Source: an uncultured Opitutia bacterium (GTDB taxonomy: Bacteria; Verrucomicrobiota; Verrucomicrobiia; Opitutales; Opitutaceae). From it: a stretch of DNA of 64,000 nucleotides. The stretch is taken from NCBI GenBank assembly GCA_903862955.1, contig CAIPAH010000004.1, forward strand, positions 1 through 64,000, given 5' to 3'. Shown here piece by piece: positions 1 to 64,000 of this stretch. The translations under genes and the position numbers were made by a program. The notes under the pieces are model-generated. The model saw only the letters and a program-made list of their open reading frames with translations. It was not told the origin of the DNA and made no database searches. Within the stretch, counting starts at the first letter, position 1; each line of letters opens with the position of its first letter.

Positions 1-1
1 C

Positions 2-313
<312 letters not shown>

Positions 314-396
314 GTAACCGCCCGCGAATCCAGCGAATCTCCGCTAATTTTTCCGATCCATTCGCGTCCATTCGCCCAATTCGCGGGCAAAACATC
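314..396. repeat. atpD-atpC spacer with palindromic ends
   Basis: The 83-base spacer holds a perfect 10-base inverted repeat, GCCCGCGAAT at 320-329 against ATTCGCGGGC at 379-388. Between the arms lie AT-richer variants of the words ATTCGCG and CCATTCGC. Similar words recur at 30930-31110. An 83-base gap with a hairpin is unusual inside an atp operon, where spacers are normally short. It could attenuate transcription, protect mRNA or be an inserted small repeat; the sequence alone does not decide. Confidence 0.6.
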
Positions 397-804
397 ATGC
401 CTCTCACTCTCGAAATCGTCACTCCCGAGTCCCGGGTTTATTCCGACACGATCGACACCGTCGTCATCCCGACGGCGGATGGCGAGGTCGGCATCCTCCC
501 GGGCCACATCGCGCTGCTCACGCAGATCGAGCATGGCGAGCTGCGCGTGACGAAGAACGGCGTGACGCAGTTCCTCGCCGTCAGCGGCGGCTTCGCAGAA
601 GTCGAGGGCGACCGCGTCCACGTCTTGGCGGAATTCGCCATCGACGAGGAAAAGATCGACGAGAACGCCGTTGAGGCCGCCCTCAAGCGCGCCGAACAAC
701 AGCTCGCCGCCGCCAAGGACATCGATCCCCAGGAATACGAGCATCTCCAGAGCCTCGTCCGCTACTCAGGCGTCCAGCTCGAGGTCAAACGCCGCCGTCG
801 GTAA
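397..804 (+). CDS. atpC: ATP synthase F1 epsilon subunit
   Basis: The 135-residue product matches the usual length of the epsilon subunit, which joins the central stalk to the c-ring and restrains ATP hydrolysis. The N-terminal beta-sandwich (about 1-85) carries the family signatures LEIVTPE, then DGEVGILPGH and GGFAEVEGDRV. The C-terminal part (about 88-135) is the two-helix regulatory arm, here charged and Ala-rich. The ATG at 397 directly precedes the conserved N-terminus. It is the last gene of the atp operon and is followed by an intrinsic terminator. Confidence 0.97.
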   Translation: MPLTLEIVTPESRVYSDTIDTVVIPTADGEVGILPGHIALLTQIEHGELRVTKNGVTQFLAVSGGFAEVEGDRVHVLAEFAIDEEKIDENAVEAALKRAEQQLAAAKDIDPQEYEHLQSLVRYSGVQLEVKRRRR

Positions 805-811
805 CTTTTTC

Positions 812-843
812 AGGTCCGGGGCTTTCCACCCGGGCCTTTTTCT
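812..843 (+). terminator. Intrinsic terminator of the atp operon
   Basis: A stem AGGTCCGGG (812-820) pairs with CCCGGGCCT (829-837), with one G-U pair and an 8-base loop, and runs directly into a T tract (837-843). It begins 8 bases after the atpC stop codon. This is the clearest Rho-independent terminator in the window and separates the atp operon from the iron-uptake genes. Confidence 0.85.
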
Positions 844-854
844 TGCACCTCAAC

Positions 855-880
855 TGAAACTGAGTCTCGTTTAACCGGAG
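855..880. promoter_or_regulatory. Imperfect palindrome upstream of feoA (possible iron-regulator site)
   Basis: The stretch AAACTGAGTCTCGTTT lies just upstream of the first feoA. It reads as AAAC-T-GAG-T-CTC-GTTT, an interrupted inverted repeat. Genes for ferrous iron uptake are commonly controlled by Fur or DtxR-family repressors that bind such elements. It does not match a textbook Fur box closely, so the assignment is inference from position and symmetry only. Confidence 0.25.
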
Positions 881-890
881 TTTTCCCCGA

Positions 891-1157
891 ATGCCCCCGA
901 CCCGAGAGCCATTCCGCCCGCAGCGCCTGCGGTTGACCGAGCTGCCCAACGGCGCGGCCGGCCGGGTGTGCGAATTGGTCGGGCAGGTGGAGGTTTGCCA
1001 GCGTCTGCGCGAAATGGGCGTGGGCGAATCCATCATCATCGAGCGAATTTCGGGGCAGGGGACTCTGCTCTGCCAGGTCAGCAACACCCGCCTCGCCCTC
1101 AGTGAGGGCGCCGCCCAACACATCGTCGTCGAGCTCATCCGCTCCGCACGCCCCTGA
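891..1157 (+). CDS. feoA: FeoA-domain protein 1
   Basis: A small SH3-like FeoA protein of 88 residues. The signature is the segment RLREMGVGESIIIERIS, followed by the hydrophobic ending GAAQHIVVEL. FeoA proteins are cytosolic and help FeoB import Fe(II). This copy carries about 10 extra N-terminal residues rich in Arg and Pro. It ends 4 bases before the next feoA, so the two are surely co-transcribed. It is the first gene after the atp terminator and so probably heads the feo operon. Confidence 0.9.
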   Translation: MPPTREPFRPQRLRLTELPNGAAGRVCELVGQVEVCQRLREMGVGESIIIERISGQGTLLCQVSNTRLALSEGAAQHIVVELIRSARP

Positions 1158-1161
1158 CCCG

Positions 1162-1404
1162 ATGGCTTCCACTCCGATCAAGCTTTCCGAACTGGCCGTC
1201 GGCGCGAGCGCCACGGTGCTGCAATACCCCCAGCAGGACGCCACCTTCCTGCGCCTGCGCGAAATGGGCCTGCTCGTCGGCACCCGCGTCACCCTCGTGC
1301 GCACCGCCCCGCTCGGCGATCCCCTCGAATTGAAGGTCCGTGGGTATCACCTCACCCTCCGCAAGGGCGACGCCGCCCACATTCTCGTCGAACCCGCTCC
1401 CTGA
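1162..1404 (+). CDS. feoA: FeoA-domain protein 2
   Basis: A second FeoA-like protein of 80 residues, starting at the ATG at 1162, which is the start closest to the conserved domain. It shows the family pattern LRLREMGLLVGTRVTLV and ends DAAHILVEP. The two tandem FeoA proteins are clearly related (both share LREMG and the AAHIxVE ending) but are divergent in sequence. The stop is followed after one base by the feoB start. Tandem feoA genes before feoB are known from other bacteria. Confidence 0.92.
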   Translation: MASTPIKLSELAVGASATVLQYPQQDATFLRLREMGLLVGTRVTLVRTAPLGDPLELKVRGYHLTLRKGDAAHILVEPAP

Positions 1405-1405
1405 G

Positions 1406-3532
1406 ATGGCCCTCCCGTCGCACATCGCCGCCCCTCCCACGGCTTCGCCCGCGGCCCGCGCCCCCGTTTATGCGCTGGTCGGCAATCCGAACTGCGGCAA
1501 GAGCACGCTGTTCAACGCCCTCACCGGCCTGAAGCAGAAGGTCGGCAATTACCCCGGCGTCACCGTCGAAAAAAAGGTCGGCACGACCTACTCACAGCAC
1601 GGCCAGCCCATCACCGTCATCGATTTGCCAGGCACTTACTCGCTCGCCGCGCGCTCGCCCGACGAGGCTGTGACCCGTGACGTGCTCCTCGGCCGCCGCA
1701 GCGACACCGCCCAGCCCGACCGCGTCCTTTGCATCGTCGACGCCGCCAATCTCGAGCGAAACCTCTACCTCGTTCACCAGATCCTCGACCTCGGCCGGCC
1801 CGTCATCGTGGTGCTGAACATGATGGATCTCGCCGTTCAGGCCGGCCTCAACATCCGCGTCGCGCGCTTGGAAAAGGAACTCGGCATCCCCGTCATCGCG
1901 TGCGAGGCCGTCAATGGCAAGGGCCTGGTCGAGCTGCGGCTCGCGATGAGCCGCCCCGACCTGCCGCTCGCGCGCCACGCTTGGGGCGTGCCCGCGCCCA
2001 TCGCGCCCGCCGTATCCGAAATCGCCGCGTCGCTCGTCGAGAACGACCTCAAGCTCCCGCTCATCGCGCGCGCCGAGGCGCTGTTGCTCCTGACCGACCA
2101 GGATTCCGTGCGCGTATCCGGCTCCGTGCCGCTCAGTGCCCGCACCACGGAAATCCTCCAAAGCTGGCAAAAGCGCTGGGCCGCCGAGGGCACCGACTGG
2201 GCCGGCATTCTCGTCAATTCGCGCTACGAGGCCATCGGCAATCTCGCCACCGAGGTCGTCCTGCGCGCCGGCACCGTGGGCCCGACGGCCTCCGACAAGA
2301 TTGACGCCGTCGTCACGCACCCCGTCTGGGGCTGGCTTGTCCTCGGGGTGGTGATGACGCTGCTCTTCGTCAGCATTTTCACCCTCGCGCAGGCGCCGAT
2401 GGACTGGATCGGCACGCACACCGCGCTGCTCGCCGACTGGGTGAAGGGCCACATGCCCGCCGGGGATTTGCGCGACCTGATCACCGACGGCGCCATCGGG
2501 GGCGTGGGGAGCATCGTGACGTTCCTGCCGCAGATCATGATTCTGTTCTTCTTCATCGGCCTGCTGGAAAGCACCGGCTACATGGCGCGCGCGGCGTTCA
2601 TCATGGACCGGCTGATGAGCCGCGTCGGCTTGAATGGGAAAAGCTTCATCCCGCTGCTCAGCTCCTACGCCTGCGCCATCCCCGGCATCATGGCCACGCG
2701 CACCATCGAGGACGCCAAGGATCGCCTCGTCACCATCCTCGTCGCGCCACTGATGAGCTGTTCCGCGCGCCTACCGGTTTATCTGCTGATGATCGCGGCA
2801 CTGCTGCCCAACGACCGCGTCTCCCTCGTCGCCAAGGTCGGGATCATGCTCCTGATGTATACGCTCGGCACCGCCGGCGCGTTCGGTTTCGCCTGGCTGT
2901 TCAAGCGCACGCTGCTGAAAGGCGCCCCGCCGCTGATGATCATGGAACTGCCGCCTTACCGGCTGCCGGGCGTGCGTGACGTACTGCTGCAGATGCTGGA
3001 GCGCGCCGGGATCTTTCTGCGCCGCGCGGGCACCGTCATTCTCGGCATCAGCATCGTGCTCTGGTTCCTCGCGGCGTATCCGAAGGCCCCGGCCGGCGCG
3101 ACGCCCACCCAGCAGCTCGCCCAGAGTTTCGCCGGACGCGCTGGCCACGCGCTCGAACCCGTCATCAAGCCACTCGGCTTCGACTGGCAGATCGGCATCG
3201 GCCTCATCAGCTCGTTCGCCGCGCGCGAGGTGTTCGTTTCCACCATGGGCGTGGTCTTCAACGCCGAATCCTCCGAGGAAAACACCGCGCCGCTGCGCGA
3301 CGCCCTCAAGGCCGCGCGCTGGCCCGACGGCCGCGTGCTGTTCACGCCGCTCGTGTGCCTGTCGCTGATGATCTTCTATGTCTTTGCCATGCAATGCATG
3401 AGCACCATCGCGGTGGTGCGACGCGAAACGAACAGCTGGCGATGGCCCCTCTTCCAAACGCTCTACATGACTGGCACCGCGTGGATTTTGACGTTCATTG
3501 TTTACCAAACCGGTCGCGCGCTCGGTTTCTGA
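1406..3532 (+). CDS. feoB: Ferrous iron transporter FeoB
   Basis: A 708-residue inner-membrane Fe(II) transporter. The N-terminal G domain shows G1 GNPNCGKS (about 26-33), G3 DLPG (73-76) and G4 NMMD (138-141). The C-terminal half is a polytopic membrane domain with two Gate modules; the conserved Cys-containing segments SSYACAIPGIMATRT and PLMSCSARLPVY are present. The ATG at 1406 is chosen because it follows the feoA stop by one base and gives a short tail before the G domain. Length and motifs are normal for the family. It forms an operon with the two feoA genes and the Cys-rich protein. Confidence 0.97.
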   Translation: MALPSHIAAPPTASPAARAPVYALVGNPNCGKSTLFNALTGLKQKVGNYPGVTVEKKVGTTYSQHGQPITVIDLPGTYSLAARSPDEAVTRDVLLGRRSDTAQPDRVLCIVDAANLERNLYLVHQILDLGRPVIVVLNMMDLAVQAGLNIRVARLEKELGIPVIACEAVNGKGLVELRLAMSRPDLPLARHAWGVPAPIAPAVSEIAASLVENDLKLPLIARAEALLLLTDQDSVRVSGSVPLSARTTEILQSWQKRWAAEGTDWAGILVNSRYEAIGNLATEVVLRAGTVGPTASDKIDAVVTHPVWGWLVLGVVMTLLFVSIFTLAQAPMDWIGTHTALLADWVKGHMPAGDLRDLITDGAIGGVGSIVTFLPQIMILFFFIGLLESTGYMARAAFIMDRLMSRVGLNGKSFIPLLSSYACAIPGIMATRTIEDAKDRLVTILVAPLMSCSARLPVYLLMIAALLPNDRVSLVAKVGIMLLMYTLGTAGAFGFAWLFKRTLLKGAPPLMIMELPPYRLPGVRDVLLQMLERAGIFLRRAGTVILGISIVLWFLAAYPKAPAGATPTQQLAQSFAGRAGHALEPVIKPLGFDWQIGIGLISSFAAREVFVSTMGVVFNAESSEENTAPLRDALKAARWPDGRVLFTPLVCLSLMIFYVFAMQCMSTIAVVRRETNSWRWPLFQTLYMTGTAWILTFIVYQTGRALGF

Positions 3533-3533
3533 C

Positions 3534-3698
3534 ATGAGCCCCACTCTCCAAAGCATCCTCGCCCTCGCGATCGTCGCTCTCGCCGCGCTCTGGCTCGTCC
3601 GCCGGTCGCTCGCGAAAAAGAAGAACTGCGGGTGCGGCGACGACTGCGGCGCCATCAGCCCAGAGCTGAAGAAACTCCAGTCGCGGCTCAAGCCGTGA
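3534..3698 (+). CDS. FeoB-associated Cys-rich membrane protein
   Basis: A 54-residue protein starting one base after the feoB stop. It has one N-terminal membrane helix (about 6-23), then a basic patch RRSLAKKK and the cysteine cluster CGCGDDC, then a short charged tail. This matches the small FeoB-associated Cys-rich family found after feoB in many bacteria. Its role may resemble FeoC, but whether its cysteines bind iron is not established here. It ends the feo operon; the next gene is convergent, 9 bases away. Confidence 0.85.
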   Translation: MSPTLQSILALAIVALAALWLVRRSLAKKKNCGCGDDCGAISPELKKLQSRLKP

Positions 3699-3707
3699 CT
3701 CCGTCCG

Positions 3708-4994
3708 TCAGGCCGCGATCGCTTCCGGAATTTCACGCCGCCCGCGCCCGATCGGTAACACCACGAGCGCCGCAATCAGGCAGAGCGCGCCCGCGCTGAA
3801 AAATGCCAGCGTGTAGGTCCCCGTCACCGTGCGCAGCACGCCCGCGGCCGACGTGGCGAACGCCGCGCCGACCTGGTGGAACGCCACGACCCAGCCAAAC
3901 ACGATGCTCGCCTTCTCGCGGCCAAAGACTTCACCCGTGAGCTTCACCGTCGGCGGCACCGTCGCAATCCAGTCGAGCCCGTAGAAAATCGCGAACACGC
4001 CCAGCCCCGCCACCGGCCCGAGCAGCGCCGCCGGCAGGAACAGCAGCGAAATCCCGCGCAAGCTGTAGTAGCCAAACAGCAGGTAGCGGCAGTTGAAGCG
4101 GTCGCTCAGCCAACCCGACGCCGTCGTCCCCACGAGGTCAAACATGCCCATCACCGCCAGCAGGCTCGCCGCCCGCACTTCCGGGATGCCGCAGTCGTAG
4201 GCCGCGGACACGAGGTGCGTGCCGATCAGGCCGTTCGTGCTGGCGCCGCACACAAAGAAGGACGCCGCCAGCAGCCAGAAATCCCGCACGCGCATCGCCT
4301 CGATCAGCGTGTCGATCGCCCGCTTCGCCGGATTGCCCTTCGCTGGCGCAGCCTTCGCCCCGACCGGCCCCGTTTCGCCGAACGGGCGCAGCCCGACGTC
4401 CCGGGGATCATCCCGCATCAGCCACCAGATGAAGGGAATCGTCAGCAGCGTCGCCGCGGCCACGACGATCGGCGCACCGCGCCAGCCATAGTTCGTCACC
4501 ACGGTCGCCAGCCACGGCAAAAAGATGAGCTGTCCCGTGGCCGCACTGGCAGTGAGCAAACCCATCACCAGCCCGCGCCGCTGCGTGAACCAGCGGTTGG
4601 CCACGGCCGCGCCCAACACCGTCGCCGCCATGCCCGAACCGAGCCCAACCACCACGCCCCACAGAATCACGAACTGCCAGTAGTGCGTCGCCAACGTCGA
4701 AAGCCCGTAGCCTCCCGCCAGCAGGATCATCGCCGCCACCATCACCCGCTTCAGCCCGAACCGTTGGTAGAGCGCCGCGGCAAATGGCCCGACCAGCCCG
4801 TAAAGGAAGATGTTGATCGAGACGATCGATGACACCGTCGCCCTGCTCCATTGAAAGTCATTGCCCAGCGGCACCAGCACCACGCCCGGCATCGCCCGCG
4901 CCCCCGCTGCCGCCAGCAGCGTGAAAAACGTCACGCCCGCCGCGATCCACGCGTAATGCAGCTTCGGCGCAGCCGAGGGGGAGAGGGCTTTCAT
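3708..4994 (-). CDS. MFS transporter (monocarboxylate/OFA-like)
   Basis: A 428-residue major facilitator superfamily permease with about 12 hydrophobic segments. The N-terminal half contains FGLKRVMVA in the loop between helices 2 and 3 (family motif GxxxDRxGRR in diverged form) and a similar SDRFNCRYLL after helix 8. The overall pattern, with WSRATVSSIVSIN at helix 1-2 and WFTQRRGLVMGL after helix 4, resembles the oxalate/formate and monocarboxylate groups of the superfamily. The substrate cannot be read from sequence. It stands alone on its strand, convergent with the feo operon and divergent from the amidohydrolases. Confidence 0.85.
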   Translation of the reverse strand: MKALSPSAAPKLHYAWIAAGVTFFTLLAAAGARAMPGVVLVPLGNDFQWSRATVSSIVSINIFLYGLVGPFAAALYQRFGLKRVMVAAMILLAGGYGLSTLATHYWQFVILWGVVVGLGSGMAATVLGAAVANRWFTQRRGLVMGLLTASAATGQLIFLPWLATVVTNYGWRGAPIVVAAATLLTIPFIWWLMRDDPRDVGLRPFGETGPVGAKAAPAKGNPAKRAIDTLIEAMRVRDFWLLAASFFVCGASTNGLIGTHLVSAAYDCGIPEVRAASLLAVMGMFDLVGTTASGWLSDRFNCRYLLFGYYSLRGISLLFLPAALLGPVAGLGVFAIFYGLDWIATVPPTVKLTGEVFGREKASIVFGWVVAFHQVGAAFATSAAGVLRTVTGTYTLAFFSAGALCLIAALVVLPIGRGRREIPEAIAA

Positions 4995-5137
4995 GACAGG
5001 CGGGGACGTTTATCAGGAATCGCCCTGCGTCAAATCCCCCGTCCACCACATCCATCGCCTATCTCCCATCTCCGGCGGCGTTCCGCGCCGTATTTCCCAT
5101 TTGCCGCCGCCCCTGCCCGCCCTACGCTCGCGAGCCT

Positions 5138-6478
5138 ATGCCTTATCGTCCCCTGTCCGGCATGGCGTTGTTGTGCGCTTTGGCCGTCGGTCTTTGCGCT
5201 CAGGAAAAACCCCAGGCCTTCACCAACGCCCAGATCATCCCCATCGCCGGCGATCCCATCGCGCATGGCGTGCTCGTGGTCCAGGGTGGCAAGATCCTCG
5301 CCGTCGGCGCGGTCGGCCAGGTCAAGCTTCCTCCTGGAACCCAGGTTCACGATGTCACCGGCCAGGTGCTCATGCCCGGCTTGATTGACTCCCACAGCCA
5401 CATTGGCGCCGGCAGTGGCGGCGACGGCTCAGCTCCGATCCAGCCCGACGCCCGCGTGCTCGACTCGCTCGATGTCCGCGACGCGTCCATCCAGAAGGCC
5501 CGCGCGGGCGGCATCACCGCCGTCAACGTCATGCCCGGCTCCGGCCACCTCATCAGTGGCCAAACCCTCTACCTGAAACTCCGCACGGCCCGCACGATCG
5601 ATGACCTGCTCATCAAGCTGCCCGACGGCTCCAACGCCGGCGGACTCAAGATGGCCAATGGCACCAACTCCATCAAGGCCGCCCCGTTTCCCGGCACCCG
5701 CGCCAAGTCCGCCGCCCTCGTCCGCGAGCAATACATCAAGGCCCAGGAATATCGCGACAAGATCAAGCGCGCCAACGGCGACCCCGACAAGATGCCGCCG
5801 CGCGACCTCGGACTGGAGGAACTCGTCGAAGTCCTCGACGGCAAGCGCATCGTCCAGAATCACACGCACCGCCACGACGACATCCTCACCGTCCTCCGCC
5901 TCTCCAAGGAATTCGGCTTCAAGGTCGTCCTCCACCACGTCAGCGAGGGCTGGAAGGTCGCCGACGAGATCGCCGCCGCCCACGTGCCGTGCTCGGTCAT
6001 CATGATCGATTCGCCCGGCGGCAAACTGGAGACGCGCGACGCCGACTGGCGCACGCCCGCCATCCTCGAGAAGGCCGGCGTGCTCGTCGGCTTCCACACC
6101 GACGACCCGATCTGCGACTCCCGCCGCTTCCTGCGCAGCGCCGGCTACGCGGTGCGCGCCGGCATGACGCGCAAAGGCGCGCTCGAGGCCGTCACGATCG
6201 CCAACGCCAAAATCCTCGGCCTCGAAGCCCGCACGGGTTCGCTCGAAGTGGGCAAGGACGCCGATTTTATCCTCCTCTCCGGTGATCCGCTGAGCGTCTA
6301 CACCCACGTGGAACAAACCTGGGTCGAGGGCAAAAAGGTCTTCGATCTCACCAATCCCGAGGACCACCTCTACGCCGTCGGCGGGGTGGGGGCCGGCGAT
6401 TCGCGCCGCGCCCAGCTTTGCTGCTTCACCAGCGCCTGGGACCTGATCATGGCCGCCAACGAGGGAGGCAACCAATGA
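5138..6478 (+). CDS. Secreted metal-dependent amidohydrolase
   Basis: A 446-residue protein of the imidazolonepropionase-like amidohydrolase group. A signal peptide is visible (about 1-22, ending near LCAQ), so it is exported. Metal-site residues are present in order: HSH at 86-88 after PGLID, the HTHRH segment at 242-246, HH at 266-267 and HTDDP at 320-324 with the catalytic Asp. The C-terminal GSLEVGKDADFILL strand is typical of the family. An alternative ATG at 5162 is possible. The stop overlaps the start of the next gene by 4 bases (ATGA). The substrate is unknown; a peptide, cyclic amide or similar is plausible. Confidence 0.88.
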   Translation: MPYRPLSGMALLCALAVGLCAQEKPQAFTNAQIIPIAGDPIAHGVLVVQGGKILAVGAVGQVKLPPGTQVHDVTGQVLMPGLIDSHSHIGAGSGGDGSAPIQPDARVLDSLDVRDASIQKARAGGITAVNVMPGSGHLISGQTLYLKLRTARTIDDLLIKLPDGSNAGGLKMANGTNSIKAAPFPGTRAKSAALVREQYIKAQEYRDKIKRANGDPDKMPPRDLGLEELVEVLDGKRIVQNHTHRHDDILTVLRLSKEFGFKVVLHHVSEGWKVADEIAAAHVPCSVIMIDSPGGKLETRDADWRTPAILEKAGVLVGFHTDDPICDSRRFLRSAGYAVRAGMTRKGALEAVTIANAKILGLEARTGSLEVGKDADFILLSGDPLSVYTHVEQTWVEGKKVFDLTNPEDHLYAVGGVGAGDSRRAQLCCFTSAWDLIMAANEGGNQ

Positions 6479-7716
6479 AAACGTCCCTTCGCCTTCTCGT
6501 CCTCGCCGCTCTCGCTATTGCGCCGCTCAGCCTTCGTGCGGAGAACGTCGCCATCACCGGCGACACGGTTTACACCATGGCCGGCACCCCGCTCAAAAAC
6601 GGCGTCGTGCTTATCCGCGACGGCAAGATCGAGGCCGTCGGCCCCGCCAACACCGTCAAGATTCCCGCCGACTATCGCGTACTCAAGGCCGCCGTCGTCA
6701 CGCCGGGCTTGATCGACGCCCACGCCACCGTCGGCCTGTCCGGCCTGTTGAACCAGCCGCAGGACCAGGACATGTGGGAAAAATCCGCACCAATGCAGCC
6801 CGAACTGCGCGCGATCGACGCCTACAACGCCAAAGATCCCCTCGTCGCTTGGGTGCGCTCGTTTGGCGTCACCACCGTCAACACCGGCCACGCGCCCACC
6901 GCGCTGATTTCCGGCCAGACGATGATCGTCAAGACGCTCGGCCACGAGGCCGACGAGGATGTCATCAACCCCTCCGCCATGACGTCCGTCACGCTCGGCC
7001 GCAACGGCCTCAACGCCGCCGATGGCTCGCCCGGCTCCGCCTCCAAATCGCCCGGCACCCGCGCCAAGGCGGTCGCCATGCTGCGGGATGAACTCATCAA
7101 GGCCCAGGAATACGCCCACAAACGCGAGGGCAAGGACGAGGCCAAGCGGCCCGGCCGCGACCTCCGCCTCGAGGCCGTGCTCCGCGCCATCGACGGCTCA
7201 CAGCCCTTCCTCGTCACCGTCAACCGCCAGCAGGACATCATCTCCGCCCTGCGCCTCGCCCGGGAATTCAAACTCAAGATCATCCTCGACGGCTGCGCCG
7301 ACGCGCCGCTGGTCATCAACGAGATCAAGGCCAGCGGCTTCCCCGTCATCGTGCACCCCACGATGCAGCGCAGTTACGAGGACATGGAAAACCTCAGCGT
7401 CGAGACCGCCGGCCGCCTCCACGCCGCGGGCATTCCCATCGCCTTGCAGAGCAGCTACGAGTCCTATGTGCCCAAGACGCGCGTGGTGCTCTTCGAGGCC
7501 GCCGTCGCCGCGGCCAACGGCCTCGGCTTCGAGCCGGCGCTCGCCAGCATCACGATCGACGCCGCCAAGCTGCTCAACATCGCCGACCGCACCGGCTCCC
7601 TGGAAAAGGGCAAGGATGGCGACGTCGCGCTCTACGACGGCGACCCGTTCGAATACACCTCGCATTGCATCGGCACCGTCATCAACGGCCAGGTCTTCGC
7701 CGACGGCCCGCACTGA
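6475..7716 (+). CDS. Amidohydrolase paralogue lacking metal ligands
   Basis: A 413-residue protein starting at the ATG in the 4-base overlap with the gene before. It has a signal peptide (about 1-22) and aligns with its neighbour over the full length, sharing for example PGLID, ISGQT, KAQEY and TGSLEKGKD. Every visible metal-ligand position is changed: HSH becomes HAT (83-85), HTHRH becomes TVNRQ (248-252), HH becomes DG (272-273) and HTDD becomes QSSY (325-328). The fold is therefore probably kept but the standard hydrolase chemistry is not. It may be a partner subunit or a binding protein for the active paralogue. The frame is intact, so it is not a pseudogene by sequence. Confidence 0.85.
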   Translation: MKTSLRLLVLAALAIAPLSLRAENVAITGDTVYTMAGTPLKNGVVLIRDGKIEAVGPANTVKIPADYRVLKAAVVTPGLIDAHATVGLSGLLNQPQDQDMWEKSAPMQPELRAIDAYNAKDPLVAWVRSFGVTTVNTGHAPTALISGQTMIVKTLGHEADEDVINPSAMTSVTLGRNGLNAADGSPGSASKSPGTRAKAVAMLRDELIKAQEYAHKREGKDEAKRPGRDLRLEAVLRAIDGSQPFLVTVNRQQDIISALRLAREFKLKIILDGCADAPLVINEIKASGFPVIVHPTMQRSYEDMENLSVETAGRLHAAGIPIALQSSYESYVPKTRVVLFEAAVAAANGLGFEPALASITIDAAKLLNIADRTGSLEKGKDGDVALYDGDPFEYTSHCIGTVINGQVFADGPH

Positions 7717-7722
7717 TCTCCC

Positions 7723-8508
7723 ATGGAAGTCATCATCCGCAAAGACGCCGACACCGGCTGCATCCTCGGGGCCAAGATCATCGCGCGTTACGTGCGCGAG
7801 AAACCGTCCTGCGTCCTCGGCCTCGCCACCGGTCGCACGCCCCTCCGGCTCTATCAGGAGCTCATCCGGATGCACCATGAGGAGAAGCTCGATTTCAGCC
7901 GCGTCACGACCTTCAACCTCGACGAATACGTCGGCCTGCCCGCGTCGCACGACCAGTCCTACCGGTATTTCATGCGGGAGAATTTCTTCCGCCACATCAA
8001 CATCGACCCCGCCCACACGCACGTGCCCGACGGCACCGCGCCCGACCTCCACGCCGAGTGCCGCGCCTACGAGGAACGCATCATCGCCGCCGGCGGCATC
8101 GATCTCCAGCTGCTGGGCCTCGGCCGCAACGGCCACATCGGGTTCAACGAGCCCTCCGGCTCCCTGCGCTCGCGCACGTGGATCAAGATTCTCTCCGAGC
8201 AGACGCTGCAGGATAACAGCGACGTCTTCGGCTCCCGCTCCGCGATGCCGCGCCACGCGATCACGATGGGCATCGGCACGATCCTCGACGCCCGCCGCTG
8301 CCTCCTGCTGGCCTTCGGCCCGCCCAAGGCCCGCGCCGTCGAACGCATGATCGAGGGTCCGCTCGCCGCCATCTGCCCCGCCTCCGCCCTCCAGCTGCAC
8401 CCGCGCGCCACCGTCGTCGTCGACGAGGCCTCCGCCTCCGCCCTGCAGTTCGCCGACCACTACCGCTGGATCGACGCCAACAAGCTCCCCTGGCAGCGCT
8501 ACGACTGA
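7723..8508 (+). CDS. nagB: Glucosamine-6-phosphate deaminase
   Basis: A 261-residue cytosolic enzyme that converts glucosamine-6-phosphate to fructose-6-phosphate and ammonia. Family motifs are all present: GLATGRTP (phosphate loop), TTFNLDEYVGL with the catalytic Asp, GLGRNGHIGFNEP and the later ITMGIGTI. Length is typical. It follows the amidohydrolase pair by 6 bases, so it may share their transcript; this could link that pair to amino-sugar or cell-wall turnover, but that is inference. A strong inverted repeat follows the stop. Confidence 0.95.
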   Translation: MEVIIRKDADTGCILGAKIIARYVREKPSCVLGLATGRTPLRLYQELIRMHHEEKLDFSRVTTFNLDEYVGLPASHDQSYRYFMRENFFRHINIDPAHTHVPDGTAPDLHAECRAYEERIIAAGGIDLQLLGLGRNGHIGFNEPSGSLRSRTWIKILSEQTLQDNSDVFGSRSAMPRHAITMGIGTILDARRCLLLAFGPPKARAVERMIEGPLAAICPASALQLHPRATVVVDEASASALQFADHYRWIDANKLPWQRYD

Positions 8509-8509
8509 A

Positions 8510-8568
8510 GTAGCGCAGGCGTCCCCGCCTGCAGGGTTATGGAATGCAGGCGGGGACGCCCGCGCTAC
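8510..8568. repeat. 24-base inverted repeat between convergent genes
   Basis: Arms at 8510-8533 and 8545-8568 match in 23 of 24 positions around an 11-base loop. The arm reads roughly GTAGCGC(A/G)GGCGTCCCCGCC and then TGCA. It lies right after nagB and between convergent genes, so it could act as a bidirectional transcription stop, though it has only a short T run. Repeats with this GTAGCG...GTCCCCGCC core are a dispersed intergenic type in related genomes as far as I recall. Confidence 0.75.
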
Positions 8569-8630
8569 TTTCGGGACCAAGCCGATTTCTGATCCGCGTG
8601 GTCGGTCGTCTCGTCATCCGTGGTCCCTAA

Positions 8631-9278
8631 CTATCCCGTCAGCCAGTGGTGCCCGCGCCGGAACAGCTCGATCATCACGCCAGCGAAGAACCCCAGATAG
8701 CCGAGCGTGGCGACGAGCAGCGCATATGCCCCGGCAATCGCCAGGCCGTCGCGCTCCATCATGCCGAGCGTGCCAATGACGATCACCAGCGCCGGCAAAG
8801 TGTTCGTGAAAGGAAGTCCCACCAGCGGCAGCAGCAGCAAAAACCCGGCGAAACCCACCATCGCCGCATGCAGGCGCAGCCGGGCCGCTGAACTCGTCCA
8901 CGCTGGCCAGCGCGGCTTCAACTGCCGCTCGATCCAGCCGATGAACTTGCTCGCGCCCTCGAGCACTGCGCGAAAGAACCTCGGTGGCAACTGCGTCGCC
9001 AGCAAGCGCGCCGGCAGCCACGGCGGCCGGCCGAGGGCAAACCGCGCCGCAATGAACAGGATGATGATGCCGAAGGGCACCGAGAGACCCGGGATGGAAA
9101 TCGGCGCGCAGAAGGGGAGGGCGAGGATGACGATCAGCAGTCCCGACGCGCGTGCCCCGAGCACATCCATCACCTCGCGCAATGTGACTTTCCGTTCACC
9201 AAACCGCTCCGCCAGCTGGTGCAGCTCCACCGAAAGTTTCTGCAACGGGTCACCCTCGTGGGGCTGGTGATCAAACAT
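8631..9278 (-). CDS. ExoD-family membrane protein
   Basis: A 215-residue polytopic protein. The ATG at 9278 is preferred over an upstream start because the extra residues would overlap queE. The N-terminal cytosolic part (about 1-50) contains LREVMDVLGARASGLLIVIL, characteristic of the ExoD family linked to exopolysaccharide production in rhizobia. About 4 to 5 membrane segments follow, with FCAPISIPGLSVPFG typical of the group. It starts 17 bases after the queE stop on the same strand. The biochemical role of ExoD is unclear in general. Confidence 0.75.
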   Translation of the reverse strand: MFDHQPHEGDPLQKLSVELHQLAERFGERKVTLREVMDVLGARASGLLIVILALPFCAPISIPGLSVPFGIIILFIAARFALGRPPWLPARLLATQLPPRFFRAVLEGASKFIGWIERQLKPRWPAWTSSAARLRLHAAMVGFAGFLLLLPLVGLPFTNTLPALVIVIGTLGMMERDGLAIAGAYALLVATLGYLGFFAGVMIELFRRGHHWLTG

Positions 9279-9295
9279 GGCAACCGGTGGGACGC

Positions 9296-9994
9296 TCAGG
9301 TGCCGCGCTTGTTGCCGTAAAGTTCGATCTGCAGCCGGTGCGCATAACGATACCCGCGCTGCTTGCACAGCTCGCCCAGCCAGCCGGCCCGCGCCCGGAT
9401 CGCCTCCAGCGTCACGCCCTCGGGCATGAGCAGCACGCGGTCGCGCGGGATCTCGCGCTTGAGCGAGGCGAGCATGCCCTCCAGTTCGTCCACGTCACCG
9501 GGCTGCGTGACCACGAACTTGAACTGATATTCGCCGCGATCGATCCACGCGCGCGCCGCCGCCGGCTGCCAGCGCAGCGCCTCGTGCTTCTTGCGCCACG
9601 TCACGCCTAGTCGGGCATCGGGGGCGGAGTTGAGCAGCTTGGGCGACAGCGAAGCCAGGTCGCACTCAATCCCCTCGGGCGCCACCGTCGCCGCCGTCTC
9701 GATCGTGATGTGATGGCCGAGCTTCCGGATTTCCGCCGCCAGTACCCGGATATCCTTCGCGACCATCGGCTCACCGCCTGTCAGCACCACGTGCCGGGCC
9801 GGATGCTCCGAAATCTTTGCCAGAATCTGTGCCACCGTCATCGCCGTGCCCTCGGGATTCCACGAGGCATACGGCGTGTCACACCAATTGCACCGCAAGT
9901 TGCACCCGCTCGCGCGCACGAACACCGACGGCACCCCCGTGAGCATGCCCTCGCCCTGCAGAGAATAGAAAATTTCAGAAATCAGCATGGTCAC
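9296..9994 (-). CDS. queE: 7-carboxy-7-deazaguanine synthase
   Basis: A 232-residue radical SAM enzyme that makes the 7-carboxy-7-deazaguanine intermediate of queuosine synthesis. The N-terminus SEIFYSLQGEG is diagnostic. The cluster motif is CNLRCNWC (C-x3-C-x2-C), followed by DTPY, and the SAM-binding GGEP occurs in VVLTGGEPM. The start may be the ATG at 9994 or the second one at 9988. It lies 47 bases downstream of queC on the same strand, so the two likely form a pathway operon; queD and queF are not in the window. Confidence 0.95.
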   Translation of the reverse strand: MTMLISEIFYSLQGEGMLTGVPSVFVRASGCNLRCNWCDTPYASWNPEGTAMTVAQILAKISEHPARHVVLTGGEPMVAKDIRVLAAEIRKLGHHITIETAATVAPEGIECDLASLSPKLLNSAPDARLGVTWRKKHEALRWQPAAARAWIDRGEYQFKFVVTQPGDVDELEGMLASLKREIPRDRVLLMPEGVTLEAIRARAGWLGELCKQRGYRYAHRLQIELYGNKRGT

Positions 9995-10007
9995 TCAGCT
10001 CCTCAAC

Positions 10008-10044
10008 ATAAGTCCTATAAGTCCCTTAGGTCGTATACGACCTA
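10008..10044. repeat. 9-base periodic array ending in an 18-base palindrome
   Basis: Between queC and queE the sequence is built of 9-base units: CATAAGTCC, TATAAGTCC, CTTAGGTCG and TATACGACC. The last two create a perfect 18-base palindrome, TAGGTCGTATACGACCTA, at 10027-10044. The stop codon of queC (10042-10044, minus strand) is inside it. Such symmetry could form a hairpin in the queC-queE mRNA or be a protein site. The word is also of a type scattered in related genomes, so a neutral mobile repeat is possible. Confidence 0.65.
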
Positions 10045-10728
10045 TGCCTGCGGCCCCTTCGGCAGCGGCGGCGTCTCCGCATAAACCGTCGGATCCTCCA
10101 GCCCCGCCTGCGCAAACGCCTCCCGGCGCTCCACGCAGGTGCCGCACTTCCCGCAATGTACCGCGCCACCTTTGTAGCACGACCACGTCCGGGAAAGATT
10201 CACGCCGAGCTTCGCGCCCTCCGCTGCAATCTGGCCCTTGGTCAGCGCGATGAACGGCCGCAACAGCTGCACGCCCGCATACGTGCCCAGCCGCATCGCC
10301 TCACCCATCGCCGCCATGAAATCCTCCCGGCAGTCCGGGTAAATCGTGTGGTCCCCCGTGTGCGCCGCGATCACCAACCCCTCCGCACCCACGCTCTCCG
10401 CCAGGCCACACGCGATCGACAGCATGATCGCATTCCGGAACGGCACCACGGTCTGCTTCATGTTCGCCGCCGCATAATGCCCCTCCGGCACGTCGCCACC
10501 GCTCTTCAGCAAATCCGACGCGAACAGCCGGTTCACGAAATCCAGCGGGATCACCTCGTGCCGCAGCCCGAACTTCGCCGCGTGCTCCGCCGCCAGCGGC
10601 AACTCGCGATGATTGTGCTTCGAGCCGTAGTCGAAACTCGCCACGGCGACGACCTCATGCGCCGACCGCGCCCAATAGAGCGCCGTCACCGAATCCATCC
10701 CGCCCGAGCAAAGCACCACGACCTTCAT
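10042..10728 (-). CDS. queC: 7-cyano-7-deazaguanine synthase
   Basis: A 228-residue ATP-dependent enzyme that converts 7-carboxy-7-deazaguanine to preQ0 in queuosine synthesis. The ATP pyrophosphatase loop SGGMDS is at about 8-13 and the zinc site is the cluster C-YKGGAVHC-GKC-GTC near residues 185-200. The conserved FRNAIMLSIA and TIYPDCR segments are also present. The frame remains open far upstream, but the ATG at 10728 sits directly before the conserved MKVVVLCSGG. The stop codon lies inside the palindrome described next to it. It probably forms an operon with queE. Confidence 0.96.
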   Translation of the reverse strand: MKVVVLCSGGMDSVTALYWARSAHEVVAVASFDYGSKHNHRELPLAAEHAAKFGLRHEVIPLDFVNRLFASDLLKSGGDVPEGHYAAANMKQTVVPFRNAIMLSIACGLAESVGAEGLVIAAHTGDHTIYPDCREDFMAAMGEAMRLGTYAGVQLLRPFIALTKGQIAAEGAKLGVNLSRTWSCYKGGAVHCGKCGTCVERREAFAQAGLEDPTVYAETPPLPKGPQA

Positions 10729-10737
10729 GCCGGCAAT

Positions 10738-10900
10738 TTGGCCACAAAGCGGCGCAAAAAGACACCAAAAGAAACCGCGCCCACGTTCGGGGTGGGCCGT
10801 GCGCTCCGCGCGCGGTGATCGCAAAACCTGCCGGGCGTCAGAGCGCCCAGCCCACCCTGCGCTTGGTTTCTTGCGCCTTTTCGTGCCTCTTTGTGGCCAA
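10738..10900. repeat. Long imperfect inverted repeat between divergent queC and HDAC-like genes
   Basis: Left arm 10738-10776 starts TTGGCCACAAAG and the right arm 10865-10900 ends CTTTGTGGCCAA; the outer 12 bases match perfectly and the rest imperfectly. A nested pair GGGTGGGC and GCCCACCC lies inside, together with a 23-base word at 10792-10814 that recurs exactly at 34786-34808. The same outer motif returns at 17087-17170. The promoters of the two divergent genes must lie in or next to this element. Confidence 0.7.
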
Positions 10901-10914
10901 TCTCCGCTCTCCCC

Positions 10915-11787
10915 ATGGTTATCGTCCACGACCCGCGCTGCGCTGACTACGGCTCCTCGATGCGGCCCGAACAGCCCGCGCGCGTCACCCGCAGCGTCGA
11001 GCACCTCCGGGCCGCGCACCCGGACTGGACGTGGCAAACCCCGACCGCGGTCGTGCCCGATGAGACCTTGCTGCTGGCTCATTCGCCGGCCCACCTGAAG
11101 CGTCTGCTCCAGCGCCGCGACTTCGACGCCGACACGCCTTACCTGCCCGATATCCCCGATCACGCCCGCCGCGCCGTCGGTGCGGCTCTCGCCGCCACCG
11201 ATTTGGCCCTCAGCGGCCAGCGCGCGTTCTCGCTGATGCGTCCGCCGGGTCATCATGCCACCGCGGACCAAGCCATGGGGTTTTGTTACCTCAACCAGAT
11301 CGCCATCGCTGCCCTGGCGGCACGCGCTCGCGGGATCGCCCGGGTCGCCATCTGGGATTTCGACGCCCACCACGGCAACGGCACCGAGGCCATTCTGCAC
11401 GGTCGCGCCGGTGTGTTGTTCACCTCGGTGCACCAGTATCCGGGCTACCCCGGCACGGGCACAAAATCGTTCGACAACTGCCGCAACTGGCCCGTCGCCC
11501 CGCACACGCCTCGCTCGCGGCACATGGCGGCGCTGCGCGAGTCGCTCGACGCCGTGCTGGCGTTCCAGCCCGACCTTATCCTCGTTTCCGCGGGCTTCGA
11601 CGCCTACGCGGAAGACCCGATCACCGCGATGACCCTCGAGGCCGAAGATTTCGCCACGCTCGGCCAGTGGCTGCGCGCCAGCGGCCGCCCCGCCGCCGCC
11701 ATCCTCGAGGGCGGCTATGCCAACGAGCTTCCTTTGCTGATTGATGCCTTTCTCACGGCGTGGGAGAAAGCCCCGCAAGCCGCATGA
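10915..11787 (+). CDS. Histone deacetylase-like (class II/acetoin utilisation) deacetylase
   Basis: A 290-residue zinc deacetylase of the arginase/deacetylase fold. The key segments are PPGHHA (tandem catalytic His), GFCYLN, WDFDAHHGNGT (Asp and His zinc ligands) and SAGFDAY (second Asp ligand). The catalytic Tyr/His region ILEGGY is near the C-terminus. Bacterial members act on acetylated polyamines, small molecules or proteins; the substrate is not determinable here. The ATG at 10915 is used because it begins the typical MVIVHDPRC start. The stop overlaps the next gene by 4 bases, indicating translational coupling with RNase D. Confidence 0.9.
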   Translation: MVIVHDPRCADYGSSMRPEQPARVTRSVEHLRAAHPDWTWQTPTAVVPDETLLLAHSPAHLKRLLQRRDFDADTPYLPDIPDHARRAVGAALAATDLALSGQRAFSLMRPPGHHATADQAMGFCYLNQIAIAALAARARGIARVAIWDFDAHHGNGTEAILHGRAGVLFTSVHQYPGYPGTGTKSFDNCRNWPVAPHTPRSRHMAALRESLDAVLAFQPDLILVSAGFDAYAEDPITAMTLEAEDFATLGQWLRASGRPAAAILEGGYANELPLLIDAFLTAWEKAPQAA

Positions 11788-12962
11788 TTTCCCGCTTCCT
11801 TCCCCTGCGCGTTCGCCGTTTGCTCGGTGTGAAAGTGACCTCGCGCACGCCCACGTATCAACTCCTCGACCAGCCTGGCTCGCTCACGCCGCTGCTCGCC
11901 GCCCTCGATAAGGTTCATGAAGTCTCCCTCGATACCGAGGCCGACAACATGTATCACTACAAGACGCGGGTCTGCCTCATGCAGTTCCTCGTCGGGCAGG
12001 AGGTCTACCTCGTCGACGTCCTCGCCCCGGGGCTGAAGCTGGAACCGCTCTTCGCCCGCCTCGCGAAAAAGCACCTAATCATGCACGGCAGCGACTTCGA
12101 CATCCGCCTGCTGCACGACCTCAACGGTTTCCGCCCGAAGAGCATCTTCGACACCATGCTCGCCGCCCAGCTGCTCGGCCGGCCCCGTATCGGCCTGGGC
12201 TCCCTGCTCGAGGACCACTTCGGCGTCGCCGTCGACAAGTCCGGCCAGAAGGCCAACTGGTCCGCGCGGCCCATCACGCCCAAACTCCTCAAGTACGCCG
12301 CGCTCGACGTCTGGTATCTGCCCGCCCTGCGCGACATCCTCACCAAGGAACTTTCCAAGCTCCACCGCCTCGGCTGGCTCGAGCAACAGTGCCAGGCGCA
12401 GATTGAGTCCGGTTCCACCGGCTTCGCCCCGGCCACCGACATCGACTGGCGCATCGGCCGCAGCGAACGTCTCCGCGGCCCCGGCCTCAGCGTGCTCCAC
12501 GCCATCTGGCACTGGCGCGAGTCGCAGGCCCAGCGTCTCGACACCCCTCCGTTCAAGGTCTGCGGCAACGCCCTCCTTATCCAGATCGCCGAGGCCGCCG
12601 AGGCCGGCGACTCCGAGGAGTCCATCCTCCACCGCGTCAACTTCGGCAAACGCCACGAGCGCATCTTCCCGTCCTTCGCCACCGCCTTGCACGAGGGCCT
12701 TCAGCGGGATCCAAAATCGCTGCCGCGCCGGCCGGGCCGCGATCCGAACCATGTTTCCCTCACGCAACGCGAGATCGAGCTGCAGGACCGCATCAAGGCC
12801 GACCGCGACGCCGTCGCCCAAAAGCTCGGCATCGAGGCCACACTGATCGCCAACCGCTCCGTCCTCGCGCAAATCGCCCGGCACCCCCGCAAACTCGACG
12901 ATCTCCTCCTGCCGTGGCAGGCTGACTTGCTCCGCGACGTCCCATCGCTCAAGTCCGACTAA
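11784..12962 (+). CDS. rnd: Ribonuclease D
   Basis: A 392-residue 3'-5' exoribonuclease of the DEDDy group that trims structured RNA such as tRNA precursors. Exo I is SLDTEAD (about 48-54), Exo II is MHGSDFDIRLL and Exo III is YAALDVWYL. An HRDC-like RNA-binding region follows around residues 225-320, and a second helical region covers the C-terminus. The start ATG overlaps the deacetylase stop (ATGA). Length agrees with RNase D of the two-HRDC type. Confidence 0.93.
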   Translation: MISRFLPLRVRRLLGVKVTSRTPTYQLLDQPGSLTPLLAALDKVHEVSLDTEADNMYHYKTRVCLMQFLVGQEVYLVDVLAPGLKLEPLFARLAKKHLIMHGSDFDIRLLHDLNGFRPKSIFDTMLAAQLLGRPRIGLGSLLEDHFGVAVDKSGQKANWSARPITPKLLKYAALDVWYLPALRDILTKELSKLHRLGWLEQQCQAQIESGSTGFAPATDIDWRIGRSERLRGPGLSVLHAIWHWRESQAQRLDTPPFKVCGNALLIQIAEAAEAGDSEESILHRVNFGKRHERIFPSFATALHEGLQRDPKSLPRRPGRDPNHVSLTQREIELQDRIKADRDAVAQKLGIEATLIANRSVLAQIARHPRKLDDLLLPWQADLLRDVPSLKSD

Positions 12963-12974
12963 CCTTGGCCCGTC

Positions 12975-14663
12975 GTGCCAACGTCCGCCCGCTCTGAGCC
13001 TGACCGCGGTCCGCCCGTCGCCTCCGTCGATCGGGGCGCCAACGCCAACATCGCGCGTCACCTCGCGCTCATGGCCGCCGCCCGCCCCGCGGCCGCCGCG
13101 TTGAAAATTCCCCGCGGCCGCACCGCGACCGGCGCGATTGATTACCTCACACTGAGTTTCGCCGAACTCGACGCCGAAGCCACCGCGTGGTGCGAACGCC
13201 TTACCGCCGCCGGCATCCAGCGCGGCGACCGCACGCTCGTGATGGTGCGCCAGGGCCTCCCGCTTATCGCCGCCGTCTTCGCCCTTTTCCGTCTCGGCGC
13301 CGTGCCGGTCGTCATCGACCCCGGCATGGGCCGCAAAGCCTTCCTCGCCTGCGTCGCCCGGTCCAAGCCCCGCGCCCTCGTCGGCATTCCGCTCGCGCAA
13401 GTCACGAGCCACCTCTTCCGCACCACCTTCGCCTCCCTCCAAATCCGCGTCTGGGTCAGCGCCTCGCCTACCGCCCGGCTTGCCCCATCGCCCATCACCC
13501 ATCGCCCATCGCCTGCCTGCGCGGTTTGCGCGCAGGCTGACCTCGCCGCGATTTTGTTCACCAGCGGTTCCACCGGCGCACCGAAGGGCGTCTGCTACGA
13601 GCACGGCATGTTCGAGGCACAGGTGCGGCTCATCCGCGACACCTACGACATCCAGCCCGGCGAGGTGGACCTGCCGATGCTCCCAATCTTCGCGCTGTTC
13701 AACCCCGCGCTCGGGATGACCACCATCGTGCCCGAGATCGACCCCAGCCACCCCGCCGAGGTGGACCCCGCCAAGATCGTCCAGGCGATCCTTCAGGAAA
13801 ACGTCACCAACTCCTTCGGCTCGCCCACGCTGTGGGGTAAGATCAGCGATTACTGCGTCGCTCAGCAAATCACGCTGCCCAGCCTCCGCCGCGTCCTCTG
13901 CGCCGGCGCACCTGTCCCAGCCTCGCTCTGGAAAAACTCCCCCGCCTTCCTGCCCCACGGCCGTCTGCACAGTCCTTACGGCGCAACCGAGGCCCTGCCC
14001 ATCGCCACCATTGCAGCGAACGAGATCGATGCTGCGTCCGTTCGCGGCGCGTGCGTCGGCCGGCCCGTGCCCGGCATCGCGGTCAAAATCATTGGCACCG
14101 ACGACGCCCCCATCTCTGCACTCAGCCAGGCTCGTGAACTCTCCGCCGGTGAAATCGGCGAAATCATCGTGAGCGGACCGGTCGTCACCCAGACTTACGA
14201 CGCCCTCCCTGAAGCCACCGCTGGCGCCAAGATCTCCGACAGCGATACCGTCTGGCACCGCATGGGCGACTGCGGGTATTTGGATTCGGACGGACGACTC
14301 TGGTTCTGCGGACGCAAAGCCGAGCGCGTCGAAACCGCCACCGGCCCGCTCTTCCCCGAGCCCTGCGAGCAGGTTTTTCGGATGCATCCGCGCGTGCCGC
14401 GCTGCGCGCTCATCGGCTTGGGCCTTCGCGGCGCGCAACAGCCTGCGCTGGTGGTGGAGGTGGCGCCCAAGGATCCGGCCGACGCCCAATCGCTCGCGCG
14501 TGAACTGCATGCTCTCGCCGTCCAGTATCCGCACACCGCGGCTATCAACCGGTTCTTCTTCCAGCCAAATTTTCCGGTCGATGTGCGCCACAACGCCAAA
14601 ATTCACCGACTGTCGCTCGCCCAATGGGCCGCGACGACCCGCGCAGTGACAAGTGACGAGTGA
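12975..14663 (+). CDS. oleC: OleC-type beta-lactone synthetase (AMP-dependent synthetase family)
   Basis: A 562-residue member of the acyl-adenylating superfamily. OleC closes a beta-hydroxy acid to a beta-lactone in long-chain olefin biosynthesis. The AMP-loop FTSGSTGAPKG is at about 195-205, the YGATEALP motif near 335 and the WHRMGDCGYLDSDGRLWFCGR core near 428. The GTG at 12975 is the start that keeps the usual N-terminus. Two oddities: a heptamer repeat in the frame at 13484-13511, and a C-terminus whose last codons and stop fall in a palindromic repeat. oleD follows directly. I see no oleA or oleB in the window. Confidence 0.85.
   Translation: MPTSARSEPDRGPPVASVDRGANANIARHLALMAAARPAAAALKIPRGRTATGAIDYLTLSFAELDAEATAWCERLTAAGIQRGDRTLVMVRQGLPLIAAVFALFRLGAVPVVIDPGMGRKAFLACVARSKPRALVGIPLAQVTSHLFRTTFASLQIRVWVSASPTARLAPSPITHRPSPACAVCAQADLAAILFTSGSTGAPKGVCYEHGMFEAQVRLIRDTYDIQPGEVDLPMLPIFALFNPALGMTTIVPEIDPSHPAEVDPAKIVQAILQENVTNSFGSPTLWGKISDYCVAQQITLPSLRRVLCAGAPVPASLWKNSPAFLPHGRLHSPYGATEALPIATIAANEIDAASVRGACVGRPVPGIAVKIIGTDDAPISALSQARELSAGEIGEIIVSGPVVTQTYDALPEATAGAKISDSDTVWHRMGDCGYLDSDGRLWFCGRKAERVETATGPLFPEPCEQVFRMHPRVPRCALIGLGLRGAQQPALVVEVAPKDPADAQSLARELHALAVQYPHTAAINRFFFQPNFPVDVRHNAKIHRLSLAQWAATTRAVTSDE
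13484..13533 (+). repeat. Heptamer tandem repeat and hairpin inside oleC
   Basis: Four tandem copies of the heptamer CCCATC(G/A) occupy 13484-13511 within the oleC frame, followed by a hairpin GCCTGCGCG-GTTT-(G)CGCGCAGGC at about 13515-13535. It encodes a Pro/His-rich stretch around residues 170-187, just before the AMP loop. Because 7 is not a multiple of 3, gain or loss of one unit would break the frame. The composition is unlike the surrounding enzyme sequence. Confidence 0.75.
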
Positions 14664-14727
14664 CAAGCACCCGAACTCGGCTATTTCTGACTCAACTTGT
14701 CACTCGTCTCTGGTCACTCGTCACTTC
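14645..14727. repeat. GTGAC/GTCAC inverted repeat spanning oleC end and oleD start
   Basis: Left arm 14645-14669 is built of GTGACAAGTGACGAGTGAC and the right arm 14696-14727 of the complementary word TTGTCACTCGTC, then GGTCACTCGTCACT. The left arm encodes the last oleC residues VTSDE and its stop; the right arm supplies the TTG start of oleD. A second copy sits after miaB at 38743-38825. Confidence 0.8.
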
Positions 14728-15764
14728 CTGCCAGCACCCTCGTCACCGGCGGCACCGGCTTTCTCGGACGCTGGCTCGTGGCCCGGCTGCTGGCTGAGGG
14801 CCGCAGCGTCACGGTTCTCGGACGCACTCCTGCGCCGGATCTCGAGGCTGAGGGCGTGCGTTTCATTCGCTGCTCGCTCGACGACACCGCCGCCGTCCGC
14901 GCGGCCTGCGCGGGCATCGACACCGTCTTTCACACCGCCGCGAAGGTCGGCGTCTGGGGCCGTTACCACGATTTCTTCCGCACCAACGTTCTCGGCACCC
15001 GCGCGCTGCTCGCGGGCTGTCGCGAACACGGCGTGAAGCACTTCGTCCACACCAGCACGCCCAGCGTGGTCTACAACGGCCAGCCGCTCGCCAACGCCAA
15101 CGAGTCGCTGCCACTCACCACCCACTGTCCTTCGCCTTACCCGCTCACCAAAGCCATCGCCGAGCGTGAAGTCCTCGCCGCTAACTCCGACTCGCTCCGC
15201 ACGATCGCCCTGCGCCCCCACCTGATCTGGGGGGTGGGCGACCCGCATCTCGTCCCCCGGGTGCTCGCCCGCGCGCGCGCCGGGCGACTGCGCATCGTAG
15301 GCTCCGGCCAAAACCGCGTGGACATGGTCCACGTCGAAAACGCCGTCGATGCCCACCTCCTCGCCGAAACCGCCCTCCGCGAATGTCACGCAATACGTGA
15401 CGTGCACTCGGGGCCGCGCCGCGCGGATGGACGCGCCTTTTTCATCACGAACGGCGAACCGGTGATGCTCTGGGACTGGATCAACAGCTTGCTGGTTGCC
15501 CTCGGGGAGCCGCCGGTGACGAAGAAGATCTCCCTCGGCGCTGCGCATGCCGCCGGCGCCGCCTGCGAGGTCCTGTGGAACCTGCTGCCGATCCGCACCG
15601 AGCCGCCACTCACGCGTTTCGTCGCCACGGAACTCGCGAAGGACCATTGGTTCGACCTCTCCGCCGCGCGTCGCGCCCTCGGCTACTCCCCGCGCGTGAG
15701 CATGGCAGCAGGCACGGCGGAACTCGTGGCGTGGTATCAGGGCCGCGACCAATCCCTTTCATGA
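14697..15764 (+). CDS. oleD: OleD-type NAD(P)-dependent 3-beta-hydroxysteroid dehydrogenase/isomerase family protein
   Basis: A 355-residue extended short-chain dehydrogenase. In olefin biosynthesis OleD reduces the 2-alkyl-3-keto acid made by OleA, giving the substrate of OleC. The nucleotide loop TGGTGFLG is at 17-24 and the catalytic Tyr and Lys are in YPLTK (148-152). The only start compatible with the full Rossmann fold is TTG at 14697, because an in-frame TGA lies at 14688-14690. Its first residues are encoded by a palindromic repeat. The next gene overlaps by 4 bases. Assignment as OleD rests on family resemblance plus adjacency to oleC. Confidence 0.82.
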   Translation: MSLVSGHSSLPASTLVTGGTGFLGRWLVARLLAEGRSVTVLGRTPAPDLEAEGVRFIRCSLDDTAAVRAACAGIDTVFHTAAKVGVWGRYHDFFRTNVLGTRALLAGCREHGVKHFVHTSTPSVVYNGQPLANANESLPLTTHCPSPYPLTKAIAEREVLAANSDSLRTIALRPHLIWGVGDPHLVPRVLARARAGRLRIVGSGQNRVDMVHVENAVDAHLLAETALRECHAIRDVHSGPRRADGRAFFITNGEPVMLWDWINSLLVALGEPPVTKKISLGAAHAAGAACEVLWNLLPIRTEPPLTRFVATELAKDHWFDLSAARRALGYSPRVSMAAGTAELVAWYQGRDQSLS

Positions 15765-16282
15765 AACCCCACCGTGTCGTGCTGCCCGCGCTGGCCATGG
15801 CAGCGATCGTGCTGCTGTCCAACGTCCTCGTGCAGTTTCCCATCAGCGCGTGGCTGACGTGGGGCGCCTTCGCCTACCCGGTGACTTATCTCGTCACCGA
15901 CGTCTGCAACCGCGTGGCCGGCCCGTCACTCGCGCGTCAGGTGGCCTGGATTGGATTTGCCACGGGGCTGACGTGCTCCGCGCTCATGGCGCCGGTGCGC
16001 ATCGCCATGGCCTCCGGCGGGGCGTTCATCGTTTCGCAGCTCCTCGACGTCGCAGTCTTCAACCGGCTGCGCCAGCAGAGCTGGTGGAAGGCGCCGTTGC
16101 TCGGCTCCGCCGCCGCCTCCGTCGTGGACACCGCCATCTTCTTCAGCCTCGCCTTCGCCGGGAGCACGTTCAGCTGGTGGCACCTCGCCGCCGGCGATTT
16201 GGGCGTGAAACTCGGCATGGCGCTAGTCCTCCTGCCGCCGTATCGCATCCTCGTCACCCGCCTGACCAAGCCTGGGGTCTAG
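15761..16282 (+). CDS. yhhQ: Queuosine precursor transporter (VUT/YhhQ family)
   Basis: A 173-residue inner-membrane protein with about 5 to 6 hydrophobic helices. The segment TWGAFAYPVTYLVTDVCNRVAG is typical of this family (Pfam-type Vut_1), which imports preQ0/preQ1 bases. The ATG at 15761 overlaps the oleD stop (ATGA), so it is translated with the ole genes even though its pathway partners queC and queE lie 5 kb away on the other strand. Its stop shares bases with the stop of the convergent methyltransferase gene (CTAG at 16279-16282). Confidence 0.85.
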   Translation: MKPHRVVLPALAMAAIVLLSNVLVQFPISAWLTWGAFAYPVTYLVTDVCNRVAGPSLARQVAWIGFATGLTCSALMAPVRIAMASGGAFIVSQLLDVAVFNRLRQQSWWKAPLLGSAAASVVDTAIFFSLAFAGSTFSWWHLAAGDLGVKLGMALVLLPPYRILVTRLTKPGV

Positions 16283-17094
16283 CGCTTACAGCTTCTCTGC
16301 CTCACCGCCTCGAACAGTGTGATGATCGTGGCCATCGCGACGTTCAATGAATCCGCCTGACCGGCCATGGGGATGCGCACCGGCAGGTCGGAGTTTTTCA
16401 GCCAGAACTCGCTCAACCCATACTGCTCGCTGCCCATGATCACCGCGAGCGGTCCACGCAAATCGGCCGCCGTGTAGAGTGTCTCCGCCGCCGGCGTGGT
16501 GGCGACGGTGCGGATCTTCTTTCCCACCAGCCAAGCGTGCACCTGCGCGCTCTCGGCGACGACCAGCGGCACGGAGAATAGCACACCTGTCGAGGCGCGC
16601 ACGACGTTCGGATTGAAAATGTCCGTCACTGGGTCGCACACGATCACCGCATCGCACCCTGCGGCGTCCGCGCTGCGCAGGATCGTGCCGAGGTTGCCCG
16701 GCTTCTCGATCGCCTCGACCACGAGGAGAAACGGCGCCGCGGGCAAGGCCAGCTCCTCCAGCGTGCGCCGCCACTGCGGCGCGACCGCCAGCAAACCGTC
16801 CGGCCGCTCGCGGTAGGCCACCTTGGCGAAGGTGTCCTTCGTCAGCTCAAACACCTGCGCCCCCGCCGTCCGTGCTTGTTCGATCAGCGCCGGCTCGTTT
16901 TCGCCGAGAAACCACTCCGGCGAGAAATACAGCTCGGTCAGCCGCACCGACTTCTCGAGCGCCCGCCGGATCTCGCGGTAGCCTTCGACGAGGAACACCC
17001 CCGCCTCGTCGCGCGGCCGCCGGTCGCGCAGCTTCACCAGCTGCTTCACGCGCGGATTCTGGAGACTGGTGATCTTCTCAGGGGGATTGGCCAC
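16279..17094 (-). CDS. TrmH/SpoU-family RNA 2'-O-methyltransferase
   Basis: A 271-residue SPOUT methyltransferase acting on rRNA or tRNA ribose. An N-terminal substrate-binding domain begins ITSLQNPRVKQLVKL. The three SpoU motifs are present: EKPGNLGTILRSADA, then IMGSEQYGLSE and IPMAGQADSLNVAMA. The start is GTG at 17094; an in-frame TGA lies two codons upstream and no other start precedes the conserved domain, so this GTG is nearly forced. It lies in a palindromic repeat arm. Target nucleotide unknown. Confidence 0.9.
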   Translation of the reverse strand: MANPPEKITSLQNPRVKQLVKLRDRRPRDEAGVFLVEGYREIRRALEKSVRLTELYFSPEWFLGENEPALIEQARTAGAQVFELTKDTFAKVAYRERPDGLLAVAPQWRRTLEELALPAAPFLLVVEAIEKPGNLGTILRSADAAGCDAVIVCDPVTDIFNPNVVRASTGVLFSVPLVVAESAQVHAWLVGKKIRTVATTPAAETLYTAADLRGPLAVIMGSEQYGLSEFWLKNSDLPVRIPMAGQADSLNVAMATIITLFEAVRQRSCKR

Positions 17095-17170
17095 AAAGAG
17101 TCACTAAGAGACACAAAAAGGATTGGGAACCCTTTGTTTTTGTGACCTTTTGTGCCTCTTCGTGGCCAAA
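17087..17170. repeat. Inverted repeat carrying the starts of two divergent genes
   Basis: The left arm begins TTGGCCACAAAGAG (17087-17100) and the right arm ends CTCTTCGTGGCCAAA (17156-17170), with A/T-rich runs in between. Each arm contains the word GTGGCCAA in the direction of transcription, and each GTG serves as a start codon: 17094 on the minus strand and 17162 on the plus strand. The element is related to that at 10738-10900. Both promoters must lie in fewer than 70 bases. Confidence 0.75.
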
Positions 17171-18439
17171 AAGAAATCCAACGACCTCCCGTTCCCGTAT
17201 CACACCGAGCTCGAACTCGAGATTGCCACGCTCACCAACCTCGGCTCCGGCCTGGGCCGCGTCGCCCTGCCCGGCGAGTCCGAAGCCAAGTGGGTGATCA
17301 TGGTGCCGTTCGCCCTCCCGGGCGAACGCGTGCGCGTGCGAATTTTTCGCAACCACAAGAATTTCTCCGAGGCTGACCTCGTGAAGGTCCTCACGCCGTC
17401 GCCCGCCCGCGTCGCCGCCCCGTGTCCGCTCTTCGGTCGCTGCGGCGGCTGCCAATACCAGCACTTCGCGTATCCCGAACAGCTCACTTGGAAACAGCGC
17501 CAGGTCGCCGAACTCCTCCAGCACATGGCCGGCGTCACCTTCGCCGTCGCCCCCGTCATCGCTTCACCCCGCGAATTCGGCTACCGCTCGAAGATCACGC
17601 CGCATTTCAACCCGCCTTCGCCGAGGCTGCGGCGGACGGGTCCGCCGATCGAAAACGGCGCCGTTGAGGTCGGCGACATGCCGATTGGGTTTCTCCGCCA
17701 GGGGACGCGCTTCGACATCCTCGACGTGCCGCAATGCCCCATCGCCACGCCCGCCATCAATCAGCGGCTCACCGTCGTGCGCGCGGAGACGCTGGCCCGG
17801 CGGGAGACGTTCACGCGCGGCGGCACGCTGCTGCTCCGCGAGGCGAGCGGCGTGGTGACCACCGACTACGACGCCATCATCACCGAGACCGTCGGCGACC
17901 TGAAACTGCGCTTCCTCGCCCGCGATTTCTTCCAGAACAACCCGTTCATCCTGCCGGCCTTCACCGGCTACGTCCGCAGCCAGGCCGCGGCCAGCGGCGC
18001 GCGCTTCCTCGTCGACGCCTACTGCGGCAGCGGCCTGTTCGCGCTGACCGCCGCGCCCGCGTTCGAACGCGTGGCCGGCATCGAGCTCAGCGCCAGCAGC
18101 ATCGCCTTCGCGAAGGAAAACGCTGCCGCCAACGGCATCGCCAACGCCTCGTTTCAAGCCGGCGACGCCTCCGCCATCTTCCAAGGGCTCACGTTCCCCG
18201 CCGCCGACACGGCCGTGATCATCGATCCGCCGCGCAAGGGTTGCGACGCCGCGTTCCTCACCCAGCTGTTCGCCTTCGGGCCCCGCGCGGTGGTTTACGT
18301 CTCCTGCGACCCCGCGACGCAGATGCGCGATCTCAAGGAGTTTCTCGCCGCCGGCTACGCGCTCACCGCCGTCCAGCCTTTCGACCTTTTCCCGCAAACC
18401 CGCCACCTCGAGTGCGTGATCACGCTGCGCCGCCCCTGA
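17162..18439 (+). CDS. TrmA/RlmD-type (uracil-5) RNA methyltransferase
   Basis: A 425-residue SAM-dependent enzyme methylating C5 of uridine in RNA. An N-terminal TRAM-like beta domain (about 10-70) precedes an iron-sulfur motif CPLFGRCGGC (C-x5-C-x2-C). The methyltransferase core shows DAYCGSGLFAL, then IDPPRKGCD and the catalytic VSCDPATQ. A short insert with PPSPRLRRTGPPIEN lies in the central region. GTG at 17162 is preferred since upstream TTG starts fall in repeat sequence and add a Cys/Leu-rich non-homologous tail. Whether it modifies 23S rRNA or tRNA is open. Confidence 0.9.
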   Translation: MAKKKSNDLPFPYHTELELEIATLTNLGSGLGRVALPGESEAKWVIMVPFALPGERVRVRIFRNHKNFSEADLVKVLTPSPARVAAPCPLFGRCGGCQYQHFAYPEQLTWKQRQVAELLQHMAGVTFAVAPVIASPREFGYRSKITPHFNPPSPRLRRTGPPIENGAVEVGDMPIGFLRQGTRFDILDVPQCPIATPAINQRLTVVRAETLARRETFTRGGTLLLREASGVVTTDYDAIITETVGDLKLRFLARDFFQNNPFILPAFTGYVRSQAAASGARFLVDAYCGSGLFALTAAPAFERVAGIELSASSIAFAKENAAANGIANASFQAGDASAIFQGLTFPAADTAVIIDPPRKGCDAAFLTQLFAFGPRAVVYVSCDPATQMRDLKEFLAAGYALTAVQPFDLFPQTRHLECVITLRRP

Positions 18440-18497
18440 CCGGGTCCGTTTCGCGGATTGTCAACCGGGCCGGTTTTTCCAACGTTTCCCTCCAGTC

Positions 18498-20702
18498 ATG
18501 TCCAACCCCATCGCCGCCCCCCATAATTGGAATTTCTTCCGCCTCGGCGGACTCGACCAGGTTGCCCTGACGACCACCGAGGACCTGCTCGCACTGGACC
18601 GGCTCGACCAGAAGCTCTGGGTCGCCCTGTCCTGCCCCGTCAAGGGTCTCGAACTGGATGAAAAGACCCTCGCGCTGATCGATTCCGACGGGGACGGCCA
18701 CATCCGCGTGCCGGAACTCATCGCCGCCGTGAACTGGGCCGCCAGCCGCTTGAAGAATCCCGCCACGCTGCTGCAGGGCGCCGAGTCCCTGCCGCTGGAC
18801 GCGATCGACGACACCACGACGGACGGCAAGACGATCCTGGCCTGCGCCAAGCAGATCCTCGCCAGCCTCGGCAAGTCCGGCGCGGGCAGCATTTTCGTTT
18901 CCGCCACCGCGGACACGTCAAAGCTCTTCACCGCCAGCCCGCTCAACGGCGACGGCGTGATCCCGCCCGACGCCACCACCGATCCCGATGCGCAGGCCCT
19001 GATCCGCGACATCATCGCGTGTCTCGGCGGAACCGCCGACCGGACCGGCTCCATCGGCGTCACCGCCAAACAGGTTGAGACATTCTACACCGAACTCGCC
19101 GCCCACGTCGCGTGGCTGGAAAAGAGCGCCGCGAAGGACATCGCCGTGCTCGGCGCCGACACCGGCACCGCCTGCAACGCCCTGGGCGCCGTCCGCGCCA
19201 AGGTGGACGATTATTTCACCCGCGGCCGGCTCGCGGCCTATGACAGCCGCGCGCTCCTCGCCCTCAACCGCCAGGAAAGCGAATACCTCGCCATCGCCGC
19301 GAAGGACCTGAAGATCACCGCCGAGGAAATCGCCGGCTTCCCGCTGGCACGCATCGAGGCCAACCGCCCGCTGCCGCTGCTGGCCGGCGTCAACCCCGCC
19401 TGGTCCGCCGCCCTCGCCACGCTGCACTCCGCCGTGGTCACGCGCGTTTATGGCGCCGACAAGACCTCGCTCACGGAAGCCGAGTGGCTCGACCTCAACG
19501 CGAAATTCGCGCCTTACGAAACCTGGCTGACCGGCAAGGCCGGCTCCGTCGTCGAGAAGCTCGGCCTCGAACGTGCCCGCACGCTGCTCGGCGGCCAGGG
19601 TCGCGCCGTGCTCACCAGCCTCCTTGCGCAGGACGAGGCCCTCGCGCCGGAGTTCAACGCGATCTCCGCCGTTGACCGTCTCGTCCGGTATCACCGCGAC
19701 CTGAGCGCGCTGCTCCACAATTTCGTCAACTTTTCCGACTTCTACGCCGGCGGCGACAAGCTGGGCATTTTCCAGGCCGGGACGCTCTATCTCGACAACC
19801 GCTCCTGCAAACTCTGCATCCGCGTCGACGACCCGTCGACTCACGCCATCCTCGCCACCACGAGCAAGGCCTACATCACGTATCTGGAATGCAAGCGCGC
19901 CGGGGCCCAGTCCATGAAGCTGGCCGCCTGCTTCACGCAGGGCGACAGCGATTACCTCTTCGTCGGGCGCAATGGCGTGTTCTACGACCGGCAGGGACAG
20001 GACTGGGACGCCACGATCACCAAGATCGTCGATAATCCCATCAGCCTGCGCCAGGCGTTTTGGTCGCCGTATAAGAAATTAATCCGCATGATTGAGGAAC
20101 AGGTCGCGAAGCGCGCGGCCGCCGCCGATGCGGAGGCCAATCTCAAGATGGTCGCTGCCGCGGACGGCCAGCCCGCCGCCGCGCCCGCCGCACCGAGAAG
20201 AATCGACGTCGGCACTGTGGCCGCCTTGGGCGTGGCCGTGGGCGCCATTGGCGGCGCGCTCGCCACCCTCGCCACGGGCCTCGCCCGGCTCGAGCCCTGG
20301 CAGCTGCCCCTCGTGCTCGTCGTGCTCATGCTCGCGATCTCGCTGCCGGCGGTCATCATCGCGGCGATCAAACTCAATCAGCGCACCATCGGCCCGCTCC
20401 TCGAGGCCAACGGTTGGGCCATCAACGGCCGCGTGCACATCAACATCCCGTTCGGCACCGCTCTCACCGCCCGCGCAACCTTGCCGGCCGGCTCCCGCCG
20501 CACCCTCACGGACCCCTACGCCGACAAGTCCGCCGCCAACCGCCGCCGGACGTGGTTTTTCATCGTCGTGGTCATCCTCGCCGCCGTCGTCACCGCCAAG
20601 CTTCTCCACACCTGGCCCTTTGCCACATCCGCGGCCGCTCCCGCGCCGGCACCCGTCGAAAAGCCCGCCGCTGTCGCGCCCGCCGCGCTGCCCAAGAAGT
20701 GA
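18498..20702 (+). CDS. Large EF-hand-containing membrane protein of unknown function
   Basis: A 734-residue protein I do not recognise as a characterised family. Near residues 50-70 it has an EF-hand-like loop DSDGDGHIRVPEL; a second possible loop is NGDGVIPPDA (about 150-160). The long middle part (about 170-530) is soluble, Ala-rich and apparently alpha-helical. A hydrophobic pair of helices lies around 575-625, another helix near 690-710, and the tail is Ala/Pro-rich. No signal peptide is evident, so most of the protein is probably cytosolic with a C-terminal anchor. It stands alone, with a hairpin after the stop. Confidence 0.8.
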   Translation: MSNPIAAPHNWNFFRLGGLDQVALTTTEDLLALDRLDQKLWVALSCPVKGLELDEKTLALIDSDGDGHIRVPELIAAVNWAASRLKNPATLLQGAESLPLDAIDDTTTDGKTILACAKQILASLGKSGAGSIFVSATADTSKLFTASPLNGDGVIPPDATTDPDAQALIRDIIACLGGTADRTGSIGVTAKQVETFYTELAAHVAWLEKSAAKDIAVLGADTGTACNALGAVRAKVDDYFTRGRLAAYDSRALLALNRQESEYLAIAAKDLKITAEEIAGFPLARIEANRPLPLLAGVNPAWSAALATLHSAVVTRVYGADKTSLTEAEWLDLNAKFAPYETWLTGKAGSVVEKLGLERARTLLGGQGRAVLTSLLAQDEALAPEFNAISAVDRLVRYHRDLSALLHNFVNFSDFYAGGDKLGIFQAGTLYLDNRSCKLCIRVDDPSTHAILATTSKAYITYLECKRAGAQSMKLAACFTQGDSDYLFVGRNGVFYDRQGQDWDATITKIVDNPISLRQAFWSPYKKLIRMIEEQVAKRAAAADAEANLKMVAAADGQPAAAPAAPRRIDVGTVAALGVAVGAIGGALATLATGLARLEPWQLPLVLVVLMLAISLPAVIIAAIKLNQRTIGPLLEANGWAINGRVHINIPFGTALTARATLPAGSRRTLTDPYADKSAANRRRTWFFIVVVILAAVVTAKLLHTWPFATSAAAPAPAPVEKPAAVAPAALPKK

Positions 20703-20712
20703 TCGAAGGTCG

Positions 20713-20734
20713 GGCGCGTTATCCCTAACGCGCC
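20713..20734. terminator. Hairpin between convergent genes
   Basis: GGCGCGTTA (20713-20721) pairs perfectly with TAACGCGCC (20726-20734) around the loop TCCC. It lies 10 bases after the upstream stop and between convergent genes. No T tract follows, so it is either a factor-assisted bidirectional terminator or a small repeat. Confidence 0.5.
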
Positions 20735-20747
20735 GCTCCGTGGCCGC

Positions 20748-21503
20748 CTACCGGTATTCCACCCACTCGGGCGCGGAATACTGTTCCGTCAACCCGCTGA
20801 CTTCGTCCTCGTTCAGCTCGGGCCACGGCACCGGCTCAGCCGTCGCGCCCAACTGCAGGGCCAGCCTCGCGGTGAAGTCATCCTGAAACCGGTCCCAATC
20901 CACCGCCAGGCCCGCCGTCCCCGGGCCCATGGCGGGCAGGCTCGCCGCCGGACGCCAGATCGAGCCTTGGAACAGCAGGCCGTGCTTGTTCCGTTTCTGC
21001 GCCGCCCCGGCGATCTTTTCGCCCGTGGTTTCATGCACAACGTCGTAAATTTCCGCGCGCTGGAAACAAATTCCCTCCTTCGCTGAAGCTTCGGAGGGCA
21101 GGCCCTCTGGCATTTCCGCGGGCGGCTTGAGCCGCGCCGGGACACCCTGCGACTGGAGCGCTTCAGCGAGCGCCTCGTGGACCGCGCGGTAACTCTGCGT
21201 CGCCCGCATTTCCTCCAGCGGATGCCCGCGCGGGATTACGAGCGCGAAGGTCCAATCCTGGCGGTGATCGACGATGCCTCCTCCCGTCGGGCGACGGCAG
21301 AGCTCGAATGGCGGCTCCGCGGGCAAAAGCTCGCGCACCGCCGCGATCTTTTGCGCGTAACCAAACGTGAAGGCCGGCCCGCGCCAGCCATAGTGCCGGA
21401 AACGCGGCGTCCCCGCCCGCGGGTAGCGCTGCAGCAGCAGAAAATCGATCGCCATGTTTTCCGCCGCGCCCGCCGTGCGCGAAGGCAGGATTTCGAGGAC
21501 CAT
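20748..21503 (-). CDS. Lipoate-protein ligase A-like protein (BPL/LPL fold)
   Basis: A 251-residue protein of the biotin/lipoate ligase fold. It shows the family lipoyl-binding motif RRPTGGGIVDHRQDWTF and the lysine segment EKIAGAAQKRNKHGLLFQGSI. Members attach lipoate or octanoate to carrier proteins; some transfer octanoyl groups (LipM type). The residue set fits either use. The next gene upstream on the strand is a histidine kinase 28 bases away, so it may be the last gene of the pdxH-kinase run. Confidence 0.8.
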   Translation of the reverse strand: MVLEILPSRTAGAAENMAIDFLLLQRYPRAGTPRFRHYGWRGPAFTFGYAQKIAAVRELLPAEPPFELCRRPTGGGIVDHRQDWTFALVIPRGHPLEEMRATQSYRAVHEALAEALQSQGVPARLKPPAEMPEGLPSEASAKEGICFQRAEIYDVVHETTGEKIAGAAQKRNKHGLLFQGSIWRPAASLPAMGPGTAGLAVDWDRFQDDFTARLALQLGATAEPVPWPELNEDEVSGLTEQYSAPEWVEYR

Positions 21504-21531
21504 GGTGGAATCTCCCGCGTCGGCCCGCGGC

Positions 21532-23073
21532 CTACGCGTCCAGCAGCGCGCGCACCCGTTTCAGCAGTTCACTCAGCGCGTAGGGTTTGGGCAGATAGGC
21601 GCAGTTGCGCGGCTTGAGCCACGCGGGCGGAGTCACGCTCTCGCGGGCCGCGGTGCACAGGATTTTTAAGCGGGGATGGGCGGCGTGCAGCGTGCGCGCC
21701 AGCGTGCTGCCGTCGCCCGCCAGGTTGGAAATCTGCAGCTGCACCGGTTTGGGGAGGGTGCGGGTCTCGCGCGCGGCGGCGGCGGGATTGGGCACGGCGA
21801 TGACGCGATAGCCGTCGGCGGTCAGGATGCCGGTGACCATCTTGCGGACGACTTCGTCGTCCTCCACAAGGAGAACCGTCTCGTGCCCGCGCGTGGAGGG
21901 CAGGGGCTCGATTCCTTGCGAACTCTCGTGGTCGGACGCCGGCTCGCGGGTTTCCGGCAGTAATATTTCAAATTTAGCCCCGGCGCGCGGGGCGCTCTTC
22001 ACGTTGATGAACCCGCCGCTCTGCTGCACCACGCCGTAAACCAACGAGAGCCCCAGGCCCGTGCCTTCGCCCTCGGGCTTCGTGGTGAAAAACGGTTCGA
22101 ACAACTGCTGCTTGGTTGCGGCATCCATGCCGATGCCGTTGTCGCTCACGCTCAGGCAGACGTAATTTCCCGGCGGCGCATCCGTCGCCCGGCGGTTGAG
22201 TCCCGTCCGGATCTTCCGGCGGGCGGTCCGAATCACCACCCGCCCGTTGGCGCGCAGCGCGTCGCGGGCGTTGAGCACGAGGTTGAGCAGCACCTGCTGG
22301 AACTGCGCGGGATTCGTGCGCACGCGACCGATGGTCTTGTCCAGCGCGAGTTCCAGGCGGCCTTTTTCGTCGAGCAGCCGCGCGAGGATCTCGGCGTTGC
22401 TCTGCACGAACTGGTTCAGGTTGATGACCCGCGCCCGCAGCGGCTCCCGGCGGCCAAAGGCCAGCAGCTGGCGCGTGAGCGCCGCCGCCTTTTGCCCCGC
22501 GCGGTGAATGAACTCGATGCCCTTCTGCGCCCGCGGGTTGTCTGCAAGTTCGTGCGCGAGGATCTGGCTGTACCCGTTGATGACGGACAGCAGGTTGTTG
22601 AAGTCATGCGCCACGCCGCCGGCGAGCCGCCCCACCGCGTCGAGTCGCTGCGCGTGCACCAACGCCTCCTGCAGACGGCGCTTGGCGGTGGTGTCGCGGT
22701 AGCTCGCCACGACGTGCGCCGGCCGTCCCGCGGCCACGGGGATCACGCTGTAATTCCACGCCGCATGGATCGTGCTGCCGTTTTTCCGCCGCAAAAAACC
22801 CTCTCCGGCAAAGGACTGTCCCGGCCGCGCAGTCTTCTGCCACTGCATGATCTTTTTCACGTCGGCCTTCACGCTGTGTAGTAAGCCATGCCGGCGACCC
22901 CGCAGCGATCCCGCCGCATAGCCCGTCATCGCGCCAAACTCCGCGTTGGCGAAGAGTATCTCCAGTCCGTCCGGGCCGCGACCAAGCCGCGCGATAAACG
23001 TCCCTTGATCCTGCGCCCGGAGCGCATCCGCCAGCAGGCTGTCGGGCAGGGACGGAATGGCGGCTTTTTTCAC
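21532..23073 (-). CDS. Hybrid PAS sensor histidine kinase with degenerate receiver
   Basis: A 513-residue cytosolic kinase. A PAS domain covers about 20-130, the phospho-His is H156 in GGVAHDFNNLL, and the ATPase domain (255-375) has DNGIGMD and GTGLGLS. A receiver follows at about 397-513. Its acidic pair (D405, D406), Thr474 and Lys496 are kept, but where the phospho-accepting Asp should be (around 448) the sequence is LQISNLAGDG, with no Asp in place. The receiver is therefore likely a non-phosphorylated module. The GTG start at 23073 overlaps the pdxH stop by 4 bases. No membrane segment is seen. Confidence 0.88.
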   Translation of the reverse strand: MKKAAIPSLPDSLLADALRAQDQGTFIARLGRGPDGLEILFANAEFGAMTGYAAGSLRGRRHGLLHSVKADVKKIMQWQKTARPGQSFAGEGFLRRKNGSTIHAAWNYSVIPVAAGRPAHVVASYRDTTAKRRLQEALVHAQRLDAVGRLAGGVAHDFNNLLSVINGYSQILAHELADNPRAQKGIEFIHRAGQKAAALTRQLLAFGRREPLRARVINLNQFVQSNAEILARLLDEKGRLELALDKTIGRVRTNPAQFQQVLLNLVLNARDALRANGRVVIRTARRKIRTGLNRRATDAPPGNYVCLSVSDNGIGMDAATKQQLFEPFFTTKPEGEGTGLGLSLVYGVVQQSGGFINVKSAPRAGAKFEILLPETREPASDHESSQGIEPLPSTRGHETVLLVEDDEVVRKMVTGILTADGYRVIAVPNPAAAARETRTLPKPVQLQISNLAGDGSTLARTLHAAHPRLKILCTAARESVTPPAWLKPRNCAYLPKPYALSELLKRVRALLDA

Positions 23074-23708
23074 GGTGCGAGACGCTCGACCGACCAGCTG
23101 CCATCGGTCGCGCGGCGATACCGCAGCCGGTCATGCAGCCGGCTGCGCCGGCCCTGCCAGAATTCGACCGTCTCCGGCGCGACGCGAAATCCGCCCCAGT
23201 GCGGCGGCAGTGGCACCGGCTGGCCGGCGTATTTCTTTTCCAAATCCTTCATCGCCTCTTCCAGCGCCTTGCGGTTGGGGATGATCGTGCTCTGCGCCGA
23301 CGCCCACGCCGCCAGCTGGCTCGCGAGCGGGCGGCTGTGAAAATAGTTTTCCGATTCCTCGCGCGGCACCTTCGTCACCAGGCCCTCGACAATCACCTGC
23401 CGCTCGAAGGCGAACCACGGGAACACGAGCGAAGCCCGCGGGTTGACCTCGAGCTCGCGGCCCTTGCGGCTCTCGTAGCTGGTGAAAAACACGAAGCCGC
23501 GGCCATCGACGCCCTTGAGCAGCACCGCGCGCGCGGACGGACGTGCGTCGCGCGTCGCGGTGGCGAGGATCATCGCGTTGGGTTCGACGAGCTTCGATGC
23601 CTCCGCTTCCTGGAACCACTTTTCAAACTGCCGGAACGGATCACGCGCGAGGTCCTTTTCGGCCAGTCCGGCCAGCGAATAGTCTTTTCTGAGGTCGGCC
23701 AGGGGCAT
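23070..23708 (-). CDS. pdxH: Pyridoxamine 5'-phosphate oxidase
   Basis: A 212-residue FMN enzyme that oxidises pyridoxine or pyridoxamine 5'-phosphate to pyridoxal 5'-phosphate. Conserved pieces are MILATATRDARPSARAVLLKG, then FFTSYESRKGREL and the PLP-binding C-terminus EFWQGRRSRLHDRLRY. Length is normal. The stop overlaps the start of the histidine kinase gene, an unusual partner for vitamin B6 synthesis. Confidence 0.95.
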   Translation of the reverse strand: MPLADLRKDYSLAGLAEKDLARDPFRQFEKWFQEAEASKLVEPNAMILATATRDARPSARAVLLKGVDGRGFVFFTSYESRKGRELEVNPRASLVFPWFAFERQVIVEGLVTKVPREESENYFHSRPLASQLAAWASAQSTIIPNRKALEEAMKDLEKKYAGQPVPLPPHWGGFRVAPETVEFWQGRRSRLHDRLRYRRATDGSWSVERLAP

Positions 23709-23751
23709 GGTGTGCCGCCACCGTGGGCTCGCGCAGGCAGGCTGTCAAAAA

Positions 23752-24243
23752 TCATCTCGTCAGCGCGCCAATCCACCCCGCCGCAGCCGGAAATTCCCGC
23801 GTCAGCGCCGCGCGCGAGCCCAGTTCGAACTCCCGCTCGTCCCACGCAGGCGTCAGTGTGCACCCGAGCAGCGCCCAGCCGCGCGGGTTTGGGCCGGGCG
23901 CAATCCGCGCCCCCTGCCACACGCCGCCCGGCACGACTAGCTGCGACACCTCCCTCGCCTCCATTTCCAAGCCCAGTCGTGTCACGAGTTCCCCGCGCGT
24001 GGCCAGATCGAGCTGCACGTGTTCCACCGGGTCGCCGGAATAGAAATGCCACAATTCCTCCGCCGGCAGCCGGTGCAGCGCGGAGAAATCACCCGGCATG
24101 AGCAGGAACCAGATCGCCGAACCCGCCGCGCGCCCGTTCGCCAGCTGCGTCGAGCTCACCCACGTCTGCCGGAAAAATCCGCCCTCCCGCGGCAGCGGCG
24201 CGAGCCCGAGTTGCGCAATAATCTTCTCCGCCTCTGCGTTCAT
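23752..24243 (-). CDS. Cupin-fold protein (DUF985/cupin_5 type)
   Basis: A 163-residue protein starting at the ATG at 24243; longer frames upstream run through repeat sequence and are not credible. It shows the family order EGGFFRQTW, AIWFLLMPGDFSALHRLPAEELWHFYSGDPVE and GCTLTPAWDEREFELG. The His and Glu residues in HRLPAEELWHFY can form a metal or ligand site in a cupin barrel. Known relatives include yeast YML079-like proteins of unclear activity. It probably starts the run of minus-strand genes that includes pdxH. Confidence 0.8.
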   Translation of the reverse strand: MNAEAEKIIAQLGLAPLPREGGFFRQTWVSSTQLANGRAAGSAIWFLLMPGDFSALHRLPAEELWHFYSGDPVEHVQLDLATRGELVTRLGLEMEAREVSQLVVPGGVWQGARIAPGPNPRGWALLGCTLTPAWDEREFELGSRAALTREFPAAAGWIGALTR

Positions 24244-24324
24244 GCCGGCAGCCAAACACGGACGGCGGCAGAGCAACAGTCCGGAAAAATTAAGCAGGCC
24301 CGCCCCAGCCCGGGTGGTTTTGGG

Positions 24325-24402
24325 GTGGTCGTCGATTTCCACATCGACGACTGACGGCGGTCTGCGATCGGCTCTGTCGTCGATCTGGAAATCGACGACC
24401 AC
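24325..24402. repeat. 26-base inverted repeat with nested hairpins
   Basis: Arms at 24325-24350 and 24377-24402 match in 25 of 26 positions. Each arm is itself a hairpin (TCGTCGAT and ATCGACGA around a short loop), so the element could fold in two ways, like REP/BIME elements. It lies between the divergent cupin and TSUP genes, in the space where both promoters must be. Confidence 0.75.
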
Positions 24403-24453
24403 CCGCTAAGTTTCCGCGCTTCCGTTCCTCCGCGTTTCCGCGATCCTCCCGCG

Positions 24454-25212
24454 ATGCATTTTGCCCCGTGGATCTACGCGCTGCTCTTCCTCTGCGGCTT
24501 GGTGGCTGGCGTCGCGGATTCGATCGCGGGCGGTGGCGGGCTGATTGCGCTGCCGGTGCTGCTGTCGCTGGGTTTGCCCGTGCCCGTCGCGCTCGGCACG
24601 AACAAGCTCCAGTCCATGTGTGGTGTCGCCTCCGCCGCCTGGACTTACGCCCGCCGGGGCATGGTCGATTTTCGCGCGGGCCGCCTTGGGATCGCTGCCA
24701 CCCTCGTGGGCGCGGTCGCCGGGGTGCTGACGGTCCAGCACACCGACACCCACCTGCTTTCCCGCCTCATCCCCTGGCTGCTGCTCCTGATCCTGCTCTA
24801 CACGCTCTTTCGCCCCGCCGTGGGCGAGCAGGACCAGCCGCCGCGGATGCGGGCCGACGTATTTTTCGTCGTGTTCGGCCTGGTGCTCGGGTTCTACGAC
24901 GGCTTCTTCGGACCCGGGGCCGGCTCGTTCTGGGCCATTTCGCTGATCATCGGGCTGGGTCAGAATTTCGCCAAGGCGACCGCCTACACCAAGATCATGA
25001 ACCTCGTGAGCAACACCGTCGCCGTGGTGCTGTTTGGCGTGGTTGGCCTCATCAATTACCCGGCCGCCATCGCCATGGGTGCGGGCCAGATCATCGGCGG
25101 CCGGTTGGGCTCGGGATTGGTGGTCAAAAGGGGCGCCCGGTTCGTGCGGCCTATATTTCTTGTTGTTGTCAGCCTGACACTTGTGAGATTACTGTGGTTA
25201 AGTTACCGCTGA
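24454..25212 (+). CDS. TSUP-family permease (TauE/SafE/YfcA)
   Basis: A 252-residue inner-membrane protein with about 8 hydrophobic helices. The two family repeats are visible: GVADSIAGGGGLIALPVLL with GTNKLQS, and GFYDGFFGPGAGSFWAI with ATAYTKIMNLVSN. TSUP proteins move sulfite, sulfoacetate or other small organosulfur anions; the substrate here is unknown. It is followed 52 bases later by the M20 peptidase gene. Confidence 0.9.
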   Translation: MHFAPWIYALLFLCGLVAGVADSIAGGGGLIALPVLLSLGLPVPVALGTNKLQSMCGVASAAWTYARRGMVDFRAGRLGIAATLVGAVAGVLTVQHTDTHLLSRLIPWLLLLILLYTLFRPAVGEQDQPPRMRADVFFVVFGLVLGFYDGFFGPGAGSFWAISLIIGLGQNFAKATAYTKIMNLVSNTVAVVLFGVVGLINYPAAIAMGAGQIIGGRLGSGLVVKRGARFVRPIFLVVVSLTLVRLLWLSYR

Positions 25213-25264
25213 GGAGCTTTTGGCTTCGGCTGGACGCGTCCGTGTGTAGGCTGGGGTTATCCTC

Positions 25265-26506
25265 ATGTCTCCCGCCGCCTATCTCGACCGCCACGCCACG
25301 GACCTCACGAGCTTGCTGCGCCGGCTCGTCAACGTCCCGACGGTCAACCCGCCCGGCGCCGACTACGACACTGTCACGGCGCTGCTCACGCGGGAACTGC
25401 GGGCCCTCGGCCTGATCACGCGCCGCTACACGCTTTCCTCGGCAGAAATGCGCCGCCACCTGCCGCCCGAACAGCGGGGTTTCCCGCGTTACAACGTCCT
25501 CGGCCAGCTCGCGGTGCGCAGCGCGAAGAAGACGGTTCATTTCAACGCCCACTACGACGTCGTGCCGGTGTCCGGCACCTGGCGGCACGGCAGCCCGTTC
25601 AGCGGGAAGGAAGAGGGCGGCTGGGTCTACGGCCGCGGCACCGCCGACATGAAAGGTTCGCACGCCGCCCTCCTGATGGCCCTGCGCGCCCTGCGCGCGA
25701 CCGGTGTGACGCCAAAGATGAACATCGAGGTGTCCTTCACCGCCGATGAGGAAACCGACTCAGCCCTCGGCACCGGCTGGCTCGTCAAAAACGCCCCCAT
25801 TCGTCCGGATTACGCGATCATCATGGAAGGCGGCGAACGCGGCCGCGTTTGCTGCGGCCACAACGGCGTCGTCTGGTTGGAAGTCACCGTCCACGGCCGC
25901 GCCGCCCACGGCTCCGTGCCGCACATGGGCGTCAACGCCCTGGAAAAGATGTCCGCGCTCGTGCTCCTGCTCGGCGACTACCAGCGCAAGCTCGGCCGCC
26001 GCACCTTCACCACGCCCGAGGGCAAGGTCATGTTTCCCACCATCAACGTCGGTGGCGTGTTCTCCGCTGGCGAGGGCGGCAAGATCAACACCGTGCCGGC
26101 GCTGGCGCGCTTCTCCATCGACCGCCGCGTGATCGCGGTCGAGACCGTCGCCGCCGCCGAGCGCGAAACCCGCGCCTTTCTCGCCGCCGCCGCGCGCAAG
26201 ATCCCCGGCTGCCGCATCACCGTGGCCAAAGTCTCGGACAACCACCCGTGCTACCACGCGCCGAAACACCCCTTCTTTGCCGCAATGGCCCAAAGCGTGA
26301 CCCGCGTGCGGCGGAGCCCGACGGTGTTCAACGTCTCGACCGGGTTCAACGACATGCATTTCTTCTCGCACCACCTGAAAATTCCAACCCTCGGCTACGG
26401 TCCCGGCGGCGCGAACGAGCATGCCATCGACGAGCGCGCGAGCGTGAAGGACCTCGTTGCCACCGCCAAAATCTACGCAGACCTGCTGACGAGTTTCGCC
26501 GGGTAA
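25265..26506 (+). CDS. M20-family metallopeptidase (ArgE/DapE-like)
   Basis: A 413-residue di-zinc amidohydrolase. Metal and catalytic residues appear in order: HFNAHYDVVP, YGRGTADMKGSHA, the TADEETDS segment with the catalytic Glu, the E of MEGGER and the late His in GGANEHAIDE. A dimerisation lid domain occupies about 185-300 (VHGRAAHGSVPHMGVNALEK). Substrates of this family include N-acyl amino acids and N-succinyl diaminopimelate; the present sequence does not fix one. No signal peptide. Confidence 0.9.
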   Translation: MSPAAYLDRHATDLTSLLRRLVNVPTVNPPGADYDTVTALLTRELRALGLITRRYTLSSAEMRRHLPPEQRGFPRYNVLGQLAVRSAKKTVHFNAHYDVVPVSGTWRHGSPFSGKEEGGWVYGRGTADMKGSHAALLMALRALRATGVTPKMNIEVSFTADEETDSALGTGWLVKNAPIRPDYAIIMEGGERGRVCCGHNGVVWLEVTVHGRAAHGSVPHMGVNALEKMSALVLLLGDYQRKLGRRTFTTPEGKVMFPTINVGGVFSAGEGGKINTVPALARFSIDRRVIAVETVAAAERETRAFLAAAARKIPGCRITVAKVSDNHPCYHAPKHPFFAAMAQSVTRVRRSPTVFNVSTGFNDMHFFSHHLKIPTLGYGPGGANEHAIDERASVKDLVATAKIYADLLTSFAG

Positions 26507-26531
26507 CCTGGGTCGGTTAGGGCATCCAATA

Positions 26532-26576
26532 TCAGGCGTAAAGCCTGACCTACGTAGGTCGGGGTTTATCCCCGAT
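26532..26576. repeat. Two hairpins between convergent M20 and marC genes
   Basis: TCAGGC-GTAAA-GCCTGA (26532-26548) is followed by the palindrome CCTACGTAGG and the hairpin TCGGGG-TTTAT-CCCCGA (26559-26575). The second hairpin closely resembles that at 34820-34836. The pair probably forms the transcription barrier between convergent genes. Confidence 0.6.
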
Positions 26577-26621
26577 AAGCATGAATCGATATCGGGAGAT
26601 CCCGCATGATCCCTGACCGCG

Positions 26622-27218
26622 TCAGCGGCCGATACCGCCGGCGAATCCCTGCCGGATCATATTCACCGCGATGGCGGCCAGCAGGAGCGAGACGATCTTG
26701 GAAATCGCGCGCATGCCGGTCGCGCGGATCTTTCGGCCGAGCCAGTCGCTGTAGGCAAACGCCAAGATCACGAACACGAGGTTCACCGCGAGCGCCGCGA
26801 GCGTGATCGCGAGGCCGATCGTCTTCGTCTCCGCCAGCACGAGCAGGGTGGTAATCGACGCCGGTCCCGCGATCAGCGGCATCCCCAGCGGCACCACGCC
26901 GAAGTCCTCCGGCACCGCCTCCGGGATCGCCGCCGACTGGACGAGGTCCTTCGCCGCGATGATGAAAAGGATCAGCCCACCCGCGATCTGGAAGTCATTC
27001 ACGGTGATCCCCAGCGCCGCAAATATCGTCTGCCCGAGCAGGAGAAACAGCAGCGCCACCAGGCCGCCCGTCCATGTCGCCTGCGTGGCGATTTTCTTCC
27101 GCCGCTCGGGCGGCACACCCGTGCCCATCGCGAGGAACACCGCTGCCAGCCCGATCGGGTCGATCGCCACGAACAGCGGGATAAACGCCTTCAGGAATCT
27201 CTGCGCAAGCTCGGCCAT
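26622..27218 (-). CDS. MarC/UPF0056-family membrane protein
   Basis: A 198-residue polytopic protein with about 6 membrane helices. Family hallmarks include FVAIDPIGLAAVFLAM near the N-terminus, FQIAGGLILFIIA and GMPLIAGPASITTLLVL. The ATG at 27218 is chosen because the conserved domain starts right after it. MarC proteins were first linked to multiple antibiotic resistance but their function is not settled. It stands alone between repeats. Confidence 0.9.
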   Translation of the reverse strand: MAELAQRFLKAFIPLFVAIDPIGLAAVFLAMGTGVPPERRKKIATQATWTGGLVALLFLLLGQTIFAALGITVNDFQIAGGLILFIIAAKDLVQSAAIPEAVPEDFGVVPLGMPLIAGPASITTLLVLAETKTIGLAITLAALAVNLVFVILAFAYSDWLGRKIRATGMRAISKIVSLLLAAIAVNMIRQGFAGGIGR

Positions 27219-27286
27219 GCTTCCAATCTCGCCCTGCCGAAGGCCCGGCGCAAGCCCGCGCCGGGGACGATGAAAACTGGCAATCA

Positions 27287-27352
27287 CCCCGCGGATTACG
27301 CGGATGAACGCGGATAAATTCTCACATCCGCTCTGATCCGCGCAATTGGCGG
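27287..27352. repeat. CCGCGGATTAC-type dispersed repeat
   Basis: The region holds CCCCGCGGATTACGCGGATG followed by AACGCGGATAA, then TCCGCTCTGATCCGCGC in the opposite sense. A very similar element in reverse orientation is at 45447-45513. Apart from this the 233-base gap 27219-27451 shows a GC-rich spacer with no gene I can support; the promoter of the following gene must lie in it. Confidence 0.6.
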
Positions 27353-27451
27353 AAGAGGATTAGCCGGTCCGGAACGTGCTCCCAACGCCCGCGCCGGGAC
27401 TTCGCCCTTGTTTTGGCCCGGTGAAGGCGGCAACGTCGCGCCGGTTATTCC

Positions 27452-28822
27452 ATGAAAATTGACGCCACCCTCACTCCGGCCCGGCTGCAGAAAAAGGTCT
27501 CCCGCGTGTTCGAACTCGCGGGGCAGAAAATCCACGCGTTGAACGCCACGTGGGATCCCACGAAGGGCACGCCGGTCTTCACCGTGAAGGGCCAATACAC
27601 GTCCCGGGGCTGGACCGAGTGGACGCAGGGTTTCCAGTTCGGCCTGGCATTCCTGCACTTCGACGCCACCGGGGACGACGCCTCGCTGCAGCTCGGGCGC
27701 GAGAAGACCGTGAAGCTCATGGCCTCGCACGTCTCGCACATCGGCGTGCACGACCACGGCTTCAACAACATCTCCACCTACGGCAATCTCCGCCGCCTCA
27801 TGCTCGAGGGCGCGATCCCGTTCAACCAGGACGAACTCAACTTCACCGAACTCGCCCTCAAGGTCTCCGGCGCCGTCCAGGCCGCGCGCTGGTCCACCAC
27901 GGCCTACGGTCCGGGCTATGTGTATTCGTTCAACGGCCCGCACTCGCTCTTCTCCGACACCATCCGCTCGATGCGCTCGCTCGTCGTCGCGCACCAGCTC
28001 GGCCACGTGCTGATGGGCGAGGGCGACAAGCCCACCAACCTGCTCCTCCGCGCGCTCGAGCACGCCAAGACCACCGCGCGCTTCAACGTGTATTTCGGCG
28101 AGGGCCGCGACATCTACGACGTGCGCGGGCGCGTCGTCCACGAGTCCATTTTCAACCGCAACGACGGCAACTACCGCTGCCCGTCGAGCCAGCAGGGCTT
28201 TTCGCCGTTCACGACCTGGACGCGCGGTGCCGCGTGGGTCATCTGCGGCTATGCCGAGCAGCTGGAATTCCTCGACACCGTGTCGGGCGCGAGCCTCGAC
28301 GCCGCGGGTGGACGCCGCGCTGTGACGGATCTGTTCGTGAAGACCGCGCGGGCCACGAGCGACTACTACATCGACGGCTACGCCGCGAAGGATGGCATCC
28401 CATATTGGGACACCGGCGCGCTGCAGACGCACCGGCTCGGGGATTTCCAGTCCCGCCCCGCCAACCCATTCAACGACTTCGAGCCCGTGGACAGCTCCGC
28501 CGCCGCGATCGCCGCGCAGGGTTTCATTCGTCTCGGCAACTGGCTGGCGACGCACGGGGAAAAAGCCGCGGGCAGAAAATACCTGCAGGCGGGCCTCACC
28601 GTCGCGAACACGCTCTTCGCCGAGCCATATCTTTCCACCGACCCGAAGCACCAAGGCTTGCTGCTGCACAGCGTGTATCACCGCCCGAACGGATGGGACT
28701 ACATCCCGAAGGGCCGCAAAGTGCCGTGTGGCGAGTCGTCCATGTGGGGCGACTACCACGCGATGGAACTCGCGCTGCTCATCGCCCGCATGGCTGAGGG
28801 CCAATACTACACGTTCTTCTGA
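27452..28822 (+). CDS. GH88-like unsaturated glucuronyl hydrolase
   Basis: A 456-residue protein with the alpha/alpha-barrel pattern of family GH88. The segment GVHDHGFNNISTYG carries an Asp at the place of the first catalytic Asp, and FSDTIRSMRSL may carry the second. The substrate-side stretch PYWDTGALQTHRLGDFQSRP and DSSAAAIAAQGFIRL are typical of the family. Such enzymes remove unsaturated uronic acids released by polysaccharide lyases. No signal peptide is visible, so it should act in the cytosol on imported oligosaccharides. It has no clear partner genes nearby. Confidence 0.75.
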   Translation: MKIDATLTPARLQKKVSRVFELAGQKIHALNATWDPTKGTPVFTVKGQYTSRGWTEWTQGFQFGLAFLHFDATGDDASLQLGREKTVKLMASHVSHIGVHDHGFNNISTYGNLRRLMLEGAIPFNQDELNFTELALKVSGAVQAARWSTTAYGPGYVYSFNGPHSLFSDTIRSMRSLVVAHQLGHVLMGEGDKPTNLLLRALEHAKTTARFNVYFGEGRDIYDVRGRVVHESIFNRNDGNYRCPSSQQGFSPFTTWTRGAAWVICGYAEQLEFLDTVSGASLDAAGGRRAVTDLFVKTARATSDYYIDGYAAKDGIPYWDTGALQTHRLGDFQSRPANPFNDFEPVDSSAAAIAAQGFIRLGNWLATHGEKAAGRKYLQAGLTVANTLFAEPYLSTDPKHQGLLLHSVYHRPNGWDYIPKGRKVPCGESSMWGDYHAMELALLIARMAEGQYYTFF

Positions 28823-28877
28823 GAACGTCCGTCGTCGGTGTTCCCTCGAGGGCGGCGCCATGGCGCCGAGTCTCGCC

Positions 28878-29864
28878 TCAGTATTGGGGCACCCACAGTT
28901 GCTGGCGCAGCGTGAGATAGAGATCGGTGTGCTTCATCAGGAAACCCTCATCCAAGAGCCGCTTGGGCATGCAGCGGCGACCCGTGAGGATGAGTTTCGG
29001 GTCCACGTGCATGATGTAACGCGCGCCAAATTTCACGGCCCACTCCGGCACCGGCGGGCTCCACGGCCGGCGCACCGCGCGGCGCAACACCTTCATGAAC
29101 TCGGCGTTGGTCACCGGATTGGCGCCCGTCGCGTTGTAGGCGCCTTCCGCGTCGGGCGTAAGCATCGCCCAGCGCACCATCCCGCAGAAATCGTCAATGT
29201 CGACCCAGCTGATGAACTGCCGGCCGCTGCCCGCCGACCCGCCGAGGAAGGAACGCGCGAGCGTGGCCAGCGGCTTGAGCGCGCCGCCGTCCCGGCCGAT
29301 CACGAAACCGATGCGCAGCGCCACGCGCCGCGGCCCGAGGAAGTCGTGAAACAACGCGTCTTCCCACTGCTCGCACACTTCCACCGAGTAGCCTGTGCCG
29401 TGGGGGGTGCTCTCGTCGCAAACCTGGTCGCCGCTGTCGCCGTAGATCGCGAGCGACGACGCCTGCACCATCACCGGCGGCGGCTCCGAGCACATGCTGC
29501 AGGCTTCAAGCAGGGCGCGTGTGGAGTTGACGCGTGACTCGATAATTTCCCGCCGGTTTTCCGGCGTGTCGAGGCACGCCACGCTGCGGCCGGTCAAGTT
29601 CACCAGGGCGGACGCCCCGTCCAATACCATTCCCCAGTCGTCCACGGTGCGTCCATCCCACACCACCGTGCGGAAGTGGCCGTAGTCGGGCGCCGCGTGG
29701 CGGGACAGAATTACCACGTCGTAGCGCCGCTCCAGCAGGCTGTTGGCCAGCGCCCTGCCCAGGAAACCCGATCCGCCCGCAATCACCACCGGGCCCGGTT
29801 CCTCTTCCAGCCCGTCAATCGGCAGGCGCAGCTTCCTCTTTCGGGTGAATCTCTTGGGGATCAT
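28878..29864 (-). CDS. NAD-dependent epimerase/dehydratase-like SDR (TIGR01777/YfcH type)
   Basis: A 328-residue Rossmann-fold protein. After about 22 charged residues comes the nucleotide loop IAGGSGFLGRAL. WDGRTVDDW and LVNLTGRSVACLDTPENR are typical of the YfcH subgroup, and the C-terminal part contains MPKRLLDEGF. An active-site YxxxK is not obvious; YSVEVCEQWE occupies that place, as in others of the subgroup. Start ATG at 29864 overlaps the stop of the aldo/keto reductase (4 bases). The physiological substrate is unknown. Confidence 0.85.
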   Translation of the reverse strand: MIPKRFTRKRKLRLPIDGLEEEPGPVVIAGGSGFLGRALANSLLERRYDVVILSRHAAPDYGHFRTVVWDGRTVDDWGMVLDGASALVNLTGRSVACLDTPENRREIIESRVNSTRALLEACSMCSEPPPVMVQASSLAIYGDSGDQVCDESTPHGTGYSVEVCEQWEDALFHDFLGPRRVALRIGFVIGRDGGALKPLATLARSFLGGSAGSGRQFISWVDIDDFCGMVRWAMLTPDAEGAYNATGANPVTNAEFMKVLRRAVRRPWSPPVPEWAVKFGARYIMHVDPKLILTGRRCMPKRLLDEGFLMKHTDLYLTLRQQLWVPQY

Positions 29865-30838
29865 TTTAGTGCGGATTCGATGAAGGCGAGGTCGTCCTTG
29901 CCCAGCTCGCGCCCGACGGCGGCGAGGTTGCAGGCCACCTGGCGCTCGTTGCGGAAGCCGGGGATGACGCACGCCATGTTCGGCTGGCAGAGGAGGTAAC
30001 GCTGCGCCACCGCCGCGAGGTCCTCGGTGGTCGCGCCAAAGCGCGCCTTGAGTTGCGCCAGCTTGGGTTGCAGCGCGCGGAGCTTCTCCGTCGTGAACCG
30101 CCCGCTGTTGCGCCGGTGGTCGCCCTCCTCGAAGGCGGGCGGCTTGGCCGGGTCGAACTTGTCCAGGAGCAATCCCTGCGCGAGCGGGCTGAAGGCCACG
30201 AATGACATCCGGTGCTCCGCCAGCAGCCGAGGCACCACGCCGCCGGGCCGGATGAAGTCCCGCGCCAGCGCGTTGGCCCACGACTGCAGCACCATCGGTT
30301 TTACCACCGGCACGGCACGCGTGAAATGCTCCTCGCTGTAGGCGCTCTGGCCTTTCAGGCGGATTTTGCCCTCGGCCACGAGCGCATTGAGCGTGTCCGC
30401 CGCGCCCTGCAGCCATTCGCCTTTTGGTCCGAAATCGCCGTGGTGCAGGTAATACAGGTCAATGTAGTCCCGGCCGAGGTTCTGCAGCGACTGCTCGCAC
30501 TGGTGCCGGATATGCAGAGGCTCGTAGGCCTGCGACGCCGTGCCGGGAAAATGTCCCATCTTGGTGGCGATGACGAAGTCCGTGGACTTGAGCCCGAGGC
30601 GCTTCAGCACCCGCGCCAGCATCAGTTCGGCGCGACCGTTGCCATAGGCGTCGGCATTGTCGAAGTGGTTCACGCCGGCATCCACCGCGCGTTTGATCGC
30701 GGCGGTGATCTCGTCCTCGTTCACATTCGCCCAGCCATTGGCGGTGCCGTTGACCCAGTTGAGCCCGCCCATCGTCCAGCAGCCGAGGCTGATTTCGGAG
30801 ACTTTCACGTCGCTGGAACCCAGGGCGCGGTATTTCAT
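29861..30838 (-). CDS. Aldo/keto reductase
   Basis: A 325-residue TIM-barrel NADPH oxidoreductase. The ATG at 30838 begins the typical MKYRALGSSDVKVSEISLGC. The catalytic set is present: Asp and Tyr in HFDNADAYGNGRAE, Lys in VIATKMG and His in LYYLHHGD. The cofactor site near CVIPGFRNERQV is also seen. It resembles the general stress/YghZ/IolS group. It is the first gene of a two-gene unit with the SDR at 28878. Confidence 0.92.
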   Translation of the reverse strand: MKYRALGSSDVKVSEISLGCWTMGGLNWVNGTANGWANVNEDEITAAIKRAVDAGVNHFDNADAYGNGRAELMLARVLKRLGLKSTDFVIATKMGHFPGTASQAYEPLHIRHQCEQSLQNLGRDYIDLYYLHHGDFGPKGEWLQGAADTLNALVAEGKIRLKGQSAYSEEHFTRAVPVVKPMVLQSWANALARDFIRPGGVVPRLLAEHRMSFVAFSPLAQGLLLDKFDPAKPPAFEEGDHRRNSGRFTTEKLRALQPKLAQLKARFGATTEDLAAVAQRYLLCQPNMACVIPGFRNERQVACNLAAVGRELGKDDLAFIESALK

Positions 30839-31166
30839 GCCCCCAGCAAAGTGTTCCGGCACCCGTAAGCAATCAACCTGCCGTAACTTTTCTCGGCCTC
30901 CCTGTAACGGTGGTGCTTGAGACCCGTCTGCCCGGGAATCACGCGAAGGGACGCGAATCCCAGACTGTCATTTTGAGCGGAGCGAAGAATCCAGTGAGAG
31001 TTCGCCGCGCGCTTCGACGCCAACCAAGTGGATTCTTCACTTCGTTCAGCATGACAATCTCTTGGGGTTTCTGGGCTTCGCGTAATTCGAGCCCATTCGG
31101 ATAATTCGCGGGCCCTCCCCACCGGAAAAAACTGTCATTTCCGCCCGCAACGCCTATCTCCGCGGG
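30839..31166. other. Intergenic region with nested dispersed repeats
   Basis: The 328-base region between divergent genes has no credible gene. It holds an inverted pair at 30966-30994 and 31029-31056 with the core TGTCAT...GCGAAGAATCC, matching in 23 of 28 positions. This core is of the kind seen as an intergenic element in many unrelated bacteria. An outer pair of GCGAA/ATTCGCGGGC words flanks it (30940-30960 and 31075-31110). The promoters of rlmN and the aldo/keto reductase gene must lie at its edges. Confidence 0.6.
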
Positions 31167-32222
31167 GTGCGCACGGCGTCCATCAACCTCTACGATCTCA
31201 CCAAGGAACAGTTGCGCCAGCTGCTGGTGAGCTGGGAGTTGAAACCGGTGCACGTGGCGCTGCTGTGGAACTATCTCTACCTTGGCCTCGCCGGCTCGCT
31301 CGACGCCATGCCCGACCTGCCGCCCAAGCTCCGCGCCAGGCTGGCCGCACACACGCACTTCGGCGTCCTGCCGACGGCCTTCGAGACGGATTCGAGCGAC
31401 GGCTTCACCCGCAAATACCTGCTGGAGCTCGCCGATGGCGAGCGGATCGAGACCGTGCTGATGCGTTTCACGGGGCGCGTGACGGCCTGCATCTCCAGCC
31501 AGGTCGGCTGCGCGATGGGCTGCGTGTTCTGCGCCACCGGCCAGATGGGCTACACCCGCCACCTTACCGCTGGCGAAATCATTGCGCAGGCCGTCCACGT
31601 CGCCCGCGCGTTGCGCACCGCGAAGGAACCACACCGCCTGCGCAACATCGTGCTGATGGGCATGGGCGAACCGCTGCACAACTACGACGCCGTGATGCAC
31701 GCCATCGATATCCTGCGCGACGAGACCGGCCTCGCGCTCGGCGCCGAGCGAATCACGCTCAGCACCGTCGGCGTCGTGCCTGGCATCCTGCGGCTCGCCA
31801 AGGAAAAGCGTCCGCTGCACCTCGCCGTCTCGCTCCACGCCGCCACGCAGGTCGAGCGCGCCGCGCTCGTGCCCGCCGCCAGGAAGTGGCCGCTGGACGA
31901 ACTGATGGCCGCCTGCCGGACCTACAGCGAAACGACCGGCCGGCGGATTTTCTACGAGTGGACGCTGATCGAGGGGAAGAATGACACGGCCGAGCATGCC
32001 CGCGCCGTCGGCCGGCTGCTCCACGGCCTGCCCGCGCAAGTAAACCTCATCCCGCTCAACCCCACCGCCGGCTACGGCGGCGCGCCCACGCGCACGGACG
32101 CCGCCAAGCACTTCCAGCACATCCTTGGTGAGGAGTTCAATATCCCCAGCACCGTCCGCCAGCGCCGCGGCATCGACATCGCCGCCGGCTGCGGCCAATT
32201 GGCTACTGCGGAACGAGCCTGA
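31167..32222 (+). CDS. rlmN: Radical SAM 23S rRNA/tRNA adenine C2-methyltransferase
   Basis: A 351-residue RlmN-family enzyme methylating C2 of adenosine in 23S rRNA (and tRNA in E. coli). It has an N-terminal helical domain, then TACISSQVGCAMGCVFCATG with the C-x3-C-x2-C cluster site, GMGEPL, and STVGVVPGI. The C-terminal Cys in GIDIAAGCGQL is the one that becomes methylated in RlmN. The start is GTG at 31167. Length and motifs are complete. Confidence 0.94.
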   Translation: MRTASINLYDLTKEQLRQLLVSWELKPVHVALLWNYLYLGLAGSLDAMPDLPPKLRARLAAHTHFGVLPTAFETDSSDGFTRKYLLELADGERIETVLMRFTGRVTACISSQVGCAMGCVFCATGQMGYTRHLTAGEIIAQAVHVARALRTAKEPHRLRNIVLMGMGEPLHNYDAVMHAIDILRDETGLALGAERITLSTVGVVPGILRLAKEKRPLHLAVSLHAATQVERAALVPAARKWPLDELMAACRTYSETTGRRIFYEWTLIEGKNDTAEHARAVGRLLHGLPAQVNLIPLNPTAGYGGAPTRTDAAKHFQHILGEEFNIPSTVRQRRGIDIAAGCGQLATAERA

Positions 32223-32243
32223 TTTCCCCAATGCCTTCGCCCC

Positions 32244-32705
32244 ATGAAAACTCCTCCTGCCGCCGGTTCCCTCGCTGAAAGACTCATTGGCACGTGGTCG
32301 TTGCGGTCGCGCGAGGATTACAACGCCGCGGGCGAACGGCGCCCTGAGCCGTCGCTGGGCTCCGATCCCATCGCGTTGCTCTATTTTGATCGCGGCGGGA
32401 ATTTCGCCGCGCAGTTCATGAAACGCGATCGCTCCTTGGTGCCGACGGTCGATGCCGCGAGCGCGTTGCCCAACAACAGCCGGGCCCGCGGCGGCTACGA
32501 CGGCTACTTCGGGACCTACGTAGTGGACGAGGCCACGGGCGTGGTCTCCACGTTGCTTCACGCCGCGCTGTCGCAGGAAAACGTCGGTCAGACCTACCAG
32601 CGCGTCATCCGCGTCGACGGTGACATCCTCACTCTCCGCCTCGAGACCGCGACCGCCACCGGCGAACCCGTCACCCGCACCTTGAAATGGCAGCGGCTGG
32701 GGTGA
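32244..32705 (+). CDS. Lipocalin-like domain protein
   Basis: A 153-residue protein matching the lipocalin-like group that starts LIGTWSLRSREDYNAAGER and continues with GSDPIALLYFDRGGNFAAQFM. The rest is beta-rich with FGTYVVDEATGVVST. No signal peptide is seen. These proteins are small beta-barrels with unknown ligands. It follows rlmN by 21 bases and may share its transcript. A hairpin with a short T run lies just after the stop. Confidence 0.75.
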   Translation: MKTPPAAGSLAERLIGTWSLRSREDYNAAGERRPEPSLGSDPIALLYFDRGGNFAAQFMKRDRSLVPTVDAASALPNNSRARGGYDGYFGTYVVDEATGVVSTLLHAALSQENVGQTYQRVIRVDGDILTLRLETATATGEPVTRTLKWQRLG

Positions 32706-32708
32706 GCG

Positions 32709-32730
32709 ACCCCGAATTTCGACGGGGTTT
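32709..32730 (+). terminator. Possible weak intrinsic terminator
   Basis: ACCCCG (32709-32714) pairs with CGGGGT (32723-32728) around an 8-base loop and is followed by TTT. It begins 3 bases after the lipocalin-like stop codon. The stem is short, so it may be weak. The remaining spacer up to 32859 shows nothing else I can support. Confidence 0.45.
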
Positions 32731-32859
32731 CCACATCGCCAGCTGCCGGCGGGCTTAAATCTCTCGCCTCGTGTTTTTGCGTCGCCTAAAACCACGGCTC
32801 GCCTTGTCCCCGGCGCATCCAGGAAAGCCATCTGCCCCGATGTCACCTCGGTCCTCCCC

Positions 32860-33660
32860 ATGAAAACCAGCCGGCTGCTTTTGCCTCTGCTGTTCATGCT
32901 GGCTGGCTGCGGCATTCCGCTCTCCGAGAAGGCAATCGAGGAAACTCCCGAGGGAGTTTATGTTAAGCAACTGGTCAAATGGAATGCGGCCAGGGATTAT
33001 GCCTCTCTCGAGGCGGCGCTGGTGCCAGCCGCCAAGGGACCAGGCCTGCGGGCCGCGATGGAACAGGCCGCTCAAGCTGTTCCGGTGGAAGCTCCCGCGT
33101 CCATCCGGTTTGTAAGTTGGAATTTTTCGCAGACCACCGGTCAGGACCGCCATGTATATCTGGCGGCCGAATATGAGTATGGGCCGGATCGGTGGCTCTT
33201 GGTCACGGCTAACGTCGTCGGCAAGCCGGGCAGCTTCCAGCTCTGGAACTTCCGGGTTCAGCCCATGAACCAGTCTCTCGAGGAGTTCAATCGATTCACC
33301 CTGGCCGGCAAGAGCTGGCTGCATTTCTTCATGCTGGCAGCCACCGCTCTCGCCCTTGGCACGAGCCTGTATGCCTTGGTGCTATGCGTGCGAACGGCCG
33401 GGCTGCGGCGAAAATGGCTGTGGGTTCTGTTCATTCTCTGTGGTTTCGGCGCCTTTTCGCTGAATTGGACGACGGGCACGCTCAAGTTCGGGCTGCTGCA
33501 ATTCTACGTGCTCAGTGCGGCCTGCCTGCGTTCCGGCTTCGCGGGCCCGTGGATCCTTTCATTCGCGATTCCTGTGGGGGCGATAATTTTCCTCGCGAAG
33601 AGGAAGAAGAAAGCCGCCAACCCCGCGGCTGTGGTGCCGCCGGGTCCCAACGTCTCGTAA
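32860..33660 (+). CDS. Membrane-anchored lipoprotein of unknown function
   Basis: A 266-residue protein I do not recognise. The N-terminus is a lipoprotein signal with lipobox LAGC (Cys17). Residues 18-150 form a soluble domain with Trp/Tyr-rich strands. About 3 hydrophobic helices follow (roughly 153-177, 183-205, 212-247) and the end is basic (KRKKK). Base composition is a little lower in GC than its neighbours (for example many AT-ending codons near the start), which could mean more recent acquisition. Its stop touches the stop of the convergent DAHP synthase gene. Confidence 0.7.
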   Translation: MKTSRLLLPLLFMLAGCGIPLSEKAIEETPEGVYVKQLVKWNAARDYASLEAALVPAAKGPGLRAAMEQAAQAVPVEAPASIRFVSWNFSQTTGQDRHVYLAAEYEYGPDRWLLVTANVVGKPGSFQLWNFRVQPMNQSLEEFNRFTLAGKSWLHFFMLAATALALGTSLYALVLCVRTAGLRRKWLWVLFILCGFGAFSLNWTTGTLKFGLLQFYVLSAACLRSGFAGPWILSFAIPVGAIIFLAKRKKKAANPAAVVPPGPNVS

Positions 33661-34719
33661 TTACTTCTTCTTCCTGCGGGCCTTCACCGACTCAGCCAAC
33701 TGGGCGAAGAGCGGGAGGGTCTTTTCCCACGACAGGCAAGGGTCGGTGATGCTGCGGCCGTGGACGAGGGGCTTCGCCTGGTAGTCCTGCGTCCCGCCAA
33801 GGAGATTGCTTTCAATCATCACCGCGGCGATCGCGTGGGAACCGGCGGCCACTTGCCCCGCGAGGTCGGCGGTCACGGCGGTCTGTTTCTCCGGGTCTTT
33901 CCCGCTATTGGCGTGGCTGCAATCCACCATGAGGTGCGGGGGCAGGTGGTTCTTCGCCAGTTGCTCAATGGCGGCTTGGACGTGCGCCGCGGAGAAATTC
34001 GGCCCACTGCTGCCGCCGCGCAGCACGAGGTGGCTGCTGGGGTTGCCCGCCGTGCCCATCACCGCCGGGGCGCCTTCGCGCGTGAGTGACGGAAACCAGT
34101 GCGGGTGACGCGCCGAGCGAATGGCGTCCACGGCCACCTGCACATCGCCGTCGGTGCGATTCTTGAAACCCACGGGCATGGACAATCCTGATGCCAGCTC
34201 ACGGTGCACCTGGCTCTCGACCGTGCGTGCGCCAATCGCGCCCCACGAGACGAGGTCGGCGTAATACTGACCGAGCGTCGTGTCCAGGAACTCCGTCCCG
34301 ACCGGCAGGCCGAGGCCGGTCACGTCGATCATCAGTTTCCGCGCCAGCCGGAGCCCGGCGTTGATCTGGAAGCTGCCATCGCGAAACGGGTCGTTGATCA
34401 GGCCCTTCCAGCCGATGACGGTGCGCGGCTTTTCGAAGTACACCCGCATCACGAGGAGCAGTTCCTTTGCGTAATGCGGCGCCGCCTCGCGCAACCGTTG
34501 CGCATACTCGACCGCCGCCGCGGGATCGTGGATCGAGCACGGGCCCACCACGACCAGCAGCCGGTCATCCGCACCCGCCACGATCGCCTCAATTTCCCGA
34601 CGCGTGCGCGCCACGAGCGTCGCGCGCGCGTCGTCCAGCGGGAACTCCTCTTCCAGCAGCGCAGGCGCCATGAGCGGCTTGGTCGCGCGGATGCGCAGGT
34701 CGGCGGTAGACGGGTGCAT
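33661..34719 (-). CDS. aroG: 3-deoxy-7-phosphoheptulonate synthase (class I DAHP synthase)
   Basis: A 352-residue enzyme that condenses phosphoenolpyruvate and erythrose 4-phosphate in the first step of aromatic amino acid synthesis. Class I (AroF/G/H) signatures are VVGPCSIHDP, FEKPRTVIGWKG, GTEFLDT, ESQVHRELASGLSMPVGFKN and the metal ligands in VDCSHANSGKD. The ATG at 34719 starts the conserved N-terminal region. Which amino acid controls it by feedback cannot be told; the symbol is used loosely for the AroFGH group. Confidence 0.94.
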   Translation of the reverse strand: MHPSTADLRIRATKPLMAPALLEEEFPLDDARATLVARTRREIEAIVAGADDRLLVVVGPCSIHDPAAAVEYAQRLREAAPHYAKELLLVMRVYFEKPRTVIGWKGLINDPFRDGSFQINAGLRLARKLMIDVTGLGLPVGTEFLDTTLGQYYADLVSWGAIGARTVESQVHRELASGLSMPVGFKNRTDGDVQVAVDAIRSARHPHWFPSLTREGAPAVMGTAGNPSSHLVLRGGSSGPNFSAAHVQAAIEQLAKNHLPPHLMVDCSHANSGKDPEKQTAVTADLAGQVAAGSHAIAAVMIESNLLGGTQDYQAKPLVHGRSITDPCLSWEKTLPLFAQLAESVKARRKKK

Positions 34720-34785
34720 GAGGGGAGGGCAAAACGTAACAAAGCCGGCTCCCGCCGCCATCTTTTCCGCGCGGTTATCTGGAAA

Positions 34786-34836
34786 GTGGGCCGTGCGCTC
34801 CGCGCGCGACCCACCTCTCGCGGGGTTTAGCCCCGA
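34786..34836. repeat. Two repeat modules at the end of the 34827 gene
   Basis: Positions 34786-34808 repeat a 23-base word also found at 10792-10814 (it begins GTGGGCCGTGCGCTCC). Next to it is the hairpin CGGGG-TTTAG-CCCCG (34821-34835), a close copy of the one at 26560-26574. The second module contains the last codons and the stop of the minus-strand gene ending at 34827. Confidence 0.65.
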
Positions 34837-36206
34837 TATTCGCTTCGCCGGTCGGGCGAAACTCCGGTCACGGCCAGCAACTGCTGTGCTTCCTTCACCA
34901 CCGGGGTGGGGCGGGTATAGACCTCGGCCAGGGCGCCGATCAGGCCCTGCTGGCTGCCGGCATGCTTCAACGTGAGCCAGGCCAGTGAGGCCGATTCGCC
35001 CAGTGCCGCCTGCTCGGCGGCGCCGTCAATGATGGCGTCGGGCAGCACGACTTGCTCCTTGGGCAGGAGTCCCTTCCCGCCGAAAAAGAGCGAGAGCGAT
35101 GCCCCGAGCGTATTGAGCCAGACGCTGGGCCGGCCGTTGGGCGCGTACGTGATGCCGGACTTTTCCGGCGACCACTCCATGAACATCCGGACCTGCTCGT
35201 GCAGCTGGGTGAGCTCGCTGTCCGCGGTCGCGGCGTTCCACCGCACGGTGAAGAGTTTTCTCTCCTTCATCTTTTTGACCTCCCACACGCGCAGCAACAG
35301 CTCGTAGTCGCCCCCGGTCTGGCGGAGCGCGCCGGTAAAAACGTAATCGAGCCCGCCGGTGGTGGTGTCCACCAGCTGCCGGATGTTCTCCGTCGACCAC
35401 TCCTGGCCCAGCAGCGAGTAATGCCGCTGGTTCATCACAGCGATCGCCGCGATCGGCAGGTAGTGCGGCGAAAAGTAGAAGGTCTCCGCGAACCACAGTG
35501 GCAAGGCGCGCGTGAGGCGGCCCAGTTCGTTCTCGGGTTGCTTGGTCATCTCCGCGAGGTCGGTGACGCCTGGCAGCGAGAGCTGGGCGAACGCGACGCG
35601 CCGGAGCTTGCCCTGCTTGGGCGGCAGGATTTGGGCGGCGAGGGACTCGAGCCCGTAGAACCAGATCGGTTTGCTGATGCTGACGATGTTGACGCGGGCC
35701 TCCTCGGGCGGCGCGACCGCTCCACCCGCCGCATCGAGCGGGGGCAGATTCTGGGCCAGGATCTCGGCGATGGCGTTGGAGAAACCGTGCAGCCGTTCCT
35801 CCAGCTCCGGCCGTTGCAGCGAGAACAGGATGTCGAGCACGTGCTGCGCCGCCTCGGCGTTGCGCAGCACCAAATAGGCCTGCAACACGTTCAACCCCGT
35901 GGCCGGGCCATGGCGCTCGGCGTCGTAGCGCGGCGCCACGAGCTCAATGATCTCGCGCACGTAGCCATTGACGCCGAGATCCGCCGAAATAGTCACGAGC
36001 ACATCCGCGCGCTCGCCCGCGAGCACGAGCGCCTCCTCATACAACGCCAGCGCGCCGGGCAGATCCTTGGCCTCCAGTTTCTCCCGGGCCTCAATGAGTT
36101 GCGGCATGACCGGGCTCGGCGCCGTGGCCGTCCCGGGCGCATCAGCGGCCGGCGTCGCCGCGGACGGAGCGGGTTTCTTGCCCTGCAATCGGTCGAAAAA
36201 TCCCAT
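34827..36206 (-). CDS. Tetratricopeptide-like protein of unknown function
   Basis: A 459-residue protein starting at the ATG at 36206 (MGFFDRLQGKK). After a Pro/Ala-rich linker (about 12-35) comes a helical repeat region (36-160) that looks TPR-like: LIEAREKLEAKDLPGALALYEEAL. The remaining 300 residues are mixed alpha/beta, with FYFSPHYLPIAAIAVMNQRHY and GGLDYVFTGALRQTGGDYELLLRVWEVKK, the last reminiscent of beta-rich tolerance or secretion proteins. No signal peptide or membrane helix is seen. I cannot name the family. Its last residues and stop lie in a palindromic repeat. Confidence 0.75.
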   Translation of the reverse strand: MGFFDRLQGKKPAPSAATPAADAPGTATAPSPVMPQLIEAREKLEAKDLPGALALYEEALVLAGERADVLVTISADLGVNGYVREIIELVAPRYDAERHGPATGLNVLQAYLVLRNAEAAQHVLDILFSLQRPELEERLHGFSNAIAEILAQNLPPLDAAGGAVAPPEEARVNIVSISKPIWFYGLESLAAQILPPKQGKLRRVAFAQLSLPGVTDLAEMTKQPENELGRLTRALPLWFAETFYFSPHYLPIAAIAVMNQRHYSLLGQEWSTENIRQLVDTTTGGLDYVFTGALRQTGGDYELLLRVWEVKKMKERKLFTVRWNAATADSELTQLHEQVRMFMEWSPEKSGITYAPNGRPSVWLNTLGASLSLFFGGKGLLPKEQVVLPDAIIDGAAEQAALGESASLAWLTLKHAGSQQGLIGALAEVYTRPTPVVKEAQQLLAVTGVSPDRRSEYRG

Positions 36207-36322
36207 GCGCCGAGCAAAACGCCCGACTCCGCGCTGGCGACGCCAAATTGCGGCTCCTCCGCCTGCAGCCACGCGAAATACGTTTTTTTGATAACTGTCG
36301 CCCCTGCAATTCTGCCCGAATT

Positions 36323-37285
36323 TCAGCTGCGGGGCAGGGACAGTTTGTCTGGCGTCACGCCGCTGCGGACCGCAATCGTGGCGCAGACTTTGGGGACATA
36401 CATGCGCGTCTCGTTGGACAGGGACGACGAGATGCCGGCGAACGCGTGGGTGGAGCGCGCTTCGAGCAGACGCCGCACGCGGCCCTCGCCGGCGTTGTAA
36501 GCGGCGAAGGCGAGGGGCCAGTCGCCGAATTTGTCGTGCAGGGTGCGAAGATACTGGGCCGCGGCGCGGGCGGACTTTTCGGCGTCGGTGCGCTCGTCGG
36601 GCAGGAACGTGCTCAATCCCAGCGAGCGGGCCGTCTCCGGCATCAGTTGAAAGAGTCCCTTGGCGCCAGCGGGGCTACGCGCCCCGGGATCCAGCGTCGA
36701 TTCCGCCTCGGCGATCCACGCCAGCTCCGGTGGCACGCGCTCGGCCTCGAAAGCAGCACGCAGAATAGGCATCAGCTCCGCGGCGCGCCCCGGGATTGGG
36801 CGGCCCTGCATGCGTTGCAGCCAGAGATCGTAATACGGAATGTCGGAAACGGCCGAGCCGGGCATGGTCCGGGGACCCGTGGGCCGGGCGGCCGGCAGTT
36901 TGGCCGCCGCCTTGGCTGCCTCGATGTAATCGAGACGTGCAGCGAGCCAGTCGGCGTAATCCTCGTAGCCGGGCATGGTCCGCAACGCCACCAACGCCGC
37001 GCGGGCTTCCGTCTCGTAGGCGGCCAGCTCACCGAGGTCGTTGCCATCCAGGGCGTGCTGCAGCCGCCCCGCAAACGCGTCCCAGCGCTCGCGGGTGGGA
37101 AATTCATACTGCTCCTTGATCTCCGGCGTGGCGTATTGGTCGAACAGCGACTTGCCCAAGTCGTAGAGCTCATCCGTCGACGGCGGTGACGCGGGCGGGT
37201 TTTTCTTTTCCGCCGTAGAATCCGCCGCCGCGAGGACCGGGAGCAGGGCCAGGCAAAGAAAAGGGAGAATGCGGCGCATGATCAT
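36323..37285 (-). CDS. Lytic transglycosylase (SLT domain)
   Basis: A 320-residue periplasmic protein with a signal peptide (about 1-22, MRRILPFLCLALLPVLAAA; start at 37285 or two codons later). A helical region fills 35-165. The C-terminal SLT domain shows the catalytic Glu in IAEAESTLDPGARSPAGAKG, then LFQLMPETARSLG and FAAYNAGEGRVRRLL. It cleaves peptidoglycan glycan strands to anhydro-muropeptides, as in the MltE/MltD-like group. It lies upstream of the TPR-like gene on the same strand with a 116-base gap. Confidence 0.9.
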   Translation of the reverse strand: MIMRRILPFLCLALLPVLAAADSTAEKKNPPASPPSTDELYDLGKSLFDQYATPEIKEQYEFPTRERWDAFAGRLQHALDGNDLGELAAYETEARAALVALRTMPGYEDYADWLAARLDYIEAAKAAAKLPAARPTGPRTMPGSAVSDIPYYDLWLQRMQGRPIPGRAAELMPILRAAFEAERVPPELAWIAEAESTLDPGARSPAGAKGLFQLMPETARSLGLSTFLPDERTDAEKSARAAAQYLRTLHDKFGDWPLAFAAYNAGEGRVRRLLEARSTHAFAGISSSLSNETRMYVPKVCATIAVRSGVTPDKLSLPRS

Positions 37286-37387
37286 CCGAGACCGCCCGCA
37301 GCCGAACAGGTTGCACCGCGGCAGGCCAGCTTGGGTGTTTACCGTTTGACCCCCCTCCGGCGCGCTCTAATTAGAGCCGCTCCTTCC

Positions 37388-38755
37388 GTGAACCGCGTCC
37401 ACATCAAGACTTACGGGTGTCAGATGAACGAGCGCGACAGCGAAGCCGTGGCGGCGATGCTGCGCGTCCGGGGTTACCGCATTGTCGGGTCGGAGGACGA
37501 CTGCGATGTCCTGCTGCTCAACACCTGCTCGGTGCGCGATGCCGCGGAGCAAAAGGCGATCGGCAAGGCCGGCAATGTCGCGGCGCGCCAGCGCAAGAAC
37601 CCGGACTTCGTCCTTGGGATCCTCGGCTGCATGGCGCAAAATCGCGGCGCGACCCTGTTGGACCAGCTGCCGGACGTGGATCTCATCGTCGGCACCCAGA
37701 AGTTTCACCAGGTCCCGGACTATCTCGACAACCTCCGCGCCGCACGCGACGCCGGCGTGCCCCTCGGCGAGACGATCGTGGACATCGCGGAGGAAGCCGG
37801 CTCGCAGAACACGATCCGCGACCACGAGCTCACCGACCGGCAGGTCAGCGCCTTCGTCTCGATCCAGCAGGGCTGCAACATGGACTGCGCGTTCTGCATC
37901 GTGCCGAAGACCCGCGGCGACGAGCGCTCGCGGCCGATGGACGACATCGTGGCCGAATGTCGTTCGCTGGCGGAGCGCGGCGTAAAGGAAATCACCCTGC
38001 TCGGCCAGATCGTCACGAGCTACGGCCGCCGGGATTACGCGCACACGGGTGGCGTGACGCCCTTCGTGCAGCTCCTCGAGCGCGTGCACGCATTGGACGG
38101 CATCGAGCGCATCCGCTTCACGTCGCCGCACCCGCGCGGATTCAAAGACGACTTGGTGGAGGCCTACGGCCGGCTGCCGAAACTCTGCGGCTACGTGCAC
38201 CTGCCGATGCAGTCCGGCAGCAACCGCATCCTGCGCGCGATGAACCGGCCCTACACGCGCGAGCGTTATCGCGAAATCGTGGACGCGCTGCGGGCGGTGC
38301 GGGCCGACATGTATTTTTCCACCGACGTGATCGTGGGCTTCCCCGGCGAGACCGACGAGGATTTCGCGGAGACGCGCGAGCTGTTCGAGACCTGCAACTA
38401 CGACATGGCCTACATCTTTAAATATTCCATCCGCACCGGCACGCCCGCCGCGACGATGGCCGGCCAGGTTTCCGAGGAAATCAAGGAGGCGCGCAACCAG
38501 GCGTTGCTCGACGTCCTCCGCCAAAACTCGGAACGCCGCAACGCCACCCTCGTGGGCACGATCGAGGAAGTGCTCGTGGAAGGTCCCGACAAGACCGGCC
38601 GGAAGTTCACCGGCCGCACGCGCGGCAACCGGGTGTGCATCTTCGACGCCCAGCCGCGCCTGATCGGCTCGCTCGTGCCGCTGCGCATCACGCGCGCCAG
38701 CGTCAGCACGCTTTACGGCGAGCTGGTGCTTTCAGAAGTGCCCAGTAACGAGTGA
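37388..38755 (+). CDS. miaB: tRNA-2-methylthio-N6-dimethylallyladenosine synthase
   Basis: A 455-residue radical SAM methylthiotransferase acting on i6A37 of tRNA. The UPF0004 domain begins HIKTYGCQMNERDSE with further Cys in LLNTCSVRD and GILGCMAQ. The radical SAM site is CNMDCAFC and the segment CGYVHLPMQSGSNR is diagnostic. A C-terminal TRAM domain ends at about residue 450. GTG at 37388 is the start nearest to the conserved N-terminus. The final residues and stop fall within a GTGAC-type repeat. Confidence 0.95.
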   Translation: MNRVHIKTYGCQMNERDSEAVAAMLRVRGYRIVGSEDDCDVLLLNTCSVRDAAEQKAIGKAGNVAARQRKNPDFVLGILGCMAQNRGATLLDQLPDVDLIVGTQKFHQVPDYLDNLRAARDAGVPLGETIVDIAEEAGSQNTIRDHELTDRQVSAFVSIQQGCNMDCAFCIVPKTRGDERSRPMDDIVAECRSLAERGVKEITLLGQIVTSYGRRDYAHTGGVTPFVQLLERVHALDGIERIRFTSPHPRGFKDDLVEAYGRLPKLCGYVHLPMQSGSNRILRAMNRPYTRERYREIVDALRAVRADMYFSTDVIVGFPGETDEDFAETRELFETCNYDMAYIFKYSIRTGTPAATMAGQVSEEIKEARNQALLDVLRQNSERRNATLVGTIEEVLVEGPDKTGRKFTGRTRGNRVCIFDAQPRLIGSLVPLRITRASVSTLYGELVLSEVPSNE

Positions 38756-38825
38756 CAAGATGGATACCTTAAGCACCTGAGCTGTCAGAATTTCCTCGTC
38801 ACTCGTCACTGGTCACTCGTCACTC
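38743..38825. repeat. Second GTGAC/GTCAC inverted repeat, at the miaB end
   Basis: Left arm 38743-38759 (CAGTAACGAGTGACAAG) includes the miaB stop; right arm 38797-38825 is CGTCACTCGTCACTGGTCAC and continues TCGTCACTC. The right arm agrees in 26 of 28 positions with the right arm of the element at 14696-14727. It ends 6 bases before the ATG of the next gene. Confidence 0.8.
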
Positions 38826-38830
38826 TCTTC

Positions 38831-39370
38831 ATGTCTCTTCTCCTCGCCACGCTGTTTCCCGGACTGGTTGTCGCCGCGCTGGGAGCAGCGCTGCTGGCCA
38901 ACCGGCCGGCGGTGAACGCGGCGCTGCAGGCGCTGCCGCGTTCCAGCAACGCTGCGGTGATTCTTTTTGGCGGGGCCGCGGCGTGGTTCCTCTGGCTGGT
39001 CTGGAACCTGTCGACGGCGGACTTCGGGGATTATCACATCTTGCTGACGGTCGCCTTCGCGGCGGTCGCGGTGCTGGCATTCAAGTGCGTGCCCGACTTC
39101 CTCGCCGTGCGCGGACTCTGTGCGCTGATGCTGCTGGTGGCCTCGCCGCTGCTTCGCGCGGCCTACATGGAATACAACCATCCCCAGCGGCTGCTGCTGG
39201 TGACGCCGGTTTTCCTGCTGGTGGCGTTGTCTATCTGGTTTGGTGTCCAACCCTACCGCGCGAGGGATTTTCTCGAATGGCTCTTCGCGAAACCGGCGCG
39301 CACCCGCGGCGTTGGCGGGCTGCTGCTCGGTTACGGGATTTTACTGGTGGCGGTCGCGTTCACTTACTGA
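38831..39370 (+). CDS. Polytopic membrane protein of unknown function
   Basis: A 179-residue protein with about 5 to 6 hydrophobic helices (roughly 3-24, 42-60, 70-88, 93-107, 120-138, 158-178). I do not recognise the family. It sits between miaB and gmk, 9 bases before gmk, so it is probably co-transcribed with gmk. The only soluble parts are short loops such as NLSTADFGDYH and YRARDFLEWLFAKPARTRG. Small inner-membrane proteins of this kind have no predictable activity. Confidence 0.75.
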   Translation: MSLLLATLFPGLVVAALGAALLANRPAVNAALQALPRSSNAAVILFGGAAAWFLWLVWNLSTADFGDYHILLTVAFAAVAVLAFKCVPDFLAVRGLCALMLLVASPLLRAAYMEYNHPQRLLLVTPVFLLVALSIWFGVQPYRARDFLEWLFAKPARTRGVGGLLLGYGILLVAVAFTY

Positions 39371-39379
39371 TCCCGCACC

Positions 39380-39982
39380 GTGACCACCGAGCCTCCCGTC
39401 CTTCTCGTCCTCGCCGGTCCGGCCGGTTCCGGCAAAAGCACCCTCTGTGACCGGCTGGTGAAGGAAATCCCGGATTTCGCCCGCGTGGTCACGACCACCA
39501 CCCGCGCGCCGCGTCCGGGCGAAGTGGACGGCGTGCACTATCATTTTCTCACGCCGGAGCAGTTCGACGAGAAGCTGGCAGCCAACGCCTTCCTCGAGTG
39601 GGCCTGGGTGCACGGCAAGCGCCGCTATGGCACGCTCGCGGAGAGCGTCCTTGAGCCGCTCCGCCGCGGTGAAAGCCTCGTGATCAGCGTGGACGTGCAG
39701 GGCGTGGAGAGTTTCCGCAAGGCCTCGGCGGCGTATCCGCTGATTGCGCAGCGAATGACCACCGTATTCATCGTCGTCGACCACGAGCGCCTCGTGGCGC
39801 GGATGCGCGCGCGGGCGCAGGACAACGAGGACGAGATCGCGGGCCGGATGCGCACAGCGGAGCGCGAGCTGCGCGAGGCGCACAAGTTCGACTTCCGGAT
39901 CGAGAGCCGCACGCGCGACGAGGATTTCGCCGCGCTGCTGGGCATCCTGAAAAAAGCCCGCGCGCGTGTGGCGCGGAGCTGA
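39380..39982 (+). CDS. gmk: Guanylate kinase
   Basis: A 200-residue enzyme converting GMP to GDP with ATP. The P-loop GPAGSGKST is at about 13-21, followed by TTTTRAPRPGEVDGVHYHFL (the GMP-binding region) and the VISVDVQG strand. The lid segment contains ARMRARAQDNEDEIAGRM. The start is GTG at 39380. Length is standard. Confidence 0.94.
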   Translation: MTTEPPVLLVLAGPAGSGKSTLCDRLVKEIPDFARVVTTTTRAPRPGEVDGVHYHFLTPEQFDEKLAANAFLEWAWVHGKRRYGTLAESVLEPLRRGESLVISVDVQGVESFRKASAAYPLIAQRMTTVFIVVDHERLVARMRARAQDNEDEIAGRMRTAERELREAHKFDFRIESRTRDEDFAALLGILKKARARVARS

Positions 39983-40089
39983 GTGTCGAACCAGATCGCG
40001 GAAGCCGGACTTTTTTAAGCCGGAAACCATGAAGCTATGAAACAAGGCTGTCTGCGCCTGGCTGCGTGGCTTCCGGCTTATCTCCTCAC
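39983..40089. other. Spacer between convergent gmk and gnd with AGCCGGAA repeat
   Basis: The 107-base spacer holds the words GGAAGCCGGA, AAGCCGGAAACC and, at the far end, GGCTTCCGGCTTA in inverted sense. The pair can form a hairpin between the convergent genes. Related words occur at 61280-61338. No gene is seen. Confidence 0.5.
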
Positions 40090-41592
40090 TTACACCACGG
40101 CTTGGGGGCGCTTTGGGTCGGGCCAGTCGAGGTGGAAGAATTTCCCGCGCGGCTGGTCGAGACGCTCGTAGGTGTGGGCGCCAAAGTAGTCCCGCTGCGC
40201 CTGCAGCAGGTTTGCCGGCAGTCGGGCGGAGCGGTAGCCGTCGTAGTAAGAGAGCGCGGAGCTGAACGTCGGCGCAGCCACCCCGCACTCGGCAGCCAGC
40301 GACACCACCTTGCGCCAGTTGGCCTGGGCCTTCTTGACGGTGGAGTTGAAATATGGATCCAGCAGCAGGTTCGCGAGCGTGGGGTTCCGCGCGTACGCCT
40401 CGGTGATTTTCTGCAGGAACGCCGCGCGGATGATGCACCCGCCGCGCCAGATCTGGGCGATCTCGCCGAAATGGAGCTGCCAGTTGAACTCCTGCTGCGC
40501 CGTGCGCATGAGCTGGAAGCCTTGGGCGTAGGAGCAGATCTTCGAGCAGTAGAGCGCGTCGTGGATCGCCGCGAGCAGCGCTTTTTTCGAACCGCGGTAT
40601 TTCTTCCCGGGGCCCTTGAGAATCTTCGAAGCTGCCACGCGCTCCTCCTTGATGGCAGAGAGGCAGCGGGCGAACACGGCCTCGGCCACCGTCGGCGCGG
40701 GCACGCCCATGTCGAGCGCATTGGTCGAGGTCCACTTGCCGGTGCCCTTCTGGCCGGCGGTGTCGAGGACGACGTCGACGAAGGGCTTTTTCGAAACCGG
40801 ATCCTTCTGCTTGAGGATGTCGGCGGTGATCTCGATCAGGAAGCTGTCGAGGATGCCGGTGTTCCATCCGGAGAAGATCTCGCTCATTTCCGCCGGCTTG
40901 AGTCCGAGCAGGCCCTTCATCAGCGCGTAGGCCTCACAGATCATCTGCATGTCACCGTATTCGATGCCGTTGTGAACCATCTTCACATAGTGGCCGGCGC
41001 CGTTCGCGCCGATGTAGGTTGTGCAGGGAACGCCGCCGGTGACGGGTTTGCCGGGCGCGGCGCCGGGGATGGGCTTGCCGGTCTTGGCGTCCACCTTGGC
41101 CGCGATGGCTTCCCAGATGGGCTTGAGCTCCGCCCACGAGGTGGGATCACCGCCGGGCATGAGCGAGGGGCCGAAGCGGGCGCCTTCTTCGCCGCCGGAC
41201 ACGCCGGAACCGATGAAGCGGAGGTTCTTTTCGCGCAGCGCCTTCTCGCGGCGGATCGTGTCGGTCCAGAGCGCGTTGCCGCCGTCGATGATGATGTCGC
41301 CCGGCTCGAGCAACGGCACGAGGCCGTCGATGACGGCGTCGGTCGCCTTGCCGGCCTGCACAAGGATCACCATCTTGCGCGGCTTCGCGAGAGACGAAAC
41401 GAATTCCTGGAGCGTCCGCGTGCCGACGACTCCACCCGGGGTGGAGGGATTTTCGGCGACAAACTTGTCGGTCTTCTCCGTGGTGCGGTTGTACACCGAG
41501 ATCTGGAAGCCGTGGTCGGCGATGTTCAGCGCGAGGTTTTGACCCATCACGGCGAGGCCGATGAGTCCGATGTCGGATTGGGCTTTGGGCAT
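40090..41592 (-). CDS. gnd: 6-phosphogluconate dehydrogenase (decarboxylating)
   Basis: A 500-residue NADP enzyme of the oxidative pentose phosphate pathway. The nucleotide site [16 protein letters not shown] is at the N-terminus, then [11 protein letters not shown]. The catalytic region has [31 protein letters not shown] (with the catalytic Lys) and RGGCIIRA. An insert [15 protein letters not shown] follows KVDAKT. The ATG at 41592 begins the conserved domain after six short residues. It is well separated from its neighbours and convergent with gmk. Confidence 0.96.
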
Positions 41593-41694
41593 GGGAAGAC
41601 GCTTTTCTACGCGGCGGCCGGGCAATAACCAACCGATTTTTTCGGCGTCAAAAGCCGCCGCCGCCCCGCGCTGCTTCGGGCTGGTGGTTGCCCG

Positions 41695-42018
41695 CTATTT
41701 CTTGGTCGGGGCCTGCCCGGGCATGGTCTGCTGCTTGGCGCCGTAGCTGCCCTTGCTGGGCAGGAAGGGCGCGACCTTGTCGATGATCGGGGTCATGAAG
41801 GCCGGCTCGTTGCGTTCGTAGATCCAGTTCACGCCCACGACGGAAAAGATGATCAGGCAGATGACCGCCAGCACGATCTTGTTCATCTGCGCCACGCGTT
41901 GCAGGATGAAGGCGATCACCGCGATGGCGAGGACCGCGCCGCCCAGCTTCCACCAGAACTCGGGTGGCACGCGCTTCAGTTTCTCCAAGGCGGTCGGAGC
42001 GGCGGCAAGGAAGAGCAT
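41695..42018 (-). CDS. Small membrane protein of unknown function
   Basis: A 107-residue protein with two hydrophobic helices (about 25-41 and 48-66) and a hydrophilic end with KGSYGAKQQTMPG. The short N-terminus reads as a Leu/Ala-rich start. No family is recognised. It lies between moeA and gnd on the same strand, with spacers of about 100 bases on each side. Confidence 0.65.
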   Translation of the reverse strand: MLFLAAAPTALEKLKRVPPEFWWKLGGAVLAIAVIAFILQRVAQMNKIVLAVICLIIFSVVGVNWIYERNEPAFMTPIIDKVAPFLPSKGSYGAKQQTMPGQAPTKK

Positions 42019-42115
42019 GGCTCAAAAATATACCCCCGCGCGGGTGAGACGAGCTGAAAGCGGCCCCCGGCAATTTTAGCCGGATTTTTGCCGACGGCCT
42101 TAGCCGCTGGTTTGT

Positions 42116-43321
42116 TCAGCTCCAGGGATAAAACGGCACCACGGTCCCAGCGGGAAACTCCGAAACATCAGCAGTCAATTCTACAAAGCCGTCCGTGCCC
42201 ACCAAGCCGCCGAAGTCGCCCGACGTGTTGCTCGGGTCCGGCGTGGCTTGCAATTCGCCCTGCGTGCCGCTCGCGACCTTCACGGGCAACAGGTAGGCCA
42301 GCTTGGGTTTGAAGGTCACCGCTGCCGTCAGCACCGCCCGGCGCGGGAGCGCCGGCGGGAGACCGCTGGCTTGGGCCAGGGCCGGCAGAACGTAGCGGTG
42401 GAGGCAGGTGTAGGCGGAGACGGGATTGCCGGGCAGCGCGAACACGGGCGTGGCGTCCGGGTTGAGGCCGAACCACAGGGGTTTGCCCGGGCGTTGCGCG
42501 ACGCCGTGGAAAATCTTCGTCACGCCCTGCGCGTCGAGTTCCGCGGGGAGAAAATCGAACTTCCCCTTGGAGACGCCGCCGGTGATGAGCACCACGTCAA
42601 ACTCCGCGATGATGTGCCACAGCATGTGCTCGATTTCGTGGCGCATATCGTGGAGGTGGAACCGTTCGACCCACGGATAGCCCGCCAGGTTGAGCGCCGC
42701 GCGCAGCGCGTGGTCGTTGCTGCGGCGGATCTGGTGCGGCGCCACGGCATCGCCCACCTCGACCAACTCGTCACCCGTGGCCACCACCGCAATTTTGGGG
42801 ACACGGGAGACCGTGAGCTGAGCCGCGCCGATGGCCGCAGCGACGGCAATTTCTCGTCCGCTAATGCGGGTGCCGGCCGGCACGATGATCTCGCCGGCAG
42901 GGTGGTCGCTGCCGCGGCGGTGGACGCCACGCCCGGCGGAAATGGGGACCGCTGGGAAAATCCTGATACGTTCGCCGTGCTTCTCGGCTTCCTCGTAGGG
43001 CACCACGCAGTCGGCTCCCTCGGGCAGCACGGCACCCGTCATCACCTCGATGCAGGCGTCGTTTGCGGGTCCAAGAGCAAATGGCCTCATGCCCGCGGCT
43101 TGCGTGGCTTCGAGGACAAATTCCCGCCGCCCGGCAGACGCGTCCTTGGCGCGCAGCGCGTAGCCGTCGAGTGTCACGCGGTCGAACGGCGGCAGGTCGC
43201 GGTCCGCCCGCAGGTCGGCACGCAGGATCCGGCCGTGGGCGGCGGACAGCGCGCATTCCTCCGTGGGAAACGACGCCATGGCCGCGAGCATCAGGCGTTC
43301 AGCCTCGGCAGGAGTGAGCAT
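42116..43321 (-). CDS. moeA: Molybdopterin molybdenumtransferase
   Basis: A 401-residue enzyme that inserts molybdate into adenylated molybdopterin. Hallmarks are LPPFDRVTLDGYAL, MTGAVLPEGADCVVPYEE, the region VPKIAVVATGDELVE, ITGGVSKGKFDF (close to the GGxS motif), and FALPGNPVSA. All four MoeA domains appear present. It lies 34 bases from the OPT transporter on the same strand. No other molybdopterin genes are in the window. Confidence 0.95.
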   Translation of the reverse strand: MLTPAEAERLMLAAMASFPTEECALSAAHGRILRADLRADRDLPPFDRVTLDGYALRAKDASAGRREFVLEATQAAGMRPFALGPANDACIEVMTGAVLPEGADCVVPYEEAEKHGERIRIFPAVPISAGRGVHRRGSDHPAGEIIVPAGTRISGREIAVAAAIGAAQLTVSRVPKIAVVATGDELVEVGDAVAPHQIRRSNDHALRAALNLAGYPWVERFHLHDMRHEIEHMLWHIIAEFDVVLITGGVSKGKFDFLPAELDAQGVTKIFHGVAQRPGKPLWFGLNPDATPVFALPGNPVSAYTCLHRYVLPALAQASGLPPALPRRAVLTAAVTFKPKLAYLLPVKVASGTQGELQATPDPSNTSGDFGGLVGTDGFVELTADVSEFPAGTVVPFYPWS

Positions 43322-43355
43322 GGCAGATACCGAAGAAACAGCCGGCGGAGCCGGG

Positions 43356-45344
43356 TCAGTGCATGCTGTAAACGACGTTGATCACCGAGTTGACGATCCC
43401 GGTGAGCGCCCAGCCCGAGATGAGGCCGGCGCAAATCGGTTCGCAACCCTCGACCCAGAAGTCGTGTCCCTTGGTGCCGGGTGTCGGATGCTTGCGGCCC
43501 GTCCACCAGAATAGCAGGGCACCAAGCCACATGGTGAAGGTGTATTCCGGCGGCAGGACCACGCCGAGACCGATGGACACGGCGCTCAGCGGGAAGCGGC
43601 CCTTGGTCACGATCTTGGCGATCTCGATGAAGGCGGCGCAGATCGCCGCCACCACCATCGCGGTGATCGCGGTGAAGGGCAGGGATTTCAAGCCGTGGGC
43701 GATCAACTCCGCCACGCCGCGCCACTGGACCGCCGCAGGCATCGCGTATTTGTCGGACACGATTGTGGCGGCGGACCGCACGCCCTCCGCGTTGGGCGGG
43801 AGGAAGAGCAGGTAAAACAGCGGCACGGCGGCGAGAGCGCCGGCGAAGATGCCGATGACGTGGCCGATGGCCTGCTGGCGCGGCTTGGCGCCGAGCATGT
43901 AGCCGGGCTTGATGTCGGAGAGCAGGTTCGCGGCGTTGGCGGAGATTTCCGCCGTCATGCCGCCGGGGATCAGGTTGCTCGCCGGATTCGTCCGGTCGAA
44001 CGCCGCCATCGTGAACTGCGTGATCTTGGAGAGGGCGCCGGTGGGCGTCCAGGACGTGAGCGCCATCGAGTTCGTGCAGATGATGGCGAGCACGAAGATC
44101 AGCGGGAACGAGATGAAGGCCAGGAACCACGGCACGCTGAAGAAGGCGTGCGACACGTAGGCGCCGAGCACGGTCAGGATCGGCACCGCCACGGCCGACA
44201 TCCAGAGCGGCAGCTCGATGTGCTTGAGCACGTCGGTTTCGCCCGGCTCCGTTACGCGGGCTTTCCGGCGAAAAATCCCGCGGAACAGCTCGGGTTTGCC
44301 CAGCAGGCTGACGATCGATCCGACCACCATCATCGAGACCGCCCACCACAACGACCACTGGTTGACGATTTCGGCGCGAGTGATCGGGACCACCACGCCT
44401 GACGCCGTGACGCGCTGCACGATATCGCCGTGCCGGATCATGAGTGGGGCGAGGACAACGAAGTTGATGAAAGCACCCAGCAGACAGCTGCTGGCCACCC
44501 GGATGCCCATCAGTCCGCCGACGCCGATCATGGAAAGATCGAGGGTCAGCCGCAGCCCGAGGGTCTTGAAATCGGTGCCAAGGATCGAAGGCGTCCAGAG
44601 ATGAAACCGCGTGGCGAGGTTGTAGTAATACGTGTCAAGCCGCTCCTCCAGGTACCACGGTTCGGTCAGGCCCGTCCAAGATTTCATCCGCAGGATCGTG
44701 AATTGCACGAGCTTCATCCAACCGTCGCCGGAGATGAAATTGACGAACGCCGCCAGCGCCGCGGTCCACCCCAGCAGCCGGGCTTTGTAAACGCCCTGCT
44801 CGGCCGCGCCGTGGTAAAGCGCGTCGAGCACCACGCCCGCGGCGCGGCCTTCGGGGAAGGGCAGCTGGTCCTCGTTGATGAAGCGCCGCTTCATCGGGAA
44901 CGCGATGAAGACGCCCAGGATGGCCACGACCAGCATCCACGACAGCATGTGCCACCACGGGATGATGTGGCCCGTGACAATCATGTAGGCGGCCAGGGCG
45001 GAAATCAGCGGCGACGTCATGTAGCCCGCCGCGGTCGCGATCGATTGCGTGCAATTGTTCTCGAGGATCGTGAAATCCTGCGCGAAGCCGGCCTTCGCAA
45101 ATCCCCGGTAAAGCGCGAAGGCGAGGATCACGGAGGTCAGGCCCACGCCTGTGGTGATGCCGGTTTTGCCGCCGATGTAGAGATTGGTGGCGGCCAGGAC
45201 GCCCCCGAGGCAGAAGCCCGTGAGCGCGGACCGCAGCGTGAGCTGCGCCATGTCTCCCCGATAAACGTTTTCGAACCACCAGCGGTCCTTTTGGGCACGC
45301 GTCCACGTGCGGATTTGCTCGTCGGTCAGTTGGGTGATCGCCAT
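43356..45344 (-). CDS. OPT-family oligopeptide/metal-chelate transporter
   Basis: A 662-residue inner-membrane protein with about 14 to 16 helices. The N-terminal region GGVLAATNLYIGGKTGITTG and FTILENNCTQSIATAAGYM are typical of the OPT (EspB/YSL-like) family. Later conserved parts are FPEGRAAGVVLDALYH and IKPGYMLGAKPRQQAIGHVIG. Substrates are oligopeptides or metal-siderophore-like complexes. The ATG at 45344 is preferred since longer frames enter a repeat region. It may be transcribed with moeA. Confidence 0.9.
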   Translation of the reverse strand: MAITQLTDEQIRTWTRAQKDRWWFENVYRGDMAQLTLRSALTGFCLGGVLAATNLYIGGKTGITTGVGLTSVILAFALYRGFAKAGFAQDFTILENNCTQSIATAAGYMTSPLISALAAYMIVTGHIIPWWHMLSWMLVVAILGVFIAFPMKRRFINEDQLPFPEGRAAGVVLDALYHGAAEQGVYKARLLGWTAALAAFVNFISGDGWMKLVQFTILRMKSWTGLTEPWYLEERLDTYYYNLATRFHLWTPSILGTDFKTLGLRLTLDLSMIGVGGLMGIRVASSCLLGAFINFVVLAPLMIRHGDIVQRVTASGVVVPITRAEIVNQWSLWWAVSMMVVGSIVSLLGKPELFRGIFRRKARVTEPGETDVLKHIELPLWMSAVAVPILTVLGAYVSHAFFSVPWFLAFISFPLIFVLAIICTNSMALTSWTPTGALSKITQFTMAAFDRTNPASNLIPGGMTAEISANAANLLSDIKPGYMLGAKPRQQAIGHVIGIFAGALAAVPLFYLLFLPPNAEGVRSAATIVSDKYAMPAAVQWRGVAELIAHGLKSLPFTAITAMVVAAICAAFIEIAKIVTKGRFPLSAVSIGLGVVLPPEYTFTMWLGALLFWWTGRKHPTPGTKGHDFWVEGCEPICAGLISGWALTGIVNSVINVVYSMH

Positions 45345-45446
45345 GGGGTATTTTTGCGCGAGCGTGCCGCGCCGGGTAAAAAATACGAGGCTTCTTCTAG
45401 AGGCTGGGCGGGATCGCTTATCCCGCCCCAATCTCCACGAGCTTTT

Positions 45447-45513
45447 CCGCGGATTGCCGCGGATTGCCGCGGATAATTTCAATTATCCGCGCTTATCCGT
45501 GTAATCCGCGGGG
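45447..45513. repeat. CCGCGGATT repeat, second copy
   Basis: Two tandem CCGCGGATTG units (45447-45470) are followed by ATAATTTCAATTAT and then by TCCGCGCTTATCCGTGTAAT and CCGCGG. The second half is the reverse complement of the element at 27287-27320 with few changes. The rest of the gap 45345-45562 contains a T-rich CTTCTTCTAGAGGC stretch; no gene is supported. Confidence 0.6.
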
Positions 45514-45562
45514 AGGAATTCCTCCGCTGCGGCCGGCTTCGGCGCCCCCGCGCAAAAAAACC

Positions 45563-46489
45563 TCACTCGTAGCGCGCGGCGCGACCGAGGTAGTTGAGCA
45601 TCCAGATTTCCTTCCAGACGCGGTAACAGCCCTCGTGGGTGATCTTGCCGAGGTCCTCGCGGTCCGGCTGGGAATGAAGAAATCCGAGCTCGGTGTTGAG
45701 CCGGTCGAGTTCGCCCTGCGTGCTGTTGAGGTCCGCGTGTGGCTCGACCGTGAACGCCACGGCGGTCGCGCCCGCGCGGGCCAGGCGCGCGCGGTGCCGC
45801 TCCAACAGCCGCGCCAGCGAACGGCACAGCGGCACGCGCTCCACCGACCAAGACTCGGGATAGAATCCGGCAAACGGCACCGCGAGGTTGTCGGTCACGA
45901 AGCGCCGGCCGTCGGCGGTGAGCGTCGTGACGGAATAGCAAATGTTCACGGCGCCGCTGGAGCGCGGAATGAACGTCACCTGCACGCGCGTCGTTGCGGC
46001 CGGATCCTGGTAAACCGACACGCGCAGGTAAATGCCACCGCCGATTTCGGCCTTGAGTGCCTGAATCTGCTTGAAGCCCTGCGCCCGGAACCAGTCGCGC
46101 AGCCGCAACGGCCGCGGCTGGGTCGGCCATTCGTCACCGGCTTGGTTGATCACGTAGCGGGGAAACAGCGGCAGGGGACTCACACTGAGCGCGTGGATGC
46201 TCAGCCAGTTCATCAGCGTCTCGCCGAGGAACCAGACGAGAAAAAATACCAGCGCGAGCACCCAGTAGGGGCGGTCGACAAGCTCGAAATCCTGGCAGAT
46301 CTGCGCCGCGCCGAACGCGAATACGAGCCAGCGCAGCCAGCGGTCGGCAATGGCGAGCAGCGGTGACGCCACCCGCTGGTTGATTTGGGCCAGCGCGAAC
46401 GAGATCACAATCGCCGCGAGGATCAGGTAGGGAATTTCCACGGGGAAAGTCGATGAGCCGGGCTCCGCTGTGCGGTCCGGGACCGCCAT
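45563..46489 (-). CDS. Membrane protein with soluble C-terminal domain, downstream of dnaN
   Basis: A 308-residue protein of unknown family starting at the ATG at 46489. Three to four hydrophobic helices occupy about 18-105 (IPYLILAAIVISFALAQ, then WLRWLVFAFGAAQI and VLALVFFLVWFLGETL). The remaining 200 residues are soluble, with YVINQAGDEWPTQPRPLRLRD and VQVTFIPRSSGAVNICY. It begins 20 bases after the dnaN stop on the same strand and is therefore likely in one transcript with the replication clamp gene. No function is proposed. Confidence 0.65.
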   Translation of the reverse strand: MAVPDRTAEPGSSTFPVEIPYLILAAIVISFALAQINQRVASPLLAIADRWLRWLVFAFGAAQICQDFELVDRPYWVLALVFFLVWFLGETLMNWLSIHALSVSPLPLFPRYVINQAGDEWPTQPRPLRLRDWFRAQGFKQIQALKAEIGGGIYLRVSVYQDPAATTRVQVTFIPRSSGAVNICYSVTTLTADGRRFVTDNLAVPFAGFYPESWSVERVPLCRSLARLLERHRARLARAGATAVAFTVEPHADLNSTQGELDRLNTELGFLHSQPDREDLGKITHEGCYRVWKEIWMLNYLGRAARYE

Positions 46490-46509
46490 GGCGGGGCACC
46501 TGCTGCCGG

Positions 46510-47634
46510 TCAGCTGAGACGGACGGGCATGATGACGCAGATGAAGCTGTCGAGCGTCTTGAACACGCCCGGGCTCACCTCGTCCTTCAGCTCGAAGAAA
46601 ATCTCGTCCTTGGTCAGCGCGCGGAGCGGGTCCATCACGAAGGTCGGGTTGAACGCGACCTGCAGTTCCGGGCCGCTGTAGCCGATGGCCATCGACTCGT
46701 GGGCCTCGCCGAAATCCGGGCTCTGCGCCGTGATCTCGAGGAGGTTGCTCGACAGCTTGATCTTCACGGAGTTCGACTTTTCCGAACAGACCAGTGCCGC
46801 GCGGTGCACGCACTGGAGGAAGAGCTCGCGCTCCAGCTTGATGCGCTGGTGGGTTTCCTTCGGGATGACCTGGTTGTAATTCGGGTAGCTGCCCTCGACG
46901 ACCTTCGAGTAGAGGTAAACGTGGTCGATCAGGCCGCTGGTGTCCTTGTCCGTCGCGATCTGGAAGGCCGCGCGGCGTTCGTTGAAGTTGATCTTCAGCT
47001 TCTCGCCCTTGTCGAGGAGGCGCGTGAGCTCGCTGACGGTCTTCGCGGGCAGGATGATGGCGCCCGCGGACGCGGCCGGCACATCCATCTCCTTCGAGAC
47101 CAGCGCGAGGCGGCGGCCGTCGGTGGCGACGAGCGAGAGCTTGCCGTCCTTGAAATTGAAATAGACGCCGTTGAGGATGTAGCGCGTCTCGTCGCTCGAC
47201 TGCGCGTAGGCGACGCTCTTGAGCATGGCGGTCAACTCGGCCTGCTCGAGGGTGTAGGCTTTTTCGTCGCCGAACTCCGGCAGCGGCGGGAACTCATCCT
47301 TCGCGATGCCCATGATGCGGAAATTGGACCCGCCGGAGGTGAGCTTGACCTGGTGGTTGGGGGAGGCGTCGAAGGTGACATCCACGTTGGGCAGCTCGCG
47401 CACGATGGTGGCGAGGCGCTTGACCGGCAGGGTGACAGAGCCCTTTTCCTTCACCTCGGCCCTGATCTTGCAGCGGATGCCGAGGTCGAGGTTCGTGGTG
47501 GTGAGGGAAATCTGATCCTTTTCCGCCTCGATCAGCACGTTGCTCAGGATGGGCATCGTGGCCTTGGAGCCGACGACGTTAAGCACCTGGGCTAGGCCGT
47601 TGGCGAAGTGATCACGGTTGATTTTGAATTTCAT
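46510..47634 (-). CDS. dnaN: DNA polymerase III beta sliding clamp
   Basis: A 374-residue clamp with three repeated domains. Start [22 protein letters not shown] and the family ends [13 protein letters not shown] (usual M-P-x-R/K-L end) are diagnostic. The middle part contains [28 protein letters not shown]. Length is normal. dnaA and recF are not adjacent, so the gene is not at a classical dnaA-dnaN origin. An AT-rich region with a promoter-like -10 lies upstream. Confidence 0.97.
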
Positions 47635-47715
47635 GAGGGGCGGACAGGGGACCGTCTGGAAGAAGCTAACAAAGTCTAATAGGATAAGGGTTCAATAAGT
47701 AATTAAAGCAGTATT

Positions 47716-47742
47716 ATTATAGGCGGTGAGAAACTGCAATAA
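47716..47742 (-). promoter_or_regulatory. Candidate dnaN promoter
   Basis: On the minus strand the sequence TATAAT at 47716-47721 matches the -10 consensus perfectly. A TTATTG box lies 15 bases further upstream (47737-47742), a weak -35 with a slightly short spacer; TTGCAG at 47734-47739 would be too close. The AT-rich stretch 47665-47755 stands out in this GC-rich window. The start codon of dnaN is about 80 bases downstream. The rest of the 228-base gap to 47862 shows nothing else I can support. Confidence 0.45.
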
Positions 47743-47862
47743 CCCGGGATTTTCCCTCGGTGGAACACCCTGTTTGGCGCGGTGAAGAATCGAGAAGGGA
47801 AGGCTGACAACCAAGGGGTTATCCGCCGCCCCAAAGTTACGAGCAAGTCACCCGCAGGTTGC

Positions 47863-48747
47863 TCACACGATGTTGGTCGGGACCCGCGGACGGGCCGGCC
47901 GCCGCCATTGGCGGAACAAGCCGTAGAAGATGTAGCCGAGGCAGGCGCAGACCATCGCGTATTCCTTGAAAAGCACGACCAGGCCGATCAGGACCACGGA
48001 CCCAACGAGGAATTGCAGGCGGGCCTTCGTCTGGAGATCTAGGTTCTTGCCGCTGGGATAGCGCACGGTGCTGACCATCAGGATCGCGATCAACAGCATC
48101 AGCGGCGGCAGCGCCAGCGCCCATAGCCGCAGGGACTTGTCCATGGACGAAAGATGGAGCAGAAAAAGCACCAGAGAAGCCACCGTCGCAGCGGCCGCCG
48201 GCACCGGCAGGCCGACGAAATCCTTGTTCGTCTCCTTCTTCTTGCCGTGCAGCAACGGGTTGGTGATGACGTTGAACCGGGCGAGCCGGACCGCCGCACA
48301 CAGCAGGTAAATGAAGCCCAAAAACCAGCCGATGCTGCGGAAAATCTCATAGCCCTGGGTGGGCGAGAGAATCAGGAAGAAAACCATCAGGGCTGGCGCG
48401 ATGCCGAACGAGATCACGTCCGCCAGCGAGTCGAACTCCGCGCCAAACAGCGACTCGCGCCCGCCCATGCGCGCGAGGCGGCCGTCGAGCGTGTCAAACG
48501 CCGCGGCGCCAAAGATGAACCACACCGCGAGGGTATAGTGGGCCGAGGAACTCTGGTTGAGATACTCGCCGGTGGGCAGGGTTTCCGCGAGGCGGGCTTG
48601 GATGCAGTGGATGACAGCGACGAACCCGCAGAACAGGTTGCCCGCGGTCATCAGGTTGGGCAGGAAATAGATCCGGCTGGCCTGGCGGACGTTGTAGGGG
48701 TCCTCTTTCGCCTCAAGGTCGTCGGGAAACGGCGGACGGGAGTTCAT
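47863..48747 (-). CDS. pssA: CDP-diacylglycerol-serine O-phosphatidyltransferase
   Basis: A 294-residue inner-membrane enzyme of the CDP-alcohol phosphatidyltransferase family that makes phosphatidylserine. The signature D-x2-DG-x2-AR-x8-G-x3-D-x3-D is seen in DTLDGRLARMGGRESLFGAE continuing FDSLAD. IYFLPNLMTAGNLFCGF begins the conserved part, as in type II PssA. About 7 to 8 helices. The start overlaps the stop of the RelE-like gene by 4 bases, so translation is likely coupled. Confidence 0.92.
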   Translation of the reverse strand: MNSRPPFPDDLEAKEDPYNVRQASRIYFLPNLMTAGNLFCGFVAVIHCIQARLAETLPTGEYLNQSSSAHYTLAVWFIFGAAAFDTLDGRLARMGGRESLFGAEFDSLADVISFGIAPALMVFFLILSPTQGYEIFRSIGWFLGFIYLLCAAVRLARFNVITNPLLHGKKKETNKDFVGLPVPAAAATVASLVLFLLHLSSMDKSLRLWALALPPLMLLIAILMVSTVRYPSGKNLDLQTKARLQFLVGSVVLIGLVVLFKEYAMVCACLGYIFYGLFRQWRRPARPRVPTNIV

Positions 48748-49094
48748 TTCGTGAGGCTCTCCAGGTATTTCCAGAATTTTGAGTGCTGCTCGACCAGTTG
48801 TTGTTCCGAGACGGGCAGCTTGTTGCGCAGGAGAAAGTCCTCGAGCGAGTTTTTGTGGAGGATGTAGTGCGTGTGCAGCGTCTCTTCCTGCACTTGGAAA
48901 TAAAAGCGGTATTCGCCCGACCGGAGGCGGTAAAATTCCCGCTGACCCCGGTGAAAACGCCCGAGTGGCTCGCGCGGATGGGCGAGGTCAGCCGGCTTCA
49001 GGCTGCTGATCGGCTCGATCAGCGCCAGTTGCTCCATGGGGCCGAGCCGGTTCAGCTCCCGCATGCTCTGCTCGGAAAAAGTGACCTGATACAT
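48744..49094 (-). CDS. RelE/ParE-like fold protein
   Basis: A 116-residue protein starting at the ATG at 49094. It resembles the RelE/ParE toxin superfamily: VTFSEQSMRELNRLGPMEQLALIEPI at the start, then LGRFHRGQREFYRLRSGEYRFYFQV, which matches the R-x-x-x-G-x-Y-R-x-x-Y pattern of the group. The C-terminal 35 residues (NSLEDFLLRNKLPV...) are longer than in typical toxins. No antitoxin gene is adjacent. Its stop overlaps the pssA start. It may be a domesticated regulator rather than a toxin. Confidence 0.65.
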   Translation of the reverse strand: MYQVTFSEQSMRELNRLGPMEQLALIEPISSLKPADLAHPREPLGRFHRGQREFYRLRSGEYRFYFQVQEETLHTHYILHKNSLEDFLLRNKLPVSEQQLVEQHSKFWKYLESLTK

Positions 49095-49186
49095 GATGGG
49101 TGGCTCAGGCGCGGGCGTAACCCCGTCTGGCCGCCGGCGTCTTGCCGGTAACAGGGAACTGACCTGAGATTTTGCTCCTGGGGCCC

Positions 49187-49633
49187 ATGAAAAAACCGTT
49201 TCTAACTTTCGCCCTCGCCTCAGCAACGCTATTCCTCGCCGCCACCCGCGCGGCCGAGCCCAAACCTGCCGCTGCGCCGGCACCCGCGCCCGTCCTCACT
49301 GCGGACCAGGCCGCGCTACTGAAGCGCTACGACCTCAACCACGACGGCAAGCTCGATGAGAACGAACTCGCTTTGGCGCACGAGGCCATGCTGAAAAACA
49401 ACCAGGCCGGCACAGGCAACGGGGAACGTGGCCGGAAGATCCGCGCCGCGCTGCTCAAGAAATTCGATACGAATGGCGACGGCCAGCTGGACGAAAACGA
49501 ACGCGCGGAAATGAGGAAATTCTTCCTCGCGCGCTACGACAAGAACGGCGACGGCCGGCTCGACGACGAGGAACGAGCCGCCATGCGCGCGGATTTCAAG
49601 GCCCGGGCGCAGGCGAACAAGCCGGCCAACTGA
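49187..49633 (+). CDS. Secreted EF-hand calcium-binding protein
   Basis: A 148-residue protein with a signal peptide (about 1-22, KKPFLTFALASATLFLAATRA) and a Pro/Ala linker. Three EF-hand loops are visible: DLNHDGKLDENE, DTNGDGQLDENE and DKNGDGRLDDEE. All have the calcium-ligand positions filled. The rest is helical and charged. Such small periplasmic EF-hand proteins are common in this phylum; the partner is unknown. Starts at 49187 (ATG); an upstream start is possible. Confidence 0.85.
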   Translation: MKKPFLTFALASATLFLAATRAAEPKPAAAPAPAPVLTADQAALLKRYDLNHDGKLDENELALAHEAMLKNNQAGTGNGERGRKIRAALLKKFDTNGDGQLDENERAEMRKFFLARYDKNGDGRLDDEERAAMRADFKARAQANKPAN

Positions 49634-49740
49634 GCGCGACCGTCGCACGGGGACGGGCCGCGGTCCGGCCCGTCGCGGCGTTAGCGACAGCCGGCATCTT
49701 TCTGGTTTCCACGCCACGACTGTCGGAGTAGAGTGGTGGC

Positions 49741-50955
49741 ATGTCCGTTTCCTTGTCTGACATCCGTGCCGCCGCGCGACGCATCGCCGGCGGGGTCATT
49801 GTCTCGCCCTGTGCCGAATCGATCCCGTTGTCCGAGATCACAGGCGCCCGCATCGCGTGCAAACTCGACAACATGCAGCGCACCGGCTCGTTCAAGGAAC
49901 GTGGTGCGCGCAATGCGCTCCTGCAGCTTCCGGCTGCGGCCAAGAAGCGCGGTGTCATCGCCGCCAGTGCGGGCAACCACGCCCTGGGCCTCGCCTACCA
50001 CGGCCGCCTGCTTGGCATTCCGGTCACCGTGGTGATGCCCGATTACGCCCCCCTCATCAAAATCACCACCTGCCAGCGGCTCGGCGCGAACGTCATCGTG
50101 AACGGCGCGGATTTCACCGCCGCGCGCCGACTGGCGGAGGATCTCGTCGAGACACGCGAGCTCACCTACATCCACGGCTTTGACGACCCGGCCATCATCG
50201 CCGGCCAGGGCACGCTCGGGCTCGAAATCCTGCGGCAGGTGCCGGACGCCGATGCGATCGTCTGCCCCGTGGGCGGTGGCGGTTTGATCGCCGGGCTGGC
50301 CATCGCCGTGAAGTCCCTGCGGCCGCGCGTGAAGGTCATCGGCGTGGAAAGCGCCTGCACCGGGAATTTCGCCGCGGCGCTGCGCGCGGGACGGCCGGTG
50401 AACGTGCCGCGGCACCCGACGCTCGCGGACGGCCTCGCGACGCTGACCGTGGGCCGCAACGCCTTTGCGCTCGCCCGCCGGAACGTGGACCAGGTGGTGA
50501 GCGTGTCGGAGGACGCCATCTCGCTCGCGATCCTGCGCATGCTCGAACTCGAAAAGACCGTCGTCGAGGGCGCGGCTGCCACGCCGTTGGCCGCGATGAT
50601 GTCTGGGCGGCTGCCGGCGCTGCGCGGCAAGAAGGTCGTGCTTGTTGTTGGCGGCGGCAACATCGACCCGGCCATTCTCAGCCGTGTCATCGAGAAAGGC
50701 CTTGTGTCCGACGGGCGGCTCACGCGCTTCACCGCGCTGATCAGCGACCGGCCGGGCGGGTTGGCGGTGCTGTGCCGCGTGATCGCGGACGCGGGCGCGA
50801 GCATCAAGGACATCGCCCACGACCGCGCCTTCAGCGGGCCGGACGTGTCGGCGGTGCATGCCGTCTGCACGGTGGAAACGCGGGACCGCGCCCACATCGC
50901 GGCCTTGCATCGCGCCTTGAAGAAGCACGGCTTTCCGCTCGTCATGAGGAAATGA
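49741..50955 (+). CDS. ilvA: Threonine dehydratase (biosynthetic/catabolic), PLP-dependent
   Basis: A 404-residue fold-type II PLP enzyme deaminating threonine to 2-oxobutanoate. The PLP lysine lies in QRTGSFKERGARNAL, the nearby ASAGNHALGLAYH and the phosphate loop GGGGLIAGLAIAV are typical. A C-terminal ACT domain (about 325-404) begins RLTRFTALISDRPGGLAVLCRVI. One ACT-like domain suggests the shorter TdcB-type or the single-domain IlvA. The stop overlaps the start of the ABC fusion gene by 4 bases, an unexpected coupling. Confidence 0.92.
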   Translation: MSVSLSDIRAAARRIAGGVIVSPCAESIPLSEITGARIACKLDNMQRTGSFKERGARNALLQLPAAAKKRGVIAASAGNHALGLAYHGRLLGIPVTVVMPDYAPLIKITTCQRLGANVIVNGADFTAARRLAEDLVETRELTYIHGFDDPAIIAGQGTLGLEILRQVPDADAIVCPVGGGGLIAGLAIAVKSLRPRVKVIGVESACTGNFAAALRAGRPVNVPRHPTLADGLATLTVGRNAFALARRNVDQVVSVSEDAISLAILRMLELEKTVVEGAAATPLAAMMSGRLPALRGKKVVLVVGGGNIDPAILSRVIEKGLVSDGRLTRFTALISDRPGGLAVLCRVIADAGASIKDIAHDRAFSGPDVSAVHAVCTVETRDRAHIAALHRALKKHGFPLVMRK

Positions 50956-53258
50956 TCCGCCTGCGCCACGCCCGCCTGCTTGTCGGCGCCTGCCTGGGCC
51001 TGCTCGCGGCGTCCGGTTTGCGCGCGGTGACCGAGCTCGACGTGCCGATTTTTTCCGGCGGTTTCGGCACGGCGTTTTTCGAGGAAAGCGCGCGCCAGTT
51101 CGAGGCGTTGCGCCCCGGCGTGAAGGTCAACCTCTACGGCGATCCGCGCATCTGGGACAAGGTGCGCGTGCGGGTGTTGAGCGGGGTTTACCCCGATGCC
51201 ACCACGGCACCGCTGTATTGGCCGAACCTCATCCGCGCGGGCAAGCTGGTGGACCTCACGCCGTATCTCGACGGGCCCAACTGGGAGGGCAACGCGCGCT
51301 GGCGCGACACGTTCGTGCCCGGCGCGCTCACGAGCTGGCGGATCAACGGCCGGGACTACGGCCTGCCGCTGATGAATTCGGCGTGGGTGCTCTACTACAA
51401 CCGCGGGCTGTTCCGTGCGCACGGCTGGAGTCCGCCGCGCACATGGGAGGAATTTTTCCAGCTCGCCGATAAGATGCGCAAAGCTGGCGTGGCGCCGCTC
51501 AGCCTCCCGGGCGTCTACATGCGCTACGGCGACAGCATCATCAATGCGGCCTACTACAGCCAGGTTGGGCCGGAGGGCTGGCGGGAGTTCACAACGTATG
51601 CGGCCGGCTCGCGGGGCAACGCGGCGTATTATCGGGCGGCGGAGGTGGCGCGCCGCATTACGCATGAATGCATGGTTGCCGGCTGGGAAGGAATGACCCA
51701 CACAGCGGCGCAGCTCGCGTTTCTCGAGGGACGCAGCGCGATGAATATTGCGGGCACGTGGATGGTGCACGAGATGGCGGGACGGTTTCCGCCAGGTTTC
51801 GAGCTGGGCACGGTGAACCTGCCGGTGTTTCCGGACGGCGCGGGCGAACCGACGGCGACGCAGTCGGGCAACGAATACTATTTCGTGTTCGACCATGGCG
51901 ATCCCGCGCGCGAGCGACTGACGGTGGATTTCCTGCGCTTCCTCACGTCGCGGGAACGCGCGGCTGAAGCTGTTCGGGCGATCGATTCGCCGGTGGCGGT
52001 GCTGGGCGTGCCGCTGGACCGGTTTTCGCCCGGCATGCGCGAGGCGGCGGCGATCATCGCAGGGGCGCGCGACACCTACAACGCCCCGATGACGATGCTG
52101 GTGCCGCCGGCGTACGCGCAGACGCTGATTGACGCGCGGCAGCAGTTGTTTACCGGCCAGCTGACGGCGAAGGAATTTGGCGACAAACTGGAGGCGGCGG
52201 CTGCAGCCGACCGGGACCGCACGGCGCACCCGGAAAGCGTGACATCCCGGCATGCCGTGGCGACATGCGTCCTGCTGGCGGTGCTCGCCGCGCTCGTGCT
52301 CTGGCTTGGCTGGCGTTGGCGGCGCGGAAGAAAGGAAGCCGTGGCAGAGGGTGGCTATTTCGCTCCGCTGCGCGGAACGCTTGCGCTGGGCTTCGTCGGA
52401 CCGGCGCTGGCGCTGTTCGGCGCGCTCGTGGTGCTGCCCGGGATCACGTCGCTGGCGTGGGCATTCACAAACTGGGACGGCATCGGGCCGCGCCGCTGGG
52501 CGGGGTTATTCAACTTCAAGGTGCTCCTCCTCGAGAGCGACGCGTTTTGGGCAGCGCTGGGGAACAACCTCTTCCTGATGCTTGTGCCCGCGCTGGTGGT
52601 GGTGCCGCTGTCGTTGTTGTTCGCGGGGCTTCTGCACCGCGGCGTCTGGGGCGCGAAGACCTTCCGGGCACTGTTTTTGTTTCCGAATCTCCTTGGGGGC
52701 ATCGCCGCGACGCTGCTCTGGATGAGCGCCTACGATCCGCACAACGGCATCGTCAACGCCGGGCTCGTCGCGCTCGGCAACGTGCTCGACGTGGATTGGC
52801 TGAAGAACTTTGCCACGCACGCGTGGCTGGCGCCGGGGCACCTCTACGGCGCGCTCATTCCCATCTACATCTGGATGGCGTGTGGTTTTAACCTGATCCT
52901 CTACCTCGCCGCGATGGAGGGCATTGACCCGCAGCTCTACGAGGCAGCGGAAATGGACGGCGCGCCGGCGTGGCGGCAGTTCTTCGCGATCACCCTGCCG
53001 ATGATCTGGGAGGTGCTGGTCATCTCCGCCGTGTTCATCGTCATCGGCGGGCTCAACGCCTTCGAGCTGGTCTGGCTGCTGACGTCCCAGGAACCCGGCA
53101 CAAGTTCCCACACGCTGAGCACGCTGATGGTCACGACGATGTTCCAGGACTTTCAAGTCGGCCGCGCCACGGCGATCGCGGTGGTGATGTTCGTCTTCGT
53201 GCTGATCGGCAGCCTGGCGGTGATGCGCGGACTCAAGCGGGAGGCGGTGGAGTCATGA
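50952..53258 (+). CDS. Carbohydrate ABC transporter: substrate-binding domain fused to permease
   Basis: A 768-residue fusion. A signal-like helix (about 8-22, no lipobox) leads into a family 1 sugar-binding domain (about 25-420: FSGGFGTAFFEESARQFE, VLYYNRGLFRAHGWSPPRTWEEF, GTWMVHE, SREAAEAVRAI-like end). A membrane helix near 435-455 precedes a MalF-type permease with about 6 helices (470-760); the EAA loop EAAEMDGAPAWRQFFAITLP is intact. In CUT1 importers these are usually separate proteins. The partner permease overlaps by 4 bases. No ATPase gene is nearby; a shared MsmX-type ATPase elsewhere is assumed. Substrate unknown. Confidence 0.88.
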   Translation: MIRLRHARLLVGACLGLLAASGLRAVTELDVPIFSGGFGTAFFEESARQFEALRPGVKVNLYGDPRIWDKVRVRVLSGVYPDATTAPLYWPNLIRAGKLVDLTPYLDGPNWEGNARWRDTFVPGALTSWRINGRDYGLPLMNSAWVLYYNRGLFRAHGWSPPRTWEEFFQLADKMRKAGVAPLSLPGVYMRYGDSIINAAYYSQVGPEGWREFTTYAAGSRGNAAYYRAAEVARRITHECMVAGWEGMTHTAAQLAFLEGRSAMNIAGTWMVHEMAGRFPPGFELGTVNLPVFPDGAGEPTATQSGNEYYFVFDHGDPARERLTVDFLRFLTSRERAAEAVRAIDSPVAVLGVPLDRFSPGMREAAAIIAGARDTYNAPMTMLVPPAYAQTLIDARQQLFTGQLTAKEFGDKLEAAAAADRDRTAHPESVTSRHAVATCVLLAVLAALVLWLGWRWRRGRKEAVAEGGYFAPLRGTLALGFVGPALALFGALVVLPGITSLAWAFTNWDGIGPRRWAGLFNFKVLLLESDAFWAALGNNLFLMLVPALVVVPLSLLFAGLLHRGVWGAKTFRALFLFPNLLGGIAATLLWMSAYDPHNGIVNAGLVALGNVLDVDWLKNFATHAWLAPGHLYGALIPIYIWMACGFNLILYLAAMEGIDPQLYEAAEMDGAPAWRQFFAITLPMIWEVLVISAVFIVIGGLNAFELVWLLTSQEPGTSSHTLSTLMVTTMFQDFQVGRATAIAVVMFVFVLIGSLAVMRGLKREAVES

Positions 53259-54106
53259 CCCGCAAAAATCCGCTTTCGCAGGGCCTGATCGTCGCGGGGC
53301 TGCTCGGCTACGCGCTGTGGGTGGTGTATCCGATGGCGTGGATGGTGTATTCGTCGCTGAAGACTGACGCCGCGATCGCGCACGCGCCCTTCGCGCTGCC
53401 GGCGTTCGGCGACCTGCGCTTCGACAACTACGGTCACGCCTGGCACGAGGCGCATTTTGGCGAGTATTTCTTCAACTCGGTTTTGGTAACAGGTGGCGCT
53501 GTCACCGCGATCCTAGCCCTCGGTGCGATGGCGGCCTACGCGCTGGCGCGGTTCTACCATCCGCTGGGCCAGGTGGTGTTCTGGGTTTTTCTCTCGGGCC
53601 TGATGGTGCCGGTGCAGCTCTCGATCATCCCGCTCTTCTTCGAGCTGCGCGCGCTCGGGTTGCTCAACTCGAAGCTCGGCCTCATCCTCGTCTACACGGC
53701 CAACGGCCTGCCGTTCGCAATCTTCATCCTCGCGGGTTTCTTCCGCTCGCTGCCCCGCTCCCTGTATGAGGCGGCCGTGATCGATGGTTGTGGGGAATTC
53801 ACGGCGTTCTGGCGCGTGCTGCTGCCGCTGGCGCGGCCGGGCTTGGTGACTGTCGCGATCTTCCAGTTCATCGGCGTGTGGAAGGAATATTTCTTCGCCT
53901 TCATGCTGACGGGTGGCGACGTGACGAACGAGGCCCGCACGCTGCCCCTGGGACTCGCGAACCTGTCCATCACCGCGCAGTATCACACGGACTTTGGCAT
54001 GCTATTCGCGGGGCTGGTATTGGTGACGCTCCCGATCCTCGGCCTTTACCTGCTGCTGCAGCGGCACATCGTGAAGGGCGTCTCTGCGGGCGCCTTGAAG
54101 GGCTAG
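53255..54106 (+). CDS. ABC sugar permease (MalG/UgpE type)
   Basis: A 283-residue inner-membrane permease with 6 helices. The EAA loop is EAAVIDGCGEFTAFWRVLLP and the N-terminus has VYPMAWMVYSSLKTDAA. It pairs with the permease half of the upstream fusion to make a CUT1-type importer pore. The ATG at 53255 overlaps the fusion's stop. The C-terminus RHIVKGVSAGALKG is typical of the group. Confidence 0.93.
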   Translation: MTRKNPLSQGLIVAGLLGYALWVVYPMAWMVYSSLKTDAAIAHAPFALPAFGDLRFDNYGHAWHEAHFGEYFFNSVLVTGGAVTAILALGAMAAYALARFYHPLGQVVFWVFLSGLMVPVQLSIIPLFFELRALGLLNSKLGLILVYTANGLPFAIFILAGFFRSLPRSLYEAAVIDGCGEFTAFWRVLLPLARPGLVTVAIFQFIGVWKEYFFAFMLTGGDVTNEARTLPLGLANLSITAQYHTDFGMLFAGLVLVTLPILGLYLLLQRHIVKGVSAGALKG

Positions 54107-54132
54107 GAATTCAAGGGGCTGGCACCGACGCC

Positions 54133-55221
54133 ATGACCCATCGCGAACGCCTTCTTGCCACGGTGTTGGGGCAACCGCGCGATCGCGTGCCCTATTTCCT
54201 CTACTGGGGAGTGTGGGGCGCCACGTGGGCACGCTGGCAGCGCGAGGGCCTGCCGGCGCAGTTCAAGTCCTTCACCGACGTGCGCGCGCATTTCGGCGCG
54301 GACGAGGTTCCGCGGGCAATCCCCGTGCGGCTGGGCCCGGTGCCGGACCTCAGCGCGGCAGTCAGCGAGGATGCTGATTCGGTCACGCGCCTCGACAGCT
54401 GGGGCATCAAGCATCGCAACCTGCGCGGGAGCGAGGGCATGCCCGAGTTCCTGGCGTGGCCGGTGACGACCCGCGACGAGTGGCGGCGCTACCGGAACCG
54501 GCATCTTGACCCGGCGGATCCGGCGCGGCTGCCAGCGAACTGGCGGGAGCAGACCCGCGCCTGGCAGGCCGCGGGGATCCCGGTGCAACTCGGCTATTTC
54601 CCGGACTGCGGCATCTTTGGCTCGCTGCGCTGGCTGTTGGGCGACGAGGAATGCCTGCTGGCGTTTTGCGCCGAGCCGGACTGGGTGCACGAGATCATGG
54701 AGCACATGACCGGGCTCTACCTGGCGGTTTTCCAGCAGGTCGTGAGCGAGGTGCGCGTCGACATGATCCATCTCTGGGAGGACATGTGCGGCAAACAGGG
54801 CCCGCTGATCTCGCCGGCGCACTGGCGGGAATTCATGGGACCCTGCTACCGGCGCATCCGCGACTTCGCGCGGGAGCAAGGGATCCCAGTCATCTCGGTG
54901 GACACGGACGGCCAGCCCGACCTCATCACGCCGCCGATGATCGAGGCGGGAGTGAACCTGCTCTTCCCGATGGAAGTCGCGGCCGGGACGGACGTGAACG
55001 TCTACCAGCGGAAATACCCGGGACTCGCGATGCTCGGCGGCATCGACAAGCGCGCGCTGGCCCTGGGACCGGCAGCGATTGATGCGGAGTTGGCGCGCAT
55101 TCGGCCGGCGCTGGAGCGCGGACGCTACATTCCAGATCTCGACCACAATATTCCTCCGGATGTTTCGTGGCCCAATTTCTGCCACTACGCCGCGCGGCTT
55201 CGCGAAATGGTCGTGGGCTAA
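54133..55221 (+). CDS. Uroporphyrinogen decarboxylase-family protein
   Basis: A 362-residue TIM-barrel protein of the URO-D superfamily, which includes haem biosynthesis HemE and cobamide-dependent methyltransferases (MtaA, CmuA). MTHRERLLATVLGQPRDRVPYFLYWG is typical of the non-HemE branch. Segments DMIHLWEDMCGKQGPLISP and VISVDTDGQPDLITP belong to the barrel. HemE-specific substrate residues are not apparent. It follows the ABC genes by 26 bases. In this phylum such genes often sit with sugar transport genes; a demethylation or decarboxylation role is possible but unproven. Confidence 0.8.
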   Translation: MTHRERLLATVLGQPRDRVPYFLYWGVWGATWARWQREGLPAQFKSFTDVRAHFGADEVPRAIPVRLGPVPDLSAAVSEDADSVTRLDSWGIKHRNLRGSEGMPEFLAWPVTTRDEWRRYRNRHLDPADPARLPANWREQTRAWQAAGIPVQLGYFPDCGIFGSLRWLLGDEECLLAFCAEPDWVHEIMEHMTGLYLAVFQQVVSEVRVDMIHLWEDMCGKQGPLISPAHWREFMGPCYRRIRDFAREQGIPVISVDTDGQPDLITPPMIEAGVNLLFPMEVAAGTDVNVYQRKYPGLAMLGGIDKRALALGPAAIDAELARIRPALERGRYIPDLDHNIPPDVSWPNFCHYAARLREMVVG

Positions 55222-55308
55222 GAACGCGTCGCGGCCAGGCGCAAACGAAAACGCCGCGGGCCCAAGTCCCGCGGCGGTCCAACCCCTGCTACAAATTGGC
55301 GGCCCAGC

Positions 55309-56019
55309 TCAAGGCTTCGAGGGCGCGTCCGTCTTCGCGACGGTGAAGGTCTCAGTGCGGGTGTCGGTCGTGCCATCGGGCTTGGTCACTTCCACGACGC
55401 GGGTGCCCGTGCCGTTGGTGATGTTGGTGGTGACGTCCTTGGTGGCCGTCTGGCCGTTGGGCCCGGTCACGGTGGTGTCGCGGGTGTAATCGCCCGGCGC
55501 GGTCTTGGTGAACGTGGACGCGACCGTGCTGGTCTTCCCATTGGGACCGGTGATCGTGCCCGTGGTTGTGCTGCCGCTGGCCGTCTTCACGGTCGTGTCG
55601 GCGTAAGTGGAGGTCTTGCCCGCGGGGCCGGTGACGGTGCCTTGGCTGGAGAGCGAGCCATCGGTGTTCTTCACGATCGTGCCGGTACGGCTCGAAGTCG
55701 CGCCGTTGAAGCCGGTCGAGGACGACGTAACGGTGCCCGTGCCGGTCGCCTTGTCCCAGGTGCGGTCGGCGGTGTGCGTGGCGGTTTGGCCGGCCTGGTT
55801 GGTGGCGGTGCCGGTGCGCGTCGCCTCGCCGTTGCCGCGGGTGACGGTGGAACTGAAGGTGCCGCTCTTGCCGTTGCTGTTCTGGTAAGTGCCGGTGCGC
55901 GTGTGGGTGCGTTTCGGCTTAACCGGGGCCTCGGCGGCGTGGAGGTTGCTGAACAGACAGATGAAAACACCCGCGAGGATCAGGGCGGCGACAAGCTTGA
56001 AGGAATGGTTCGATTTCAT
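55309..56019 (-). CDS. Secreted Thr/Gly-rich repeat protein
   Basis: A 236-residue protein starting at the ATG at 56019 (MKSNHSFKLVAALIL). A signal peptide (about 1-28) precedes a basic stretch KPKRTHTRTG. The rest is a series of about 20-22-residue repeats built around TGPNGKT: GTVTGPAGKTSTYADTTVKT, GTITGPNGKTSTVASTFTKT and TTVTGPNGQTATKDVTTNIT are the clearest three. Earlier copies are degenerate. The pattern predicts a long beta-structure, possibly a surface or envelope protein. No named family is assigned. Confidence 0.8.
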   Translation of the reverse strand: MKSNHSFKLVAALILAGVFICLFSNLHAAEAPVKPKRTHTRTGTYQNSNGKSGTFSSTVTRGNGEATRTGTATNQAGQTATHTADRTWDKATGTGTVTSSSTGFNGATSSRTGTIVKNTDGSLSSQGTVTGPAGKTSTYADTTVKTASGSTTTGTITGPNGKTSTVASTFTKTAPGDYTRDTTVTGPNGQTATKDVTTNITNGTGTRVVEVTKPDGTTDTRTETFTVAKTDAPSKP

Positions 56020-56153
56020 GGTGTAAGGCTGGATGTAACGCATGAGCAGGGAGACGCAGGCTACGCCGCGCCGTTGCAAACCCCGCGCTCAAAAAACCGT
56101 AAATATCTCGCGGCGCCGTGTAACCGGCGGCCCTCCATTTCGTAGCCCAGGGG

Positions 56154-56246
56154 CTATTTGGCCTTCGTGCAGACGAGGCAGGCTCGCGGATCCGGCCCGA
56201 GATTGGGGCACGTGGGCCAGCGGCGCAGGTGGCCTTCACGCACCAT
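56154..56246 (-). CDS. Possible 30-residue Cys-containing small protein
   Basis: A short open frame from an ATG at 56246 would encode MVREGHLRRWPTCPNLGPDP and then RACLVCTKAK. The C-x8-C-x2-C spacing could bind a metal. It lies just downstream of the Gfo/Idh gene, out of its frame. There is no independent support for translation. The rest of the gap 56020-56278 shows no gene. Confidence 0.18.
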   Translation of the reverse strand: MVREGHLRRWPTCPNLGPDPRACLVCTKAK

Positions 56247-56278
56247 GCCGGCCAGAGGTCTCGGGCGGGCGCGGGGGA

Positions 56279-57355
56279 CTAACTGAGCGATTGCCAGCCA
56301 CCCGCCTTCATCGAGCCGAGGATGGCGCCGAGCACGCGCTGCGCGCGCAAGCCGTCGGCAAAGGTGGGCATATCGCCCGGGGGCTCGCCGCGGATGGCCG
56401 GCACAATGGCGCCGGGACTCGTGGGGCCGCAGCGATAAATGAAGTCTGTCGGCACGTTTTGCTGCGGCAGGTTCGTTTTCCAGGTGGCGTAGCGGGTCAT
56501 CGACTCGCCGGAGTGCAGCCAGATCTGCTCGGGATGGTCCGAATGAACCGCCAGCGTGCCACGCTCGCCGGAGATCTCGATGCGGAAGAAATTGCCGAAG
56601 CCCGGCGCGACCTGCGTGGTCTCGAACGTCGCCAGCACATTGCCCGTCAGCTCGGCGAGGAAGGCGGCATTGGTGTCTGTGGTGACCGACTGCGTCGCGC
56701 CCGCTGCGTCCGCTTTTTCCGGCGCCAGGATCTGCGCGTGGCCCACCACGCGCTGGTAATCGAGCCCGGTGATAAAATGCACGCTGTCGATCTGGTGCAC
56801 GCCGAGGTCGCCGAGCGCGCCGAAACCGGCGAGGGACGCGTCGTTGCGCCAGGAGTAGGGCGTGGCGGACGCGCCCAGGAAACTCTGGAGGTAAACCGAG
56901 TTCACGCGCGTCACCCGGCCCAGCTCCCCCGCGGCAATCAGCGCGCGCGCGAAACGGAAGGCGGGGACGCCCCGGTAGGTGAAGTTGATCCCACCGATCC
57001 GGCCGGCCGCGGCGCGCGCGACTTCCATGCGCTCGGCCTCGGCGACCGTCATGGCCATGGGCTTCTCGCAGGCGACGTGCGCGCCGTGTTTCAGCGCGAG
57101 CAGCGTGTAGTCGCAGTGGAACTTGTTCGGCGTGCAAATGGAGACGAGGTCCGGGCAGGTTTCCCGGAGCATCTTTTCGACAGACTGGTAACGCGGCACC
57201 GTCACGTGCGCCGCGGGCACCCGCCAACGCGCAGGGTCGGCGTCATCGGCAAAGCCGACGACGGTCACGCCAGCTTGGGAGGAAATGTCGCGCAGGTGAA
57301 CCTGGGCAACGCCGCCGAGGCCGATGACGGCATAGCGCAAGGGAGAGAGTTCCAT
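56279..57355 (-). CDS. Gfo/Idh/MocA-family oxidoreductase
   Basis: A 358-residue NAD(P)-dependent sugar-type dehydrogenase. The nucleotide loop VIGLGGVAQVHLR is at about 9-21, the ICTPNKFHCDYTLLALKHGAHVACEKPMA motif includes the conserved Lys (EKP). The Gfo/Idh C-terminal domain has DLGVHQIDSVHF, which holds the usual His. Start ATG at 57355. Substrates are typically inositols or sugars. It is separated by 55 bases from the haem-binding gene and may end that minus-strand run. Confidence 0.9.
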   Translation of the reverse strand: MELSPLRYAVIGLGGVAQVHLRDISSQAGVTVVGFADDADPARWRVPAAHVTVPRYQSVEKMLRETCPDLVSICTPNKFHCDYTLLALKHGAHVACEKPMAMTVAEAERMEVARAAAGRIGGINFTYRGVPAFRFARALIAAGELGRVTRVNSVYLQSFLGASATPYSWRNDASLAGFGALGDLGVHQIDSVHFITGLDYQRVVGHAQILAPEKADAAGATQSVTTDTNAAFLAELTGNVLATFETTQVAPGFGNFFRIEISGERGTLAVHSDHPEQIWLHSGESMTRYATWKTNLPQQNVPTDFIYRCGPTSPGAIVPAIRGEPPGDMPTFADGLRAQRVLGAILGSMKAGGWQSLS

Positions 57356-57409
57356 GCTGGACAAGATGGGCGAATTGCCGGCCCAGTGACGAGAAAATCG
57401 GAAGCGAAC

Positions 57410-57874
57410 TCAGCGGTCGCCGAGTTGCTCCGCGACTTTGTCCGCCCAAGCGCTGAACTCGGCCGCCTGAGCGTCCGTCAGCCGCGCGTCGCCATGAATC
57501 AGCGTGTAGGACTTCAGCGGCATCGTGCGGTCGTGGACCTCGTCGGACATTGCCTCAAATTTCTTGAGCTGTCGCTTGAGCGGATAAGCGCCGAATTCCG
57601 CGAAATTCAGGTTCCGGCGCGCCTCATTGATGTGATTCGCGAGAAACCAGCCGACGGGCTGGATCTCGGCATACCACGGATAGCGGGTCTGGTTCGAGTG
57701 ACAGTCGTAGCACGCCACTGCGAGGATCTGCTTCACGGCGGGCGGCGGAGGATACAGCACGGTGATGTCGTCCTTGCCCGTGAAGGACGGCGTGGCGGAG
57801 AGGTTGCGCGCCGGGCGGAAGGCCTGCATCGCCACGAAGATCACGGCGACGCCGAGCAGGATTTTCTTTTTCAT
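57410..57874 (-). CDS. Haem-binding domain protein (c-type, periplasmic)
   Basis: A 154-residue protein with an N-terminal signal/anchor helix (about 4-18). It has the c-type haem attachment site CYDCHSN followed by TRYPWYAEIQPVGWFLANHI, a stretch typical of the haem-binding domain family PF14376-like proteins. It is exported and probably membrane-tethered. The start overlaps the M48 peptidase stop by 4 bases, placing it last in a four-gene run. Confidence 0.85.
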   Translation of the reverse strand: MKKKILLGVAVIFVAMQAFRPARNLSATPSFTGKDDITVLYPPPPAVKQILAVACYDCHSNQTRYPWYAEIQPVGWFLANHINEARRNLNFAEFGAYPLKRQLKKFEAMSDEVHDRTMPLKSYTLIHGDARLTDAQAAEFSAWADKVAEQLGDR

Positions 57875-58665
57875 GCGGCCGGCGGGGGCTCGTCGGGCAG
57901 TCGGTGGATGCGATCCTTCAGCGGCGGGTGCGTGGAGAAAACGGCCCGCGTTTTGTCTCCCTGCTGCTGAAGCTGCGTCAAAATCGCGCGCAGTCCGCCG
58001 GGGGCGTAGCCGGTGACGGAAGCGAGGGCCCGGCCGCCCTGGTCGGCGGCGAACTCGGTTTGCGGATCAAAGCCGTTCTTGAACAGCGTGTCGGCGATCT
58101 GGCCCACGCCGGCATCGAAGTGCTGGAGCTGCGCATCGAGCTGGCGGACGTCGCTGCTTTGCTGGGCCGCGAGGCTGCTGGCGCCGGAGAGAAATTCGCC
58201 GCGCGCCACGATCTTGAGCGCATGGCGGCCGGTGATGTGGGCGATCTCGTGCCCGAGGATGCCGGCCAGCACGTCGTCACCCGGCGCGAGCTCATACAAC
58301 CCGCGGGTGATGAAAACGTAGCCATCCGGCGCGGAGAAAGCGTTGACCGTGTCCGACTGCAGCACGGCAAACCGCCAGGTCAGCTCCGGCCGGCCGGAAT
58401 AGCGGGCGAGGCTGCGACCGACGAGGTTGACGCGCGTCACCACCGCGGGATCGCGCACGAGGCCGCCGTATTGGCCGACGATCTCCAGCGCGACGGACTC
58501 GCCGATGACCTTTTCCTCTTCAGGGCCGATGCCAGCGGCGCCCTTGGCCATTTTTCCGATACTCTTGGCCTTGTCCAAGGCCGAGCTCAGGCCGCCGAAA
58601 TCAAATTGCGCCGGCGACAGCGGCGCGAGGCCCAGCGCGAGAATCAGAACAGCGAGGGTTTTCAT
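57871..58665 (-). CDS. M48-family zinc metallopeptidase, secreted
   Basis: A 264-residue protein with a signal peptide (about 1-19, ending SPAQ). The HExxH motif is HEIAH in ILGHEIAHITGRHALK; a third ligand Glu is in EFAADQGG. Family features FSAPDGYVFITRGLYEL and PPLKDRIHRL are present. It is a soluble periplasmic relative of BepA/LoiP, which act in outer-membrane protein quality control. It overlaps both neighbours by 4 bases. Confidence 0.92.
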   Translation of the reverse strand: MKTLAVLILALGLAPLSPAQFDFGGLSSALDKAKSIGKMAKGAAGIGPEEEKVIGESVALEIVGQYGGLVRDPAVVTRVNLVGRSLARYSGRPELTWRFAVLQSDTVNAFSAPDGYVFITRGLYELAPGDDVLAGILGHEIAHITGRHALKIVARGEFLSGASSLAAQQSSDVRQLDAQLQHFDAGVGQIADTLFKNGFDPQTEFAADQGGRALASVTGYAPGGLRAILTQLQQQGDKTRAVFSTHPPLKDRIHRLPDEPPPAA

Positions 58666-59162
58666 TGGAACTCCCCCTTCTTTTTTTCCTGCAGGAAACG
58701 TTGCACGTCGGCGTCTGTCAGCTGGTGGCATTGAGCATTCAGCCAGTCGAGATCGGCGCGGGCTTCCTGGAGATTGCGGCGGTTGGCGTAGTCGTTGGCG
58801 GCGGGCGTGAGCGGGCGGGCCGCGGCCGTCGCGGTGGTCTGGCTGGCGGCAACCGGCAGGCCGTCGAGGCCCTTCACGTCCTCGGGTTTCGTGTCGGAGA
58901 CGTTGCCGGCGAAAACCCAGCCCTTGGTCGAGCCGTCGGCGACCCGCAGCCAGTGGCCGCGGACTTCCTTGATCGTGAGCTTGCGCGCGAACGCCACCTC
59001 GCCGGCGGACGCGGCCAGGGGTGAGGGCTCGGCCAGCAGCGGAGTCTTGAAACGCTTCGAGTAGACGGTGCCGCCGGCGGCAAGCGCGGCCAGCGCGGCG
59101 GTCGTGGCAGTCAGCGCGAGCGCAACCACGAGCCCGCGGGAGAGGTTGGGGTGGGCTTTCAT
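58662..59162 (-). CDS. Exported SH3-like domain protein
   Basis: A 166-residue protein with an N-terminal hydrophobic helix (about 10-30). Residues 32-90 read as a bacterial SH3 domain: TPLLAEPSPLAASAGEVAFARKLTI, then VRGHWLRVADGSTKGWVFAGNV. The rest is a helical tail ending FLQEKKKGEFQ. It lies in 4-base overlaps between the cyclase and the M48 protease genes. SH3 domains of this kind usually bind peptidoglycan or partner proteins. Confidence 0.8.
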   Translation of the reverse strand: MKAHPNLSRGLVVALALTATTAALAALAAGGTVYSKRFKTPLLAEPSPLAASAGEVAFARKLTIKEVRGHWLRVADGSTKGWVFAGNVSDTKPEDVKGLDGLPVAASQTTATAAARPLTPAANDYANRRNLQEARADLDWLNAQCHQLTDADVQRFLQEKKKGEFQ

Positions 59163-61270
59163 TTGGAGTCGAGAATCAGGACCGGTTCCCAGTCGGCCGA
59201 AGGCGGGGTTTGGGCATGGCGGGCAGATTCCTCCCGCAGTCGCCGGGTGGTCAAGTCGTCAGGCATCAAGCCCTCGGCGCGGGCGAGGGCCGCCGCCGCT
59301 TCGGCGAAGCGCCGGTGGACGTAGGCGTCGTAGCCCGCCCGGTAGGCGGCGAGGAACTCACGCTCGGGGGCCGACAGCGCGGCCGTCTCGCCGTGCAGCG
59401 CGTGCACCTCAATCGCCTCCTGTTTGCCCTTCACGCGCAAGCGCGCGAGCGGGCGCGTGGCGAGCATGCCGGCGACACGGTGGGCGGTTGCTTCGCCGAG
59501 GAGGATGTGGGTGCCGAAGACCTTGTTGGCGCCCTCGAGCCGCGAGGCGAGGTTCACGGTGTCGCCCATCACGGTGTAGTTCTTTTTGCGCGAGGAGCCG
59601 ACGTTGCCGACGATGAGCTCGCCGGTGTTGAGGCCGATGCGCACGGCCAGCGTAACGCCGGCGGCCGACGCGTAGCGGGCGTTGAGATCGGCGACGAGGC
59701 CCTGCGCTGCGAGGGCGGCGCGACAGGCTGCGAGCGCGTGGTCGGGCAGCGACGCCGGAACGCCGAAGACCGCCATGACGGCGTCACCGATGTATTTGTC
59801 GACGTAGGCGCCGTGGTTGAGCAGGCACTCGCTGGTGGCGTCGAGGTAGGCGTTGACGACCGCGACCATCTGCTCGGGGTGGTCCTTCAGCTTTTCCGAG
59901 AGGTTGGTGAACCCGGCCAGATCGGAGAAAAACACCGTTGCCTCGCGCTTTTCGCCGCCGAGGCGAATGGAGTCAGGATCACGCACAAGCTGTTCGACCA
60001 CGCCCGGATCCACATACGCGCCGAACATCGCCTGAATCTCGCGCTTGCGCGCCTGTTCGAGCCAGTAGCTCTCCGCGACGACGCCCAGCAGTGTCAGCCC
60101 CACGGCGACGACGGGCGTGGACGGGCCGAAAAACCAGCCGGCGGACAACGCCAGATAAGCGCCAAAAGGCAGGACGAGCGCGAGGATCACCGCGGTGGCC
60201 ACCGGCGCCGACAGCGAGGAACGACGATGTCCCGTCCAGGTGATTCCGCCGAGGGCGAGGAAGGCGGCCAGCAAGACGAAGACGCGCGGCACCGGCGTGA
60301 TGAATTCGTTGCCCGCCAGGTTGGCCCAGGCTGTCCAGTGTAGCAGGACCGCGGGCTCGACCTGGCCAATGGGCAGAGGCTTCACATCGAAGGTGCCACT
60401 GGCATTCGCCCCGACGAACACCGTCCGTCCGCGCACGGAATTGGCGATTTCACCGGAGAGAACTGGCTCGGCGGCGAGCGCACGGGCGACGCCTTCCGGA
60501 TCTAGTTCGGGCGCGGCCGCCACGACGCGCTCAAGGATCGGCCGCCCGGCGCGGATGAACGGCGCCGCGGAAAGCACCGGTACGCCGGCGGCGCGCAGTT
60601 GCTCCAGCCCGCCATGCCAATGCAGCAACCCGCCCGGGACCGGGGGCGGCGTTTCGAAGGCGGCCGCGGCGAGGGAGCCGGGCGCAGGGTAAGAGCGCGC
60701 CACGCCATCCTCGTCGGCGGGATAGTCCGTGAGACCAGTGCGGGTTCGCTGGAAGAACGCCGGATGCGCGGCCGTGTAGGCGGAGGGCCAGAAGACAGGT
60801 GGGCGCGCCACGGTCCGCGCGAGCACGACCGGGTGGGAGGCCGCGGTGACCGCGGCCAGCAACTGGTCCTGGGCGGCGTCGGATTCCTCGAGAAAAGTGA
60901 AGTCCACCACAATGTGCGCGGCGCCGGCCTGGTGCAGCGCGGCGATCAGTTGGGCGAAGATCGCGCGGGGAAACGGCCAGCGCACCCCCTGTTCGCTCAT
61001 CGCCGACATCGTGGCTTCGTCCACCAACACGAGGGCGGATTGGGCCGGCGGCGCCGGCACGCGCCAGGGGTGCCGGCTGGAAAGGTCGAAGAAGTCCCGG
61101 TCGAGCGCGCGGCTCAACGCCGAGAAAAGAAACGCCACGACAAGCACCGCCACCGGCAGCAGCCAGCGCCAGCGCCAGCGCCAGCGCCAGCGAACCGCTC
61201 CCGGGGTGCGCGATGAATGGGGCACGGCCCCAATTAGGTGCGCCGTCCGCCCCGCCCGCAAGCGAGACAT
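59159..61270 (-). CDS. Adenylate/guanylate cyclase with CHASE2 sensor
   Basis: A 703-residue membrane-bound class III nucleotide cyclase. An Arg/Trp stretch (RWRWRWRWRW) precedes the first membrane helix near residue 40-60. A periplasmic CHASE2 domain (about 60-330) contains VLVDEATMSAMSEQGVRWPFPR. Two more helices follow (around 335-400). The catalytic domain (about 440-620) has both metal-binding Asp (FSDLAGFT and YIGDAVMAVFG) and the core YTVMGDTVNLASRLEG. It ends with a TPR-like helical tail. It heads a four-gene run with overlapping codons. A hexamer repeat encodes the RW stretch. Confidence 0.92.
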   Translation of the reverse strand: MSRLRAGRTAHLIGAVPHSSRTPGAVRWRWRWRWRWLLPVAVLVVAFLFSALSRALDRDFFDLSSRHPWRVPAPPAQSALVLVDEATMSAMSEQGVRWPFPRAIFAQLIAALHQAGAAHIVVDFTFLEESDAAQDQLLAAVTAASHPVVLARTVARPPVFWPSAYTAAHPAFFQRTRTGLTDYPADEDGVARSYPAPGSLAAAAFETPPPVPGGLLHWHGGLEQLRAAGVPVLSAAPFIRAGRPILERVVAAAPELDPEGVARALAAEPVLSGEIANSVRGRTVFVGANASGTFDVKPLPIGQVEPAVLLHWTAWANLAGNEFITPVPRVFVLLAAFLALGGITWTGHRRSSLSAPVATAVILALVLPFGAYLALSAGWFFGPSTPVVAVGLTLLGVVAESYWLEQARKREIQAMFGAYVDPGVVEQLVRDPDSIRLGGEKREATVFFSDLAGFTNLSEKLKDHPEQMVAVVNAYLDATSECLLNHGAYVDKYIGDAVMAVFGVPASLPDHALAACRAALAAQGLVADLNARYASAAGVTLAVRIGLNTGELIVGNVGSSRKKNYTVMGDTVNLASRLEGANKVFGTHILLGEATAHRVAGMLATRPLARLRVKGKQEAIEVHALHGETAALSAPEREFLAAYRAGYDAYVHRRFAEAAAALARAEGLMPDDLTTRRLREESARHAQTPPSADWEPVLILDSK
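61163..61192 (-). repeat. CCAGCG hexamer repeat in the cyclase gene
   Basis: Five tandem copies of CCAGCG (plus strand) occupy 61163-61192 and encode five Arg-Trp pairs just before the first membrane helix. As a multiple of 3 it changes length but not frame. Confidence 0.85.
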
Positions 61271-61279
61271 CGGAGGGAG

Positions 61280-61338
61280 TGAGCCGGAAGCCAGGAAGCC
61301 AAGAGTTCGGATTTCTGCTTTCCTGGATTCCGGCTTCA
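61280..61338. repeat. AGCCGGAA inverted repeat upstream of the cyclase
   Basis: Left arm TGAGCCGGAAGCCAGGAA (61280-61297) pairs with TTCCTGGATTCCGGCTTCA (61320-61338) with few mismatches. It lies between the divergent cyclase and YkgJ-like genes and is related to the words at 39983-40089. Confidence 0.6.
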
Positions 61339-61388
61339 CTATTGCCTGGACGGGTCAAGGCGGCAGGCTGACTGGGAAAGCTTCCCCG

Positions 61389-61718
61389 TTGAGCTCATCG
61401 AACGACTGTCTCCACTGCGGCGTCTGCTGCTTTTCCCGGCTGGAAACATTTGTGCGCGTGACCGGCGAGGATTGGAGCCGGCTCGGGGACGGCGCGGACC
61501 GGGTGGCGCACTTCATCGGGCATCGGGCCTACATGAAGATGTCCGGCGAACACTGCGCGGCGCTCGATCTCCGCCGTACCGTGGGGGGGAAGCCGGAATT
61601 CTTCTGCACGGTTTACGAGCAGCGCCCGCAGACATGCCGCGACCTCGAGCGGGGTTCGGCGCAATGCGCGGGGGAGTGCATGGCGAAACGCGGTCGCGTC
61701 ACGCGATTAATGGCATAA
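61389..61718 (+). CDS. YkgJ-family cysteine-cluster protein
   Basis: A 109-residue protein. It begins near CLHCGVCC, a typical Cys-cluster start of the YkgJ group, and continues with FFCTVYEQRPQTCRDLERGS and AQCAGEC. The Cys pattern suggests a zinc or iron-sulfur site. A TTG at 61389 is the best start I find; no ATG lies close upstream in frame. It is 63 bases before the pyruvate carboxylase gene. Function unknown for the family. Confidence 0.7.
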   Translation: MSSSNDCLHCGVCCFSRLETFVRVTGEDWSRLGDGADRVAHFIGHRAYMKMSGEHCAALDLRRTVGGKPEFFCTVYEQRPQTCRDLERGSAQCAGECMAKRGRVTRLMA

Positions 61719-61781
61719 GGCGATGTTCGGGTTGGCGTTCCGCGGCGCGGTCCCTAAAGCCAAGGGTCGAATCTTTACCGC

Positions 61782-64000
61782 GTGACCCCCTCCAGCTCCC
61801 GTTCTCCCGCCCCGGAAATCCGCCCGCTCGCGAAATTGATGGCCGCCAACCGCGGCGAAATCGCGGTCCGGATTTTCCGCGCCGGCACCGAGCTCGGGCT
61901 GCGCACCGTGGCGGTTTACGCCGAGGAAGACCGTTTCTGCATCCACCGCTACAAGGCGGATGAGGCCTACCAGGTGGGTCACGGCAAGGGTCCCGTCGCC
62001 GCCTACCTCGACATCGAGAGCATCGTCGGCACCGCCAGGGAAAAGGGCGTGCAGGCCATCCACCCGGGCTACGGTTTTCTCTCGGAAAACGCCGCGCTCG
62101 CCCGCGCCTGCGAAAAGGCCGGCATCATTTGGGTCGGCCCGCGCCCGGAACTGCTAGAAATGATGGGCGATAAGACCGCCGCTCGCGCGCTCGCCAAGAA
62201 GATCAACGTGCCCGTGTTGCCCGGCACCGAGGAGCCGGTTACCGACCGTGGCGCCGCGTTGAAGATCGCGAAGGAGATCGGCTTTCCCCTCATCATTAAG
62301 GCGGCGTTCGGCGGCGGCGGTCGCGGCATGCGCGTGGTGCACAAGGCCGGCGACCTTGCTGCGCTGCTCGACGAGGCGCAGGCGGAGGCCGAGCGCGCGT
62401 TCGGCAATCCGGCGGTCTTCCTCGAGAAATACATCGCCAATGCCAAGCACATCGAGGTGCAGATCCTCGGTGACCAGCATGGCAACGTCATCCACCTGCA
62501 CGAGCGCGACTGCTCCGTGCAGCGCCGCCACCAGAAGGTCGTCGAGGTCGCGCCCAGCTTCGGCCTGCCCAAGGGCGTGATCACGGAGCTGTGCGAGGCC
62601 GCGGCGCGCATGGCGCGCGCGGTGCGCTACGATAACGCCGGCACGATCGAATTTCTCTACGACCTCGACCGGCACGAGTGGTTCTTCATCGAGATGAACC
62701 CGCGCATCCAGGTGGAACACACGGTAACGGAGGTCGTCACCGGGCTCGATCTCGTCCGCGCGCAGATCCTGATCGCGCAGGGCCATGCGCTGCACTCGGA
62801 CGCGGTCGGCATGCCAACACAGGAAAACGTCCCGTGCAACGGCTTCGCGATCCAGTGCCGCATCACGACGGAGGACCCGGAGAACAAGTTCGTGCCCGAC
62901 TACGGCCGCATCATCGCCTATCGCTCGCCGGGCGGCTTCGGCGTGCGCCTTGACGGCGGCATGGGTTACTCCGGCGCCGTCATCACGCCGTTCTACGACT
63001 CGCTGCTCGTGAAGTGCATCACCAGCGGCCAGACCTACGAGATCGCGATGGCCCGCGCGCGGCGCGTGCTGAGCGAATTCCGCATCCGCGGGGTGAAGAC
63101 CAACATCCCGTTCCTCGAGAACGTCATCGCGCACCCGCTCTTCCGCTCCGGCGCGGCCACTACGACGCTGATCGACACCTCGCCGGAACTGTTCGCCTTC
63201 AAGCCCCGCCGCGACCGCGCGTCGAAGCTGCTCAATTTCCTCGGCAACGTCGTCGTCAACGGCAACCCGCACGCCAAGGGCTACCGCCCGTCCAAGCCGC
63301 CGGCTCACGCCGTCGCCCCGGGCCAGGACGACCGCAGTGCGCCGCCGCCCGGCACGCGGCAGCGGCTGCTCGAGCTGGGCCCGAAGAAGTTTTCGGCGTG
63401 GACGCTCGCGCAGAAGCAGCTGCTCGTGACGGACACGACGTTTCGTGACGCGCACCAGTCGCTCATGGCCACGCGCGTGCGCAGCTACGACCTGCTGGCC
63501 TGCGCGGGCTTCCTCGCGCGGCGCGCGCCGGAGCTTTACTCGCTCGAGATGTGGGGCGGCGCGACCTTCGACACCGCGATGCGCTTCCTCAATGAGGACC
63601 CGTGGGAACGCCTGCGCCACCTGCGGGCGCGCGTGCCGAACATCTGCTTCCAGATGCTGTTCCGCGGCGCGAACGCCGTGGGCTACACCAATTATCCTGA
63701 CGCGGTCGTTGCCGGTTTCGTCCGTCACGCCGCGGCGGAGGGCATGGACATCTTCCGGATCTTCGACTCGCTGAACTATCTCCCCAACCTGCGCGTGGCG
63801 ATGGAGGCGGTCCAGGACACGCACGCCGTCTGCGAGGCCGCGCTCTGTTACTCGGGCGACATTCTCGACGGGCAACGGGACAAATTTACGCTGAAGTATT
63901 ACGTGAAGATGGCGCGCGAGCTTGAGCGCATGGGCGCACATGTGCTCGCCATCAAGGACATGGCCGGTCTCTGCCGGCCCTACGCCGCGCACAAGCTGGT
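61782..64000 (+). CDS. pyc: Pyruvate carboxylase, N-terminal two-thirds
   Basis: Biotin-dependent enzyme making oxaloacetate from pyruvate; the gene runs off the window. GTG at 61782 starts the frame. The biotin carboxylase domain (about 19-470) has KLMAANRGEIAVRIFRAG, the ATP-grasp loop KAAFGGGGRGMR (about 174-185) and EMNPRIQVEHTVTE (about 304). The carboxyltransferase domain begins near 551 with TDTTFRDAHQSLMATRVR, and continues through IFRIFDSLNYLPN and VLAIKDMAGLCRP. The frame is continuous between the two domains, and the order distinguishes it from acetyl- or propionyl-CoA carboxylase. The biotin carrier domain must lie beyond the window. Confidence 0.96.
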   Translation, partial: MTPSSSRSPAPEIRPLAKLMAANRGEIAVRIFRAGTELGLRTVAVYAEEDRFCIHRYKADEAYQVGHGKGPVAAYLDIESIVGTAREKGVQAIHPGYGFLSENAALARACEKAGIIWVGPRPELLEMMGDKTAARALAKKINVPVLPGTEEPVTDRGAALKIAKEIGFPLIIKAAFGGGGRGMRVVHKAGDLAALLDEAQAEAERAFGNPAVFLEKYIANAKHIEVQILGDQHGNVIHLHERDCSVQRRHQKVVEVAPSFGLPKGVITELCEAAARMARAVRYDNAGTIEFLYDLDRHEWFFIEMNPRIQVEHTVTEVVTGLDLVRAQILIAQGHALHSDAVGMPTQENVPCNGFAIQCRITTEDPENKFVPDYGRIIAYRSPGGFGVRLDGGMGYSGAVITPFYDSLLVKCITSGQTYEIAMARARRVLSEFRIRGVKTNIPFLENVIAHPLFRSGAATTTLIDTSPELFAFKPRRDRASKLLNFLGNVVVNGNPHAKGYRPSKPPAHAVAPGQDDRSAPPPGTRQRLLELGPKKFSAWTLAQKQLLVTDTTFRDAHQSLMATRVRSYDLLACAGFLARRAPELYSLEMWGGATFDTAMRFLNEDPWERLRHLRARVPNICFQMLFRGANAVGYTNYPDAVVAGFVRHAAAEGMDIFRIFDSLNYLPNLRVAMEAVQDTHAVCEAALCYSGDILDGQRDKFTLKYYVKMARELERMGAHVLAIKDMAGLCRPYAAHKL

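Follow-up and report, generated by a model that had tools for sequence, protein, structure and literature searches.

A metal-less amidohydrolase paralogue constantly paired with a catalytic one, a probable non-catalytic partner

The window is the whole stretch of DNA analysed, 64,000 nucleotides from an uncultured Opitutia bacterium (family Opitutaceae; contig CAIPAH010000004.1, positions 1 to 64,000), and belongs to a genome of 3.6 Mb. Two overlapping amidohydrolase genes lie on its forward strand. Gene A (5138..6478, +) encodes a protein of 446 aa with a complete metal-site set, classed from its reading frame and ligand columns as a catalytic amidohydrolase. Gene B (6475..7716, +) encodes a protein of 413 aa from which the metal site is lost, classed as a pseudo-amidohydrolase from its reading frame, ligand columns and structural model. 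The genes share the tetranucleotide ATGA (6475..6478, +), composed of the start codon ATG of B and the stop codon TGA of A; in 40 of 90 related loci the overlap is likewise 4 nt exactly, with start codons chosen by script. Likely signal peptides, read by eye, occupy residues 1-21 of A (5138..5200, +) and residues 1-22 of B (6475..6540, +); both proteins are probably exported. A glucosamine-6-phosphate deaminase gene (7723-8508; 343.5 bits, cut-off 326) starts 6 nt past B, and a 261-aa open reading frame, presumably the same deaminase, stands after B in nine relatives. No gene recurring right after B beyond close relatives was found in a by-eye scan of the downstream regions. On the opposite strand, 143 nt upstream of A, starts an MFS transporter-like gene (3708-4994, -), which scores under all named cut-offs (best score 132 bits, against a lactate transporter model with a cut-off of 320). 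A FeoB ferrous iron transporter is encoded at 1340-3532 (517 bits, cut-off 316).

Metal ligands of the amidohydrolase superfamily are an HxH motif on beta-1, a lysine on beta-4, histidines on beta-5 and beta-6 and an aspartate on beta-8. Both proteins pass the Pfam gathering scores for Amidohydro_1 (cut-off 25 bits; A 61.3, B 37.4) and Amidohydro_3 (cut-off 29.7 bits; A 72.6, B 42.9). A belongs to the superfamily by these scores and by all six ligands; B belongs by score and by its complete predicted fold, and lacks the metal ligands. Family libraries score both genes as plain amidohydrolases, and the loss of the metal site in B is easily overlooked. The nearest solved structure to both by sequence is PDB 3ooq from Thermotoga maritima (E 9.3e-61 for A, 6.8e-39 for B). 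A is far under the cut-offs of named families, the best score being that on Xaa-Pro dipeptidase (NF051886; 74.1 bits, cut-off 500), and B does not score as a dihydroorotase (pyrC_multi 18.6 bits, cut-off 279; PRK07627.1 19 bits, cut-off 442). The closest named records with B, among the matches listed, are Opitutaceae and other Verrucomicrobiota.

By the superfamily pattern, the ligands of A are taken to be H86, H88, K171, H242, H267 and D322. They were followed through 89 A and 94 B sequences, which are search hits and no random draw. Excluded were A matches of at most 400 bits (L131, which is partial, and L098, which is split) as well as B matches of at most 350 bits; two B rows (L084, L095) are each more than 98% identical to another row. 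All six ligand columns are complete in 89/89 A sequences: H86-S-H88, the HxH of beta-1 (5393..5401, +), with H at both positions; K171 of beta-4 (5648..5650, +), probably a bridging metal ligand, as we assume; H242-T-H244 of beta-5 (5861..5869, +), with both histidines constant; H267 of beta-6 (5936..5938, +); and D322 of beta-8 (6101..6103, +). In B at most one of the six is present in 94/94 sequences, one in 81 and none in 13. The single ligand left in those 81 is H83 in 79 and the beta-5 histidine in two. H83 lies in the HxH remnant H83-A-T85 (6721..6729, +) and is replaced by R in 15/94. The position of the beta-4 lysine is occupied by T, S, A, V or N in 94/94 B, by T173 in the window. At the beta-5 ligand position T248 (7216..7218, +) is T in 76/94 and H in 2; at the beta-6 position G273 (7291..7293, +) is G in 85/94 and S in 9/94.

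The initial annotation had called A and B alignable paralogues, which is borne out by 33% identity over 396 columns (E 1e-56). The motif changes it listed (HSH to HAT, HTHRH to TVNRQ, HH to DG, HTDD to QSSY) read as given, and a sixth site, K171 to T173, is added to them. Its description of B as being without any metal ligand stands in that every B has at most one of six, and does not stand to the letter for the window, where B retains H83.

At several of these places the replacement residues in B are themselves conserved. G273 is found in 85/94 sequences, D272 in 90/94, Q325 in 91/94, E329 and Y331 in 94/94; because these are near-constant, the former metal places show no mere decay. The pattern is found across three phyla, and for this reason a chance origin was set aside. 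The former beta-8 metal segment has become an almost invariant new sequence, Q-S-x-x-E-x-Y-V-P-K, which in the window is QSSYESYVPK (residues 325-334; 7447..7476, +), with E329, Y331, P333 and K334 invariant. Residues 331-340 are the most conserved of the 42 ten-residue blocks of B (0.95), and 48 columns are invariant across 66 B sequences of several phyla. Two histidines outside the ligand set, H139 (6889..6891, +) and H294 just past beta-7 (7354..7356, +), are present in 94/94 split B; in fused B halves they occur in 0/5 and 2/5, respectively. A extends 43 residues past the end of the A/B alignment and has a C-terminal tail with conserved GGxGAG...LCCF (6368..6427, +), missing from B on comparison of the reading frames. 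The dipeptide CC is found within the last 45 residues of 72/88 A reading frames versus 0/93 B reading frames, and only twice altogether elsewhere in the A frames. In two A-B fusions (L170, L172) it is the B half that ends in a CC tail.

Both proteins were searched for in 889 genomes, 387 of Verrucomicrobiota, 247 of Acidobacteriota and 255 of Planctomycetota, at E limits of 1e-60, 1e-90 and 1e-90 for A and 1e-20, 1e-30 and 1e-85 for B, respectively; B of Acidobacteriota are matches of at least 53% identity, among the matches listed. A occurs in 93/889 genomes, and B adjoins or is fused to it in 93/93 (Acidobacteriota B among the matches listed), being cut by a contig end in four. Verrucomicrobiota have A in 9/387 and an adjoining B in the same nine. 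Acidobacteriota have A in 40/247 and, among the matches listed, an adjoining B in the same 40, crossing the contig end in G546. Planctomycetota have A in 44/255; in 37 of these B is a separate gene, in 5 it is fused to A, and in 2 it starts and is then cut off by the contig end. B reaches E 1e-85 or better in 38 of these 44, including one fusion and one copy cut by a contig end (G880); the remaining six are four further fusions and the two B starts that end with the contig. No clear B without A was seen in the 889 genomes (for Acidobacteriota, among the matches listed at 53% identity or more). A lies on the strand of B and upstream of it in 90/93 B loci; in the remaining three, B starts 113-278 nt from the contig start. 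A B-only search of the order gave B above 450 bits in 8/177 genomes, three of them common to the phylum set; a match to A adjoins B in seven, and in the eighth (G099) the contig begins inside A. The best 80 of 284 loci from the named collection belong to Verrucomicrobiota (40), Planctomycetota (23), Acidobacteriota (16) and one titled Bacteroidota; these loci are metagenome bins, so that misbinning may account for a lone odd placement. The pair is patchy, with 93/889 genomes having it and one genome of the same genus (G485) lacking both genes. Pairwise distances of A and B correlate (r 0.89, 89 pairs), as shared ancestry alone would also produce.

B is predicted to keep the complete amidohydrolase fold. 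Its AlphaFold2 model, from an alignment of 66 sequences, has a mean pLDDT of 87.4 and pTM of 0.88; that of A, from 60 sequences, has 88.8 and 0.87. The B model superposes on 3ooq_A with Z 47.8 and rmsd 2.0 A over 373 aligned residues, and the next entry has Z 26.4 (Foldseek was also run). One stretch in each protein is conserved yet poorly modelled: residues 91-100 of B (pLDDT 48, conservation 0.76) and 291-300 of A (pLDDT 57, conservation 0.91). Such stretches would fit contacts with a partner missing from the model; substrate loops would look alike.

Across the window and 27 relatives that have both genes, median NG86 dN/dS is 0.27 for B and 0.21 for A, calculated from pairs with dS < 1.5 (279/378 for B, 335/378 for A); 99/378 and 43/378 pairs, respectively, were left out because dS reached 1.5 or no value resulted. 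Window versus L055 gives about 0.13 for A and about 0.17 for B; window versus L036 gives about 0.18 and about 0.22. Mean p-distance is 0.402 for B versus 0.365 for A. B thus changes slightly faster than A and is clearly constrained. Two outcomes that the initial annotation named as fatal to its proposal, a high dN/dS and a second gene that is often lost, were both looked for: relaxed selection is rejected at a median of 0.27 against 0.21 for A, and frequent loss is rejected by B adjoining or fused in 93/93 genomes with A. The check it suggested, for the same pair and the same losses in relatives, returned the pair in 93/93 genomes and at most one ligand of six in 94/94 B. Its proposal that the open frame and scaffold of B are under selection for another role, such as that of a partner, gains support from purifying selection, constant pairing and five natural fusions.

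These fusions, A-B in a single open frame of 851 to 948 codons, occur in five Planctomycetota genomes (L169-L173). The A half has 6/6 ligands and the B half at most one in 5/5. Fused A halves fall with A in the tree (98/99) and fused B halves with B (100/99), so each fusion unites true counterparts. Fused B halves retain E329, Y331, P333 and K334 in 5/5.

More distant relatives, reached from the B searches, form triads of a degenerate, a catalytic and a second degenerate amidohydrolase domain. In L161, L162, L166 and L167 each domain has its own gene; in L043-L054, L165 and L168 a degenerate and the catalytic domain are fused and the other degenerate domain is encoded apart; L163 and L164 have all three in a single gene. 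The H-H-H-H-D set is confined to the middle domain in 20/20 loci read, for which His/Asp columns were tabulated; triad loci are search hits, no random draw, and in L049-L053 the first domain is recognised partly (in L050 only its end). A stand-alone catalytic group of 18 sequences (L061-L077, L079) has the full His/Asp set throughout. A second match is absent from 17/18 of the corresponding genomes, while G316 has one on another contig; the fold can therefore work alone. A together with the fused form is sister to the catalytic domain of the triads (98/95 and 98/94). Without an outgroup all degenerate groups fall on one side of a weakly supported branch (63/37 in the careful tree; 82, by SH-aLRT only, in the quick tree). 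With four distant outgroup proteins added, B falls with the stand-alone catalytic sequences (97/89) and the two degenerate groups of the triads pair up (92/88), an arrangement that carries a long-branch warning. Depending on the root, the degenerate domains of pairs and triads may go back to one loss or to several; both are possible.

A and B probably form a hetero-complex in which B is the obligate subunit without catalysis, A itself being a metal-dependent amidohydrolase of the 3ooq branch. The reading of B as a subunit follows from strict pairing, gene order with overlap, natural fusions and the kept fold. B has retained the fold, lost the catalytic residues, remained under purifying selection and been found with a catalytic paralogue in 93/93 genomes, as is looked for in a pseudoenzyme partner. 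Many amidohydrolases are oligomers, so the replacement of a catalytic chain by a non-catalytic one is an easy path. On this account B would be an old paralogue of A from which the metal site has gone and in which the whole fold remains; the overlapping genes would let A and B be made together, and the two would be exported together and assemble into the hetero-complex. B, judged inactive from its lost ligands, may then stabilise A, shape access to its active site or regulate it through the remade pocket. Since the beta-8 segment is both remade and highly conserved, the mouth or surrounding face of B probably has a specific task: it may contact A, gate the site of A or bind a small molecule. 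Physical contact between A and B, their export, the inactivity of B and its precise role, and what A acts on are what we infer from these data.

Other readings take the conserved mouth of B as their starting point. B could itself be an enzyme that works through another active site, the mouth having been rebuilt from H83, H139, D272, H294, E329 and Y331 around another metal or none for a related substrate. H139, H294, E329 and Y331 are constant in 94/94 split B and D272 in 90/94, and the model places H83, H139, D272, H294 and, less closely, E329 at or just past predicted strand ends, on what would be the catalytic side. This reading is nevertheless rather unlikely, as H83 is R in 15/94 B, fused B halves are without H139 in 5/5 and without H294 in 3/5, and the usual ligand set is not restored. 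The same conserved mouth would suit a protein that binds the substrate or product of the pathway of A and makes no contact with A. Adjoining genes often serve one pathway, and co-occurrence and gene order, taken from genome comparison, can also reflect two steps of one pathway. Five A-B fusions, and the triads L163 and L164 made as single polypeptides, are easier to reconcile with a fixed complex, and a binding protein that stays apart from A is unlikely.

Decay of a duplicate held by linkage would explain the lost metal site and the somewhat larger p-distance of B. It is hardly credible in view of a median dN/dS of 0.27, 48 invariant columns in 66 sequences of several phyla and retention of B in 93/93 genomes with A. 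A non-catalytic subunit of the A complex remains the preferred reading of B, against which stand the patchy occurrence of the pair and the stand-alone catalytic group.

Among solved structures, 3ooq is the nearest relative of A and B by sequence and of B by fold; it differs in that A has the GGxGAG...LCCF tail and a likely signal peptide and that B is without the metal site. A search of open papers found none that names 3ooq together with an amidohydrolase. The next fold matches of B, at Z about 26, are carboxypeptidases of the Prolidase/Cc2672 type (3feq, 3n2c, 3mtw), whose ligand set is presumably similar to that of A. CRMP proteins, dihydropyrimidinase-like and non-catalytic, resemble B in having the amidohydrolase fold without a working metal site; they are animal proteins with other partners. 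The triads and the pair in bacteria were searched for in open papers, most subscription papers lying outside the scope, and no description was found there. That a degenerate amidohydrolase can act as a structural partner has a clear precedent in the inactive dihydroorotase of bacterial and fungal aspartate transcarbamylase, which, according to PMC4581275, has the amidohydrolase fold, has lost catalysis and is kept in the complex. It is needed for assembly in Pseudomonas putida, according to the title of a work cited in PMC4581275. That likeness to B has a limit: the partner of the inactive dihydroorotase is an unrelated transcarbamylase, whereas that of B is a catalytic paralogue. In the pair described here the degenerate copy is matched with its own live paralogue, a theme that recurs in the triads.

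Pairs and triads may tentatively be placed, at somewhat less than even confidence, in a wide class of exported bacterial enzymes. In these a catalytic amidohydrolase would work only once assembled with metal-less versions of its own fold, one in the pairs and two in the degenerate-catalytic-degenerate triads, and the remade pockets would detect the substrate or pass it on. Should the degenerate copies prove to be necessary subunits, expression of the catalytic chain by itself may fail or give misleading results. With their natural split and fused forms, pairs and triads would make a good test set for the passage of an enzyme duplicate into a structural or regulatory subunit.

Several loci depart from the usual layout. 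A of L098 (about 3900-5411) is split over two frames, by an assembly error or a true frameshift. The B matches at G735:C19:16722-17918 and G976:C116:9283-10491 each hold one in-frame TGA, for which an assembly error is possible. In eight Acidobacteriota (G639, G691, G745, G666, G753, G699, G648, G620) the B match is, among the matches listed, in two pieces; the break near query residues 213-221 suggests an insertion particular to this subgroup.
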